From Chlorella sorokiniana (taxonomy: Eukaryota; Chlorophyta; Trebouxiophyceae; Chlorellales; Chlorellaceae): DNA of 64,000 bases. The DNA lies in assembly GCA_025917655.1 (NCBI GenBank), contig CP084617.1:558001-622000 (forward strand), in the 5' to 3' direction. How positions within the stretch are numbered: the first letter of the stretch is position 1; each line of letters opens with the position of its first letter. Position numbers and translations under genes: made by a program. The notes under the pieces were generated by a model. The model was not told the origin of the DNA. It made no database searches and saw only the letters and a list, made by a program, of their open reading frames with translations. Shown one piece after another: positions 1-64,000 of this stretch.

Positions 1-230
1 GCTTGCCTGGCTATCAACACAGCGCGCTGCCACGTGCTGTGCTGCGCGGTTTTTCGGGAAAAGGGGTCGATCGGAATAGAATCGCCTCCAATCAACCTTA
101 AATCCCTTCTAACCTCTTACAGAGCTATTTGCAGGCCCTTAATGCGTTCCACACCGCCAGGCTGGGGGCCTCGCACGTTGTTCTCGCTCTCATGTCCCTT
201 TCCGAGCCTCTCGCTTCTCGAGTAGATGCT

Positions 231-2066
231 TTACACGACAGCAAGAGCGGGCGTCAGCAGCGCAGCTAACAGAGCGGGAGAGATGGAGCCAGAGGGCGCC
301 CCCGCGGGGCCCCGCTTCAGAAACCACCGCCTCCTGTCTTCCTGCCCCCGCTGACTGATCCTCCTCCAGCTGCCCAGTTCACTAGCTTCACAAGCCAAGA
401 AGCTAGGTGGGGCACCATCCAGCATCTGAGACAGCTCTGCGTCAACAGCCGCCTGGACGGCTGGCCGGCTGGCTGGCTCCCCCGGCGCTGGTGCTGGTGC
501 CATTGACTGCAGGGCTGCTGCGGCAAGCGCCTGCAACCCTGCCGCTGGCTCGCCCTGCTGGTGCTGCTGCCCCGGCCCAAAACCGGGCGGTTAAGCTGCT
601 GGGCCCAGGTCTGCCCACAAGGAGTAGGCTGCCACCTGCCCGACGAAGCGCCGCCCCCCGTGAATGTGGTGATGCTGAAATTGTCAAAGGTGAACTTGGC
701 CGTGGCCTCCCGCCGCGCCGTGCCTCGCTGCAGAGCCTCCTGGCACGCCAGCCGCAACTTCGAGTCGGTGCACGCCGATGGCAGCGCCGCTGGCTGTCAC
801 CAGCTGCCCCGGCTCGCCGCAAGGCCCCGTCTCTGCCTGCTGCAGCCGGGCGGCGGTGGCAGGCAGCCAGGCAGGCTGCGTGCCAGCAGGTCGTACCGCG
901 CGTCGCTCAGGTCGAGATCCCGGCGCAGTGCAATGGCAGCCTGCATGGGCACCTGCTTCCCGCCTGCAGGGTGGTGCAGCAGGGCATGCAACAATGACTG
1001 TGGGGAGGAGGCGGGCAGGGCAGGGCAGCCGGGGCCAGGCGGCAGTTGGGCAAGGCGGACGCATCATCCGCCGCCAGCTCGCTGCCCCACCGTGGCCGCG
1101 TCCGTCAAAAACCGTCATCAGGTTGCCATCGTCCTCTGGCGGCGCGCCCCTCCTTGCACTGGCCGGCAACACGCACCGTTCCGGATGGCCTCCCGCAGCT
1201 TCTCGCCAACCGCATCCGACGCCAACGCTAGCGCAGCTCCACCAGGGTTTCCCGGTGTTCTGGCTGGCGCAACATGTGCATGCAGAACCCTGAAAAAAAG
1301 CGACGGGCCAACAGGGCAGCAGTGGGGTGAGAGCGGGGATGCATGGGAAAGGCATCCATGGCATTGTGGCGCGCCGCTGCCAAGCATTGCAAGGGTGGTT
1401 GGCAGGCAGCGCACCCTGCAGGTCGCCCTTCAGCTCGGACATGATGTGCGCATCTTTCTCCCGCTGCTGCGCTCCTGCTGCTCGTCCACATTGGCAGGAG
1501 CCACTGGCGGCTGCCCACGCTCGTTGCTAGGGCCAGCTGCATCAGAATCATTGTGCCCTCCAGCCGTGGTGAGGCCCAAGACCCGCCGCACAGCGCTGAC
1601 CTCGGCTGGCATGGCCGCCCATGCCGCTGCAACCGCCTCCGGCTTCGCTTCCTCTAGCTCTTTTGCCAGCAGCAGCAGGCCGTGATGAAGTTTGTCCTGC
1701 CGAAGCTGCCTGTCCTGCTCTGCTGCAACCTGATCAGAGAGCCGCTTGCGCGCCGCGTACTGTTCGGCAGCGGCGGGGCCGACGTGCCCCTGCAGGTTGA
1801 GGTACTGGGCAGAAGACGCCCTTTTGCCCCTCAACTTGCGGCTCCCTTTCCTGTCCTGCAGGAGATCACAGGCAGCCAAATGAGGTTTCCTTTGCTCCTT
1901 GCTGCATGGGGGCGCATGTGACGGTGAGCGCGCACCTTCTGACCTGGTTTGCGTCCTCCGCCCGGCCGGGCGCCGCCCTGGGAGCTTGGACGAGTCGGCT
2001 GGGGCGCAGATTGAGGGCGTCTAGCGAGCCGGACGCTCCGCCGACCGACTGTCTGTTGATCGTCCA
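231..2066 (-). CDS. Unrecognised multi-exon protein, possibly coiled-coil
   Basis: I do not recognise this family. A plausible first exon starts with ATG at 2066 and ends at about 1940 (…KPGQK); a GT-AG intron then joins in phase to an exon beginning DRKGSRKLRG. That exon is charged and helical (…AAEQDRQLRQDKLHHG, ELEEAKPEAVAA) and reads on to REKDAHIMSELKGDLQ after an apparent one-base slip. Further downstream (lower coordinates) the recognisable coding stretches are MLRQPEHRETLVEL and EKLREAIRN near 1200-1300, ALRRDLDLSDARYDLLARSL near 880-950, and AKFTFDNFSITTF near 670-710. The last segment (…AELSQMLDGAPPSFLACE) ends at a stop at 231. The stretches have coding-like composition but do not connect cleanly, so exon joins and even gene unity are uncertain. 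It faces away from the phosphodiesterase gene at 2505. Confidence 0.35.
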
Positions 2067-2135
2067 TAAACTTGAATTTGAATGTGATCAAACCAAGCAG
2101 AGATGCTGCAAATACGGTGGGTCGCTCTCCGCTTC

Positions 2136-2459
2136 TCACCACGCGCACCAGAGAGCCCACAATAAATTCACGTTGCCCCAAAACCGCCGGGCTGTGCTGG
2201 CGGAGTTGATGTAGCCACTGCTATGCCATGTGGGGCAGGGGCGCCAGAAGGTGATGTCGCTTGAAACCCAGTGCCCAACACCCCCACATTGTTGATTATA
2301 TATGGTTAGGTTCCGTCCAAGTATCTCCGTCACATTGCGGTCAATTCCAGACAAACCCACCAACTTTTTGCGTGTGAAGCCTTCCACCATCCTCTGAAAC
2401 CTCCGAAATCCCAACTTAAGGCATTCATCTGTCTCGATCTCAGCAGCGAGGACCTTCAT
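2136..2459 (-). CDS. Possible short minus-strand ORF
   Basis: An ATG at 2459 opens a frame beginning MKVLAAEIETDECLKLGFRR and rich in charged residues. It lies only about 45 bases head-to-head from the ATG of the phosphodiesterase at 2505, so the two starts would share a very small promoter or have overlapping 5' leaders. Third-position GC is lower than in neighbouring genes. It could be a 5' exon of the minus-strand gene below it, an upstream noncoding leader, or chance. No family was recognised. Confidence 0.15.
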   Translation of the reverse strand: MKVLAAEIETDECLKLGFRRFQRMVEGFTRKKLVGLSGIDRNVTEILGRNLTIYNQQCGGVGHWVSSDITFWRPCPTWHSSGYINSASTARRFWGNVNLLWALWCAW

Positions 2460-2504
2460 CGCCAGTCAGCGAGTGGCACTCTGGTCGCCGCTGCTTCTGC
2501 CGCA

Positions 2505-4197
2505 ATGGGCAGCCGCCTCCTGACAGACAGGCTGCTGGGTCAGCTGGGCCATTTCTTCTTCAGGTCCCAGGCAGTTGGATCCCTGTACCGTGCCCTTGTG
2601 CTTAGCAAGCGGCAGTGGCAGCGCAGCGTCGGCCTCAGCCTGCTGGCTGTGCTCTACCTTTGCCGCACAGCCAAGCGATTTTCAAGCGGCTGGCTGAAGG
2701 CAGCTGCGCTGCTTGCCCTACTCGTCTCCATGGCAGCGCCGTCGCACTTGATCGCAACGGCCTTTGCAAGCATTCTGCTGCTGCTAGCGTCCGTACTGGT
2801 GCTGCTGGCAGGCCGGCACGGCGACGACGGCGTCGGCCACCGCGCGGGCGCCCTAGGCTACGACGGTGCGCTGCTTCTGGGCTGAGGGCGGTGCACGGGT
2901 GGGTGCACCGCTCATTCATTGCATGGCCGCCACCTGACTGGGGCGCCTGCGGTGAGCGGCGCGCATGCAGGACCGCTTCTCGAGAACACCGTTGAGGCCG
3001 CCGTGGCGCTGCTGGAAAGGGATTTGAGGGAGGGCCCCTTGCCCAACTTCCCCTACCTTGAATTTGATGTGCAAGAGACGGCAGACGGGGAGGTGGGATG
3101 AAGCGGCCTGGGCTTGTCCGAGGTCCTTAAAGTGCAAGTACTATACGATCACAGGTTGCAGCAGCCCTGACGCCGCCTCAACATTCCTGTGCTCCGCAGC
3201 TCTTAGTGTTTCACGACGCGCTGCTCTCCCGGGCCTTCCCCTCTGATGGGGCAAACACCGCGGCCGTGGAGCGCTTGCAGCAGGAGACGGGTGAGGCGCC
3301 CGCTTGTCCATAGCTGCATGCGCGGTTGCGGGCCTCCTGCCGCCTCCTGCCGCCGACTGCGCTGGCTGCCGCCCGCCTCTCGCAGGGACGCCGTTTGGGC
3401 TGCTCACTGTGCAGGACCTGAGCCTCGCCCAGCTGCAGTCGCTGCACCTGGGGGGCCGCCGCGGCGCGCGGGTGCCCACCCTGCAGCAGTTCTTGGGGTG
3501 AGCCGGCGGCTGGCCCCTGCCGCCGTCCCGCCTCTGCGGCTGCCAGGACTCGCTGGGCTAGCCGCTGGTTGTGCAGCTCACCCAATGCCCGCGTCCCCTG
3601 TTGCAGTGCTGCTGTGGCTGCCGGCGTGCGGCGAACGCTGGCAGTGGAGGTGAAGCGGCTGAGGAGCGACCATGCCCGGCAGCGCCTCCTGGACACCCTC
3701 AGGCAAGCGTGCTGAAGGCAGGCACGCCGCCAGGCAGGCTGAACCATGCGCCCCTGCCAGCCTGCTGGCCAGGCGGCGCAGCATTCCAGCTCCCGCCGTG
3801 CTCCGCGCAGTGCCTACATAGCAGCGCAGGCGCCGAGGTTGGACGCGGACCCAGCGGCGGTGCGGCACCGCTGTCGGGCGCTGGGTTGGGCGGGCGTCAT
3901 CGCATTCCCCACCTCTTCGCCGCCTCCTTTGCAGAGTATGGCAGCCCTGAGGTGAGCTGCTCTAGCGGCCTGCGAGGGGTGTGCAGCCTGCATTGTGTGC
4001 GTGTCTACCCTGGGATCTGCAGGCCGTGCAGTCGGTATCCAGGGGCAACGGGCCTGGCGTTCTGCTCGCTGGGTCCCCCTCATCTCCGTTCCACCCGCCC
4101 TCCCGGCCTGCAGTGGCATCGGTGGGCGGCCGACTTCAAGCGGCGGGGCATCCCTGCGCGAGCTTGCCATGCGCTGTGGCTGTCGCTCACCGGCTGA
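2505..4197 (+). CDS. Glycerophosphodiester phosphodiesterase, membrane-anchored (GDPD)
   Basis: Predicted to hydrolyse glycerophosphodiesters to glycerol-3-phosphate and an alcohol. Seven exons join in phase: 2505-2865, 2971-3092, 3200-3290, 3386-3497, 3607-3702, 3811-3951 and 4023-4197, giving about 365 residues. The N-terminus has two hydrophobic stretches (around LLAVLYL and ALLALLVSMA…ILLLLASVLVLLA). The GDPD signature follows: the HRG-like motif is GHRAGALGYDG (Ala inserted), then LLENTVEAA, then EFDVQET and VFHD with the catalytic His, then VPTLQQFL and LAVEVK. Intron 5 uses a GC donor (3703). The C-terminal 100 residues are less like the family and the usual closing Asn/Asp-Arg-Pro motif was not found, so the last two exons are less certain. 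A head-to-head ORF and the MPC gene flank it. Confidence 0.8.
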
Positions 4198-4531
4198 TGG
4201 AGATTGGGGGGCCAGAAGGTCCAAGGAAGAGACCCAAACAACCGCACAGATCAACATGGGTGTGGTCAGCGGGCGCTGGCAGTAGCAGACGGAGGCAGGC
4301 AACAGCAGCAGTTGTGTGCAAGGAAATAAAACAAGCTGAAGGCTGCATGTCAGAGCTGAGACATGGTGAATCGCCCGGTAGCAGGGCAAGGGTGCCCAAG
4401 GCAGGGGCGCACGAGGGCCCCATCAGGAGGGAGGGAAGCAGTACATGCCACAGTACATGTGCTTGAAGAAGCACCGGAAGGCGCGTCAACTTGAAAGGGA
4501 TACGTCGTGTTGTCTTTACGAGGTAATAAAC

Positions 4532-5232
4532 ATGACGTCGCAGGCAGCAGGACTCGGGCAACGATTTGTCGCGTGGCTGAAGTCACCGACTGGCCCCACG
4601 TAAGTGCGGCGCAAATTAAGGCTTCTATAGCCCTATATTACGCGTCTGTCGGGCAATGGAAAGGGCCCGCCGCTCTGTTTGCGTCCGCCGCCCGCTGTGG
4701 CTCACACCCCGCCTCGTTGCCTCACTGTTGCCTATGTTTCGCCCCTTTCCCTTGTGGCAGCACGATCCATTTTGCTGCCCCGACGTTCAAATGGTGCATA
4801 AGCTTTGCAAACATCTCAGGTGAGGCTCAACTGTGCCCCATGGCATGCTGAAAAGGGCACCGGCAGCATCTCAAGCGCGCTGAACCACTTCCCATTCTGC
4901 TGCAGACATGCAGCGGCCTCCCGAGCTGATCAGCTACCCGCAGCAGATTGCCATCACAGCCACTGGCCTCATCTGGTCGCGGTTTAGCACACAGATCGTA
5001 CCGGTGAGTGGACCGGCCGTTGGCAGCCACGAGTCTGTGGCCTGTTCACTCAATTCTGAACACCCCCATCCGCCCCCTGCCCCTCCTTCCACCCATGCAT
5101 ACTTACTGGCAGAAAAACTACAACCTACTGGCAGTGAATGCCTTCATGGCTCTCACCGGAATTTATCAGCTGCAGCGCAAGATCCGGTATGATCTGGAGC
5201 ACAAAGAGGCGGCGCCCGCACAGGCAGAATGA
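4532..5232 (+). CDS. Mitochondrial pyruvate carrier subunit (MPC2-like)
   Basis: Small inner-mitochondrial-membrane protein that forms the pyruvate importer with a partner MPC subunit. Four exons (4532-4599, 4761-4819, 4906-5003, 5113-5232) join in perfect phase to 114 residues, the normal family length. Family features in order: the pre-helix segment GPTTIHFAAPTFKWCISFAN, then DMQRPPELISYPQQIAI, the helix with ATGLIWSRFSTQIVPKNYNL, and the last helix LLAVNAFMALTGIYQLQRK. The W-S-R-(F/Y) core and P-K-N-(W/Y)-x-L match the MPC2 branch better than MPC1. The C-terminal tail is short and charged. The partner subunit is not in this window. A TGTAA signal follows about 190 bases after the stop. Confidence 0.92.
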
Positions 5233-5417
5233 CTCGGCGCACAATCACTGGGCGCTGCTGACCTGCCAGCCCAGCTTCTCCTCCCAGCTCCACTCCTTGA
5301 CGGTCTGAAGACGGTCTGAAGCTGGTCTCACCCTCACATTCTGGGAATGTTGCCTTTTTGCTAACCCCCTGCTGTTTTGTTTGCTGCATGGCTGCCGTTA
5401 CTGCCGCTTGTATCTGT

Positions 5418-5422
5418 TGTAA
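5418..5422 (+). terminator. TGTAA poly(A) signal of the MPC gene
   Basis: TGTAA, the usual polyadenylation signal of chlorophyte green algae, lies about 190 bases downstream of the MPC stop codon and just before the convergent OPR gene. Confidence 0.5.
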
Positions 5423-5629
5423 GTCACAGGATGTAGATGGAGAAGAAATATCAGGCAGCAGATCAAAGTGCAATACCAAATTGCGGTTGGGGGCAGACGG
5501 GCATTGATATGTAGCATAATCGCGTGGGTATCATGACAGTGCAGCGCTGTGGCTGGCTAAATGAAATGGGTTTGCAGGTGGATGGCCAGTCGCAGTCCTG
5601 CGACACGCCCTCAGTGTTTGGCACGTGCT

Positions 5630-8849
<3,220 letters not shown>

Positions 8850-10070
8850 GGCCGGCAGTAAATGTGCCAGCACAATGCCCCCGCTGGGGTTAATTGAAAT
8901 TCTCAGGCAGCAATGTGTGACAGCCGGCAGCTGCACCAGCCCAAGCCCCTAGTGTGCCAGCCAGCAGCAGACGCACGGTGCGAGAATGGTCATGTTTGGT
9001 CTGCTTGGTTGCTTGTAAAGGTCCGACAGACAATGAACAGCTTCAGCGTCAACGCATGCGGGCTTTCAGCTCAGTCGTTGGGGTCTGCTGACATAATGGC
9101 TCATAACATAATGTGCCACCTGTCTGCCGGCTGTCGTCTGCCGGAGCGGCAATCAACACACTGCAAGGCCGTTGGGTATGCAGGCATTGAAGTGGATTGA
9201 AGGAAGGAACTAGCTTGCAATTGGCATGGAGGCGGATTAACAGTTTCCCTGAGGAAATACGAGGAGCCATTGCTGGAGCCAACACGGTTGCTGGCAGTTT
9301 GCCTGCGCACGCCGTGATCCTGGTGCTGAGCCCGGCTGAATGTCACGGCTGCCAGCCGGCTGGCCTGATTGTGAGGCTGGCAGTCTGCAAACGGTTACCG
9401 CCTTGCTTCACTGCCAGCCTTGCGAGGATGCCGCTGATCAACCTTGGTGCACAGTTCACTCAGCCCTCACACCCTGGGTCTTCTGCAGGGCAGGAGAGGA
9501 ACAATGGACTCGGTCATCAGTGATCCCAAGAGAGAATGTAACTCTGGGTCATCCGCCCGGCAAAGGAAGCTTAATGCCAGGCTGACCATGTTGTCACGCA
9601 CACCGCCGCGGCCACAGCCACGCTTGGCTGCACGCCGGCCCAGCCAGTGTTTTGACGGTTATTCAAGCCCGCAGGCTCTATCAAAGCCAGACTAGGGTGA
9701 TGTTGAGAATAATGCTTGCTCCTGTAAGCCTTGCTGGGGCACTGGGAGGCCCACTGAGCTGGCGGCGGGAGCGAGTATTGCCCTCCTCCTGCGGTACAGC
9801 CCGCCGACCCCCGCCAGGGAATGCGTGTCGGGGAGAGGATCAGCCGATTGAATTGGCCCGCAAGTACACAACTGATGGCAGCAAGTGCACATGGGCTGGC
9901 TCTGCGGGCCTGCCCCTCTATCGGGCGGAGCAGGCAGCCAGACAGCCATTCCGCCCGCACGGCGCATGTGAGATCAACAAGGCAGCGGCGCGATAGCGCC
10001 AGTCAGCAGCCCCAAAGGTATGCGGAACCAGCGCTCTGAGCGCTTGGCGGGCTTGCAGAGGCCTCTGTGG
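8850..10070. other. Intergenic region between OPR and ABC1K
   Basis: About 1.2 kb between two genes transcribed away from each other. Open frames on both strands lack the coding composition of the neighbours and no motif, RNA gene or repeat was recognised. It should hold both promoters, possibly also a 5' exon of the kinase gene. Confidence 0.6.
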
Positions 10071-13000
10071 ATGCCTTTCAATCCAGACTGTCGCCATCAA
10101 CATTTTGGAAGGTAGCCATGGGCTCGCAGCGACTGTGAGCCTGCCGTCGCTGTCGCCTCCCCCGCAGGGGCCGCCGCGCCGCCGCTGCCACGACGCTGGC
10201 GCAGCAGCGAGAGATGGAGGCCCCGGCGGTGGGCCCGCTCAGCAGCAGCGACGAGTGGTTCTTCACGGAGACGGGGCAGCGCACCTGGTGAGGGCTGCTT
10301 GGGTGCAGGGCGTGCGCCAGGCGGCCAGCGCGGCGTTGGCCCGCCTGCGAGGGTCGCTTTCGCGTTCCGCTGTGTTCAACCCCCTGGTCTTGATTGTCGA
10401 ATGCTTCCCGGCACGCAGGGTGGATGCCATGGAGCTGTCCACCCTGACCCCGAGCTGCCGTCGCTGCTGGCGGAGATGGGGGTGAGGTACGACCCGGAGC
10501 GCCTGGCGGCCGCGCTTTCCAGCCGCCCCACGGAGCTGGCGGCGCGGTCGCTGCGCGTGGCGGCCAGCCTGGGCGGCTTCATCACCAAAGTGTTGGCGGA
10601 CCTGGCCTCGGGCAGCCTGGAGGCCAACGCGCCGCAGCGCGCCGGCCAGCTGCGCGCCGTGCTCAGCGGGCTGGGGCCCAGCTTTGTCAAGACGGGGCAG
10701 GCGCTGAGCGGTGAGCCCCCGCCGGCAGCAGCCTCTGTGCTGGCTGCACATCTCACCCTGTGCCCTGCAGTGTGTGCGTTTTGCACCCCGCCGCGCCACG
10801 TCTGCCTCCCAACGCCGCCCAGCGCTCAGTGGCCTGCCTGCCTTGAACCTTGAACCCACCCGCCCGAGCAGCCCGTCCCGACCTGCTGCCCAAGCCCTAC
10901 CTGGACGCGCTGTCAGAGCTGCAAGACCGCCTGCCCTCCTTCCCCAGCAGCATCGCATTCGAGGTGCGTGCGGTGGTGGTGGTGATGTGTATGGAGGGGT
11001 GTGCAAGGGGGAGGGCGGTCCCTCTAGTGATGCGCAGTAGCCCCAGCCCAAGCAGCGCGGCTTGCTGCGCCGCTGCTGGTTGCTGCCCCGCGGCCCAGCC
11101 TGCATGCTCTGCTGCTGCCACTCTCCTGCTGCGTCCTGTGACACTCCCGTGACTCTCCTGCACACCCGTTGCTGTGCCGGCCTGCCTCAAAACGCGACCG
11201 CAGGTCATCCAAGAAGAGCTGGGGCGGCCGGTGAACGAGGTGTTCAGCGAGATCACCGCGGAACCTGTTGCGGCGGCCTCCCTGGGGCAGGTGCCGCGCT
11301 GCTGCTTGCGGGGAGGGTTTTGTGTGGAGGGGAGGCCGCGGTACATGGGAGCAGCAGCACCGCCCCTCACGCCGCGCCTCTCAAGGCAGGGGAGGTGCCG
11401 CTGGGACAGTGGGAAGCTTGCAGGGGGCCATGCTGCAGGGGAGCGCGGACAGGGCACTGCCATCTGCACCTCCCAGACGTGCTGGGCTCTGGCAGCTTCA
11501 CGTACTCGTCTCCCTCCACTGCGCCCCCCTCCCCCTCCCGCCCCCAGGTGTACAAGGCGCGGCTGCGCTCCACGGGGGAGGAGGTAGCGGTGAAGGTGCA
11601 GCGCCCGGCATCGGGGAGAACATCGCCATAGATATGGTGCTGCTGCGCCGCCTGGTGTCGGTGGTGGACAAGAACATCCCGCAGGTGTGGGTGGGAAGCA
11701 TGCTGTGCTGTGCATGCTGCGCTGTGCAGGCAAAGCATGCCAGCCTGGGGATCGGGGCCCGATGCCAGCGGCCCGCTGGCGGTGGTACCGTGCATGCTGT
11801 CATCTCCTCCCCCTTCCGCCCCTTCCCTCCCTCTGCCCGGGCCTATCCCCACACACACCCACTGACACACGCTCGCACACCAACCGCCGCCCTGCCTGGT
11901 CTTTCCACCTACCCCTCCCACTCCTGCACCCGCCCGCCGCAGGTGTCCCAGCCACTGGTGCCGCTGGTGGACGAGTTCGCTGCCCGCCTGTTTGGGGAGC
12001 TGGACTACGTGCAGGAGGGGCGCAACGCCGAGAAGTTTGCTGAGCTGTACAGGTGGGGGCTTCATGGCAAGCAACGGTGCATGGGGGCGTGTGCTGTTGT
12101 TTTGTTTATGGGAGGGTCAAGCTCTGTGTGCATGGAGATTCCTGGGGCGGGGCTGTTGAGGCAAGGACGAAAGTGTGCTGCGCAAAACGCACGGCTGACC
12201 GCCCGTGATGCCAAGCGCTATTGATTGGGTAATTCTGAGCCTCCAGCCTGGCAGTCCCCCTGGCGGCAGCAGCCTGCAAGACTGCCCTGGTATCCTGCTG
12301 TCGGTCGGCAGGAGGGCGCGCTCCATGCACACCTGCTCGTCAGGCGGCCCGCCTTGCGTGTGTGTCGAGAGCCTGTGTGGCAACCGCCGTGATTGTTCCG
12401 CTGTGCACCGACCCCCATGGTGCCGCCCTGCGTGCGCGCCCTGCCGCAGCCACGTGCCCCGCGTACGCGTGCCGGGGATCAAGTGGGAGGCCACCAGCCG
12501 CCGCGTGCTGACCATGGAGTGGATCGACGGCGTGAAGCTGACGAACGAGCAGGGTGAGAGCTTGATGGGGGCCATGGCTTGAACGAACAAGCAGCGCTCC
12601 TACGGCAGGCGGGGACCCAGCGCCGTGCAGCAGACCCTTGCTGCCGTCGCCCCAGCCTCGGCCCTCCAGTGCAGCACAGGGGGCGGCGCCGCACGATGCG
12701 CCACCTGGCGCCCACGGCACGCCTGCTGCCCTCTCAGTCCGTCCCTCCTCCAGATACGCACACACGCGCGCCCCCACCCACCCACCCCCACCCCACCCCC
12801 ACCCCCACAGCCATGGCTTCCCTGGGGCTTGACATTGTCGACTTTGTGACTGTTGGCATCGAGTGCACGCTGCGCCAGCTGCTGGAGGCGGGCTTCTTCC
12901 ACGCAGGTGCGCTGTGTTTTTGCGGGGTTCGTGCTGGCTGCTGCTGGCGCAGATGCTCTTCGATCGTGTGGCGGCTGTGCGCGCTGATGTGGCATGCTGC

Positions 13001-13579
13001 AAGCGCGTCATCACCTGCACCGCCTGCCAGAGGTGCAAGGCTCTCGGAAGTGGGTGGGAACGGAAAGGGGCATGTCAATGCACCAATGGTGCATTGACAC
13101 CGTTCCGCCGCCGAAGGGCGGCTTCCCCAGTCGGACTCCTGCCCTCTTCACTCCGGCCACCTGCCCCCCTCCCCCTTACCGCACCCCACCCGCAGACCCC
13201 CACCCGGGCAACCTGCTGGCCACCAAGGGAGGCGACCTCGTGTACCTCGACTTTGGCATGATGAGCGAGGCGCCGCCCTCGGGTGAGGCAAAGGAAACTG
13301 GGGTGCCCGAACTGCGGCATTCAGGCTTGCTCCTTGTGTCCCGCGCGGCGGCAAGGCAACACGCATGTTTTGTTGCTGCGTTGGCGCTGTCACGGATGCA
13401 AGGCCGTGTGCTGACGCGGCTCCTGCGCCCGCCTGCGCCTGCAGCGCGCTACGCCATCATCGCCCACGTGGTGCACCTGGTCAACCGCGACTACCTGGCC
13501 ATGTGCCTGGACTACTACACGTGAGTGTGTGTGTGCGTGTATGTGTGTGTGTGTGTGTGTGTGTCTGGGGGTGTGTGTT

Positions 13580-13611
<32 letters not shown>

Positions 13612-14631
13612 TGGGGTGGGGTGTGGGGGTGTGGGGGGGGATTAATGGATAATGGATATGACAAGAGACGAGGGCAGCTGGGCCTGCATGACCTCAGTGT
13701 GGAGGACAGAAGGCCGGCAGGGAGCCACAGCCGCGCGTGCGGCGGCCTGGCTTCAGCTTTGCCTTCTGCATCGCCTTCTTCGTCCTCCTTTCACCCCTCC
13801 CTTCATCATCTGCCTCTCCCCTCACCTGGCTCGTCCTCCGCGCCCCCCCCTTCCCCCGCCAGCCTTGAGTTCATGGACCCGTCTGTGGACACCACCCCCA
13901 TCGCCCCCGCCCTCGCCGCCTTCTTCGACGACGTGCTCAACGACTCGGTGTCGCGCCTCAACTTCCGCGCGATCGTGGACGGCCTGGGCGGCGTGCTGTT
14001 CCAGTACCCGTTCAGGTGGGGGGGAGGGAGGGGCGGGAAGCTGCTGGGGGAGGAAGCCAGGGCTGCTGGGCAGCTGCTGCCTGGCCGGCAACCTCCTCCG
14101 CCGCCGCCGGAGCACGCGCTTCCCAGGGGCCCTTGCCACCCCCGGTGTGACGCGTTTCTCAAGGAGTGCCCCTGCCTGCCTGTGCCCCCGTTTGCCCACC
14201 CGCCCGCGCCCGTCTCACTCTGCCCGTCCGCGCCCGGCTCACTCTGTGCTTGCACCGCCCCTCAGGGTGCCCGCCTACTACGCACTCATCCTGCGCTCGC
14301 TGACAGTGCTGGAGGGGCTGGCGCTCACCGCCGACCCGGAGTACAAGCTGATTGCGGCGGCGTACCCATACATGGCCCGCCGCCTGCTCACAGACCCGGC
14401 GCCCGAGCTGCGGTGAGCAGCACCCGGGGCGGCCGGGGGCAGAGAGGCTTAGGTGTTCCATCGGGTTGGATGCTCCCCGAGGACTCACTCTCATGTGCCC
14501 CCTTCCCTCCATCCCCGCAGCTCCTCTTTTGAGGACTTGGTGTTGGTCAAGGGGCGCATGCGGTGGAGCCGGCTGGAGAACCTGTTCAAGGAGGGCTCCA
14601 AGAGCCAGGACTACGACCCCGCGCAGGTGGG

Positions 14632-14664
<33 letters not shown>

Positions 14665-15734
14665 GGGGGGGCGTGCTAGCTAGCATGGGTGCGACGGTGG
14701 TGTGGGTGAGTGTGCATGCCACAGGAAGGCACTGATACATGCAAGGTGCCCTTGTCACCGGCGGGGTTGGGGCTGGGGCCAGTCTGTGCTTGATTTTGGT
14801 GTGCAAGCCCCTTTCAAGCGACTGTGACAAGAGGGGGATTCAGGCAGGGCACCCCCGCATCCGTGCGCCCTGCATCTATCAGCGCCGCCGCGCCTCTGCT
14901 GCTGCTGCCACGGCCAGCTGTGCTGCGCTGCTGCCCGAGCGTCCACCTGCACCGCCTCCTTCTCCCCCTGCAGCTCTGGCTGCTGGCCGAGTGGGTGTGC
15001 AGCGAGGGCGGCCGCCCCGTGCGCAAGCCGCTGGCGGCTGAGCTGGTCCGCCTGGTGGACGCGCTCATCACCAGCACAGTCAGGTGGGCGGGTTTCCATG
15101 TTGGACGGTGAAGGGATGGAGAAGGGATGGTGGGCGTCAGGGAGCGCCTGGCAGGAGCGAGGAGGAAGAGTGGGATGGAGGAAGAGAAAGAAGCTTGGTG
15201 GCTGAGGGTGCCATGTCTGTCGCGGTCTGTTTTTTGCTCGCTGCTGCAGCCGCCGCTGGCACCCCTGCTCCAGCCATCGTTGTTACTTCGTGTGCTCTCT
15301 TGGGCCCCTCCCCCGCGCGCCGCCCCCGCAGGCAGCAGCTGGAGCAGCGCAGCGGCAGCCCGCAGCTGGCGGCGCGCCTGGTGCCCGAGCAGCCCGACGA
15401 GTCGACCAGTGTGGAGCGCGCGCACCTGCTGTGGGGCATGCTGACCAGCCGCGCGGGCCAGGCTGTGCCCATGCCGCAGCTGCCCGCGGGGCCGCTGGGC
15501 CTGCCGGGGCCGGCAGAGGTGCGGGGCTACCTGGCGCGCCTGCAGGCCTCGCTCTCCGAGGCGGCGCCGCGCCTGCAGGCCATCTTCGAGCGCCCTGGAG
15601 CCCAGGAGCTGGTGGCGGACGTGCAGTGGGGCCTGCTGCAGCGCTTTGCCGCCCGCAGCATCAAGTTCTTCAGCGGCCTGCAGGACACCGCGGGCGGCGG
15701 CGGCGGCGGCGGCGCGGCGGTGGCCAAGGCTTGA
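10071..15734 (+). CDS. ABC1/UbiB (ADCK) atypical kinase, probably plastid
   Basis: Atypical protein-kinase-like ATPase of the ABC1K family, whose plastid members act at plastoglobules and thylakoids in prenylquinone metabolism. Family motifs appear in order over at least 15 exons: the KxGQ motif FVKTGQALSARPDLLP, the Ala-rich nucleotide loop PVAAASLGQVYKA, the VAVKVQRPG lysine, GELDYVQEGRNAE, the catalytic FFHADPHPGNLLA and metal-binding YLDFGMM. The C-terminal part (PAYYALILRSLTVLEGLAL, WSRLENLFKEG) matches the long plastid/cyanobacterial subgroup. The product is about 690 residues and ends in a Gly run and KA. The first coding exon is uncertain: an ATG at 10214 is safe, while one at 10071 splices in phase to a basic, Ala-rich leader. 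Two one-base frame slips occur, near 10445 and at 11607. A TGTAA signal lies at 15995. Confidence 0.9.
13522..13640. repeat. (TG)n-rich microsatellite in an ABC1K intron
   Basis: Right after the donor at 13521 the intron is about 95 bases of imperfect GT/TG repeats followed by a G-rich run. It is low-complexity and strand-asymmetric, so replication slippage is likely. Confidence 0.85.
14632..14653. repeat. Poly-T tract of 22 bases in an ABC1K intron
   Basis: An unbroken run of 22 T begins just after the donor at 14627 and is followed by GT repeats and a G run. It is unusual in such GC-rich DNA; the true length may be misread. Confidence 0.85.
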
Positions 15735-16452
15735 AGCCCGGCCCCACTGCGTAGGCCTGTCGCCCGCCCTCTCGGGCGTGCGCCATCGGCGCAGCGGTGG
15801 AGGAACTCGGCTCGGTTGCTTCTGTGAACTCCCTTTCATCCTGCTCTCGCACCTTCCACTCAGTTTTGTCATCTCATCCACACATTTCGATACGCGGCGT
15901 CCGCTGGCCTCCCTCAGAACAACATTTTTGTTTCTTTGCCCCACGCCCACAACACATGATTCAATTCTGTTCAACAAGCACAAGCATGCCCTTCTGTAAG
16001 GCTTCTACGTTCTGTGAACACCAGCAGGCGTGCAACTTCTCGGTGCAGGTAGCTTGCGGCCGAGGAGGAAAGCACGGGCGCCAGGTGGAAGCAGCGGTGG
16101 CCACCTTCACTCTGTCAGATGTACTTTGCACTCTACTGGTAGTTCGTGCAAGGTAGGCAACAAATCCCACAGCTGAAGGGATGGGCAACGTATCCCAGAG
16201 AAGCTAGTTATGTATGTCTGAACGCACCAATGCCGTCTGCCTTGGAACGCCTTGGATCACCTTGAGCATGCACATTAGTTGCCTGCCCAGTCAGACAGGC
16301 AAGGAGCACACACTGCCGTTGTTGTGCTTCCTCCACGCCGTCTTCACAGGATGCCCGTTTTAATCAAGCGTGCCTTCGTCCTCACGGCTGCTTGAGCCTT
16401 GCTCCCATCACGGCTGAGCTCCAGCGGCAGCCCAGCAGCAGCGCCGGCCGCC
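15735..16452. other. 3' flank of ABC1K and promoter side of the antiporter gene
   Basis: About 720 bases between tandem genes. It contains TGTAA at 15995-15999 and AT-richer sequence near 15930-15975. No coding frame or RNA gene was recognised. Confidence 0.6.
15995..15999 (+). terminator. TGTAA poly(A) signal of the ABC1K gene
   Basis: Chlorophyte-type polyadenylation signal about 260 bases past the stop codon of the ABC1 kinase. Confidence 0.55.
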
Positions 16453-19400
16453 ATGCTGCATCTGCCGCCGCCGCTGCTGGCGGCGCTGCGCGGCTCGTTG
16501 CGGGTCCCCGACAGCGACTTTTGCGCCAACGCCACCTACCGCCACCGCCTCGACGACCCGGCCACCTTCAACTTCTGCTCCGTGCCCGGCGGCGGGCGCC
16601 GACGCCTTCCTCTTTGCCGGCCTGGCGGTGCTGGTGGCCTGCTGCCTGCACTTTGGCAGCCTGTCGGCGGTGTTTGTGCTGGTGGCGGGTGCGCTGGCCG
16701 AGGGCCTTGTCTTCCCCTTCAACCTCGGCAGGTGAGCGTTTGGTTAGACGTGCCTGCAGCGCACGAGCCTGCATGGCGTGCCCTGCTGCACGCGCCCCAC
16801 AACCAGATTGCTCCGCAATCTCTGGAACCCTGCCGTGCACCATACTTGCAGCCTGCCAGCGCCCAGCTTGGCCGCGTGGCAAGCGCACCCACCCTGTCCC
16901 GGCCCGCAGGCTGGGCAACGCCTTCACCCTCTGGCTGGGCATCGACCCCCCCGAGATCTTCTTTTACGCCTTCCTGCCCCCCTGCTCCTCGACTCCGCCC
17001 TCTCCATCGACTACTTCCTGTTCCACAAGGTGGGCCGCCGCAGGGGGCAGGTGCCTCGCAGCAAATGGAATGCACAGCCATGCAACGCCAGCTGAGGGGC
17101 GCACTCGATGCGCCACTGTTTTGATCTTTGATCAAGGGCGCTCCCTTGCCAGCTGCTCTGTCGCTGCTTGGCAGCTGGGCGCCAAGCCGAACACCCGGCA
17201 CGAGCCTGCAGCCGGGCGGGTGCTGCAGCAGCAGGCGCCAAGAGTGCCCGCTCGCCTCCTCCAGCCACGCCTCCGTTGCCCGCCGCGTGCCGCCGCCGCT
17301 CAGGTCATGCTGCAAGTCATGGTGTTTGCCTTCCTCGTGGTCGCCCTCTCCGCCCTCCTCACCACCCCAGTGCTGCTTTACGGCCTGGGCCTGGCGGCGC
17401 ACGGCTGGCGCTGGCAGCACGGCGCGCTGTTCAGGCGAGGCCAGCCGCGCCGGCTGCAGGGGGCACTTGCATGTCGTCCCTGCGGCACCTGCACGGCACT
17501 CGCAGGTCGCCAGCCTCACCCGCTCCCTGCCCCGTCCCTTCCTCTCCCTCGCCCGCAGCTCCATGCTTGCCTCCACGGATGCCCTGGCCATCACGGCTGT
17601 GTTGCGGCGAGCGGGGGCCCCGAATCCCTGGTCACCCTGATGGAGGGGGAGTCGCTCCTGAACGACGCATCGGGTTGGCCGCGCTGCCCCGCTCCTCCTT
17701 CCCCGCTGGCTGCATGCGCTGCCTTTCTGCATACCAGCTGGCTCGATCGCTTGATCCCGAGACAGCCGCTCATCAAGGGATGCGCCGTGCAGGCATTGTG
17801 CTGTTCCAGCTGTTCTTGGGCCTGGTGCAGCAGCTGCCTGAGGGCGGCGGCGGCGGCGGGCCTTCGCCGCTGTCGGTGCTGCCGCTGATGGCGGTGCAGA
17901 TTGCCCAGGTACGTGGGGGGAGGGGGGGGAGGGGGAAGGGGCGCACGGGGTGCCTCCTGCTGCTGTTGAAGCGGGCCTGTCATTCAGGCTCAAACCTGCT
18001 ACTTTGCGTTTGGCACCAGAACGTGCTGAGGCATGCCTGCACTCGCAGTTGGCGGCGGGGGCGTGGCGGTGGGCCTGGCGGCGGGCATGCTGACGAGGCG
18101 CCTGCTGCGCGTGCTGCGTTGGTACGGCGCCTCGGCCAGCCAGGAGGTGGCCGCCATCCAGGCCACCAGCTTCCTGGCCTTCTATGTGGCCAACTCCCGC
18201 TGGGGGTGTCTGGTGAGCGGCGGGACGTGCTGGGGTGCGCATGACGCGGGGCAGCAGGCAGGATGTTCTTCGCGGGGAGGAAACCTTGCCGACATAGCTT
18301 ACCGTTATACAAGCCCCGGATCGTCTGCAGGTGTGATTGCGGTGGTTGTGTTTGGTCTCTACGGCAACAGCACCTCCTGCTTTGAGCTGGCATCCTCCCG
18401 ACACATGCGCGAGGCAGGTGCGGAACTGCAGGCCGGCAGGGGCTGCAGGCCGATGTGTGTGCACCCTGCTGTCTTTACCAAACATTCTGCACTCGGCCCT
18501 GCAATAGGTTTCCTCCGTCCTGCCATCCCCTGCAGGTGCTGTGCTCGGCACCGTGTCGTTCGCTCTCAACGGCATCGTCTTCTTCTTCGCGGGCGCCTCG
18601 GCCGTCAACTTCATGATTCGGTGAGGCGGCGGCGCTGCTTTGCACCGTGCCTCCTCGGCAGCGCTTGCTTGGCATTCATGTGAACCGCCCAGGTTTCAAA
18701 GGAGCCGCAGTGTTGATGCTTAACCTCCCGAATGTGACGCTATGCCCCCTCCCCCGCCGCCCCCTCGCCCCCCCGGCTTCGCCCTCCCACTCCACTTGCT
18801 GTCGCAGCGCTGTTGAGAACCTGCTGGATTACGGCCTCGCCTTTGCCCTCTTCCCCCCCGTCTACCTGTCCATGCTGGCCATCCGCGGCGTGTGCATCCT
18901 GCTGTGCAACCCGCTCTTCCACCTGCTGGGCTCCCAGGCGCTGCCGCTGCGAGCGGTGGCCTTCGCCACCTGGGGAGGCCTGCGGGGAGCCATCTCGTTG
19001 ATAATGTGCCAGCTCATCGTCACCGACGAGAGCCTGACGGAGCGCAGCCCCTTCGTGTCCGCCCAGGCAAGCGAGAGCATGGGGTCAAAACCGCTCTCCT
19101 GACGAGCTTTGGCCCAGGCCTGCCTGCAGCCACCCTCGCTGGGAGAGGGAGAGGCACACGCGCAGCGCCTGCAAGGCTCACAGCTCCCTGCCAGCCCTTG
19201 TGCACCCCGCAGATTGGCCTGTGGGTCAGTCTCTTTGTGCTCAGCACGCTGCTGATCAACGCACCCAGTATTCCTGCTGTGCTGCGCTTCACCGGCCTGG
19301 CGCAGGCAAGGAACAGCGCCGGAAAAGCGCTTGCACCCCTGTCGGCAGAAGGGACTGAATGGAAAATGGCACTGATGTGCAACGCAAACCTCGTTGCTAA

Positions 19401-21912
19401 ATGCATCACCTCTCTCCAAATGCGCCAGGTGTCCCCGGTGAAGCTCAGCATCCGAGAGAAGGCCAAGCGGGCCCTGCTGCGGTACACAGCCGGTGCCATC
19501 CAGGCGCGCCGCAGCTCCTGCGCTCCTCCATCGCGAACGGACATTGACACTGTGGGCGCTGCACAGTGCCATTTCTGGGCAGCACACCCGCTGTTGCAAT
19601 GCTAAGCTGACAGGCAGCATTGCCCCACTTTTACCATGCGCCTTGCCTTGCTGTTCCCTTCTTTTTGCAGGACCTTAAGTCCGATGAGGACGAGATGCTG
19701 CGGGGGTGGACTGGGGGCGGTGGCCCGATACGTGGACCTGTCTGAGGAGCTGCACCAGTTTGACCGAGGGCAGGGCAGCGGCCCAGCCGGCTCAGCCGCT
19801 GCCGCCGCCACCAGCGAGCCGCCCACTCCCAGCTCCAGCCAGGCACCAGACAGCCCCGCTGCCGCTGCTGCCGCTGCGGGCGCTGGCCAGCCGCGAGGGG
19901 AGGCTGCCGAGGCGCTGGGCCGGGACGACGAGCTGTTTGGTGCGGCCGGCTGGGCCGCTCCCTCCAGCGGCGGCACCGCCCGCAGCCGTCGGGCAGAGGC
20001 GCTGGCGGGCCTTGGGTGGGCTGATCTTTGTCATGCTGCTGCTGATGCCGTTGCAGGCTGCCTCCAGCCGATCCTGACGCTGCCCCATGAAACAGGCAGG
20101 CCCTGCGGTTTGCGCTCTGGCGCTTTGTCCCTGAAGTCCACGCCTCGCTTTGTTGCCCGCAGGAAGGTGTCTGGCCACTCGCCGCGCAACAGCAGCCGCC
20201 GCCTGTTGGGCGCCTCGCCGGCCGCGCTGTCGCACAAGTGGGAGCCTCGGTCCGGCGTCGCAGCGGCAGCGGCCGCGTCGTCATCAGACGACGGCTCTGA
20301 CATCGAGGCTCCGCTGCTGCCGGCCAGCAGCTGCCCAGGGCCCAGGAGGGGCAGCGAGACGAGTCAGCCAGGCAGCCAGGGACCCGGCTCACCCCACAGA
20401 GGCCTGCCAGGCCCTGCGGCGGCGTGGGCGCCCGGCGGCGATGGCAGCGGCGGGATGAGCAGGAGCGGCAGCGTCGACAGGCTGACCAAGTACGGCAGCA
20501 GCGAGTTCGCCGACGAGTCGCCCTTCTTCCCCGCCAGCGGCGGCGGCAGCAGCGACAGCAAGGTGAGACCGTGCATGGCATGCGGGCAGCGGGGGTCTGG
20601 GGCGGCTGCTGGCGCTAATGATCTGCAACTCTTGGGGGAGGGTGCGTTCAGGGGTGTTCTTAAAGGAGAGCATCGCTGCCGGTGTGCAGGCCCCCACCTT
20701 GCCAGTGCCAAGTCAGCGCCGCAGATGCACACGATTGTGGAGGTGGCAAGCTCTGAAGAGGTGGGGCGCGGGCTGATAACGACTGCCTTCGGCGCTCGCC
20801 GCGCTGTGCCTCCAGCCAGGACCCTTTGCTGGACTTGGTTTTGTAGTTGCAGCTTGCCTGTCATTGTCTCTCAAACGGCTGCAGGATGCAAACATCGAGG
20901 AGAGCTGGGCTGAAATGGCAGCTTACCGAGGGCAACCAGTGCTGCCGGCCCCTGGGTCCAGCGACACTGCTCAGCCGCAGGAGCTCCCCCTGTCACGGCA
21001 GCCGCAGGGTCAGCCTGAGCCTCAGCATTTTGCGCCGCTGGATTTCGACATCCTGCCCAGCTTCCCCTCAGACGCCGCCTCCAGCCTGCCGGATTCCTCG
21101 TCGCAGCCGCAGCTGGGGCACAACATGCGCAGCGGCGGCGGCGGCGACGTCGGTAGCAGCAGCAGCCAGGGTTCGCTGGCAGGGAACGCTGCAGCGGCGA
21201 ACGCAGGGCCCGTGGGCACAGAGGTGGCGGCGCTCAGGCCTGCTGCCAGCAAGCCGGGAGGCCAGCGGAGCCAGGCGGCACTGGGCTGCCCCCAGCATCA
21301 CCGCCCCTGCCCCCGCTCAGGCTTGCCCGCGTCTCAGCGCCGCCTGCTTCCAGCAGCCCTGCAGTCTCGTCGCCCGAGCAGCTTCCGGCCGTGGTGGCGC
21401 TGTGAGGTCCCTGGCAAGCGATGCCTCCGCCCTGCCCCAATCCCCTCGCTCGATGCAAGGCCTGGTGCGCACCAGTCTGCTGCCGTCGGCTGCAGACCGC
21501 ACCGCTGTGCAGCACGTCGGCGAGCTACTGAACGGCGATGAGGAAGCTGGCGCGAAGCCACCAGCAGCCAGCAGCTACAATGCAAGCCCCTTTGCCGCGC
21601 CGCAGGCAGCAGGAGTGACCCCCAGCTTCATCGTTGGCCAGCAGGCTCAGCGCGAGGAGCCCAGCCGCCCCCTGCCTTCAGCAGGGGCCCATCCCAGCTG
21701 CGCCAGTCGGCCACAGCCGCCCAGCAGGGAGGCTGGGCGGGAGGGTGGGCGCCGCGCAGCGGTGGAAGCTTCATCCTTGGCAGACCATCGCCGCGTGCGG
21801 GCCTGGCATCTGCGCTCAAGCCGCCGTCCCCTGCCAAGATCTTGTCCCTGGCCACTTCAGCTGGCTCGCCCAAGCCCTCGGAGGATTTGCAGCAGGAGCA
21901 GGAGCAGCCAGC

Positions 21913-21943
<31 letters not shown>

Positions 21944-24900
21944 GAGGACCTTGAGCAGCCACCGCTGGACCTTCTGGATGCACCTGCCACGCACCCGCCG
22001 CCGCCGCTACATCTCCCAGGCGAGGCGGCAGGCGAATGCGGCAGCTTCGAAGCCGGCGGTTACGAAACAGCAGGAGGTGGCTCAGAGGAGGAAATTGATA
22101 CAGGTCTGGAGCTGGATGGGGGCCTCAGCCCGACGATGCTCCAAGAGCCGCCTGGGGCAGCTGGCAGCGTGTGGGCCGCGCCGCCAGCTCAGCAGCTGCC
22201 GCTGCCGCCTCGAGCCGCATCTGTCACGGGTGTGACGCTGGACAGAAGCCTGTCCCAGGGGCGTGCGTCGCCTGGGTTCCAAAGTCCTGGGTCGCCCGGA
22301 GCAGCAGTCAACAGGCTTCATGCGTCTTCAATGACAGCCCCCAAACCAGCTGCCGGGGCGGGCATGGCGGTGGCCGCCCGCTTCGCCGCAGCGCCGGGCA
22401 TCAAGCCCTGGCAGGCCGGCGCGCTCCTGCTGCGACGCAGCATGAGCACCCCGCTGACCGGCATCGCCGACCAGCTGGAAAGGCAGCAGCAGCTGAAGGA
22501 GCAGGGCAGCCTCGCTGGCGAGCCTGGCGGGCCCGCAAGGGACGGGGGGCCCAGCGCTTGCGAGCCTGGCGGGCCTGGCAGCGATGGGCAGTGGTCGCAG
22601 GAAGTGCTGGCGGAGGCACGCATGCGCCTGGTGGCAGGTGAGGCGGCTGTGCCGCCTGCGGTGGCGATTGAACACACTGTCACCTCGGCGGCTGCCTTGC
22701 TTGGGATGCCCCCATTGAACGCAGTCAGGATCCCCACGAACACAAACAGCATGCACGCAACCCTGCTTCTGAATGCGTGATGCCGGCATGGCAGCGTCCG
22801 TAGTCCGCCCGCTGTTCACCACCCAACCAGGCTCCCGCATCCGCACGCCGCCGTCTCCCCCAGGTCTAAAGCGGTACTTTCACGCCAAGCGAGGCGAGGG
22901 CCTGCTGTCTCCCACCGGCCTGCGCATCCTTGACCACGCCTGCGACCGCGCCATCGACTGTTCGGGGAGCCGCTGGTGGGTCATGTGCCGCCGCGCATCA
23001 GCCAGCACGGCTCAGCCTTGTTTGCGCAGGGGGGCTGCTGCTGGCACTTGCGCAGCGCTGTGGAACATCTGCGGCCAGCAAGGCAACCAGTGCCGTTTAG
23101 ATGGGTCCTCGAGGTGCGTGTCGGTAATTCAGGGCTGAGTGCCTGCTCATCTTCTGCGCTGCTGCCGCCGCCGCCCGCAGGACATCTGGTCTGTGGCAGA
23201 GGGCGAGGCGGTGGGCAAGCACCTCGTGCGCGCCCTGGCCTGGCTCTTCTTCAGGACCAAGCGCGCCACGGGGCGCTTGCCCCGCGCTCTGCGCTGGCTG
23301 CTCATGCCGCTGCTGCGCTGGTTCTCAGGCAGGCTGCTGGGCGGCCGCAGTCTTGCCCCGCCGTGCGCGTGCGCGCCCCCGCCCCCACCCCACCCCACCC
23401 CCCCCAATAGCTGCAAGCCGACAGGGTGAAAGCGGAGAAGGAGCAGTGCACTTGCTTGGGCTGCTCGCTGTTCTAAACACTGACAGGCACGATGTTGAAC
23501 GCGTTTTGCCTGCAGGCCTGATTGGCGGCGTGCTGTCTGTGACCATGCTGGTGGCGTGTGAGGTGGCGGTGGAGTACTGGATGGCGCTGACCTGGAGCCC
23601 GCAGGTACGACACCTGTACTGCCACCCTTGCTTACTTGTACTGACCCTCGCCAGCTCGCCGCTTGTCGGTGGGCGCCCGCTGCGCCCTAACAGAGCCCAT
23701 AGCTGAGCATCGTGCACGCTCGGCTCATCCAATCACTAGCCGCGGGCTGCACCGCGCCCTGCGCAGGCACAGTGGCTGCGTGAGTCGGAAAAGGCAGGGC
23801 GGCTGCAGGTGAGGAAGAAAAGTGTGCACCCTCGCCTCGGAAAGCTTGCCCCCTGCCCGCTCAGCGCTGCAGCCCCTTTGGGCAGCGATACCACTTGCAG
23901 GCTTGCTTGGCTGACGGAATGACAGACGCTTACCAGCTGCCTGCGCCCGCACGCTGCAGGCGGAGATAGCGGAGGAGAGCGCGCGGGTGTCGCGCTTCAT
24001 CATCGACCGAGAGATCGAGGCGCCCGAGCGCTTCCAGGCCATCCAGAGCTACAGGTGACAGTTGTTTACAGCATCTAGGCCTGAGGTGCCCACAGCAGCA
24101 TAGCCGACTGCAAGGCAAGCTTGCCAGGGCCAGCGGACTGAGTCAGCTAGTCAGAGGGTCTGCCAGCCGTCTGCAGCGCTGCCCACGCCCGAAGAGTGCG
24201 GCGCGCGCCCCCCCAGGGCGGCCATGGCCATCCTGCGCCAGCAGGCTGCCTTCGTGGATGAGCTCTACTCCTCCGGCATTGTGAACGACGCAGAGCGGCA
24301 GGCCATGCAGGCAGGGCGGATGTGGGGTGTGTGGGTGGGTGGTGGTGGGGGCAGGGGGCAGGCTGGGTGATGGTGGAGGCAGGGGGCAGGCTGGGTGGTG
24401 GTGGGGGCAGGGCGGCAGGCTGGGTGATGGTGGAGGCAGGGCGGCAGGCTGGGTGACGGTGGGGGCAGGGGGCAGGCTGGGTGATGGCGGGGGCAGGGGG
24501 CTGGCCGGGCGAGGCAGGGAGAGCATGTGTGCGGTGCTTAGGGGGCGGGGGCCTGAGCGCCGGGTGTGCGTCGTGCCGCCACCACCGAACCCTGCCCTGC
24601 CCTGCCCCCTGCGCCCACCCCGGGCAGGAGCCGATCCAGCGGCGGGCACGCCAGCTGGAGATCCAGGGCCCCGTGTGGCGCGCCCCCTCCGTGCGGGAGG
24701 TGCTGCGGGGCCTGCCCTTCTTCCACCACGTTCCCCAGTCTCTCTTCAATTGGCTGCTGGAGCAGGGGCAGCTGCTGGGTGAGCCCTGGGGTGTTGCTGT
24801 GTTGGCAGGGTGCAGTGCTGGCGCGCCTGTCAGCGGTTGGATGCAGGGCGGTGAGCCGCCTTGTCCCTCGCGCTAGAGCAGGCTGCACCAGCGGAAATAA

Positions 24901-27140
24901 TCAGCAGACAGGGAGAACCGGGCAGCTCTGTCTCTAAAACACAATACGGTCACTGCTGTGGCGAATGAAGCGATCTGCCACCCCTTTGCGGCTGCATCGC
25001 GCAGAGTACAGCCGCGGAGAGGTGATCCTGGCGCCCGGCGACAAGCAGGGGGCGGCGGCGGGCCGGGGCGGCGGGGCACGGGGCTGTGGATCGTAGTGTA
25101 CGGCCTCGTGCGAGCCAGCTTCTCAGGTGGGCGCCGTTCTGCAGTACCCCTTGCAGTACCACTGCAGTACCGCTTGCAGTGCTCAAGCAGGGACAGGCTG
25201 TGAGGCAGGCGCTGCTTTGCCCTGGATCAGTGGCCCAGCCAGGCGCTTGATGCTCCGACCTTGCATGCCGTGAGCCTCGACCTTGTCAAAGGCTGTCCTT
25301 TACTGTGTGCACCGCCAGACCGCCGCGGCGTGAGCCACGAGTACTGCCTGGGGTCTGGCGGCGTGCTGGGCCTGCTGCGCGCGCTGACGGGCGCGACATG
25401 CCCGGCTCCGGCCCCGCTCTGGCGGAGGCCAACGCGCTGCACAAGGGCCCCGTCGTCTTCTTCCTGCCACAGGCAAGCCCATAGATGCCTTGTCAAAATG
25501 CTGTTGCCCTCTGTCTTGCAACCATCCCTTCACGAGATGACCGTTGCAACTTGTGGCACGCACCAACCGCCGCCGCTGCACCGCCCTGCTCCCTGCCCTG
25601 GGCCGCAGCCTGTTGTGCGCCGCGTGCGGCAGCGCGCCGCCGCGGGCGACCGCAGCTTTGCCCAGCTGGAGCTGGACCTCTTCAGGTGGGCGGCCCTGGC
25701 TGCAGGGCACATATGCCCTTGCCAGGGGGCAGCTGCAGCGTGGGGGGCCCAGCGCCAAACTGCCGCCGCCACAGGCCCTACGCGGCTTGCGCTGTGCCTT
25801 CGGCGACGGCAAGGACACATCACGCCTCACAAGCAGGGGGTGAGCAAAGAGCGCTTCATTTGCTGTGCTACTCCTTGCAACTGTGCAGGGTGGCAGGCCT
25901 GTACGTGGTGGAAAGGATGAGGGGAGAGGTGGTGGCGGGCATGGCCGCCCAGTACAAGAGGCTGGCCCTGGAGCGTGCCCGGCGCAGGGCGTTCCGCAAG
26001 GCGGCGGCGGCGGCCGCCGCCGCCGCCGCAACAGCGCACAACCTCCCGCCAGGCGCTGCCGTGCCGCGGCGGCGGGAGGAGAGGGCAGCAGGGCAGGGCG
26101 GCTTTGGGGCAGCCGTGGAGCCTCCCAGCCTGCGGCAGCGGGTGCGCTGGGACTCCTCGCTGGGAGACGAGCAGGTATCATGCCAGGCCAGCAGTTGCCC
26201 CTGCTCGCACCCATCCGCTGGCATGGCCCCGCACACGACCTTCTCGATGCCGCACACTGCCAAGCAAGACTTTCCTTCGCTTCCCCTCCCCTGCAGGCGG
26301 AGCCGCTTCCCAGCGGGACCACATCCGGCCCAGCCCCTCACGCCGCCCCCACCCCCACCCCCGCCTGCGCTGCCGCTGAGCGAGGCCGAGGTGCTGGCTG
26401 GGATGGACCAGCAGCGGCTGTGGCACAGCGCACAGAGCTTTGCTCGGGGGTGCTGGCAGAGTTAAGGTGCGATGCAGGGCAGACTGAGCGGGTTGGGTGG
26501 TGGTGCTGCGAGTGTCTGCGTGTGGCAGGGTGCGTGTGTTTGAAGGGAGGGGGAGGGGGCACTAAAGGCCAGAAGTGGAGCCATTTATACACCTCCTGTG
26601 ACCGCAAGTGATTCAACCATCAATCCTGGCACATGCTTCTTTCCACTGTTTGCAGGCATCGCCTGAGGGACGCCGAGCTGCTGCGCCTCGCCCCCCCGCC
26701 AGCCCTGGCGCCGGCGCGGCCACGCCCTGCTGCTGCACGGCAGCCTGCACGGCGCGGCAGCAGCGGCGAGGGCCAGCAGGCCGAGCTGCATGCTCCAGCG
26801 GTGATGCCCTGGCTGCTTGACAGCCTGCAGCAGCTGGGCCTGCATGGAATCGGCGCGCCGGCAGCTGGCGCTCGCATGGCGGCGGGCGCGGCGGGCGCGC
26901 TGCTGCTGCTGTGCCCCGAGAGGCGCAGCCCCCTCCACACCCAGCAGCGCCGCAGGCAGTGCAGCCGGCTTCGGCAGCCCCTTTGCAGCCACGCGGCCCT
27001 GGCAGGACGAAGAGCAGCCGCCAGCTAGGCTGGGCGAGGGGGACGGGGACGGGGAGGGCGAGGTGGAGTCGCGACCAGGGGAGGAACGGCGGGGAGGGGG
27101 CACCCGCTGGAGCCGGCAGCGCGCCCTCTGCACCGCGTGA
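16453..27140 (+). CDS. SOS1-like plasma-membrane Na+/H+ antiporter with very long C-terminal region
   Basis: CPA1-family exchanger expected to export Na+ against H+. The ATG at 16453 leads into about a dozen membrane spans, with the signature LVTLMEGESLLNDASG near 17630-17670 and the NhaP/SOS1 motif ATWGGLRGAISL near 18970-19000. After the last span the segment KSDEDEML…VARYVDLSEELHQF matches the start of the plant SOS1 cytosolic region. A Ser/Pro/Gln-rich insert follows (19800-22750; poly-Gln at 21918-21943; RRSMSTP near 22440). The SOS1 helical region then resumes (GLKRYFHAKRGEGLLSPTGL; ARVSRFIIDREIEAPERFQ). A cyclic-nucleotide-binding-like domain runs from REVLRGLPFFHHVP at about 24690 through LWIVVYGLVRASF to GPVVFFLP. 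GC-AG introns start at 17435 and 25473. Several one-base slips occur in G/C runs. The 3' end is uncertain: 26464 and 27140 are both possible stops. Product roughly 2,000 residues. Confidence 0.85.
24327..24510. repeat. G-rich minisatellite in an antiporter intron
   Basis: About five imperfect tandem copies of a roughly 30-base unit of the form GGCAGGCTGGGTGATGGTGG with intervening GGCAGGG. It fills the intron between the exon ending near 24310 and the next near 24630. The + strand is G-rich with many GGG runs. Confidence 0.85.
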
Positions 27141-27947
27141 AGAGCCGCAGGCAAGCTGACCTGGACAGCCGCTGCTGCATCCCTTAATCTGCCGCTGCAT
27201 CACTTCAGCTGCCCCTCACACCGACCCCTTACGCTCCCTCCTGCGCAGACTGCCGCTCAGCACAGCCCTGCTTGGCATGGAGTCTGTCGCCGGGCATTAA
27301 AACTGGGTGCAGGCCCGCAGGCCAGCCCGGCCTTTGAGTTTCGATCAAGGGCAATAGATGAATCGCGACGCAGGTCAACATAAAGAGGGTTTCTAGAGTG
27401 GGGGTGCGCTACAAAACTGATGAGTCTGAAATGTGCAAGGGGAACCAAAGAAAGCCAAGGGAAGGGACGCGAGCTAAACAGTAGGCAGGGGCAAAGGGGA
27501 TTCGTGGGCGCAAAGTGCGCGAAAAGCAACAGATAGCAAGTCATAGCAAGGGGGACGGGGAATGTCGGGGCTTGCGGTCACGGCGCCGCTACCTGGGCGC
27601 CAGCGCATAAAAACTTATAGAATGGGCTGCCAGAAGGCAGGCGCTGCATCAATTGCACTCGCGCGTCGCTCAGGAGGAGTGAATGGGTGAACGGGGATCA
27701 GACTGGCGTTGCGCGGATGGCTGGGGTGCCGCCAAGAGGAGCCTGCTAAATGGGTGCTAACTGGCGGGCGGGCGGGCCGACCGGCTGGGAGGAGCCGCAA
27801 CTACTGCTCTCGTGTGGTGAGTTTGCTGTGCTTGCAATGTCTGGTGGGCATCCGTTGCTGTCGCTGCTGCAGGGCGCTGCGGTATGCGTTGCTGCCAGGC
27901 CGGGCCTGGCAACATGTCGACGCCCGGGCGCGATGCGGCAGCCGGCA
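27141..27947. other. Convergent intergenic region, antiporter and GATA genes
   Basis: About 800 bases between the antiporter end and the stop of the minus-strand GATA gene. Moderately AT-richer patches occur near 27290-27420. No coding frame with family features was seen. If the antiporter ends at 26464 this region is longer. Confidence 0.5.
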
Positions 27948-28713
27948 TCAGAGGAGGCCCAGGCGGCGCTTCAGGCGGAGGCCGTCGGCGTTGCAATAGG
28001 TGAGGCCGTTCACGGAGCGCCACATAGGTGTGTTGGCTGCAGACGGGGCAGGCGGGGATATGGTTGGTGATGCCGAAATGTGGTGAGCTGGGCAGCACCC
28101 ACATCCCTGTCAGCGCTATGCAGGCCGCCACAACACCCTCCCGCCACTCACTCGTGCCGCACTGCACGCAAGTCTTCTGTGCACCAGCCGCGGGCATGGA
28201 TGCCAGGAAGGGCGGCGATGTGGTGCCCCGAACACTGCGGCGAGCTGCTCGGGCGCCGGCGCCACATAGTCGGGGAGCGCGGGCGGCAGGAAGGCCTGGT
28301 TGGCGGCAACAGCGCGCTGGGGCCGCGAACGGCGCGCCTGCTGCTCCACGGCGGGCGGGGAGGCGGAGCAGCGGCGCTCCTTGGGCCGGCTCCCCTCCGA
28401 CTCCGACGTCGTTGGCTCCTCAGCACCCGTGTCGAGGGCGGAGCGGTGAGGCTGCGCGGCCTTGCGCTTGTGCTTCCTGCGGGTAGGCACGGCAGAAAAG
28501 GCGTTGTGGGCGGTGATGCAGAGCTTTAAGCGGCGGTGCAGGGTGCAGGCGCGTTCAGACGCGGGTAAGGCGCGCCCGGGCATCTCGCCTGAGAGGACTG
28601 CTGGCACGCTGTCCCGGCACGGCGGCCACGGCATTGATATCGAATGTGGGTCCTGTGGGTGGCATGGCCACTTTGGTGGGGTCTAGGAAGGCGGCAAACA
28701 GCAGAGAGGTCAT
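27948..28713 (-). CDS. GATA-type zinc-finger protein with degenerate finger
   Basis: Likely derived from a GATA-family transcription factor. From the C-terminus, exon 28036-27948 encodes NTPMWRSVNGLTYCNADGLR followed by LKRRLGLL and the stop. It splices in phase to a 25-base exon (28176-28152) encoding KTCVQCGT, and before that to 28476-28236, which is polar and ends LPDYVAPAPEQLAA. Together the finger reads C-x2-C-x16-C-x2-D: the loop is shorter than the usual 17-20 residues and the fourth zinc ligand is Asp, not Cys. The flanking TPMWRS and CNA-GLR core is intact, and a basic tail follows. The proposed first exon starts at 28713 with MTSLLFAAFLDPTKVAMPP; its join to the next exon did not resolve in phase. 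Finger in last 30 residues of the protein, as in some plant GATA subclasses. Confidence 0.7.
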
Positions 28714-30144
28714 GTTTGTTTCTGGTAGTTTGCCCGTTGCGTTCGTCACATAAATAGAGGGTGATTGGGCCCTGGACGTGATCCGTGCTGCTGGAAACAA
28801 ACTGAAGACAATGCATGCGGGCTCAAAGATGGCGGCCGAAAATGGGCATGCTGTGCGAGCTGCGCCGCCGCCATACGAGAGGGGATTAGGGACGGGGCCG
28901 CACGATCGTCGCCGTGGAAATGGACTGCTAAAGCAACGCAGGCTGTGCATGTTGCGGCGGGCAGACCCGGTCCTTCCGCGCACTACCAACCCGCCGCCCT
29001 CGCAGCCGCACTCTCTTTGGGTTGCGAAGCAGGAGGCCCCCAAAAGGGAGTGCATCGGTTGCCTCGAGCTGATTTCAAGTGGAAAACACGATCATGCACC
29101 ATTTATGATGCCGAGAACCCTCCATCTGGAGCTAACTAGCTTGCGTTTGCTGTTCTCAAGGACAGGTTTGTTCCAAGCCAGCGCCGCCGGTGCCAGCTGC
29201 GCCTGCCAACCCGGCAACAATCCTGCTTTCTATCTCCATGGAGGCACGCAACCTCTACCTATCAGTGCGGTAAACACGATATACAGGTGTTTGGCATGGT
29301 CCCACGCTGAGAGGTGGTCCCCGCGTCTTCCGCTTACACGGCGGGGCCGTCGCGACAGCTTGCACGGCCTCCGACCACATCCTTTCACGGTGAGCATTGC
29401 TGCTCATGATCGACGCGATAGCTGCGGGCGTGCGCACAGTATAATCACATTCAAGTGACCAATTGTAGACATGCAAAAACAACGCTGCACACCCCAGGGC
29501 AGGTGCCACTTGGCGGCCTGTGGCTCGAACAAGCCCCTGGCCACAAACCGCAGCTGACCACATGAGGAGAATCATGACCAGATCAACCCTGCCCTTTCCA
29601 TACTGATGCCACTATCTACATCACTGCGGCATGCTCAATCAAGCCCCCAAACGCGCCCAGGTTCTTGCCGCTAGTGCAGCGGCGGCGCGGGCGGCGGTGG
29701 GGGGGCTGCAGTTTGGGCCAAGGCTTGTCTGACCCGGTTGATCATGGCGATATCGCTCGCAGCAATGCACTTGGAGCAATCTCAAGCTTAGGCTTGCGGC
29801 AACCGAGACTCGAAGCGGTGCGGGAATGGATCTTGCAGCGCCTTGACGCATGGATTGGCACAAATGAAATAATTCAATGAATCACCAATCAATGAACGCT
29901 GCGAGCTGATCAGGCAATTTCACGCCGGGCCCGCCGCCACAGCTGGCATCAGTGACCAAAGCGTGCTGGAAGATGCCAACAGAGTCAACGGCACGTGCAT
30001 GAATTTGATAACGCCGCCGGAGCCCGCCGTTGCGCTTCCCACACGCCGCTTGCACGTGCTAGGGCCGAAAGCTTGGGGCCTCCCCGCGCCTGGCGTCTCG
30101 CCCCTGCAGTCCACGCTCACTCTTTGATCGTGCGGCTGGAACCG
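28714..30144. other. Intergenic region with no recognised gene
   Basis: About 1.4 kb between divergently transcribed GATA and gamma-glutamyl hydrolase genes. It is less GC-rich than the genes (for example around 29080-29130 and 29400-29640). An open frame at 29665-29880 (+) has weak coding composition and no motif. No RNA gene or repeat was recognised. Confidence 0.5.
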
Positions 30145-33065
30145 ATGCGGCCAAGGGTTGCCCTTTGCGCCCTTCTGGCCTTGGCAGCAGTCGCGGTGCC
30201 GCCTGCCGTGGCCGCTGGACGAAGCCTGCCAGAGGGCGCAGCCTTGCTTGGGGGCGGCAAGCCTTGGGAGAAGAAGCCCGCCGACAATGGCAAGCCTCTG
30301 ATCGGCATTTTGGCGCAGGTCAGTGGCGCGTCCAGCAGCGCTGGCTGCTGCTGGGGGCCAGGGTCTGGCTGGTTCAGGAGCGCCCATCCCTCCCGCTCCA
30401 GCCGCTGCCTGTTGATGCGCCTTGGCTGGCACAGTTGCTGGCATGCAGCCATGGTTGGGGCAGCGGCAGCGAGCCGTCGCCCTCAGGCTGCGCTGTCACG
30501 GCACGATAAAATGGGTGGAGAAGCTTGATTGACAAGGTGCCAGCCTGTGCCGTTGCTTGGCCCATGCAGGCCTGCCACTACTGCCCCGGCCGCAGCTACG
30601 TCGCTGCCGGCTTTGTGAAGTGGGTGGAGGCCGCCGGCGCCCGCGCCGTGCCCATCAGGTGCGACATGATATGCGCGCGCAGGCTGCACCAGCCGCGCCG
30701 CTCGCCGCGCTGCTGCAACGCAGGCTGGTGCGCAGCCGCTGCCTGCTCTCCTGGTAGGCCGCAGCCCCTTCCAGTGCCCACTGCCCGCTCTGATCCCTGT
30801 GCCTGGACCCCATCTCGGTCGGTACCAGTACCGCAGGTACTACAGCAGCGAGCAGGAGCTTCACCGCGTCTTCCGGTCTGTCAACGGCATCATCTTCCCG
30901 GGCGGCCTCACCGACCTCTGGTTCGACTCGCCTTACGTCATCGCCGCGCGCAAGCTGTGGCAGTGGGCCAAGGAGGCCAACGATGCGGGTGCGCGCCGAG
31001 GGGAGGCGACAGGCTGCTGCCGCACTGGGGAATGCACCCGCCCCGCTCCCCCGCTATGATCCCAGACAGCAGCGCCGGCGGCAGCAGCCTCTTGGCGCAT
31101 TCGTGTCCACTTTTCGCCGCCGATGCTGGCCCCCACGCGGCCAGCGACGGGCACCTCGGCTGTCGTCCGGCGCAGCCCCACGCGTTGACAGTGGGCCTTG
31201 CTGCCCCCCGTGCCGCCCCCTGCGCAGGCGACGTGTTCCCCATCCACGGCACCTGCCTCGGCTTCCAGCTGCTGCACATCCTGGAGGCAAACGTGTCCTT
31301 CACGGAGCTGCTGGTGGACACAGACTCGGGTGGGCAAGCGTGTGTGTCTGTATGGGTGGAGGTGGGGCGGTGTGCGGCGGTGCGGGCGGCGTGTGCCACA
31401 TCCTGCGTGTGCGCGCGTGAGGGAGAGGAAGGGATTGATGTGAGAGAAAGAGGGAGAAGGGGGCTACTGCGATGCTGGTTTTGCAGGCAGGTGCCGCTGC
31501 TGCAACATCCCCCCACCACCACCACACACACACACACACACACACACACCGCCGCTCCCTCCGCAGTGGCGCACCCCTACACCCTGGACTTCACGGAGGC
31601 GGCGGCCGGCTCCAGCATGTTTGCCGGGCTGGCCCCTGAGCTGGTGACCAAGCTGGGGACGACCGCTACAACATCTCCATGGTGGGTGGGTGGGTGGGCG
31701 GGTGGGTGGGTGGGGGGGGGGTGGGGGTGGATGGGGAGCAGATGTCCATACCTTGGAGGGGCACGGGCGGCGAGCGGGCGCCTGAGGACAAGATAAGTGA
31801 GCAGCCTTGGCTGGAGGACGGTGCAGTGGCGTGGCCCATTTGGCCAGGGCTCGAGCTGAGTGGCTACCCCCTTCCCTTTCCTGCCGCTCACGCCCCGACC
31901 ACTCGCCGGCCACCATCTCTTTCGCAGGAGAACCACATGTTTGGGCTGCCCCCGCGCACTACGACCGCTGGCCCGCGCTGCGCTCCAGCTTCGACCTCCT
32001 CTCCACCTCCAAGGACCGCAACGGCGTCGTCTACGTGTCGTCGGCGGAGCACAAGCGTTACCCCTTCACCGCCACGCAGTGGCACCCGAGAAGCCGCCCT
32101 TTGAGTTTGGCATGGCGGAGATCCCGCACACCCTGGATGCGGTGCTCGTGTCGCAGCACCTGGCCAATGTGTTTGTGCAGAACGCGCGGCGCTCCTCGCA
32201 CCGTCCCGAGTCGCCCGAGCAGGTGGGCTCACGCGGAGGGGTGGTGGTGGGGTGGGGGTAGGGGGCACAGAGGGGAAGCGCGCTGGCACAGGTTGCGCAG
32301 CGCCAACCCGCGGGCGAGTCCGCCTGCCCGCTGGCTGCGCAGCCGCATGCGCCGCCTGGCGTCTGCTGACCTGCGGTTCAACAAACAGGCTGCATCTCCG
32401 CCCTTTCCCTTCAGGAGCTGGAGCTCATGATCTACAACTGGAAGCCCTACTTCACGCTCAAGGACTCAGTGATGGACCCCTCGTACGACGGGCCCGACAT
32501 GTGGTGCGTGCACTCTGCAGTACATGCAGTACATGCGGTGCAGCTGACCAGCGGGCAGCACTGCAGCACTGCTGTGCTTGATGCAGGGACTCTGCCAACG
32601 TGCTGCCGCGGCTTCTCTGGGGCATGGTGCGTGGCGGCGAAGGCCGGGTACCCCTCGCCCCGCTCGCCCCCTCACCCCCCACCCCATTCACCCACCCATA
32701 CACACCTCCGCTCCCACCCACCCTGCAGCTACTTCTTCGACAAGAACGACGAGCCCGACACGCCCTCCATGGGCAATGCCCTGGGCGGCGGCGGCAGCCC
32801 CGCATCCAAGTCGTTTGCGGGGCACATGGCGGCGGGGCAGCCTAAGGGGACGCCGCCGCCCACATCACGCTGGCATAGCCGCCTGCTCGAGCCAGCTTGC
32901 GATCCATTGATGTTACTGCTGTGCGATCCTGCTGTTCTACCCTCCCATGCTAACAACGCTTGGCACCAGGGGCTTGGGCTGCCTCGGTCCTGCCTCCGGC
33001 CACGCGTACGTACACGCTCGACTTGCCAGCCGGCATGCCCTGCCCCTCTTTTGAAACACCGATAG
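30145..33065 (+). CDS. Gamma-glutamyl hydrolase (folate polyglutamate hydrolase)
   Basis: Class-I glutamine-amidotransferase-fold peptidase that trims poly-gamma-glutamate from folates, normally in the vacuole. Exons: 30145-30318, 30570-30658, 30837-30988, 31228-31329, 31567-31681, 31928-32222, 32415-32503, 32729-33065. The N-terminus is a signal peptide (ALCALLALAAVAVPPAVAAG). Family landmarks: PLIGILAQ, the strand YVAAGFVKWVEAAGARAVPI, NGIIFPGG, the nucleophile motif PIHGTCLGFQLLH, NHMFGLPP, and the catalytic-His segment TATQWHPEKPPFEF. The tail after DEPDTPSMGN is Gly/Ser-rich and unlike the family; with it the protein is about 451 residues versus 315-350 usually, so the true stop may be hidden by another intron. 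Three one-base contractions are inferred, at 31655, 31949 and 32085. A (CA)n tract lies in intron 4. Confidence 0.9.
31523..31549. repeat. (CA)n microsatellite in a GGH intron
   Basis: About 13 CA units, directly upstream of the acceptor of the exon at 31567. Confidence 0.85.
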
Positions 33066-33071
33066 ATATAA

Positions 33072-33257
33072 TCATGAGAATTTCTTCTGCAAGCGCTGAT
33101 ACGCTGCAATTCGTTGTATTGCTTTGAGCGCAGACAGCACCTGCTTGGGGTGTGTGGGGGGTTGGTAGCGTGCCGCCGCCTGTGCCGCTTCGACGGGTGT
33201 GCAGGGAGAAACAGGACCTGCACGCTGTCTTTCAGGCAAGACATCCCACACGTTCAT
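33072..33257 (-). CDS. Putative small protein, tail-to-tail with GGH
   Basis: A 61-codon frame with an ATG at 33257 (MNVWDVLPERQRAGP…) and a stop at 33072, seven bases from the GGH stop. The C-terminal half (PKQVLSALKAIQRIAAYQRL) is a regular amphipathic basic helix, which makes it look more protein-like than chance frames nearby. Third-position GC is only moderate. It could be the last exon of a longer minus-strand gene. No family recognised. Confidence 0.25.
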   Translation of the reverse strand: MNVWDVLPERQRAGPVSPCTPVEAAQAAARYQPPTHPKQVLSALKAIQRIAAYQRLQKKFS

Positions 33258-33738
33258 TACCAAATCGTAATATGTGGGGAGGAGAGCTGATGCAGACAGA
33301 ACCAATCACTCCGTGTTGCTGTACCAGCGTTTTTTGATCTGGAGATCTGCCAGCTGGCAAGTTGAACGTGGTCATGCTAGCATGATGCTGCTGCGAGCTC
33401 ATTGTCACTCGCCTGCTTCAGTTAGTTTCCGGTTCACATCGAAACACAGTTTTTCCTCCCTCTCCCGCTGTACCTCAAGCGCAATCCGTCGGCCCGCGGC
33501 CATGCGTGGGTGGGGCCGCTTTTCAATTTAGGACCTAGGAGCCAAGCTTTCACACTGCTAGACGTTGTGCAAGGGGCCTGGGGCAGCCCGTCGAGGCCCC
33601 TGCCGCGAGGAGAACCACAGATCCTCGGGCTGGTAAGCTCCAGCGGCCTGCAGGGCACTGCCAGCAGCCGTATTTGAGTGTGAAACGGTGCGACAGAGCC
33701 CCGACTCTTCCTTCGGTGCAGGCCGGAGGGCAGCAGTC
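33258..33738. other. Promoter-side spacer of the first alpha/beta hydrolase gene
   Basis: About 480 bases with nothing recognised. It includes AT-richer stretches near 33240-33350 and is expected to hold the promoter and 5' leader of the gene at 33739. Confidence 0.5.
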
Positions 33739-36700
33739 ATGACGGAGCCCACCTCCGCAGCCGCCGGAAGGCGTCTGGCACGCTACGGCCCAGCTTGCCT
33801 GCTGGCGGTAGTCCTCGTCCTCAGCCAGCCCTGCCTGGCAGCCGTGGATTTGCAGAGCGGCGAGGCCACCGAGGGACAGCCGGCAGCGGGGGGTGTGGGC
33901 GGCGTCGCCGCCACCCACGCAGCTTCCGCTGGCGCCGCCGCCAGGCGGCCGCTGTGGCAGCTGTACGAGAGCATGTACCCCTCTGACCGGCTCATCCCGG
34001 TGGTGACCACCATGAGGGGCCACGAGGTGGCATACCAGATCCCCGAGAACCCGACCGCGCTGCTCTTCATTGCTCCCGGCTGCTCCCACGCCGCCCACGA
34101 CTGGTGGCCGGCCAGCGAGGCGTGCCCGCAGTGCCTGGGGCTGCCCGAGGAGGTGGCGCACACGCAGCAGGCGCTGGCCCGCGGATATGCGGGTGCGGAG
34201 CGCCGCCCGTCTTTCGCTGCGCAGGCTCTGGCCGCCTGCGTGGCCGTCGCCCTCCCTCCAGCACCCCCGCACGCATCGACGCCGCCTCGACCAACTCCAC
34301 CTGCAGAGCTCCAAGTCCTCCCTGCCTCCTCGCGTTCCCACTCCCCCACCCTGCCCCTGGCCCCTTTGCAGTGCTGGTCATGTCTTCCAAGAATGCGCAC
34401 GGCGACATGTGCATGGACTGGAAAAGCAACCACCGCGACGCGGAGCGCATCATCGACGACCTGCGCAGGCAGCACGCGGCGCTGGGCGGCCTGCCGCTCT
34501 ACGGCCTGGGCGTGTCGGTGGGGGCGGCTTCGTGGCCAAGCTGGCGGCGAGGGTGGCCATGGCGGGGGTGGTGTCTGAGGTGCTGGGGCCAGAGCCCGAG
34601 CCGTGGGATCTGGACAAGTACAAGTTTGGTGAGGCGCGGCTGCCTGCATGTGCGCGGCGCAGGCGGCACCCCAGCACTGCCTGCAAGGAGCTGTGCTGGT
34701 GGGAAACCCAGTGCTTGGGCAGCTCGACCTGCAACCCACCAGGGTTGTGGAACATCCTTACGAGCCGAGATGGCAGGCAAGCTTGCTGAGCAGTCGCCCT
34801 CCCCCTCCCCTCCCCTTTCCTGCAGGCCTGCCTCCCATCGTGTTTGTGTCGATGGATCAGGATCCGGCCATGGCCGCGCGCATCTCGGCCGACGCGGCCC
34901 GCCTGCGCACGCGGGGCGGCGTGGTGGCCACCGTGCGCGTCGCCCCCGCGTGGTCGGCCCCGGCTTCTTCTCCGACCGCAGGCAAGGAGCAGGAGCTGCC
35001 CTCGTTCGTCTGCACTTCAATTCTTGTTTTGTTGCTGGTGCCAGCCCCCTTTTCCTCTCCTTGTCCGGGGCTGGCCTTGCGCGCATGCTCCCGCCTGTCG
35101 AGCGATGCGTGCTGTGCCCCTGCCGCTGAGAGGCTCGCCATCTGCCTGCTCCCTTCCTGCAGCTCGCACGTGGCCCCGGACACAAGCGCCCGCGTGGTGG
35201 CGGCCCTGCACCAGATTGGCATGCTGGATGAGCGCGGCTACGTGACGGTGGACCCTCGGTGAGCCCCCGCCCGCCCGCCTGCGGCGCGGCTCGGGCTGTG
35301 GCCCCTGTCGCTGTGACTCCGCTGGCTGTGCCCCTGAGGCCCGGCAGCCTGGTGGGCCTGCCCGACCGCCCATGGCACCGGCCGGGCCCTGCTCCCTTCT
35401 CAGCCGCCTGCCTTGAAGCTGGTGGCTGGTCCTCTGACTGAGTGCTGAAGCTTAGGGGTGCTGCCTGCTTGCGACAGCTGCTTGGCGGCTCACCCCGTGC
35501 GGCTGCCTCTGCTGGCTGCTGCGCAGGCACACCAAGCGCCCCTGGGTCAAGCAGCTCCTGGCGCTGGTGCCGGAGCTGGATGGCGGCATGACGGAGGACC
35601 ACAGCCACGTGCGAAGGCGGCTGCTGAAGCGACGCCCTTGTGCATGCCTTTCCAGCCCCGCCTGCCTTGTGGGAACCCAGGCTGTGCTCCTCACTCCAGC
35701 CCCGTCTGCCTTGTTGGAACCCAGCCCGTGCTCCTCACGAGAGGCTCCTTCCCCACCACTCCTGCCCCCGACTCGTGGTTGTCTTGCCTTGGCCCCTGCA
35801 GGTCTGGGAGGAGATGAACCTGGCCTACAGCTCCCACGAAATCATCGCCGACTTTGCCACCGCCGCCTTTGCCTGGCTTGAGAGCGGGTGAGGCATGCTG
35901 CATGCAAGCAGCAGATGCAGATTGCTGCCCAGGACTGCGGCAGCGTGGCAGGTCCCTGACCAGGGCACAACCTCCGTTCCCTGTTGCCCGTGGTTTGCAG
36001 TGGCAAGGCGGACTTTGCGCAGCTTGTTGGCGAGCGCGGCGCCCCGGCCACACCGGCTTGGTGGCCGATGCAGCGGGCGCCATCCCGCCGCCCGCTGCGG
36101 CGCGCCGCCGGCGCCTCAGGGCGCGAGGCGTGCCCCGTCAGAGGCGGCGCCGGCGCAGCAGGTTTACGCTGTCCACGAGGCCGCCGTGAGGGCAGCAGAG
36201 GCTGATTGGCAGCAGACAGCAGCAGAGGAAAGATTGCCAGCGGAGTCTGGGGACAGCACGGCGTTGCCAAAAGATCTGCAGGGCCAGACGGACCAGCAGG
36301 AGGACCGGCGGCAGCCCCAAGCAGGCGTGGGGCTGCCAGGTGGGCAGCCGGGAGATGCAGCGCGGCGTGTGGCAATGCGCATGCAGAATGCGACAGGGCC
36401 GAGGCTGGAGCTGCAGCCGCTGCAGTCGCCGCATACGCAGCACGGGGAGGGAAGCGGAGCGACAAGCTCCCTGCAGCACGGTGGGGGCGCGCAAGCTCCT
36501 GAACAGCCGCAACACGGCGGCGCTGCGGCTCCCGCATCCCTGGACGAAGGCGACAGGCAGGCTGCTGCCGGCAGCGGATTTCCCTCGGCAGCAGCGCCGG
36601 CCCCCACACCAGCAGCAGCAGTCGCAGCCGCGGCACCAGCGGCTGCCAATGCCGCCCGTCATGGTGTCACGCCTGCGGCGCTGCTAGGCGGCATCGGCTG

Positions 36701-36896
36701 CGCAGGCGCAGGCGCCGCCCTCGTCTTCGCCCTCCACCGGTTTGTGGGCCAGCCCTGGGGCTTTGACGCGCTCCCTTTCAACGAGCCGCGAGGACAAAAT
36801 GGGCTGCCACTCAAGCCGCCACCAGAGCTGCCCATCTCCTCTGGTGCTCGGCTGCCCCCGATTCCAGAAACTCCAGACGCTCTGGCAAGAGTCTGA
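33739..36896 (+). CDS. Secreted/membrane-anchored alpha/beta-hydrolase-fold protein, copy 1
   Basis: Exons: 33739-34192, 34372-34628, 34826-34981, 35163-35258, 35527-35608, 35802-35887, 36001-36896. An N-terminal hydrophobic signal (LLAVVLVLSQPCLA) is followed by a hydrolase-like domain: ALLFIAPGCSHAAHDWWP, a Cys pair ACPQCLGLPEE, VLVMSSKN, the nucleophile-elbow-like GLGVSVGGG (Ser flanked by Gly, one base inferred missing at 34520), PPIVFVSMDQDP, and DTSARVVAALHQIG. It then has WEEMNLAYSSHEIIADF, also seen in copy 2. A long Gln/Ala/Pro-rich tail ends with one membrane span (AALLGGIGCAGAGAALVFAL) and a short tail. The GC-AG intron starts at 34982. The fold assignment is inference from strand/helix order and the GxSxG-like motif; function unknown. 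Related proteins of unknown role occur in plants and algae, as far as I recall. Confidence 0.75.
35652..35739 (+). repeat. Two tandem copies of a 44-base unit in an intron
   Basis: Units 35652-35695 and 35696-35739 differ at only a few positions (CCAGCCCCGCCTGCCTTG versus CCAGCCCCGTCTGCCTTG). A recent slippage or unequal-exchange duplication inside intron 35609-35801. Confidence 0.85.
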
Positions 36897-37727
36897 CGCA
36901 GCCTGCACGGCTGCACCTGCTATCATGAATACAACTTATGATTCAATGCCTTCTATCCCGTCCCACTTGTTGCAATTTTCCATTGGTCCTTGATCTCTCC
37001 TGCTTTCACAAGCAACATATTGCGCATTGTTCAGCATCAGCTTCCCTTTGCCTGTTGCCACACATGGCCGCTCTTTGCCCACTGGCTGGCTGGTGCTGCT
37101 TCCCTGCTGCTTTCTTAACCTCATGTTTGTATCACGTCTATGCAGTAACAGCATTGTCTCGCCTTTGCATCGCACAAGGCGAGCGCATTTTGCGAGAACT
37201 TTATGGGGGAAGAGGCGCTGCAGCGCGTCCGCGCACACGCGTCGTGACGTGGCGTCCACACGCGCAAACTGCTGCAGCATGCTGAAAAGTGATGTACTTG
37301 CCCGTTGCGGCAGCCCGCGAAGTGAAGGTTTATCTATCCAAATAACATCAATTCTGATACGGTTTTCGGGTCTGCAGGGCTGACAGCCCAGACTCCGCCA
37401 ACCTCCCTTTTGCGGGCCTTCCAGACAGCCAGTGGCAGGTTCAGCAGTGGCCGTGCACAGATCCAAGGGGTTTCTTAGCGGTGCTCGGCACGGTGTCCGC
37501 CGCCAGCGAGTGTGCCAACCACCTGTCGGCAAGGCTACTTGCGGCTCCCAGGCAAGAGTCTCCGCCGAAAAGTCCTTGAGACGCCGAAGTCGCCGCGAGG
37601 AAGCCTGCCGCAGGCAGCCGACCACGGGGGCTGTGCTGTTCTTGCAGTGCCACCTGCCGCCGCCCTCTGGCTGCTGGCGAGTCGCGACGCTCGCTGGCCT
37701 TCTTGACGTGGTTTGTAGAGCTGCAGG
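36897..37727. other. Spacer between the two hydrolase paralogues
   Basis: About 830 bases. The 5' part (36920-37360) is AT-richer than the genes, the 3' part is GC-rich. No gene was recognised; it should include the 3' end of copy 1 and the promoter of copy 2. Confidence 0.5.
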
Positions 37728-40700
37728 ATGCTGAGGGCATTGATTCTGGTGCTGTCCTTGGCAGCAACATCTGGAGCCAAGCCACAGTACGGTGCGAGGC
37801 GGGCCGGCTGCCGCCGTCTGTCGACTTCTGTTTCCAGCCCTTGCCTCGCAGCTGGATGCATCGTGGTGCGAGTCCACCTGTCGCCCCCTGCTGCAGCCTG
37901 GCCCGACATCTCGTGGGATGACTTGAAGCCCTACCAAAACTTCAAGCACAACCACGAGTTCTACTACCAGGTGGGATGGGCCAGGGAAAGCAACAGGAAC
38001 CCAGCCCCGGCAAACCCCGAGAAACGTCGCTCGCCGGGCCTACTTTGGCGTGGCCTCACTGGCGCCCCACGGTGCTCTCACCCGGGGCTTGCACCCTGCC
38101 GCCCCGCACTGCTCTCACCCGCAACTCGCGCCGCTCCACCTGGCAGGTGCCCAAGAACCCCAAGGGCGCCGTCTTCCTGGCCCACGGCTGCGTGCACAGC
38201 GCTTACAACTTCTGGCCGCAGAGCGAGGCGTGCCCCGAGTGCCGCGGGCTGCCCGAGGAGCTGAGCCACACGCTGCAGGCGCTGAAGCTGGGCTACGCCG
38301 GTGAGGGGCTGGGGGGACGCTTCACCACCTGGCTGACACGGGTGGAAGTTGGGGACGCGAATCACCCTCGACTCTGGTCAAAAAGCCCCCTCACCCACCT
38401 ACCCCTCTCGCAGTGATTGCAATCTCCTCCCTTGACCGCGAGACGGGCTGCTGGTCCTTCTGGGATGACTGCTTCGATGTGTGGGACATTCTGAACTGGT
38501 GGCGCTCAGACTGGGGGTGAGCTGGCGGGAAGGGATGGGCTGGTGGTTGGTGGTGGGAGTACAGGTGTGGGTGGGTGGGGGAGGGGGGCTGGGCCGTGTT
38601 CAGCTGTGTGTGGAAGGGTCTGAGGTACAGCTCCCCGCGTCGCTGGAAGGCCTCTCACGGAGGCTGAGCGCTGCTGAGCCAGCCTGCACTGCCGCTGGCT
38701 GCAGGCTCGACCACCTGCCGCTGTATGGCGTCGGCGTGTCGTCCGGCGGCTCCTTCGTGATGAAGCTGCCGCGGTACATCAAGGTGCGGTGCCGCAGCAG
38801 CTTCCGACCAGTTCCCGTGCATGAGGGGCAGCAGGCGCCTGCCTAGCCTGCGGAGCAGAGTGGCAGCTGCGTGCTCTTGTGGAGGCAAGCTTTGCCGCTC
38901 GCCCGGTTCCTTGTTTTGCAGTTTGACGGCGTCATATCCGAGGCCTTGGGCATTGACCCCTCCTCTGGCGGCATCCGCGACGTCCCGGGCGGTGCGTGCA
39001 CGGCACCGCTGCCGCTCGACGCTCTGGCGCTGCGGGCGGGGGGGGCGGGCGCGCGCGCGTGTGCGCGCCGGGGGCGCTCCGCAGCGCATCTGCGCCCACC
39101 ACCTCGCCGCTCGGGCCGCTGGGCACCTGCCAGGCAGCTTCCAGCCCCTCCGTCTCCCATTGCCCCCAGCCTGGCTCCCGCACCCGTCCTGGTTGCAGTG
39201 TACCCGCCTGCCGTCATCGTGTCCATGACTCGCGACGAGAAGCAGGCCGCAGTGATTGCGGGCAACAAGAAGGAGCTACAGGCTCGCGGCACCGCCATGC
39301 AGATCATCAAGGTGGGTGGGCGGGCGACACGCGCGGGGACGCGTGGTGTGGGCGCGTGGAGGAGGTCTCCAATGCGTGGCTGTGTTGGACAGCAAGCTGA
39401 GCGGGGCAGGAGGAGCACAGGGGCTGCCCTGCCCTGGAGTGACATCTTGCAGTGCAGCTGGCAGCATGTCTGGGCCCCTCAGGACCCAGCGGACCCGCCT
39501 CTGGATCCCCGACCCTGCAGGCCTACCCCCGCCAGGTCTACCCCACCTACTTTGCGGAGCGCTTCCCCCTCTACATCTCTGAGGGTGGGCAGCGCTGCAT
39601 GCCTGTTGGGGAGCGCTTGCGCGCGGCGCCGTGGCTGCTGTGCGTGATTGTCAATGCGATTTGTTTTGGGTGTTGGTAGTGGTAGGGGGTTGGGGAGGGG
39701 GGCTGAGTGCGTGAATGCGAAGCAGTGGATTCGTGCCTTGCCAGTGGAGGTCCAACCGTCTGCACCTCGTCATGACTGTCGCTGCAGCCCTCAGCCGCAA
39801 GATCTTTGACGGCCTGCTGGAGATATCCATGATCGACGAGGAGGGCAACGTGCTGGAAGACCCGCGGTGAGGCCGCAGCCAGCCTGCAACTCTCGCCCCT
39901 GGAGCCCCCTCAGAACCTAGGCTGCGTGTGCATGGGGGGGAATGCTGCTCCCCCGCCAGGCCCTGTGTTTGCGCTCATGCGCATCACCGGGCACCGCTTT
40001 CTGGCCCCTGCATCCACAATGCGCTCTGACTTGAGCGGCTGCCAGCTGCACCTCTCACCCCACCCCACATCCCCCCCCACCCCGCGCCCCACCTCTCCAG
40101 CTACACCCCCGGCCGTGGCTCAAGGAGCTGCAGGAGGTTGTGTCTGCTCTGCGCAAGGGCACCACCCAGGAGTTCAAGGGGCGCACCGTGCCCACCTTCC
40201 CGAGATGTCGGCGGACACGCGCCTGCCTGGGGTGCGCCGCCCGCACCAGCCTCCGCCCCCAATCGCCCTGCCTGCCCGGTCTGCAGCCTGCAGCCTGCAG
40301 CCTCCTCTCTGGCTGCCGCTGCCTGGGGTCGGCTCAGCGCCAAGGGAGAGTTGATTGCGGGAGCAGTGCAGCAGACGTCGTGCAGCCACCTGCTTGCTGC
40401 CGCTCCCTGTCTCCCCCTCCCATCTCTGGCAACCCCCAAGCGTGCGAGCTGATCCTGCCCTTTGCCCCCACTTGCTCACACCCCCACCGCCCTTGCCTCC
40501 TCCGTACATCTGTGCCGCCCAGGTGTACGAGTTGATGAACCTGGCGTGGTGCCTGCACGAAATCATTTCCGACTACTTCTCTGTGGCGCTGATGTGGTTT
40601 GAGAGCGGGTGAGCTGGCGCCAGCGCAGCACACCTTTGAAAGGAAGGGCCTGTTGGTTGCTGCTGCAACGGGCCAGCGGCGAGCGTCAGCTGCCGACAGC

Positions 40701-41974
40701 AGCCTCCACCTCCTCGGTGCTATGCCGTTCAAATGCCCAAGCTGTGTGGATGCCCATGCTGTGTGCGTTTCCTTTGGTGCCTGTGCAGCACCAAAGCCGA
40801 CATCCGACAGCTGCAAGACCTTTACACCTACGGCTACCCGCCCGCACTCTCCCCACCCCCGCCGCCCTCCCCCCCGCCCTCCCCGCCCTCGCCGCCGCCG
40901 CCACGCCCGCCGCCGCGCCGCAGCCCACCACCCCGAGCCCGCCCCCGCCCAGGCCTCCCCCGCCGGTGCCCACGCCAGAGTGAGCCCGCTGTCTGCACTG
41001 GGCGCCATATTTTCATCAGCCTCACAGCAGTGTCGGTGTGCAGGGCACAGGAGACGGGCGCCATATTTTCATCAGCCTCACGCCTCACTCTCGTTGCCCC
41101 CTCCGCTCACCCCCTGCAGGCCGGTCGAGATGCAGACGGCGTCGGTCGACGACCACACCAGCGGCACCCCTGCGCCTGCGACGGCGCCCGCGCCTGCCGC
41201 CACCACCCTCTCCACCGACGCTGCTGGCCCTAGCACTGAAAGCAGCAGCAGCAACACGGTGGCAATCATTGGTGGGTGGGTGGCGGGTGTGTTGTCTTGT
41301 GGTTGTTCAAGAACATCTCAGCAGCAAGAGACTTGCACGCTGCGAACGACTCCCGCTGACCAGGCCTGCCAAGGCGGCCCGCTTGCAGCTGGCGCGGTGG
41401 GCGGTGCGGTGGGCGCGCCGTCCTGCTGCTGGCGCTGGCGTGGTGTTGCGTGCGGCGGCGTAGGGCTGCCCGCGACGTGGGCGGGCCTGTGCCAGCCCCC
41501 ACCATGCCTGCTGTGTACGCTGCGCCTGGTGAGCGGGTCCACCACCGGCTGCCGCCCCAGCTGCATGCTGCCGGCAACACCCCATGCATTCGTCGCGACT
41601 CTGCCCCATGAACGCACTCCAACAACTTTTGCTTGCCTTGTCCCAAACCTTTAGCTGGCGTGAATGCCCACATTTCCATCGCTGCCGCCAGCCTCAAGGA
41701 GCACTTTGAGCTGACGGAGGTGGTTGAGCAGACAGGTGGGCTGAGGGTGGGAGGCAGCCGGCACCCCTTGCGGATGGATGGCTGCAGAACAAACGCAACC
41801 GTGCAGGGCGGCACAGCCCCGGCGGTGGTGTGCCCGCTGCCCTGGGCAACGCCCTCCTGCGTGGCCTCCCCATGCTGTGCAGGCAGCCCCTCCAGCGCGC
41901 GCCGCCGCTTCCGCACCGCCTTCCACAGCAGCCCCCGCAAGGCGAGCGGCCTGCAGAAGAACGGCAGCCTGTGA
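37728..41974 (+). CDS. Type-I membrane alpha/beta-hydrolase-fold protein with Pro-rich linker, copy 2
   Basis: Paralogue of the gene just upstream. Signal peptide ALILVLSLAATSGA, then VPKNPKGAVFLAHGCVHSA, SEACPECRGLPEELSHTLQA, VIAISSLDRETGCW, the nucleophile-elbow-like YGVGVSSGGS, FDGVISEALG, PPAVIVSMTRDEKQ, YPTYFAERFPLYISEA, and YELMNLAWCLHEIISDYFSV. After the catalytic domain comes an extensin-like linker (PPPPPSPPPSPPSPPPPRPP, from about 40850), a Ser/Thr/Pro stretch, a membrane span (AVLLLALAWCC) with the stop-transfer RRRRAARD, and a cytosolic tail ending QKNGSL. Sixteen exons, 37728-37791 through 41883-41974. The 105-base segment 37792-37896 is a good GT-AG intron but also open in frame. 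One-base slips at 40106, 40199 and 41417 and a net shift in the C-rich linker. Outside-facing, cell-wall-embedded hydrolase is the likely topology; substrate unknown. Confidence 0.78.
41000..41081 (+). repeat. Direct repeat of 26 bases in an intron
   Basis: GGGCGCCATATTTTCATCAG plus CCTCAC occurs twice, at 41000-41025 and 41056-41081, 30 bases apart, inside the intron 40979-41119 of hydrolase copy 2. The copies are identical over 26 bases, and the motif is AT-richer than its surroundings. Confidence 0.9.
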
Positions 41975-42161
41975 GCAGCGCTGGACTGCAGAGGTGCCTG
42001 CGGAGCTGCAGTGTTGCGCAGATGTCTACCCCCAATTCGGTCACTGCCACGATTCGTCTTGAATGATGCCGCTAAGCGGTCCCCGGCTGTCATCAGCTGC
42101 CACATGCTGCAGCTGAGTCATGCTTGCTTGCTGCTTCACTTAGCGTTCATCTCGCTTTGCA

Positions 42162-42166
42162 TTACA
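42162..42166 (-). terminator. TGTAA poly(A) signal of the minus-strand HHE gene
   Basis: TTACA on the + strand, i.e. TGTAA on the minus strand, about 115 bases past the stop of the HHE gene at 42280. Confidence 0.5.
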
Positions 42167-42279
42167 GCTGTTCAAGGTCTTTGCAATACAGCTGTTCATG
42201 GTAGCAGGTTGAGAAGATGCACATGTACAGGACATCGTTTATGCTGCAGCCTTGTTCAAGGTTGCCTTCTGGTTGCGCA

Positions 42280-44000
42280 TCAAGCCTCTGCCTGCCGAAG
42301 GGCCTCCTCCTCAGGCGGCCCCGCCTTTCCACCCGCCTCCCCGCCCGTGGTGACAGTGCCAGGCCCAGCCCCCGCGCCAGTGCCGGTGCCGCTCACAGCG
42401 CCCGCCCCAGCCGCCGCGGCGGCGGCGGCCGCAGCCAGCACGGCCGGGGTCTGCGGCTGCAGCGGCGCCATCTGCTTGGCGGCCTTCCACTGGCTGACCA
42501 GCTGAATTGACTCGTCCTGTGGGAGAGGGGTGGGGCACAAGCAATGTTGGGGGCTGCGGTCTGCAGAGGTGCAGGCGTCGAACACAACGCAAATAGGTGG
42601 GCCCTCGAAGGGTAGTCCGCAGCTGACTATCACCTCGCTCAGCACAGCGGCCACAGCCGGCAGGATCTGGCTCTCCTCCTCAGCCTGGTGAGTGGTGAAC
42701 TCCTGCACAGTGAAGGGACAGCACGCGGGAGGTTGAGAGCTGCAATGCTGTGTGTGCACGCCCCCGCGGCCCGCCCCGTCCCCCCCCCCCCCCACACATT
42801 GCAGCAACAGTGGATTGGTGGCCAACGCAGGCCTGTGCCATGCAAGCAAGCAGCCGCACGCCGCACCGCCTGCATCTGCTTCACGCGGTTGACCAGCGCC
42901 TCACCGCCGACCGAGCGCAGGGCCAGCACGTCTGCAATGGACTGCTCGGTGCGGTGTGCTCCTGCAGGAAGTGCATGCAGGTGGCAAGTGTTGGTGATCG
43001 ACCAGGGCGGTAGCAGCGAGATAGGTGGCCAGCCAACGGAGTCACAACTGCCCAGCCGTTGTCCCAGTGCAGTGACTCGCCGCAATGGCACGGGCGGCCC
43101 ACTGCTGCCCGATGTCGCCGTGGCGGGTCTGGAGGATCGGATACAATACGGCCAGCTCCGCCTGCGCGAACCAGGGACAGCGCAACGTCAGGTGCACGAA
43201 TGCGCTCGCGCATCAATGGATCAGTCACCCCAGACCCCCCTCCCCCGCCTTCCCTACAGGTGCCAGCCGGATCAGGAGCCAAGGGCGGCTCACGTGAGAG
43301 TGCAGGCGCATGTCGAGGGCGAGGGCGCAGGCGGCCATGTCCATGACCACGCCGTCGCCCAGAGCGGCGGCCTGCAGGGCAGCCGGGCAGAAGCGTTCAG
43401 GAACATCTGTATGTAGGCCAGAGGCTTTGTCAGTCAGCCGGTTGGCCTGAGTGCAGCAAGTAGCTTCACAAAGGGAGACGTCAAATCAACGGAAAAAAGT
43501 ATAGTTGTTTGCCGGCGGAGCACCTGCATGAAGTGGCTGAAGAGGGACATGGTGCTGGAGTGGTCAACGAGCACGCAGTCCAGGAGGGAGGGCGGCGGCA
43601 GCGCCCCATGGGCGGCGACACAGCCACCGCCGCCGCCGTCTGCGCCATGGCCGCGGCAGGCGTGGCGGCTAGGGTCTGTGTGAGGATTGCCAGGCAGGTA
43701 AAGGACAACTGTGTCAGCCAGCCAGCAAGCTGCTCCCTGATGCAACCCGCTGCCCGGCAGGCGCCCGCCCCCTTCGGGATCAGCAGAAGATGGCGGGAAG
43801 CTGCATGAATTGAGGATACCCAGCCTCGGAAAGCTGAACGTGTTGCAACACCCCTGAAACCAGCATCCCACCTCCTGGAATGCCTGCGCCTGCTGCTGCA
43901 GCATCTCCTGCTGCTGCTGCTGCTCTGTGGCGGGGGTGGCGGAGGCAGGGGAGCCGCCCCTGCCTTGGCCTGTGGAGCGGTCAGGCATTGCGCCCTCCAT
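42280..44000 (-). CDS. Hemerythrin-like HHE-domain protein A
   Basis: Predicted four-helix bundle that could bind a di-iron or other metal centre. Seven exons: 44000-43872, 43675-43524, 43406-43294, 43161-43077, 42961-42867, 42702-42634, 42516-42280 (about 293 residues). An N-terminal Gln-rich stretch (TEQQQQQEMLQQQAQAFQE) and an Ala-rich linker precede helix 1 with LVDHSSTMSLFSHFM. Next are LDMRLHSHAELAVLYPIL, AHRTEQSIADVLALR and the signature helix FTTHQAEEESQILPAVAA (H-x3-E-E). The C-terminus is an Ala/Gly/Pro-rich low-complexity tail. His and Glu residues sit at the usual HHE positions, so metal binding is likely. Two one-base contractions are inferred (43604 and the exon at 43406). It shares a 299-base intergenic region with HHE protein B, transcribed the other way. 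Confidence 0.75.
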
Positions 44001-44299
44001 GGTTGGAATAGTTTCAAGGGCACCTGAGGAGAGTGATTGCTATGAAGCAGGATGAACGGAGACACAATGCAACAAAACGTGCGTGGACGGCTGGCGGGAC
44101 GGGCATCTGGTGGGCTGTACACCCGCTCCTCTGTTTACCGCCATCTTGGAACCCTTGCCTTCTGTTTTCACCGCTGCAACATATCCTGAGCATACCGTAA
44201 CCTCCAGCCTGCACGCTTTGCGTCGCATAAGCGGGATTACAACTTCCCAACTCGCACGGCTGTCTGACCAGCGTCCTCACGGCTGAAACCCCTTGGAAC
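44001..44299. promoter_or_regulatory. Bidirectional promoter region of the HHE gene pair
   Basis: The two HHE genes start at 44000 (-) and 44300 (+), leaving 299 bases for both promoters and 5' leaders. No TATA box or named operator was identified. Joint control is inference from geometry and from both products belonging to the same fold family. Confidence 0.45.
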
Positions 44300-45369
44300 A
44301 TGGATGCCGCGCCGCCCATTCAACAAGCGCCATTGCCCCCGACCCTGGGTTGTGTCACTGAGCCGCCAGCTGCCGGCGCCGCTGCGACCACTGACGCTGG
44401 CTTGTCGGCATTCGAGCTGTCCCTGACAGATGCCATACTGTTGGTAAGCCGTATACGCAGTTCATAGACAGAAACACTGTACATACTTCACAACTTTATG
44501 CATGCCGTTCGCAGGACCACCGCAATGCCCTGCTTCTAGCCAACAAGCTGTCCACAGCAGCAGCACAGGGGAACGCCCATGCCCTGGAGCTGCTGGCGGC
44601 CGCCCTTGCGGTGCATCTGCGCTTGCACGGCCAGGGAGTCATGGACACGCTGTGCCCGCTGCTGAGGCAGTGGCTTGGCAAACGAGGCGCAGGGCTGGCT
44701 GCGGCGGTGCGCCAGCAGGTTGAGGCTGTGGAGCGAGACATGCTGGAGGTGGGTGCTGAAGGAGCACTAGTCCTGTCGTTCCGGCATGCACCGAGGGGGT
44801 TAGCCAAGCACCCAACTGGCGCCTGCAGATGCTGACGTTCCGGCGGGAGAGGGACTGGCTGGCGCTAGTGCGTTGGGCTGAGATCACCCGCAAGGCAGGC
44901 TTCCTGTCCCATCCCTGCGCAGCACGCATTGCCAGCTCCTGCAGCGTTGCACCCCAGCCTGCGCTTCGCTCTGCGGCATGCAGGAGTTTACCGAGCACGT
45001 GCGCTTCGTTGAGGGTGACCTGCTGCCCTCACTCGTGGCACACATGCATCAGGTCAGTGCAGGCTCTCGTGACTGCGCAGGAATGCTGCTCCAGTTCGCA
45101 TGATTGTGGCTCGTTGCCTTGGATTACTGCAGGAGGAGCTGGTTGCTGCGTGCCGCTCGTACCTGCAGCACAAGCAAACGGCTCCGCTGGCCCCGCACAC
45201 AGCATCTATCCCGTCTGCAGCTGCTGCTGACCTTGGTCCTGGGCCCGCTTCCATCCTAGGCGGGTCGCTGTTGGCGGCAGAACATCACCTTCGCAGCGAT
45301 TTGCGCCCCAAGCCCAAGGCGGCGCCGCTGCCCGCGGAAGAGCTTGGTCACAGCGTTTCAGAGCAGTGA
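44300..45369 (+). CDS. Hemerythrin-like HHE-domain protein B
   Basis: Five exons (44300-44443, 44515-44748, 44829-44894, 44984-45052, 45133-45369) join in phase to 249 residues. The Pro/Ala-rich leader is followed by LSLTDAILLDHRNALLLANK (helix 1 Asp-His), AALAVHLRLHGQGVMDTLCP (His pair), a helix FRRERDWLALVRWAEITRK, and the last helix EFTEHVRFVEGDLLPSLVAH, in which His and Glu take the HHE H-x4-E position. The intron 44895-44983 has a GC donor. The C-terminal 75 residues are low-complexity. Sequence identity to HHE protein A is low, so they are not a recent duplication. Possible roles by analogy include oxygen, iron or NO sensing; nothing in the sequence decides this. Confidence 0.65.
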
Positions 45370-45651
45370 AAGCGGGCGGCCCCCACTTTGTGGCTCATGT
45401 CAAACTCATGAGCTGCGCATCATCGTGATTCACACCTTGTTTGTCAAGTACACACTCAGGCCGAACCTGCATCTCCCAGTCTTCGCGGCGCCTTCCAATC
45501 GGTTCTATCTTTGTCAGCTCCAGGATCGCTGTTTGATGTTGTTGTATATACATGTATCGCCTCATTGCTTGAACAAAGGTGCGGGCCCTTAGCTTGTTGC
45601 ATTCACGACGGGACGGGCTGGGCGCGCTTAGGTCGTGAAATAGCGGCAGCA

Positions 45652-48600
45652 ATGACCCTTTCTAGCGCCACCGATCATATTCAAGCACCTTACGAGTGCG
45701 CAATCTGCAAGAGCGAAATAGAAGCGAAGCAGGCCTTCATATCTGGCGAGTGTACAGCGTGCGGAGCGCTTCAACTCCATGTGTGGTGAGTAACTGTCCT
45801 TATCAGCATACAGTTAGGGCGGGTGAGGCTGCCGCAACAGAGCAAAACGAGTGCTCCTTTGCCCGCCGCTTGGCTGCCCTCACCAGGCCATCTGTGCCAT
45901 GAAAAGACGTTGCCAGTCATGGCAGGCAGGATTTGCAGCCTACAAGACTGCGCTCACCGGCGGCGGCGGCGGCGGGGGTGGCTGAGGTAGCGGCGCGGGT
46001 GGCTCGACATCAGTGGTGCTGGTCTTGCCTGCTGCAGGTGCGCCACCAAGTACACAAGCAGCCTCGTGCGCACCGTCCACACAAACACGAAGGCCATCGA
46101 AAGATTGAAGGTAAGATACAACATGCGTTGTTGCCAGCCCGATTGCAAGGTTTCATGCTGGCAGTGAATGCAACTCAGGGCTATCTTGCTTGCCCACAGG
46201 CCAGTGCAAAGCTCAAGCCCTGGAGGCATCTGGAGCACATGCAATGCCCCAAAGGTAGGCTGATAGACCTGATGCTTCATTAATAGCTGGTTCCTGCGTT
46301 GCCACCAGCAGCACCCACTTCCCGACTTTGGTCTGCTTCCCTCTTGTGCCAGGATGGCGGGACAGCAGCATGCCGCAGACGGGCAAAGAGGGGACCTGGG
46401 AGGCACGGCACCTCTGTAACGGCCGCATTGCAGCAGCGGAACTTGTCCATACGCCCCGTGAGGACAAGGCCAAGAAGCAGCAGCACGGCAGCAGGCCAGG
46501 CAACCCGGCCACGCAGCTGCCGACAAGGCAGCTTGCAGCGGACCGCGCCAAGCAGCCTGCAGCCAGGCAGCTTGTCTCAGGGCCTGCCGTGCGCCCAATG
46601 AGTCTTGAAAAGGCACGCGAGTTCCTGGGGATGGCGTCAGACGAGGAGGAGGCGTCTGATGGCGTTGATGCTGAGGAGGAGGAGGAGGAGGAGGACAACC
46701 TAAGTTTCTGCGATGAGGTTGAGGAGGAGGCAGCTGACTTTCATCCCGACCAGAGCATTGCAGCAGGAGCAGAAGGGGCACAGCATGGCCTGTACGGCCC
46801 ATATGGCGCCAGCAGCGCAGGTGAGCGTTGTTTGAGGTTCATCAATCTGCGGTTGCAGCCTGCAGGGTTGCTGTGGCGAGCAGCTGAGACCCTGGCTGTG
46901 CACCCGCCACAGGGAGGACTCTTGCTGCTAAGCCGTCGGTGGAGGGTGCCCAAAGCACGGTCATTCTGACGGTTGAAGAAGCTGAAGTGGCGGTGAGACG
47001 AAGCCCTTGCCTGCTTATGCCCTGAAGGCCTGTCTTCATCGTTCAACTGACAGGTTTGTGCGCTTGCACTGCTGCTCGGGTAGGTGCGCGAGGGCCTGCT
47101 GCCGGCCAGCTACCGCATCAGGCTGTGCCCGTCGTACCTGAAGGACCGCCGCTGCCCACAGCAAGCAGCCTGCCAGGACGCTCACAGCTTGGAGGAGCTT
47201 CGGACTGATGCCGCCATCCAGGTAGCCGCCCTACCCTTGCTTGCCGAGCTTTACGGTGGCGCCGCTTGTATCGGCATGCATCGTTCGGTCCGGGACACTG
47301 TTGCCGTACGTCATGCTGCGATCGCATGTGCCGTGGTTGAGTGCAGGCAGGGCTGCTTCCCATCAACTTCAAGACCCTCATGTGCAGTGACCTAGTGCAG
47401 AGAGGTGAGTAGCCAACAGCGGATTGGCAGTGCCTCCCCCAGGCTCTGTGCCACGGCAGGCTCAGCAGTTTGGACGGCCCTGCCTCCGCAGGCAGCTGCC
47501 CCCTAGACCGTGGCTGCTGCGCTGCACATTCGCCGGCGGAGCTGCGCGTGGCGGCTGCGACGCGCCTGGGCCTGGTGTCGCCAGCCTACAAGACTTCGCG
47601 ATGCATATCGCACGCTTTCCACGGCACCTGCCCCTTGGGTGCGCCCTGGCTGCCGTGCCGCCATGCCGCTGCAAGCAGGCCGATTGAAGTCAGCCGACTG
47701 CAAGCCAGCGTGTTCACTGCGCCAATCCTGGGACAGGATGCCTGCCGCTTCTGCTCCTATGCTCACCCTGCAGGCCAGCTCTGCAGCTTTGCGCACGGCG
47801 TCGCCGAGGTGCGGCGGGAGGCTGCAGTGCAGCTGGGCGCCCTGCACCCGCAGTACAAGACATCCCTGTGTACCGAATACAGAGCCTATGGCAGGTGGGG
47901 CCGGGGAAAGCGGGGGTGGGGGTGGGGGGGGGGGGGCCCGCACTCCACGAGTCTGGGTCGCCAGCTTTGTGAGCTCTTTGCTGTGCGTGTGCTGACTTTC
48001 ATTCAAATGAAGAAGAACTCCCTGCCTCTACCCCCTGCTTCTACCCCCGCGTTCAGCTGTGCGGCTGGCGACAGCTGTGTGTATGCGCATGGCACCTCAG
48101 ACCTGCGGCGGCATGCTGCGGTCAGGCAAGAGGGCCTGCAAGGTGTCATAAGGCGCCCGCACCGATGTGATGTTTTGCTTGCACTCGTGCCTGGCTGTGC
48201 ACTGTCTTTCAGCAGCTTGACCCCCTGCGTGCCTGTGCTGCTGGCGCAGGGATCGCTATTTGATGCCCACGGCCTTCACTGCCCTGTGCCCTATTTGGAA
48301 GCAGTTTGGAAGGTGCGGCGGCAGCCGCTGCGCCTATGCGCATGGCGCAGGCGAGCTGCTGCCGCACCTCATCACCAAGGGCACCCTGTGCCACGTGTGG
48401 AAGGAGACGGGCGCCTGCAAACCCGACTGCCCGTTTGCGCACGGCAGCGCTGCGCTCCAGCTGCCGCTGGGTGGCGTTCGGGCCAAGCTCCAGCTGGCAG
48501 CCGGCGGAGGAGCAGCTGGCGGCGGCACCGACACGCGCTGCAGGGAGGCGGCGCTCGAGGGCCCGCCAGCTGGGGGCAGCAGCGCTGCTGGCAGCAGCTC

Positions 48601-50745
48601 GCAGCCAGACGGGGACCCGGCCTGTGCCTCTGCCGCATGCGACGGCCCGGCGGTTGCTGCGGATACCCAGCAGCCTGCAGGGTCCAACCCAGCCCCCGCA
48701 ACGGCCCACCGAGCGACGGCGGCAGCAGGCCCGCACCCTCGCAGCACACCCAGCAATCGAGCCGGCGGCGGCATGAGGCGCGGCTGCAGGGTCTGCTGGG
48801 CAACAGGCAGCGTCCGTATGCGCTGAGGCCCTGCAGGTGAGCGATGAGGTTCTTTGTGTGCAGCTGCGTGCAAGAGTAGCTGCACCCATGGGCGACGGCC
48901 AGGCAGCCCGACCAAGCTTCCTGGCCGTCAATACTCGCCGGCACACCCGAGAGGGCAGTATTCGTGTCTGCACATGTCGGCTCCCCCGCCTTGCACAGGT
49001 CGCATGATGAGTGCGGCAAGTGCTACATGTTGGACTGCCCCTACGCCCACGGGAACAGGGAGCTCCGGAAGCGGGAGGAGAGGTGCGGAGGGGCAGGCTG
49101 CGCCAGCTGTGGAGGAAGCAAGTCTCAGCCTGTTGTCCGCGCCCTGCCATTGAACAACGTATCATGTACCCCGCGGCCTGGTGTGGTGTAGCTGGATAGA
49201 TGCTGAGCTGCAGCGTCGCAGGCAGCGCTGGGAGCAGCGGCAGGAGGAGCTGCGGCAGCAGGCTGATGCGGAAGCCCAGGAGCGGCAGCAGCAGGCTGAG
49301 CGGCTGGCAGAGCTGCGCCAGCAGCAGCGTCAGCAGGAGGATGCACCTCCGGTGCAGCAGCTGTCGGCAGCCGCACTGGCGCAAATGGGCAGGCACAAGC
49401 TGCTTCAGTGCACCACTGCCTTGGTGGAGGCAGGCTTTGACCTGAACCATGCAGTGGTAGCAGCAGGTGTGTGTGGCGGCCGTCTGGACAGCGCTACCTG
49501 ACCACAAGCATACTTGCAAAGCTGCGATGCCCCTTAGATGTTCTGCCAGACATGTTTGCCGTTCATTTTGCTGCCGCAGAGTCGTGCGGAGGAGATGCGG
49601 AGGCGGCGTTTAAGCTGCTGCTGGGCGACGGACCGAGTGATGCGGGCAACGCGTCTGTCCGCATTGAACTGTGAGGGACCTGGCCCAAACATCCTTTGTA
49701 GCGCCATGCCACGCTATGGACGGCACCGCCACGCGGTGCCAGCTCGGCAAACTGAGCATTGTTCTTGCAGCAGGCCCATCTGTTTCTGTTTTCGCACATC
49801 ATGCAGGGAGGCAGAAGCTGTGCTGCACCATGCCCGCCAGCTTGGTTTGCCCGCCGGTGTTGCCGACCGCGCTGTGCTGGCTGCGCATGGCGACTGGGAG
49901 GAAGCCAAGCGGCAGCTGGAGGCCCAGCTTGAGCCTCAAGGCGGCCACGGCTCAGGACAAGTGCGTCACAGGCTGGCTGGCTGGCCCTCACACTCGCTTG
50001 AAACTGCAGGGCGGCTGCGCCCAAGACAAGAGCGATTGTTCAAGGGAAGAGTGTGTGTGGCAAGCACGCCAGCGCCCCCTCCCCTGCCTTGCAGGCCCCT
50101 TTGCCCCTCCCTTTGCCCGTGCCACTAGCCCTGCCTGCGCGCATGGATGGCCCGGCAGCGCCACCCACACCAGGCGAGCAGCCAGACTTGCAGCGTGTGG
50201 CAGAGGCTGGGGCCGGTTGGGGCAAGGAGGATTGGAGTCCCAGCGCAGCTCCAGCGGCAACTCCAGCCGCGCGCGGCCCGGCAGCGTTTGACAGCGGTGA
50301 AGCTGCCGCCAACGGCCCGACAGAGCCAGCTTTGGGCGCAGACGCCGGCCTGCTTGAGGGCTTTGAATCGTATGCAGACGTGATCAGGAGAGCCTGGCGC
50401 GAGGATGCAACACAACCTGCAGCAGCCTCGTTGGAGCCGCCAGTTGGAGAGGGCGTGGCTGCTGCTGGCTCAGCCTTGGCAGGCCAGGCTGGCAGCCCGG
50501 GCCAGGAGCTGCCCACCTCTGCGCCAGCTGGCGGACCCCCAGCACGATGCCCTCGCTGATGTGGAGGCTGCACACGACTCGGCAGCAGCAGTGCCTGCGA
50601 CACCCGCGCCGACGGAGGCTGTGGTGCAGGCTGCACACGGCGAGGCCCCGAGCGCCCAGCGCCCTGTGGCGGCAGCCCCCTGGCGGCCGAGGCAGAGGAG
50701 GAGGAGGATGTGACAGAGCTGCTCAACCTGCTCGGCATTGCTTGA
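45652..50745 (+). CDS. Seven-finger CCCH zinc-finger protein with UBA-like segments
   Basis: Predicted RNA-binding regulator. The start at 45652 gives an N-terminal Cys4 module (YECAICKSEIEAKQAFISGE, then CTACG), then a basic and an acidic stretch (DAEEEEEEEDNLSF). Seven CCCH fingers follow at about 47120-49060: CPSYLKDRRCPQQAACQDAH, CSDLVQRGSCPLDRGCCAA-H, CISHAFHGTCPLGQLCSFAH, CTEYRAYGSCAAGDSCVYAH, CPIWKQFGRCGGSRCAYAH, CHVWKETGACKPDCPFAH and CRSHDECGKCYMLDCPYAH. All have C-x8-C and end C-x3-H; the middle spacing is 5 in the first four and 3-4 in the rest. Next is an Arg/Gln/Glu coiled coil (49190-49340) and two UBA-like helical segments (LVEAGFDLNHAVVAA; ARQLGLPAGVADRAVLAAHG). The end is acidic with TELLNLLGIA. 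Frame slips occur between fingers 6 and 7, near 50535 and at 50676. TGTAA lies at 50810. Confidence 0.82.
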
Positions 50746-50809
50746 CTTGCTGCAGCAGCATCGTAACCGCAGAAGTGTGATATGCTGATCTATGCTATGA
50801 TGCAGAGAC

Positions 50810-50814
50810 TGTAA
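50810..50814 (+). terminator. TGTAA poly(A) signal of the CCCH gene
   Basis: TGTAA, 65 bases after the stop of the CCCH protein. Confidence 0.6.
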
Positions 50815-50950
50815 GGAACGCCGCAATCTTGCCCACGGCGCTCTCAGCGCTTCCGGCAGGTATGGTCGGGGTGGAAGGGAGGCGCAGCTCTTGAGTTTGG
50901 AACCCTGCCCTGGCTTGGCCGTTCTCTACATATCTGTCACTGTGCGAACC

Positions 50951-51726
50951 ATGGAATCCCTCAAGCGCCTGTCTGCCAAGCTGCGTGGCACGGAGGACAC
51001 AAGCACCGCCCCTGGGGCTGGACAGGGCCAGCAGGCGAGCAACAAAAGAGCATCCAAGGCACCCTGCCCACGTTTATCGCCCTCCAAGGCTGCCGCTGCA
51101 GCGTGGCCCTTGCTGCGGCACGCCGCCGCCTGCACAATTCTGGGGAGCACCCCATAGACCTGTAGCAGCATGCCAGGCTGACTTCTGAGAGAACATCAGC
51201 TGTCGTCGTCGATTGCTGCAGGTGGGCATGCCTGCGGCCGCCGGCGCGGTGCAACGGGCTGCTGCACCCGCCGCCGCCCGGCTACTGCTCCAGCGGCCCC
51301 CAAGCTGGCCCGTGTGTCCACTGAGTATGGGGAGGTGGAGGATGCCCTGCCCATCGGAAGGCCCAAGGGTCCGCTCTCGCCGCGCGCGCAGGCCATCAGG
51401 TGCGGCGCGGGTGCTTGAAGTGTAACAGCGATCGGTGAGGTTGGCACGGAACAGTGCTTGCTGAGGCGCTCCATGCAGCTCACTGCGTGCCCCGCCCTGC
51501 ATCGCTTGTTGATGCAGGGAAAGGCTGGGGACGTGCTTTGAGGAGGGCCCGCGTGTGATGTGAGCTTGTGCAGCTAGTGCCTCGGCACAGCCACTAACAG
51601 GGATATTGCAGCAATGCGCCCAGGCTGAAGAGCAACGCATGTCAACGTGACCATGTACAACCCTGTCTGAAATGTGAAGATCAGCAGCAGCTGTTGTGTT
51701 TAAAGCGACTGTTGAGCAACAGTTGA
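50951..51726 (+). CDS. Small uncertain gene, unrecognised product
   Basis: A start at 50951 gives MESLKRLSAKLRGTEDTSTA and a Gln/Lys-rich stretch. After a probable intron (acceptor near 51222), a coding-like exon ends PKLARVSTEYGEVEDALPIG plus RPKGPLSPRAQAIR, with strong G/C third positions and a GT donor at about 51400. A last exon from 51612 (SNAPRLKSNACQ…) would reach a stop at 51726. Individual segments look coding, but the join after the first exon was not resolved. No family recognised. Confidence 0.4.
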
Positions 51727-52235
51727 AAACAGGCTAGCAGTGGAAGGGCGCTGCGAAATGCCAGGGTGGCGGGTAAGCTTTCCACCCGGTTTGTAACGCT
51801 CGGCGTTAGATAGATGAACAGCAAAGCAAGTTTGGAGGATGGAGCAGTCAGCTCAGCGGGAGATCGCTGGGAGCAAGAGGACAGAGCAGGGCAGCATACA
51901 GCGACGAGGACTGGCCGGCAGGGAGGCAAAGAGGAGCACTGGAACCTGGACCCGCTGGAGTGAAGGCCGCAAACTGGGGATGGGCGACGGGGGTGTTGCC
52001 AGGGGGTGCAGCAGGGCGAATGAAAGGCGGTGACTGGCAGGGTCAATATCAGGGCAGCAAAGGGGAGCAGGGGAGCATCCGTGCAGCGGCGGAATCACCG
52101 GCCGCGGTTGCGCTCACGAACAGGGGATGGCTATCCCAGCGCTATGGTACACAAAGATATGATGCATCTAAGGGGCGAACGGGTTGGCTCAGAAGCACCC
52201 GCTGTGCGGCAGTGCTAGGTGCTAGGAAGAGCTCC
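51727..52235. other. Convergent spacer, no gene recognised
   Basis: About 500 purine-rich (+ strand) bases between the small gene and the stop of Mpv17. It should hold both 3' ends. No poly(A) motif was clear. Confidence 0.5.
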
Positions 52236-53583
52236 TCACGCCTCCTCGACCGCAGCAGCGGCGCTGCGGCCAGCCGGCACCTCGGCCACCGCCGCGGCGA
52301 CGATGGGCGCCTGCGCCGCCGTGGCAGCCCGCTCGTGTTGCACCGCGGCCGCCGCAGCGCGTGGCAGCAGCGATGGCGGCGGGGCGCGCGCCGCGGCGGC
52401 CTGCGCGGCCTGGGCTGCAGCTGCGGCCGCCGCCGCGTCTTCTTGCGAGAGCAGCGACCTCCGCTGCGCAATGGCCGCATCAAACTTGCCCTGCATCACG
52501 CTGAGAATGACGGTCCACCCGAAGGAGACGGCAGCGACGTATGGGATGCGCAGGTGTTTGGGCACAAAGGCAAAGTTGACAAACTGCAGGGGGAGGGGGC
52601 CGAGGGTGCGCTTTCAGAGAGGCATGCCATCGGCCGCCGCCGCCGCTGGCAAGGCTGGGTTGCTCCCGACACAGGAGACACGCTCCCGGCATGCAGCGCA
52701 TGGCAAGCCGGCCCAGGGGCCAGCACCAATCGAGGCACGGATGCGCAGCACCAGCATGGTGGTGGCAGATGCACACATTCTGCATCAGCTGGCCGCGCTC
52801 CGGCCGGCCCCCGGCGCCTGGCCGCCATCCGCGCACCTGGGCCGGCACCCACACCATCCACAGCGCCTTGACGCTGTCCCAGATCTCGGCGCGGTACTTC
52901 TCTGCGGCCGCCGACAGCGGCTGGCCCGACACCGCGGCCTTGATGGCGAAGAAGGAGGGGAAGTAGAGGAAGGGGTGGTGGATGCCCTGGTCGATGAAGG
53001 TCTTGATGGGGGCGGTGGCGCGGTGGCCAAAGGCGCGGGTGAGGGGGCCGCACCACTGCGTGAACTTGACGTTGTACAGCCAGTACTGGAAGCCGCCCAG
53101 GTAGGCGAAACCGAAGGCGCAGAAGGCGGCGTGGCGGGTGAGGTCAAAGTCCTCGCGGCCCTCCACCACCTGGGGGTGGGGTCGGGGCGGGAGCAAGGGT
53201 GTGGGCGAGCACAGGCGTGGATGGGTCAGTGGGGACGGTGCACATGGCTGCCGGTGGGGCGACAGCACGGGAAGACCGGGTGCAGCTGCCAACAGCGGCT
53301 GGGGAGGCCCAGCCCCACGCAGGGCGGGCTGGTCCCAGGCGGCAAGAACAGCTGCTTGGCGGCCACGGTGGCGGCGTCAGAAACCCCCGTCTGACCACGG
53401 TGCGTGCGGCGGCGGCGCCCCCGCACCCACCTTCTGCGCGAAGATGTCGGCTGCACTGGTTTTCAGACCTGTGGTGACCATGCCTGTGGTCAGCGGGTGC
53501 GCCTGAGCCGTGCGGTTGTACCAGGCAGCAGCGCTGGCGAAGGGGGCCAGCAGCGTGCGGCCCAGCTGCGCCAGCTGCGCCAT
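52236..53583 (-). CDS. Mpv17/PMP22-family membrane protein
   Basis: Four-span protein of the Mpv17/PMP22 family found in peroxisomal, mitochondrial or plastid membranes. Three exons (53583-53431, 53169-52837, 52583-52236) join in exact phase to 277 residues. Family features: N-terminal WYNRTAQAHPLTTGMVTTGL with SAADIFAQK, then DLTRHAAFCAFGFAYLGGF and the signature WLYNVKF, PIKTFIDQGIHHPFLYFP, and the C-terminal block IWDSVKALWMVWVPAQFVNF followed by AFVPKHLRIPYVAAVSFGW. The usual final aromatic strand ends at WTVILSVMQGK, after which an unusual Ala-rich, probably helical tail of about 90 residues is appended (AAAAAAAAQAAQAAAARAPP). No plastid leader is evident. Confidence 0.93.
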
Positions 53584-54757
53584 GGCGAGCGGTCAGCTGG
53601 CGCGGCGGCGGTCGACGGGCCGGGGGCTGGGGTAGTCCGCTGCGCCCGGCGGGCTGCTGCGGGTGGTGCGGGGCTGCGCCGGCTGGAGGGAGGGCAGGGC
53701 GGAGTGGCAGCACCTGCAAGCGAGCCCAAGGTGCGGCCGGCGAGCCCGGTGAGACGCGCAACCCCGGGCGGATCAGCAGGCAGGGGCAGCTGGACGGTGG
53801 AGCATCCCCAGTGAAGAACCTTTCCTAGAGGAAATACTGATTGATTTTAAAGTCAGTTCACACCAGGAAGGGCACATACCTAGAGCCGCACGCAGCAGCG
53901 ACAGACAGGGGCGTGGGATGAGCGGCAGGTAGGCAGCGGCGGCGGCAAGCGTGCACACGCGATAAGCAGCAGTCCCTTCCGCAGCGCGGTAAACACCTCA
54001 ATACAGCGGAAATGAGAAAGGCGACGTTTGCAAGGATAGCGGGCGAAACTCTTGGTAGCCGATTGTTGTAGGGCTGGTGCAGACGTGCAAGCGCCGCCCG
54101 GCGTTCAAGTACATGACAGATTGGTAAACGCGTCCTGAAAGCGACAGTTTTTCTGCCGGCGGCGCGGGCCGTGACAGTTGCACGCTTGCAGTGGTGCAAG
54201 AGCATGGATCGAACCAACAACTCCTAAATTTAAGTCACAAGCGGCGCCGCTTGCCTGGAGGAACCGCGCCCGCCGCTGCTTCAACAAAGCTTGAACAGGG
54301 TGGCCACTAATGTCCTTGGAGAACGTGCAAAGACACAGGACCAGGATGCCTTCAAGCCATCAAAGATACTCATCACAGTGTTGACAGCAGCGAAGGAAGC
54401 ATTCCACGCTCAGCACGCAGGTCGTTCCAGCACTAAACTAGCGGGCTAAGGGTCATAATATCTTGCCATACCTCACATAATCCATTAAAGGTGAAGGAAG
54501 GTTGCAATTGTGGGCCTATGAAGAGTACCGCGCCCCGCGAGCTCCCGTGTTTCACCTCCTCGCGCCGCCTGTAGCTGCGTGCATCGACCAGGCGGCTACC
54601 AAGCGGGTGCAAGGCGGGGGCGCCTTGCTCGCTGCCGTGCACCCCTCAGCGCCGCAGAGTGCTGCGGCACAGGCGTCCTGGAGCCTGTGCGGGCTCGTAC
54701 TACCGGCAGCCCTGCCCATCTTATCAGTACACTTCATCCTCAAACTCCTGGTACCAA
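53584..54757. other. Divergent intergenic region, Mpv17 and receptor-kinase genes
   Basis: About 1.2 kb with the promoters of both genes. The middle (53800-54500) is AT-richer. No gene, repeat or RNA was recognised. Upstream exons of the gene at 54758 cannot be excluded: its frame stays open back to about 54570. Confidence 0.5.
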
Positions 54758-57700
54758 ATGGACGGAAAGGATGGCACGGACAGCAAGGGCGACGACACTG
54801 CGGACAAGAGCCCAGATGCGCGCTCGGCCGACGATTGCAGCAGCGACGTGCAGGCACCCCACGTGGACTCCCTCCCAACCCTGCACACCCACCCTGGCTG
54901 TGCAGCCCAGCCCATGGCCGCCAGCACCGCCAGCAACGGCAAGGCAGAGCCAGGCGCCGCTGCTCAGCCGCAGACGCTCAAGGCGCGCGCGCAGCGGCTG
55001 GGCCGCTCGGCGGGTCGCATTTGGAGCGAGCTGCCCACGGCGTGCAAGGCGACGCTCATCGTGGCAGGTGGGCCCCCGCAGAAGCACTGGCGCTGCGTGC
55101 CAACCCGCTGCAGCTCACCAGCGCCGACGGGCAGAGACGGCGGAGGGCTTCACCTCCCGCGGGCCCCTTTCCACACCCCCGTCTCGCCACAACCAGCGCC
55201 CCCCCCCCGCTCTTTCCCCCTGCAGTGATCAACTTTGTCTTGTCCGTGACCTATGCCATCGGAGCGGTAGCCCTCACCACAGCTGATGAGGAGCTTCACA
55301 TCACGCTTATCATCCTGGTGGGGCGCCGCCGCATCGCAGCGCACAATCACTCCGCCATCTGTTACCCCCGCCCTGCGCCGACGCGCGTGCGGGCGGGCCC
55401 TCCCACCCAAGCACACACACACCCAGCACCCCCTTGCCCTCCACGCAACTTCTTGCGGCGACCCAAAGCACACCACCACCAACACAAACACGTTCCTTCT
55501 GCGGCCGCAGATCTCCGCGGTGTTTGTCGTGTTCTCGGTGGCCGATGCCATCATCTACGAGAACACGCTGGAGCTGGCCACCAGCGTGGTGATCGGTGCG
55601 CGGGCAGGGCGGCGCGTTCCAGCAAGCTACCGCAGCCAGCGAGTTTTGCAGGCACTGCACAGCCGTGGGTGCTGTGCAACGGGCCAGCCGCCTCCGCTTG
55701 CATGCCCGCAGCCTCTGTGCCCGTCTGCCGCCTGCTGCCTGCTGCCTGCTGTGCCAAGGTCTGGGCAGCTGCTTCAGAGGGCAGTGACGCGGGAAGCTGG
55801 GCCGTTGCTCACTTGCAGGTGGCGGCACGGCCCAGCAGCCGCCCACCGGCGCTCTGAGCCCCACCCCCTGCCGCGACCCTGCCGTGCAGACACGCTGGTG
55901 CTGGCGCGCATCATCTTCTTCGCTTTTGAGGGCTCCTCCCACGCTGCCTTCAAGATCGCCTGGTGCACCATGATGCTCGTTGTGCAGACCATCTACATGG
56001 TGAGGAGCTGTGCGGGACGCGGCCGCAGTGCTGTGCGTGTGGGTTGAGGCGGATGAGGGGGATGAGCCGCGAGCGTGTTGGTGCTTGTGGGGCGGCGGGT
56101 GGGGTGAGGGAGGCGGGGAGGGGGCTGGGGGGAGGGGGTATCTCGGCCAGGGGAGTGGGCTGCTGCAGCTGATAATCATGACGATAACGCACCCAGCGAT
56201 GTGATGCACAGTACTCATTCATTTCAGGTTTTCAGGCAGCGGGGTAAGCGTAGCGCAGACAGTTTTTTCCCTGCCATCCTGCTGCCATCCCATTCAACTT
56301 TGTTCCTCCCTTCCGCCAGGTGGTGGCTTTGCTTGCGTACCGCGAGTTTGGGTGGCGGCTGTACAGCAAGCTCGGGGTGGACTTCCGCGAGAAGGGCGCC
56401 GCTGACAAGTGCGCTGATGCTGCTGCTGCCGTGCGGCTGCCAGTGGCGGGGACAGCCTGGGAGCCTGCCTACCCCGTCTGTGCTGGCCTGCCGTTGCTCC
56501 GTGTTGCCGTTGCAGTAGGCCGCAAGCTGTCACCGCGGTTGGCGCCTGCATTTAGCGGCCCCTACCCCTGGCCACCCTCACCACGCCTTGTACACACACA
56601 CATGCGGCCCCGCGCGCGCGACCCCCCCCGATCCTCTGCAGGATGCGCATGGCCATCATGCGCAACTCATACGCCACCCTGCTCAAAGTCACGGGCATGC
56701 TGCTGGTGGGTGGGGCTGCCTCCTCGCCGCTCCTTGCCCGCAGCCGCTGGCAGGGCTGCCCTGCGCACGTGGGCGGCTGGGCTCCGGCGGCTTGCAGCTC
56801 GCGTGCAGCAGGCGGCTTCCCTCGTCGCCCGCCCCGCGCACCACACGTGCGGGGGCCCAGCCGCTGCGTGTCCGCCACGCTGTGCACGCTGTGCAGGTCG
56901 TGCTGTGCGCGCTGGGCATCGACGTGTCGGTGGAGAAGCGCGGCGGCGACGTGCTGGTGCAGCTGATGGTTGTCAGCCTGGTGGGGCTGGCACTGGGCGG
57001 CGCCGCCATCGCGCTCGCCGTGGTGCTTGTGCTGGTGCGGCGCGAACGGCCCGCCCCACCCCCGCTGCTGCTGGCCTTCCACATCCTGATGCCGCTGTCC
57101 GTGGGCCAGAGCGTCGCCACCATCGCCATGTACAACGTGGAGTGAGCGCCGCCGCCGGGGCCGCTGCGCGGGCGGTGGTGCCGCCGCCGCCAGCGGCGCT
57201 CTCGCCTCCGCTCTGTTCCCTTGGCTGGCTGCTGTGTGGAGGCATGCCCGTCGAGAAATTCCACCCCTTGCGCATGCAGGGCCAACGACGCCGCCAACGC
57301 CTCCATCTCTCTGCACGTCGCTGCCGTCACTTACTTCGTGTTTGGCATAGCGTGAGTGGGAGCAGGGCATGAACCGTCGGCCGCTCTGAGTCTTGACCGC
57401 AGTGTTTGCTGCGCCTCCTGCGCCAGGAAAATGATCCGCACTGTTGCAATGCAACATGCCAACAAGCGCCGCCTCCCTGCTGCTGCCCGCCGCGCAGTGT
57501 GTGGGTCAGCACACAGCTCCTGTACCGCAAGCAGGAGCGGGACAGGAAGAACGGCGCCGCAAGCGTCACGCTCAGCGCCGGTGGCCAGTCCAGCGTCGTG
57601 GCGGCAGGTGCCTCGCTGATGCTGCCGGCGTCGCTGCTGTCATGCAACATGCCTCGCCGTCGCACCGCCCACAGATTCGGCGCCGCAGGCCGCCGTGCAT

Positions 57701-60700
57701 CCAGCCCGGGCGCCGCTGTGTTTGGCCCTGCCTTGCAGGGGGACCCGCTGCTGGCGCCGATGCAGGCGGGTGCTTGGATCGGCAAGCCCACACCCGCAAG
57801 CCCCCGCAAAGTGCGCTTCTTCCAGCTGTCGTACGACGGCTCCACGCTGCGCTGGGGCTGGAACAAGTGAGCCCCCTTGCTTTTGTATAATAATCTTGGT
57901 ATGGGTGGAGTGGGGTGGAGTGGGCTGAGGGGGTGGGGCGATTGATGGCAAAGCTGCCAGTTGCAGGCCGAGCTGCCAGCCGAGCTGAGCGTGGCTGCGC
58001 TTGCTTGCCGTGCTGGGGCGCGGTGCAGCCCGGCCGGTCCAGGCTGGTGCAGGCATGACGCTGTGCCGCCTCGCCTCGTACCGCCTTGTACCGCAGATTC
58101 GTGCGGCTGTACTACATAGAGGACCTCACCTGCGACGACCTGCACCTCTCCATCACGCTGGCCTTCCCCTTTGATGCGGAGCTGATGCTCAAGTTCAAGG
58201 GTGCGCCGCGCGTGCACTGCCTGCATGGCATACCTGCCGCCTGTACCGCTACCCTGCTGCATTCTACCCTGCAGGCGCGGGCAGCACAGGGGCTGGCACT
58301 GCCTGCGCGCTGGGGCAGAGGGGGGGCTGGCGTTGCAGGGCAGGTGTAGGGCCGCCCAGGCTGCTCGCTCAACCGCCCTGCACCACCCGCACACGCTTGC
58401 GCTCCACCGCATGCAACTCGCACGCCCTGTGGTGCTGCAGATCCCGCGACGTACCACGCCTGGCGCCGCGGCCTGGCTCACCTGCTGCTCATGCTGATGG
58501 CCCCGGACGCGCGCGCGCCTCACGAGGCGCTGGAGGACGGCGGCGGCGGCAGCGGTCGGCGCCCGGCGGGCGCGTGCTGCTGGGCCAGACGACGAGCCGC
58601 CAGCTGCTGGGCGTGCCCAGCCGCGCCACGATGGCCCTCGTCACCGGCAGCGCCGCCTCCGCGCGGCGCCCTCTGCGCCGGGCGACGCGCCGCTCAGCGG
58701 CGGCCGGGGCAGCCTGCGGGGCAAGCGCATGCTGGAGCAGCTGGGTGTTCGGGTGCAGGAGATGGGGCGCCTCTTCCGCTCCGCATCGCTCGGCAAGCCC
58801 CGCTCCAGTGGCCCCTCGTGGAGCCAGGGGGCGGAAGCGACGGGCAGCGAGGCGGGCGCAGCCGCCTGGGACGAGGAGGCCGGCAGCAGCAGCGGCGGCC
58901 GACGCACCGCCAGCGGCTCTCTGCGCACGCCGCGGCGCTCGGCGGCGGCGCCCCGAGCAGCGAGGCGGCCCGGCTGCGGCGGGAGGCCGACCGCAGCGAG
59001 CAGCTGGAGAAGCGGCGGCGCATGGCGGCCTACCTGCGCTCGCTGGCGGCGGCGGCGCAGCCCCGGCGGCGGAGCGCCGCCCCGGCGGCCGCCCGCCGCC
59101 CATGGCGGCAGCGGTGATGGCCGCGGCGCCAGGCAAAGGTGCCATCCCCGTCGCCGCGAGGCTGAGCACGGTGGAGAGCGGCGACGTGCGCGTTTCTGCG
59201 GGCGGGGTGTTGACCGCGGATGTCGGCGTGCAGACAGACGAGTCGGAGCTGCTGATGGCGGCGGGGCTGGGCACTCCGCGCTCGCTGCGCAAGCGAGGCA
59301 GCGGCCTCAGCGGGCTGGCGGACGCGCCGCCGTCTGCCCGCCGCCTGCAGCGGCTGCGGGAGGAGCAGGTGGAGGCAGCGGTGCCGCCCGTGCCGCCCGC
59401 CTTGGATGCCTGCGACGCCGGCGTTGCGGCGCAGTACGCGGCGGCAATGGCGGTGGCGGCAGGCGCGGCAGGGCTGGGGGCAGCGGGGCGGGAGCCTAGC
59501 CCGGCCGCCGCCTCCGATAGACAGCAGCAGCAGCAGGATCAGCAGCAGCAGGCATCGGCCGATGCGGATGCCGACTTAGCGGCGCAGTATGCGGCGGCGA
59601 TGGCAGCAAGCGGCGGCAGCGGGGTTATGCAGCCACCGACGCCGGCACAGCAGCAGCAGCAGCAGCAGGCACCTGAGGGGGATGCCGACGTAGCTGCCCA
59701 ATACATGGCGGCAATGGCGGCGGCGGCAGCTGGCGGCGGCGGCGCCGCCGCGCCCGCAGCTGCCTCCGCCGGCTTCGCGGCGGCTTCCGCGGACGGCACC
59801 GCCGAGGCTGACCTGGCAGCGCAGTACCTTGCGGCCCTGCAGGCGGCAGCCGCGGGCGGCGGCGCGCCGGCTGCGGCACCGTTTCCACCAGCGTCGTCGC
59901 TGGCAGCTCCTGTGCGGGGGCGGGCTGGAGGGGTGGGCCCAGGGCGGGGCCACCCTGCGGGGCCTGCCCCCCGCCGCTCGCTCTCCATCACCTCCCCGGC
60001 ACCGCCGCCTCCCCGCTGGAGCAGCTGGCGTGGCAGCAGCAGGCGGCGGCGTCGGCCCGGCTGGCCGCCTCGCTCACACCGGGCTCCTCTGCCCCTTCCA
60101 TGGGCCTGGGCCCAGCAGGTGGGCTGCCAGCAAGCGCGCTTGAAACAGCGACGGAGCGGGTTGAAAGCGGATGGTTGGAGACTGGGCGTGTGCCCCGCCC
60201 GTCTGCTGCCCGTTCCGGCTGCACTGTCTGCGTGCATCCGCGCAGGAGGGCTAGTCCGGGGCATGCTCTCCTTCTCAACCCCCCTCCACCCGCTCTCGTA
60301 TGCCTTGCCGCAGGCGGCGGCGGCCTCTGGCAGCTGGCGGCGGCGGTGGACGTGATTGACTACGAGGAGCTTTCCTTTGGCAAGCTGCTGGGGGCGGGTG
60401 AGCTTTGCGACTGCCGTGCCGATGCCGCCACGCCGCTGCCCTAACAGACACAAGGGCGACGGGGCGGGGGCCTGCGGTCTGTTTTCGGCGCGGCGAGGCA
60501 TCGCACCGAGTGGCTTTTCCACTCCGCCCCCACCCACCCCACCTGCTGTTGTTGCCGCACGGTCCACCCCACCTTCTGTGTTGATCGCCGCCGCTCCACA
60601 CCACTCCTGCTTCGTTACTCAAAAACTCGCCGACCGTGCAGGCGCGGAGGGCGCGGTGTATGCGGCCTGGTTCCTGGAGTCGCCCGTGGCGGTGAAGAAG

Positions 60701-62963
60701 TTTGAGCGCGCCGCCGACTCGCTGCACGAGGTGGGGATGTACCTGCAGCTGGGCTCGCACGACAACGTGGTGGCGCTCAGGTGGGTGTGGCTAGTGTTGG
60801 GTGGGTGGCGGGCGAAGTGGCAAGGGGCGGTCGCGCTGCTGGCAGTCGTCGTCATGCTGACGCGTGTGTGTGGCAGTGCGTGTATGGATGCGGGTGGCTG
60901 GGGGCTGCGCGCAAACAGTGAACAGGAACACATGCAGAAGGGGTGGCGGCGATACGAGACAGTGGGCCCTGCCCTTGCCCTCCTGCCCCCTGCGAGCAGG
61001 GGCCTGTGCCAGCACGAGGGCAGCATGTACCTGGTACTGGAGTACTGTCCTAGGTAAGGATAGCTTCTTGGCAACTTCACCATTGTTCTGCCGTCCCATT
61101 GCCTCCTTCTACCACCATGCCTGCCTGCCTGAGCCGGCCGCCCCCTTGCCTGCCTGCAAACGCCTCCAGCGCTGCCGCCCAGTGCTCTTCCCTAGCCAAT
61201 TGAGCCTGTCCCCCAGCTCCTCTTTCATTGCACACGGTCATGAACCCAACTTTGTCCCTGCACTGAAAACACGCACACCGTAGACCGACACCTCCCAACC
61301 AAACCGTCTGCTTCCTCCTGCCCCCTGCGCCGCGCCAGGGGCACGCTGGATGTGATGCTGCACCACTCGGCGCGCGGCCGCTGGGACCCAGCCAAGCTGC
61401 TGCCGCTGGTCCGCTCCATTGCCCGCGGCATGCACTACTTGCACTCCCGCTCCATCCTGCACCGAGACCTGAAGCCAGCGTGAGGGCTGGCAGCGGCATC
61501 CCCCCCCGCCTCCTGCCCACCCTGCTGCCCGCTGCCGTGCACTGCGCGCGCTTCTCCCGTGCTCCTGCTGCAGCCCGCCTGTCTTTGCGCGTTGCAACTG
61601 CCTCGCGACGGCTTGACGCCTCCTTGTTGGCACGCTGTGGGCTGCCTGAGCTCAGGTTGACTCTCGAGTTGTTGCGCTCGCCGGCTGCTGCAGCAACATC
61701 TTTGTGGGCCACGGCCAGATGATGAAGATAGGAGACTTTGGCATGGCCCGCATAGCTTGTGAGTGGCTGCCCTGCATCTTCTGTGGGCGCATAACCAGCT
61801 GTTGCTGAGTGCCGCAACCTGGCTACAGCCAAGTCAATGAGACACCAGCTGAATGGCCCTCTCTGTGAACCCCCTGCAGCCACGCCCGTGGACGGCCCCC
61901 CACACTGCGCCGCCTCACCCCGGTACCGTCGGTACCGTCCAGTACTGCGCCCGGAGCTGGTCAACGAAGACCTGCGACCACGGGGTGAGCTGCGGCTGCG
62001 CTGCTGCGGGGCAAGGTCTGGAGCCCTGGTGGGCAGGCTGGGGCCCCTTGGCTCTGGCTGGACACCTTTGCAGCTCGGGCCCACAGACTCAGCTCCTCGG
62101 CCGGGAGGCCCACCTGCCAGCCCCAGCCCGCCGCCTGCTGCTAAACGCATGGCCTGGCGTCCCCCTGCTGCTGCGACTACTTTTGCGGCTCCTGTGCATG
62201 CGACCCGCGGCAGCCGTTACCCCTCAGTCAATCGGTGCGTGTGTGCTGCCCAAGGCAGCCGTTAATTTTCAAGCGGTGCATGCTGCCTGCCTGTTCAGGT
62301 GTGGAGGATATGGAGTGGGCCCTGAAGCTGGATGTGTGGAGCTTTGGGGTCACCCTGTGGGAGATCCTGGAACGGCGGCGCCCGTTCGAGGGCCTCTCGC
62401 AGAATGCGGTGCAGGTGCATAGCGTGGGTGTGTAGAGGTCTGAATGAGAGGTGTCGTGACACGCTTTCGCCTTCGTGCCGCGAGACCCTTTAGGTTGCCG
62501 CACAGCTACTGACATGACCTTCTGTGCCCTGAGTTGTTGAATTTTCATTCTGCCCCCCCCCACACCACCCACACCATCACCCACCCACCCACCCACAGGC
62601 TCAGTGGATGGCTGACCCGTATGCAGCGCGCCTGCCCCCCGTGCGCCTGCCGGATGGCGGCAGCCTCACCGTCAAGCGCATCTATCGCGGCCTCTCGGGT
62701 GCACAAGCTGTGCTGCCGGCTGCTGTGCATGCCGAGTGAGCGCCACTTTCTGCTTCACGCCCAGCCTGGACGTCAGTTACCGCCTCATCAACTCGCTCAC
62801 GTGTGTCCTGGCGGCCTGGCTGCTGCCCCCGGCCGCAGACTTGATTGAGGACTGCACCCGGCTGGACCCCTACGCCCGTCCCTCCTCTCGCGACATCCTG
62901 CTGCGCCTCAAGTCCCTAGCAGCCTTTGCAGAGCGCAAAGACACTGCCCAGGAGGCCCTGTGA
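54758..62963 (+). CDS. Multi-span membrane protein fused to PH-like domain and TKL kinase
   Basis: Candidate receptor kinase of about 1,340 residues in some 21 exons. About 100 polar N-terminal residues precede seven likely spans: ATLIVAVINFVLSVTYAIGA; ISAVFVVFSVADAIIY; TLVLARIIFFAFE; TMMLVVQTIYMVVALLAY; LLKVTGMLLVVLCALGI; VVSLVGLALGGAAIALAVVL; ITYFVFGIAVWVS-like VAAVTYFVFGIAVWV. A PH-like domain follows (57800-58480: KVRFFQLSYDGSTLRWGW … KFKDPATYHAWRRGLAHLL). A long exon (58441-60118) encodes a Ser/Arg/Ala-rich linker with AAQY repeats. The kinase has every catalytic motif: glycine loop GAGAEGAVYAAW, VAVKKF, HEVGMYLQLGSHDNVV, HRDLKPANIF, GDFGMARI, GTVQYCAPEL, DVWSFGVTLWEI, and ends KDTAQEAL at 62963. 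Slips in G/C runs at 61894, 61950 and in the linker. One gene is favoured because the linker exon joins both halves. Confidence 0.72.
59410..59860 (+). repeat. Four imperfect protein repeats (DAxxAAQYxAAM) in the kinase linker
   Basis: The linker encodes DAGVAAQYAAAMAVAAG, DADLAAQYAAAMAAS, DADVAAQYMAAMAAAA and EADLAAQYLAALQAAAA, spaced about 38-50 residues apart and separated by Gln, Gly or Pro-rich stretches. Each looks like a short amphipathic helix with an acidic cap and an invariant AAQY core. Confidence 0.85.
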
Positions 62964-63635
62964 GGGCACCCTTGGTCAACAGCCCGCCGCTGTCGGGCCC
63001 TCTGTCAACACGCATGCCGCCCCTTGAACCAAACTGTTTCCCGAGATGGTTTTGCCGTTTTGTTTCCTGTTGCAGCCTCTTGCCTCAGTCCTCCCGCCGG
63101 TTGCACCGACAGCCTGATAGTTCTGTAACCTTTCTTGCTGTGTGACAGCCGCAGGACCCCTGTGCCCTGGCTTACTGCTGGCGGTGACCCCAGGTTGCGC
63201 CGCCATCCACCCGTCAAGCAAGAGGACGCTTTGCGTCGCATCTGCGGGTTCAAGGTCTGTCTAGTCACTGATCGCAGCCTTTGTGGGCATTCATTGCCAA
63301 AGTCTGCTTCCTCCCACGAGCGCCGGAGGCCATGCATGAGCCAAGTTACGCCGAACTGCCCAAACCCGTAATCGGCATGCATGCATCTTACTGCTCCAAT
63401 GTGTAAAACAAGACAATACTCCCGGCCGCCTTACCCTCATCGGGACCTCTCTTTCTTGTTGCCTCCAGGCCTCTCCTGCAGCACGCATTTGGGGTGCAAG
63501 CTTATGATCTGAGCGTTAAATTTTGTTCGAAGGCGCTACAAGTTCCTGTCGTGCCGCCTTTCGTTCGTTTGGCCTGTTATCGACTCACGTGCAGCGTGTA
63601 GGAGGGACCGTATCGTTTCCACAGGCTGAACACAA
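62964..63635. other. Spacer between receptor kinase and EPSP synthase
   Basis: About 670 bases between tandem genes. It contains TGTAA at 63124 and AT-richer sequence near 63390-63410 and 63510-63540. No gene recognised. Confidence 0.55.
63124..63128 (+). terminator. TGTAA poly(A) signal of the receptor-kinase gene
   Basis: TGTAA about 160 bases past the stop codon of the kinase. Confidence 0.55.
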
Positions 63636-64000
63636 TGGCGGCAGTGGCTCAGGCACAGCAGCTCATGCGGGCTGCGCAGGCCAGCGCCAGCATGCGGACG
63701 GCTCAGCCCCATCTGCTTGCCGCTCCCCTGCGCACCCCGGCAGCCTCGCAGACCGCAGCCCATGCGGCCCTGGCAGCTCGCATTGCAGCGGCAGCGGCGC
63801 AGCGGCGAGCGGGCAGCAGCCTGCGGCGGCGTGCTGCGGCGCCTGCGGCTGCGGCCCCCGCTGCCGTGGAGGAGCTCACGATCCAGCCTGTGCGTGTGAT
63901 CGAGGGCCATGTCAAGCTTCCCGGCTCCAAGTCACTTTCCAACCGAATCCTGCTGCTGGCCGCCCTGGCTGAGGGCACCACCACCGTCGAGAACATCCTG
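63636..64000 (+). CDS. aroA: 5-enolpyruvylshikimate-3-phosphate synthase, 5' part (cut by window edge)
   Basis: Plastid shikimate-pathway enzyme joining shikimate-3-phosphate and PEP. The first exon from the ATG at 63636 runs off the end. The first 85 or so residues are an Ala/Gln/Arg-rich chloroplast transit peptide with no acidic residues until EELTIQPV. The mature start is unmistakable: [20 protein letters not shown] followed by [17 protein letters not shown], with the substrate-binding Lys and Ser of the PGSKS motif, of the plant/class-I type. About 120 codons are present; the rest, including the glyphosate-contact loop, lies outside. Confidence 0.93.

Follow-up and report, generated by a model that had tools for sequence, protein, structure and literature searches.

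Proteins joining a GPCR module to a TKL kinase (GPCR-TKL bigrams) have been described in oomycetes and amoebozoans, by authors whose statements on distribution give no evidence for other taxa, and GPCR-TKL/K proteins were later described in acanthoecid choanoflagellates; in half of the oomycete GPCR-TKLs the kinase is followed by a DEP domain (PMC5784254/PMC6033456/PMC12716839). In the kinome reported for Phytophthora infestans, the kinases predicted to cross the membrane, between one and nine times, all belong to TKL (PMC3019232). A 2025 paper, in the passages that treat such fusions, assigns them to oomycetes, amoebozoans and choanoflagellates, adds sponges where the kinase is a tyrosine kinase, and takes the view that they arose repeatedly.

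The window analyzed here, a stretch of 64,000 nucleotides from Chlorella sorokiniana (contig CP084617.1, positions 558,001 to 622,000), contains a gene (Table 1) that resembles both the GPCR-TKL bigrams and the choanoflagellate GPCR-TKL/K in that a single protein carries several membrane spans and, C-terminal to them, a TKL-type kinase. It differs from the bigrams, as portrayed in the passages cited, in its eight predicted spans with both ends inside, in the lack of a GPCR signature, and in a PH-like domain between membrane and kinase, half of the oomycete proteins having DEP instead. Spans and a TKL kinase are also shared with the P. infestans proteins, whereas the membrane-PH-TKL order is not mentioned in the passage that deals with them (PMC3019232). 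Multi-span TKL kinases are already known as a kind; the membrane-PH-TKL order in a green alga would most likely be a new variant of it. The preliminary description knew of no green-algal protein with this order, and no paper on a green-algal membrane-TKL fusion was found among the matches listed in a literature search that lay mostly outside subscription journals. The reading preferred here, to which we give a probability of roughly 60%, is that one gene encodes a polytopic membrane kinase with eight spans, a PH-like domain, a linker, and a TKL kinase on the cytosolic face.

Table 1. Positions of the features of the membrane-kinase gene in the window
Feature	Position	Strand	Description	Basis
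Whole gene model	54758..62963	+	20 exons, 19 introns, about 1,380 codons with frame steps ignored	Exon reading and phases
Membrane module	55055..57507	+	Exons 1-9; predicted to cross the membrane eight times, both termini inside	Topology scan, span positions
PH-like domain	57769..58530	+	Spread over 57498-57866, 58097-58200 and the first part of 58441-60118 (three exons); approximate right edge	
Linker exon	58441..60118	+	77.9% GC, Ala/Gly/Gln/Ser-rich, frame steps	Third-position GC and codon path
Four AAQY repeats	59414..59842	+		
TKL-like Ser/Thr kinase domain and C-terminus	60314..62963	+	9 exons	PF00069, PDB ranking
APE-region kinase exon	61880..61984	+	GTVQYCA and PELV in different frames	
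TGTAA, candidate polyadenylation signal	63124..63128	+	161 bases 3' of stop codon	

Gene model, linker and the paralog on contig C9

The exons, the domain order and most of the kinase motifs are visible in the DNA itself, as is a diverged paralog of the same order. The coding sum of the gene model is 4147 nt, and its introns are 121-320 bases long; GT-AG was counted at 18 of 19, the remaining one also having GT once the exon end is set at 61984. Exons 1-10 join in phase and give the N-terminal tail, the membrane module and most of the PH-like domain, and the junctions of the kinase exons are in phase as well, with the exception within 61880-61984. All 15 introns that were scored score as intron, a result to be read with the facts that introns also trained the model and that the scoring omitted the four introns adjoining the slipped exons.

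The paralogous locus lies on contig C9 of the same genome (38.8 Mb in 15 contigs were searched), at about 1880241-1887184, and carries membrane module, PH-like domain, linker and TKL kinase on one strand, in the order of the window. Identity between the two loci is 26% in the membrane module, 33% in the PH-like domain and 56% in the kinase, and the C9 kinase is the top non-self genome match of the window kinase; within the long, basic loop of the membrane module, AYREFGWRLYS of the window corresponds to AYRSFGWRMYS of C9. Since the order is kept across a divergence of 26-56% identity, a fused gene is likely, and the claim that a single gene links membrane module, PH-like domain and TKL kinase gains support; the preliminary description had named unlinked halves in relatives as a sign against it, and in the one relative tested, the C9 paralog, the halves are linked. 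The gene is real and reads as a unit, and the observation that several membrane spans, a PH-like domain and a TKL kinase are combined in it is partly confirmed. Elsewhere in the genome, one membrane-module exon is weakly matched at C8:1594962-1595096 (38%, E 0.09), and chlorophyll a/b-binding proteins gave 35 matches (E up to 1e-5), which marks a photosynthetic member of the green lineage.

The linker exon exceeds the conserved exons in GC (77.9% against 65.6%), and both third-position GC and the codon-usage path trace it through frames 0-2-1-0-2, that is, by four steps in the same direction; along the codon path it finally reaches frame 1 by two opposite steps via a short stretch, making six steps in total, and three control exons, which also trained the codon-path model, have no frame step. 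All six segments of the linker (6 of 6) come out as coding, though for the last the margin is just 3.4. A hidden-intron scan of five linker slips preferred an intron at 58554, 58679 and 59988 and a slip at 58927 and 59100; at the former three the candidate introns overran either an intron already in the model or the limits of the exon itself. Only the segment scores were therefore used, and some of the linker slips may yet hide introns. In exon 61880-61984, two opposite steps are seen by eye and four same-direction steps by the codon path. The C9 locus has 15 frame steps over four scanned stretches with partly unsettled exon borders, 10 in the missing-base direction and 5 opposite. The simplest account, judged on sequence, would be that bases are missing from GC-rich assembly sequence. 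The frame-slipped linker had been seen as the weak point of the gene: the steps are present in the assembly, but a break between the halves appears unlikely, with segments that score as coding and an order retained in C9, and the objection is answered mainly because the C9 locus keeps that order.

Two alternatives bear on this part of the gene. The locus may hold two adjacent genes, one for a membrane-PH protein whose end lies in the linker and another for the TKL kinase, and the low-complexity linker, with its frame steps, could conceal an end and a start; yet the C9 paralog has identical order and strand despite its divergence, and the last linker segment leads in phase into the first kinase exon, which has a splice acceptor at its start. 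TGTAA is the green-algal polyadenylation signal, and within 53900-64000 it occurs twice (63124 and 63402), each time 3' of the stop codon and never between the membrane half and the kinase half; the scanned C9 stretch contains zero TGTAA, is uninformative on polyadenylation there, and stays silent on this point. Two genes are an unlikely arrangement. Alternatively, the gene may be decaying, its steps being real mutations and the full-length kinase not made, and this would account for the six linker steps of the codon path, for the at least two that exon 61880-61984 needs and for those in C9; against it, the 2364 nt of remaining exons keep one frame each with junctions in phase, the steps fall mainly in the GC-richest exon, and every linker segment still scores as coding. 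Decay is, by a little, the least likely of the alternatives weighed in this work. The AAQY repeats of the linker had been proposed as docking sites; AAQY is absent from the C9 gene in all three forward frames, and a conserved docking role is unlikely.

Around the gene, the window contains an Mpv17/PMP22-like gene at 52480-53592 on the minus strand (PF04117, E 3.2e-5; its 24.3 bits fall short of the cut-off, 27) and, on the plus strand, the start of an EPSP synthase gene at 63602-64000 (PF00275, E 1.6e-9), cut by the window end, together with an ORF at 11235-12224, a short part of which matches the ABC1 atypical kinases (PF03109, E 3.9e-5, barely over cut-off).

Membrane topology and the comparison with GPCRs

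The topology scan was home-made, combining hydrophobicity and positive charge, and was run on modules with the far N-terminal tail left off. For the window module, eight spans N-in scored 23.5, seven N-in 20.3 and seven N-out 19.0; for the C9 module, the respective scores were 16.3, 15.1 and 13.4. Eight predicted spans with both ends inside are the better read than a seven-span GPCR, by a modest margin, and the module of about seven spans given in the preliminary description yields to one of eight. With seven spans N-in, a C-terminal kinase would lie outside.

At E up to 10, Pfam gives the window module a single match, DUF7789 (PF25044), which covers spans 1-4 and falls below its cut-off (21.6 bits against 25, E 2.3e-4); the reversed module, used as control, has no Pfam match. 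The C9 module matches DUF2070 only (E 1.2), without DUF7789, a DUF7789 search of the alga's own genome, with exons read singly, returned 0 matches, and no paper naming this family was found in the literature search. A profile built from the two modules found nothing among PDB chains (E up to 10), and the membrane alignment gave 52 pattern matches in viral contigs and 109 in prokaryote contigs, with 0 confirmed in either. A UPF0658-like consensus, put together after inspection of the window and possibly biased by it, aligns to the window and C9 modules and matched no Pfam family and no contig; a relationship to UPF0658, Golgi membrane proteins of fungi, is a lead only.

Read as a GPCR-TKL bigram of the oomycete type, the protein would have seven spans, the N terminus outside and a fused TKL kinase, and might be coupled to G proteins. 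A multi-span module ahead of a TKL kinase is the bigram order as given in the passages cited above, and seven spans N-out lie close behind in both scans; nevertheless, eight spans N-in have the top score in both paralogs, no GPCR family was matched by the membrane part of the window or C9 at Pfam E up to 10, and an exon-by-exon search of the genome gave no G-alpha match over cut-off, in agreement with a 2013 review, whose statement on green algae is that heterotrimeric G protein elements were not found in the sequenced genomes. Topology, family search and the absence of an over-cut-off G-alpha disfavor the GPCR reading; the proposed likeness to GPCR-bigrams is unsupported on the same three grounds, and a bigram is about as unlikely as two adjacent genes. 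The top G-alpha-like exon, C12:969332-969448 (26.7 bits against a cut-off of 48.8, E 4.4e-5), is, at a guess, part of an ARF-type GTPase.

The PH-like domain and the kinase

The PH-like fold is a prediction, plausible but below the curated cut-off: one 85-residue piece reached PH_12, over the first 30 residues (E 0.26; 12.1 bits, where the cut-off is 27), and a 70-residue piece, an 83-residue piece and the C9 piece gave no PH_12 match; a PLC delta-1 PH domain passes the same test. The domain resembles that of PLC delta-1 in its strand pattern and in the closing W-x-x-G-L-x-x-L-L helix, present in both window and C9, and differs from PH_12 domains of the PLC and ELMO type in its score. A two-row profile searched against the PDB (E up to 10) retrieved 14 sequences, 11 of them UVR8 (best 0.12), one CFAP52 and two ELMO1. 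The UVR8 matches, which the window sequence alone reproduces at E 3e-4 over 22 residues, with the best single stretch at E of about 10 among the three alignments displayed for it, are read as a short shared motif; the ELMO1 chains (E 0.5 and 0.61) align over the C-terminal half of the profile and, ELMO1 being a PH protein, weakly back the PH-like call. A basic run ahead of the first conserved strand would suit phosphoinositide binding, and it is possible that the domain reads phosphoinositides.

The C-terminal TKL kinase of the preliminary description holds, with a PF00069 match of E 4.2e-41. In the PDB, 2661 sequences were matched; among the best 60 of these, the top one is an EGFR chain with two kinase copies, and MAP3K12 leads the single-domain matches (100.5 bits), followed at about 92 by MAP3K9 and, close to it, the tyrosine kinase ITK. 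HRDLKPAN points to Ser/Thr specificity, and TKL rather than TK is likely from the sequence. The catalytic motifs had all been called intact, which is true of the glycine loop, VAVK, HRDLKPAN and DFG, all clean, and not, as the sequence reads, of the APE region, which is split between frames. The kinase alignment gave 203 pattern matches in viral contigs, with 0 confirmed.

Proposed working and significance

As a polytopic kinase, the protein is most likely a membrane-anchored Ser/Thr MAP3K-like kinase. The eight spans, with both ends cytosolic, would hold the PH-like domain, the long flexible linker and the kinase at the cytosolic membrane face; the membrane module may be a sensor of a ligand, of a lipid or of the membrane's own condition, and the PH-like domain may dock on a phosphoinositide or on the membrane module. 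Clustering would then lead to mutual activation of the kinase domains, whose output, like that of kinases of the Raf/MLK type, could be a MAP kinase cascade. Counting against this reading, the linker and exon 61880-61984 leave one frame as assembled, the PH-like domain stays under its curated cut-off, the topology margin is modest, and the DFG of the window kinase is replaced by DLG in C9. A tentative extension, which we hold with less than even confidence, is that green algae have a polytopic receptor kinase of their own, in which a non-GPCR eight-span sensor, kin to an ancient endomembrane family, a PH-like phosphoinositide reader and a MAP3K-type kinase would bring lipid state and a second signal together in one molecule.

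If the preferred reading is true, the built-in sensor-kinase would lead straight from a cue at the membrane into a kinase cascade, and the green lineage would be added to those with membrane-kinase fusions, which would fit the view of repeated origin in the passages of the 2025 paper that treat them.
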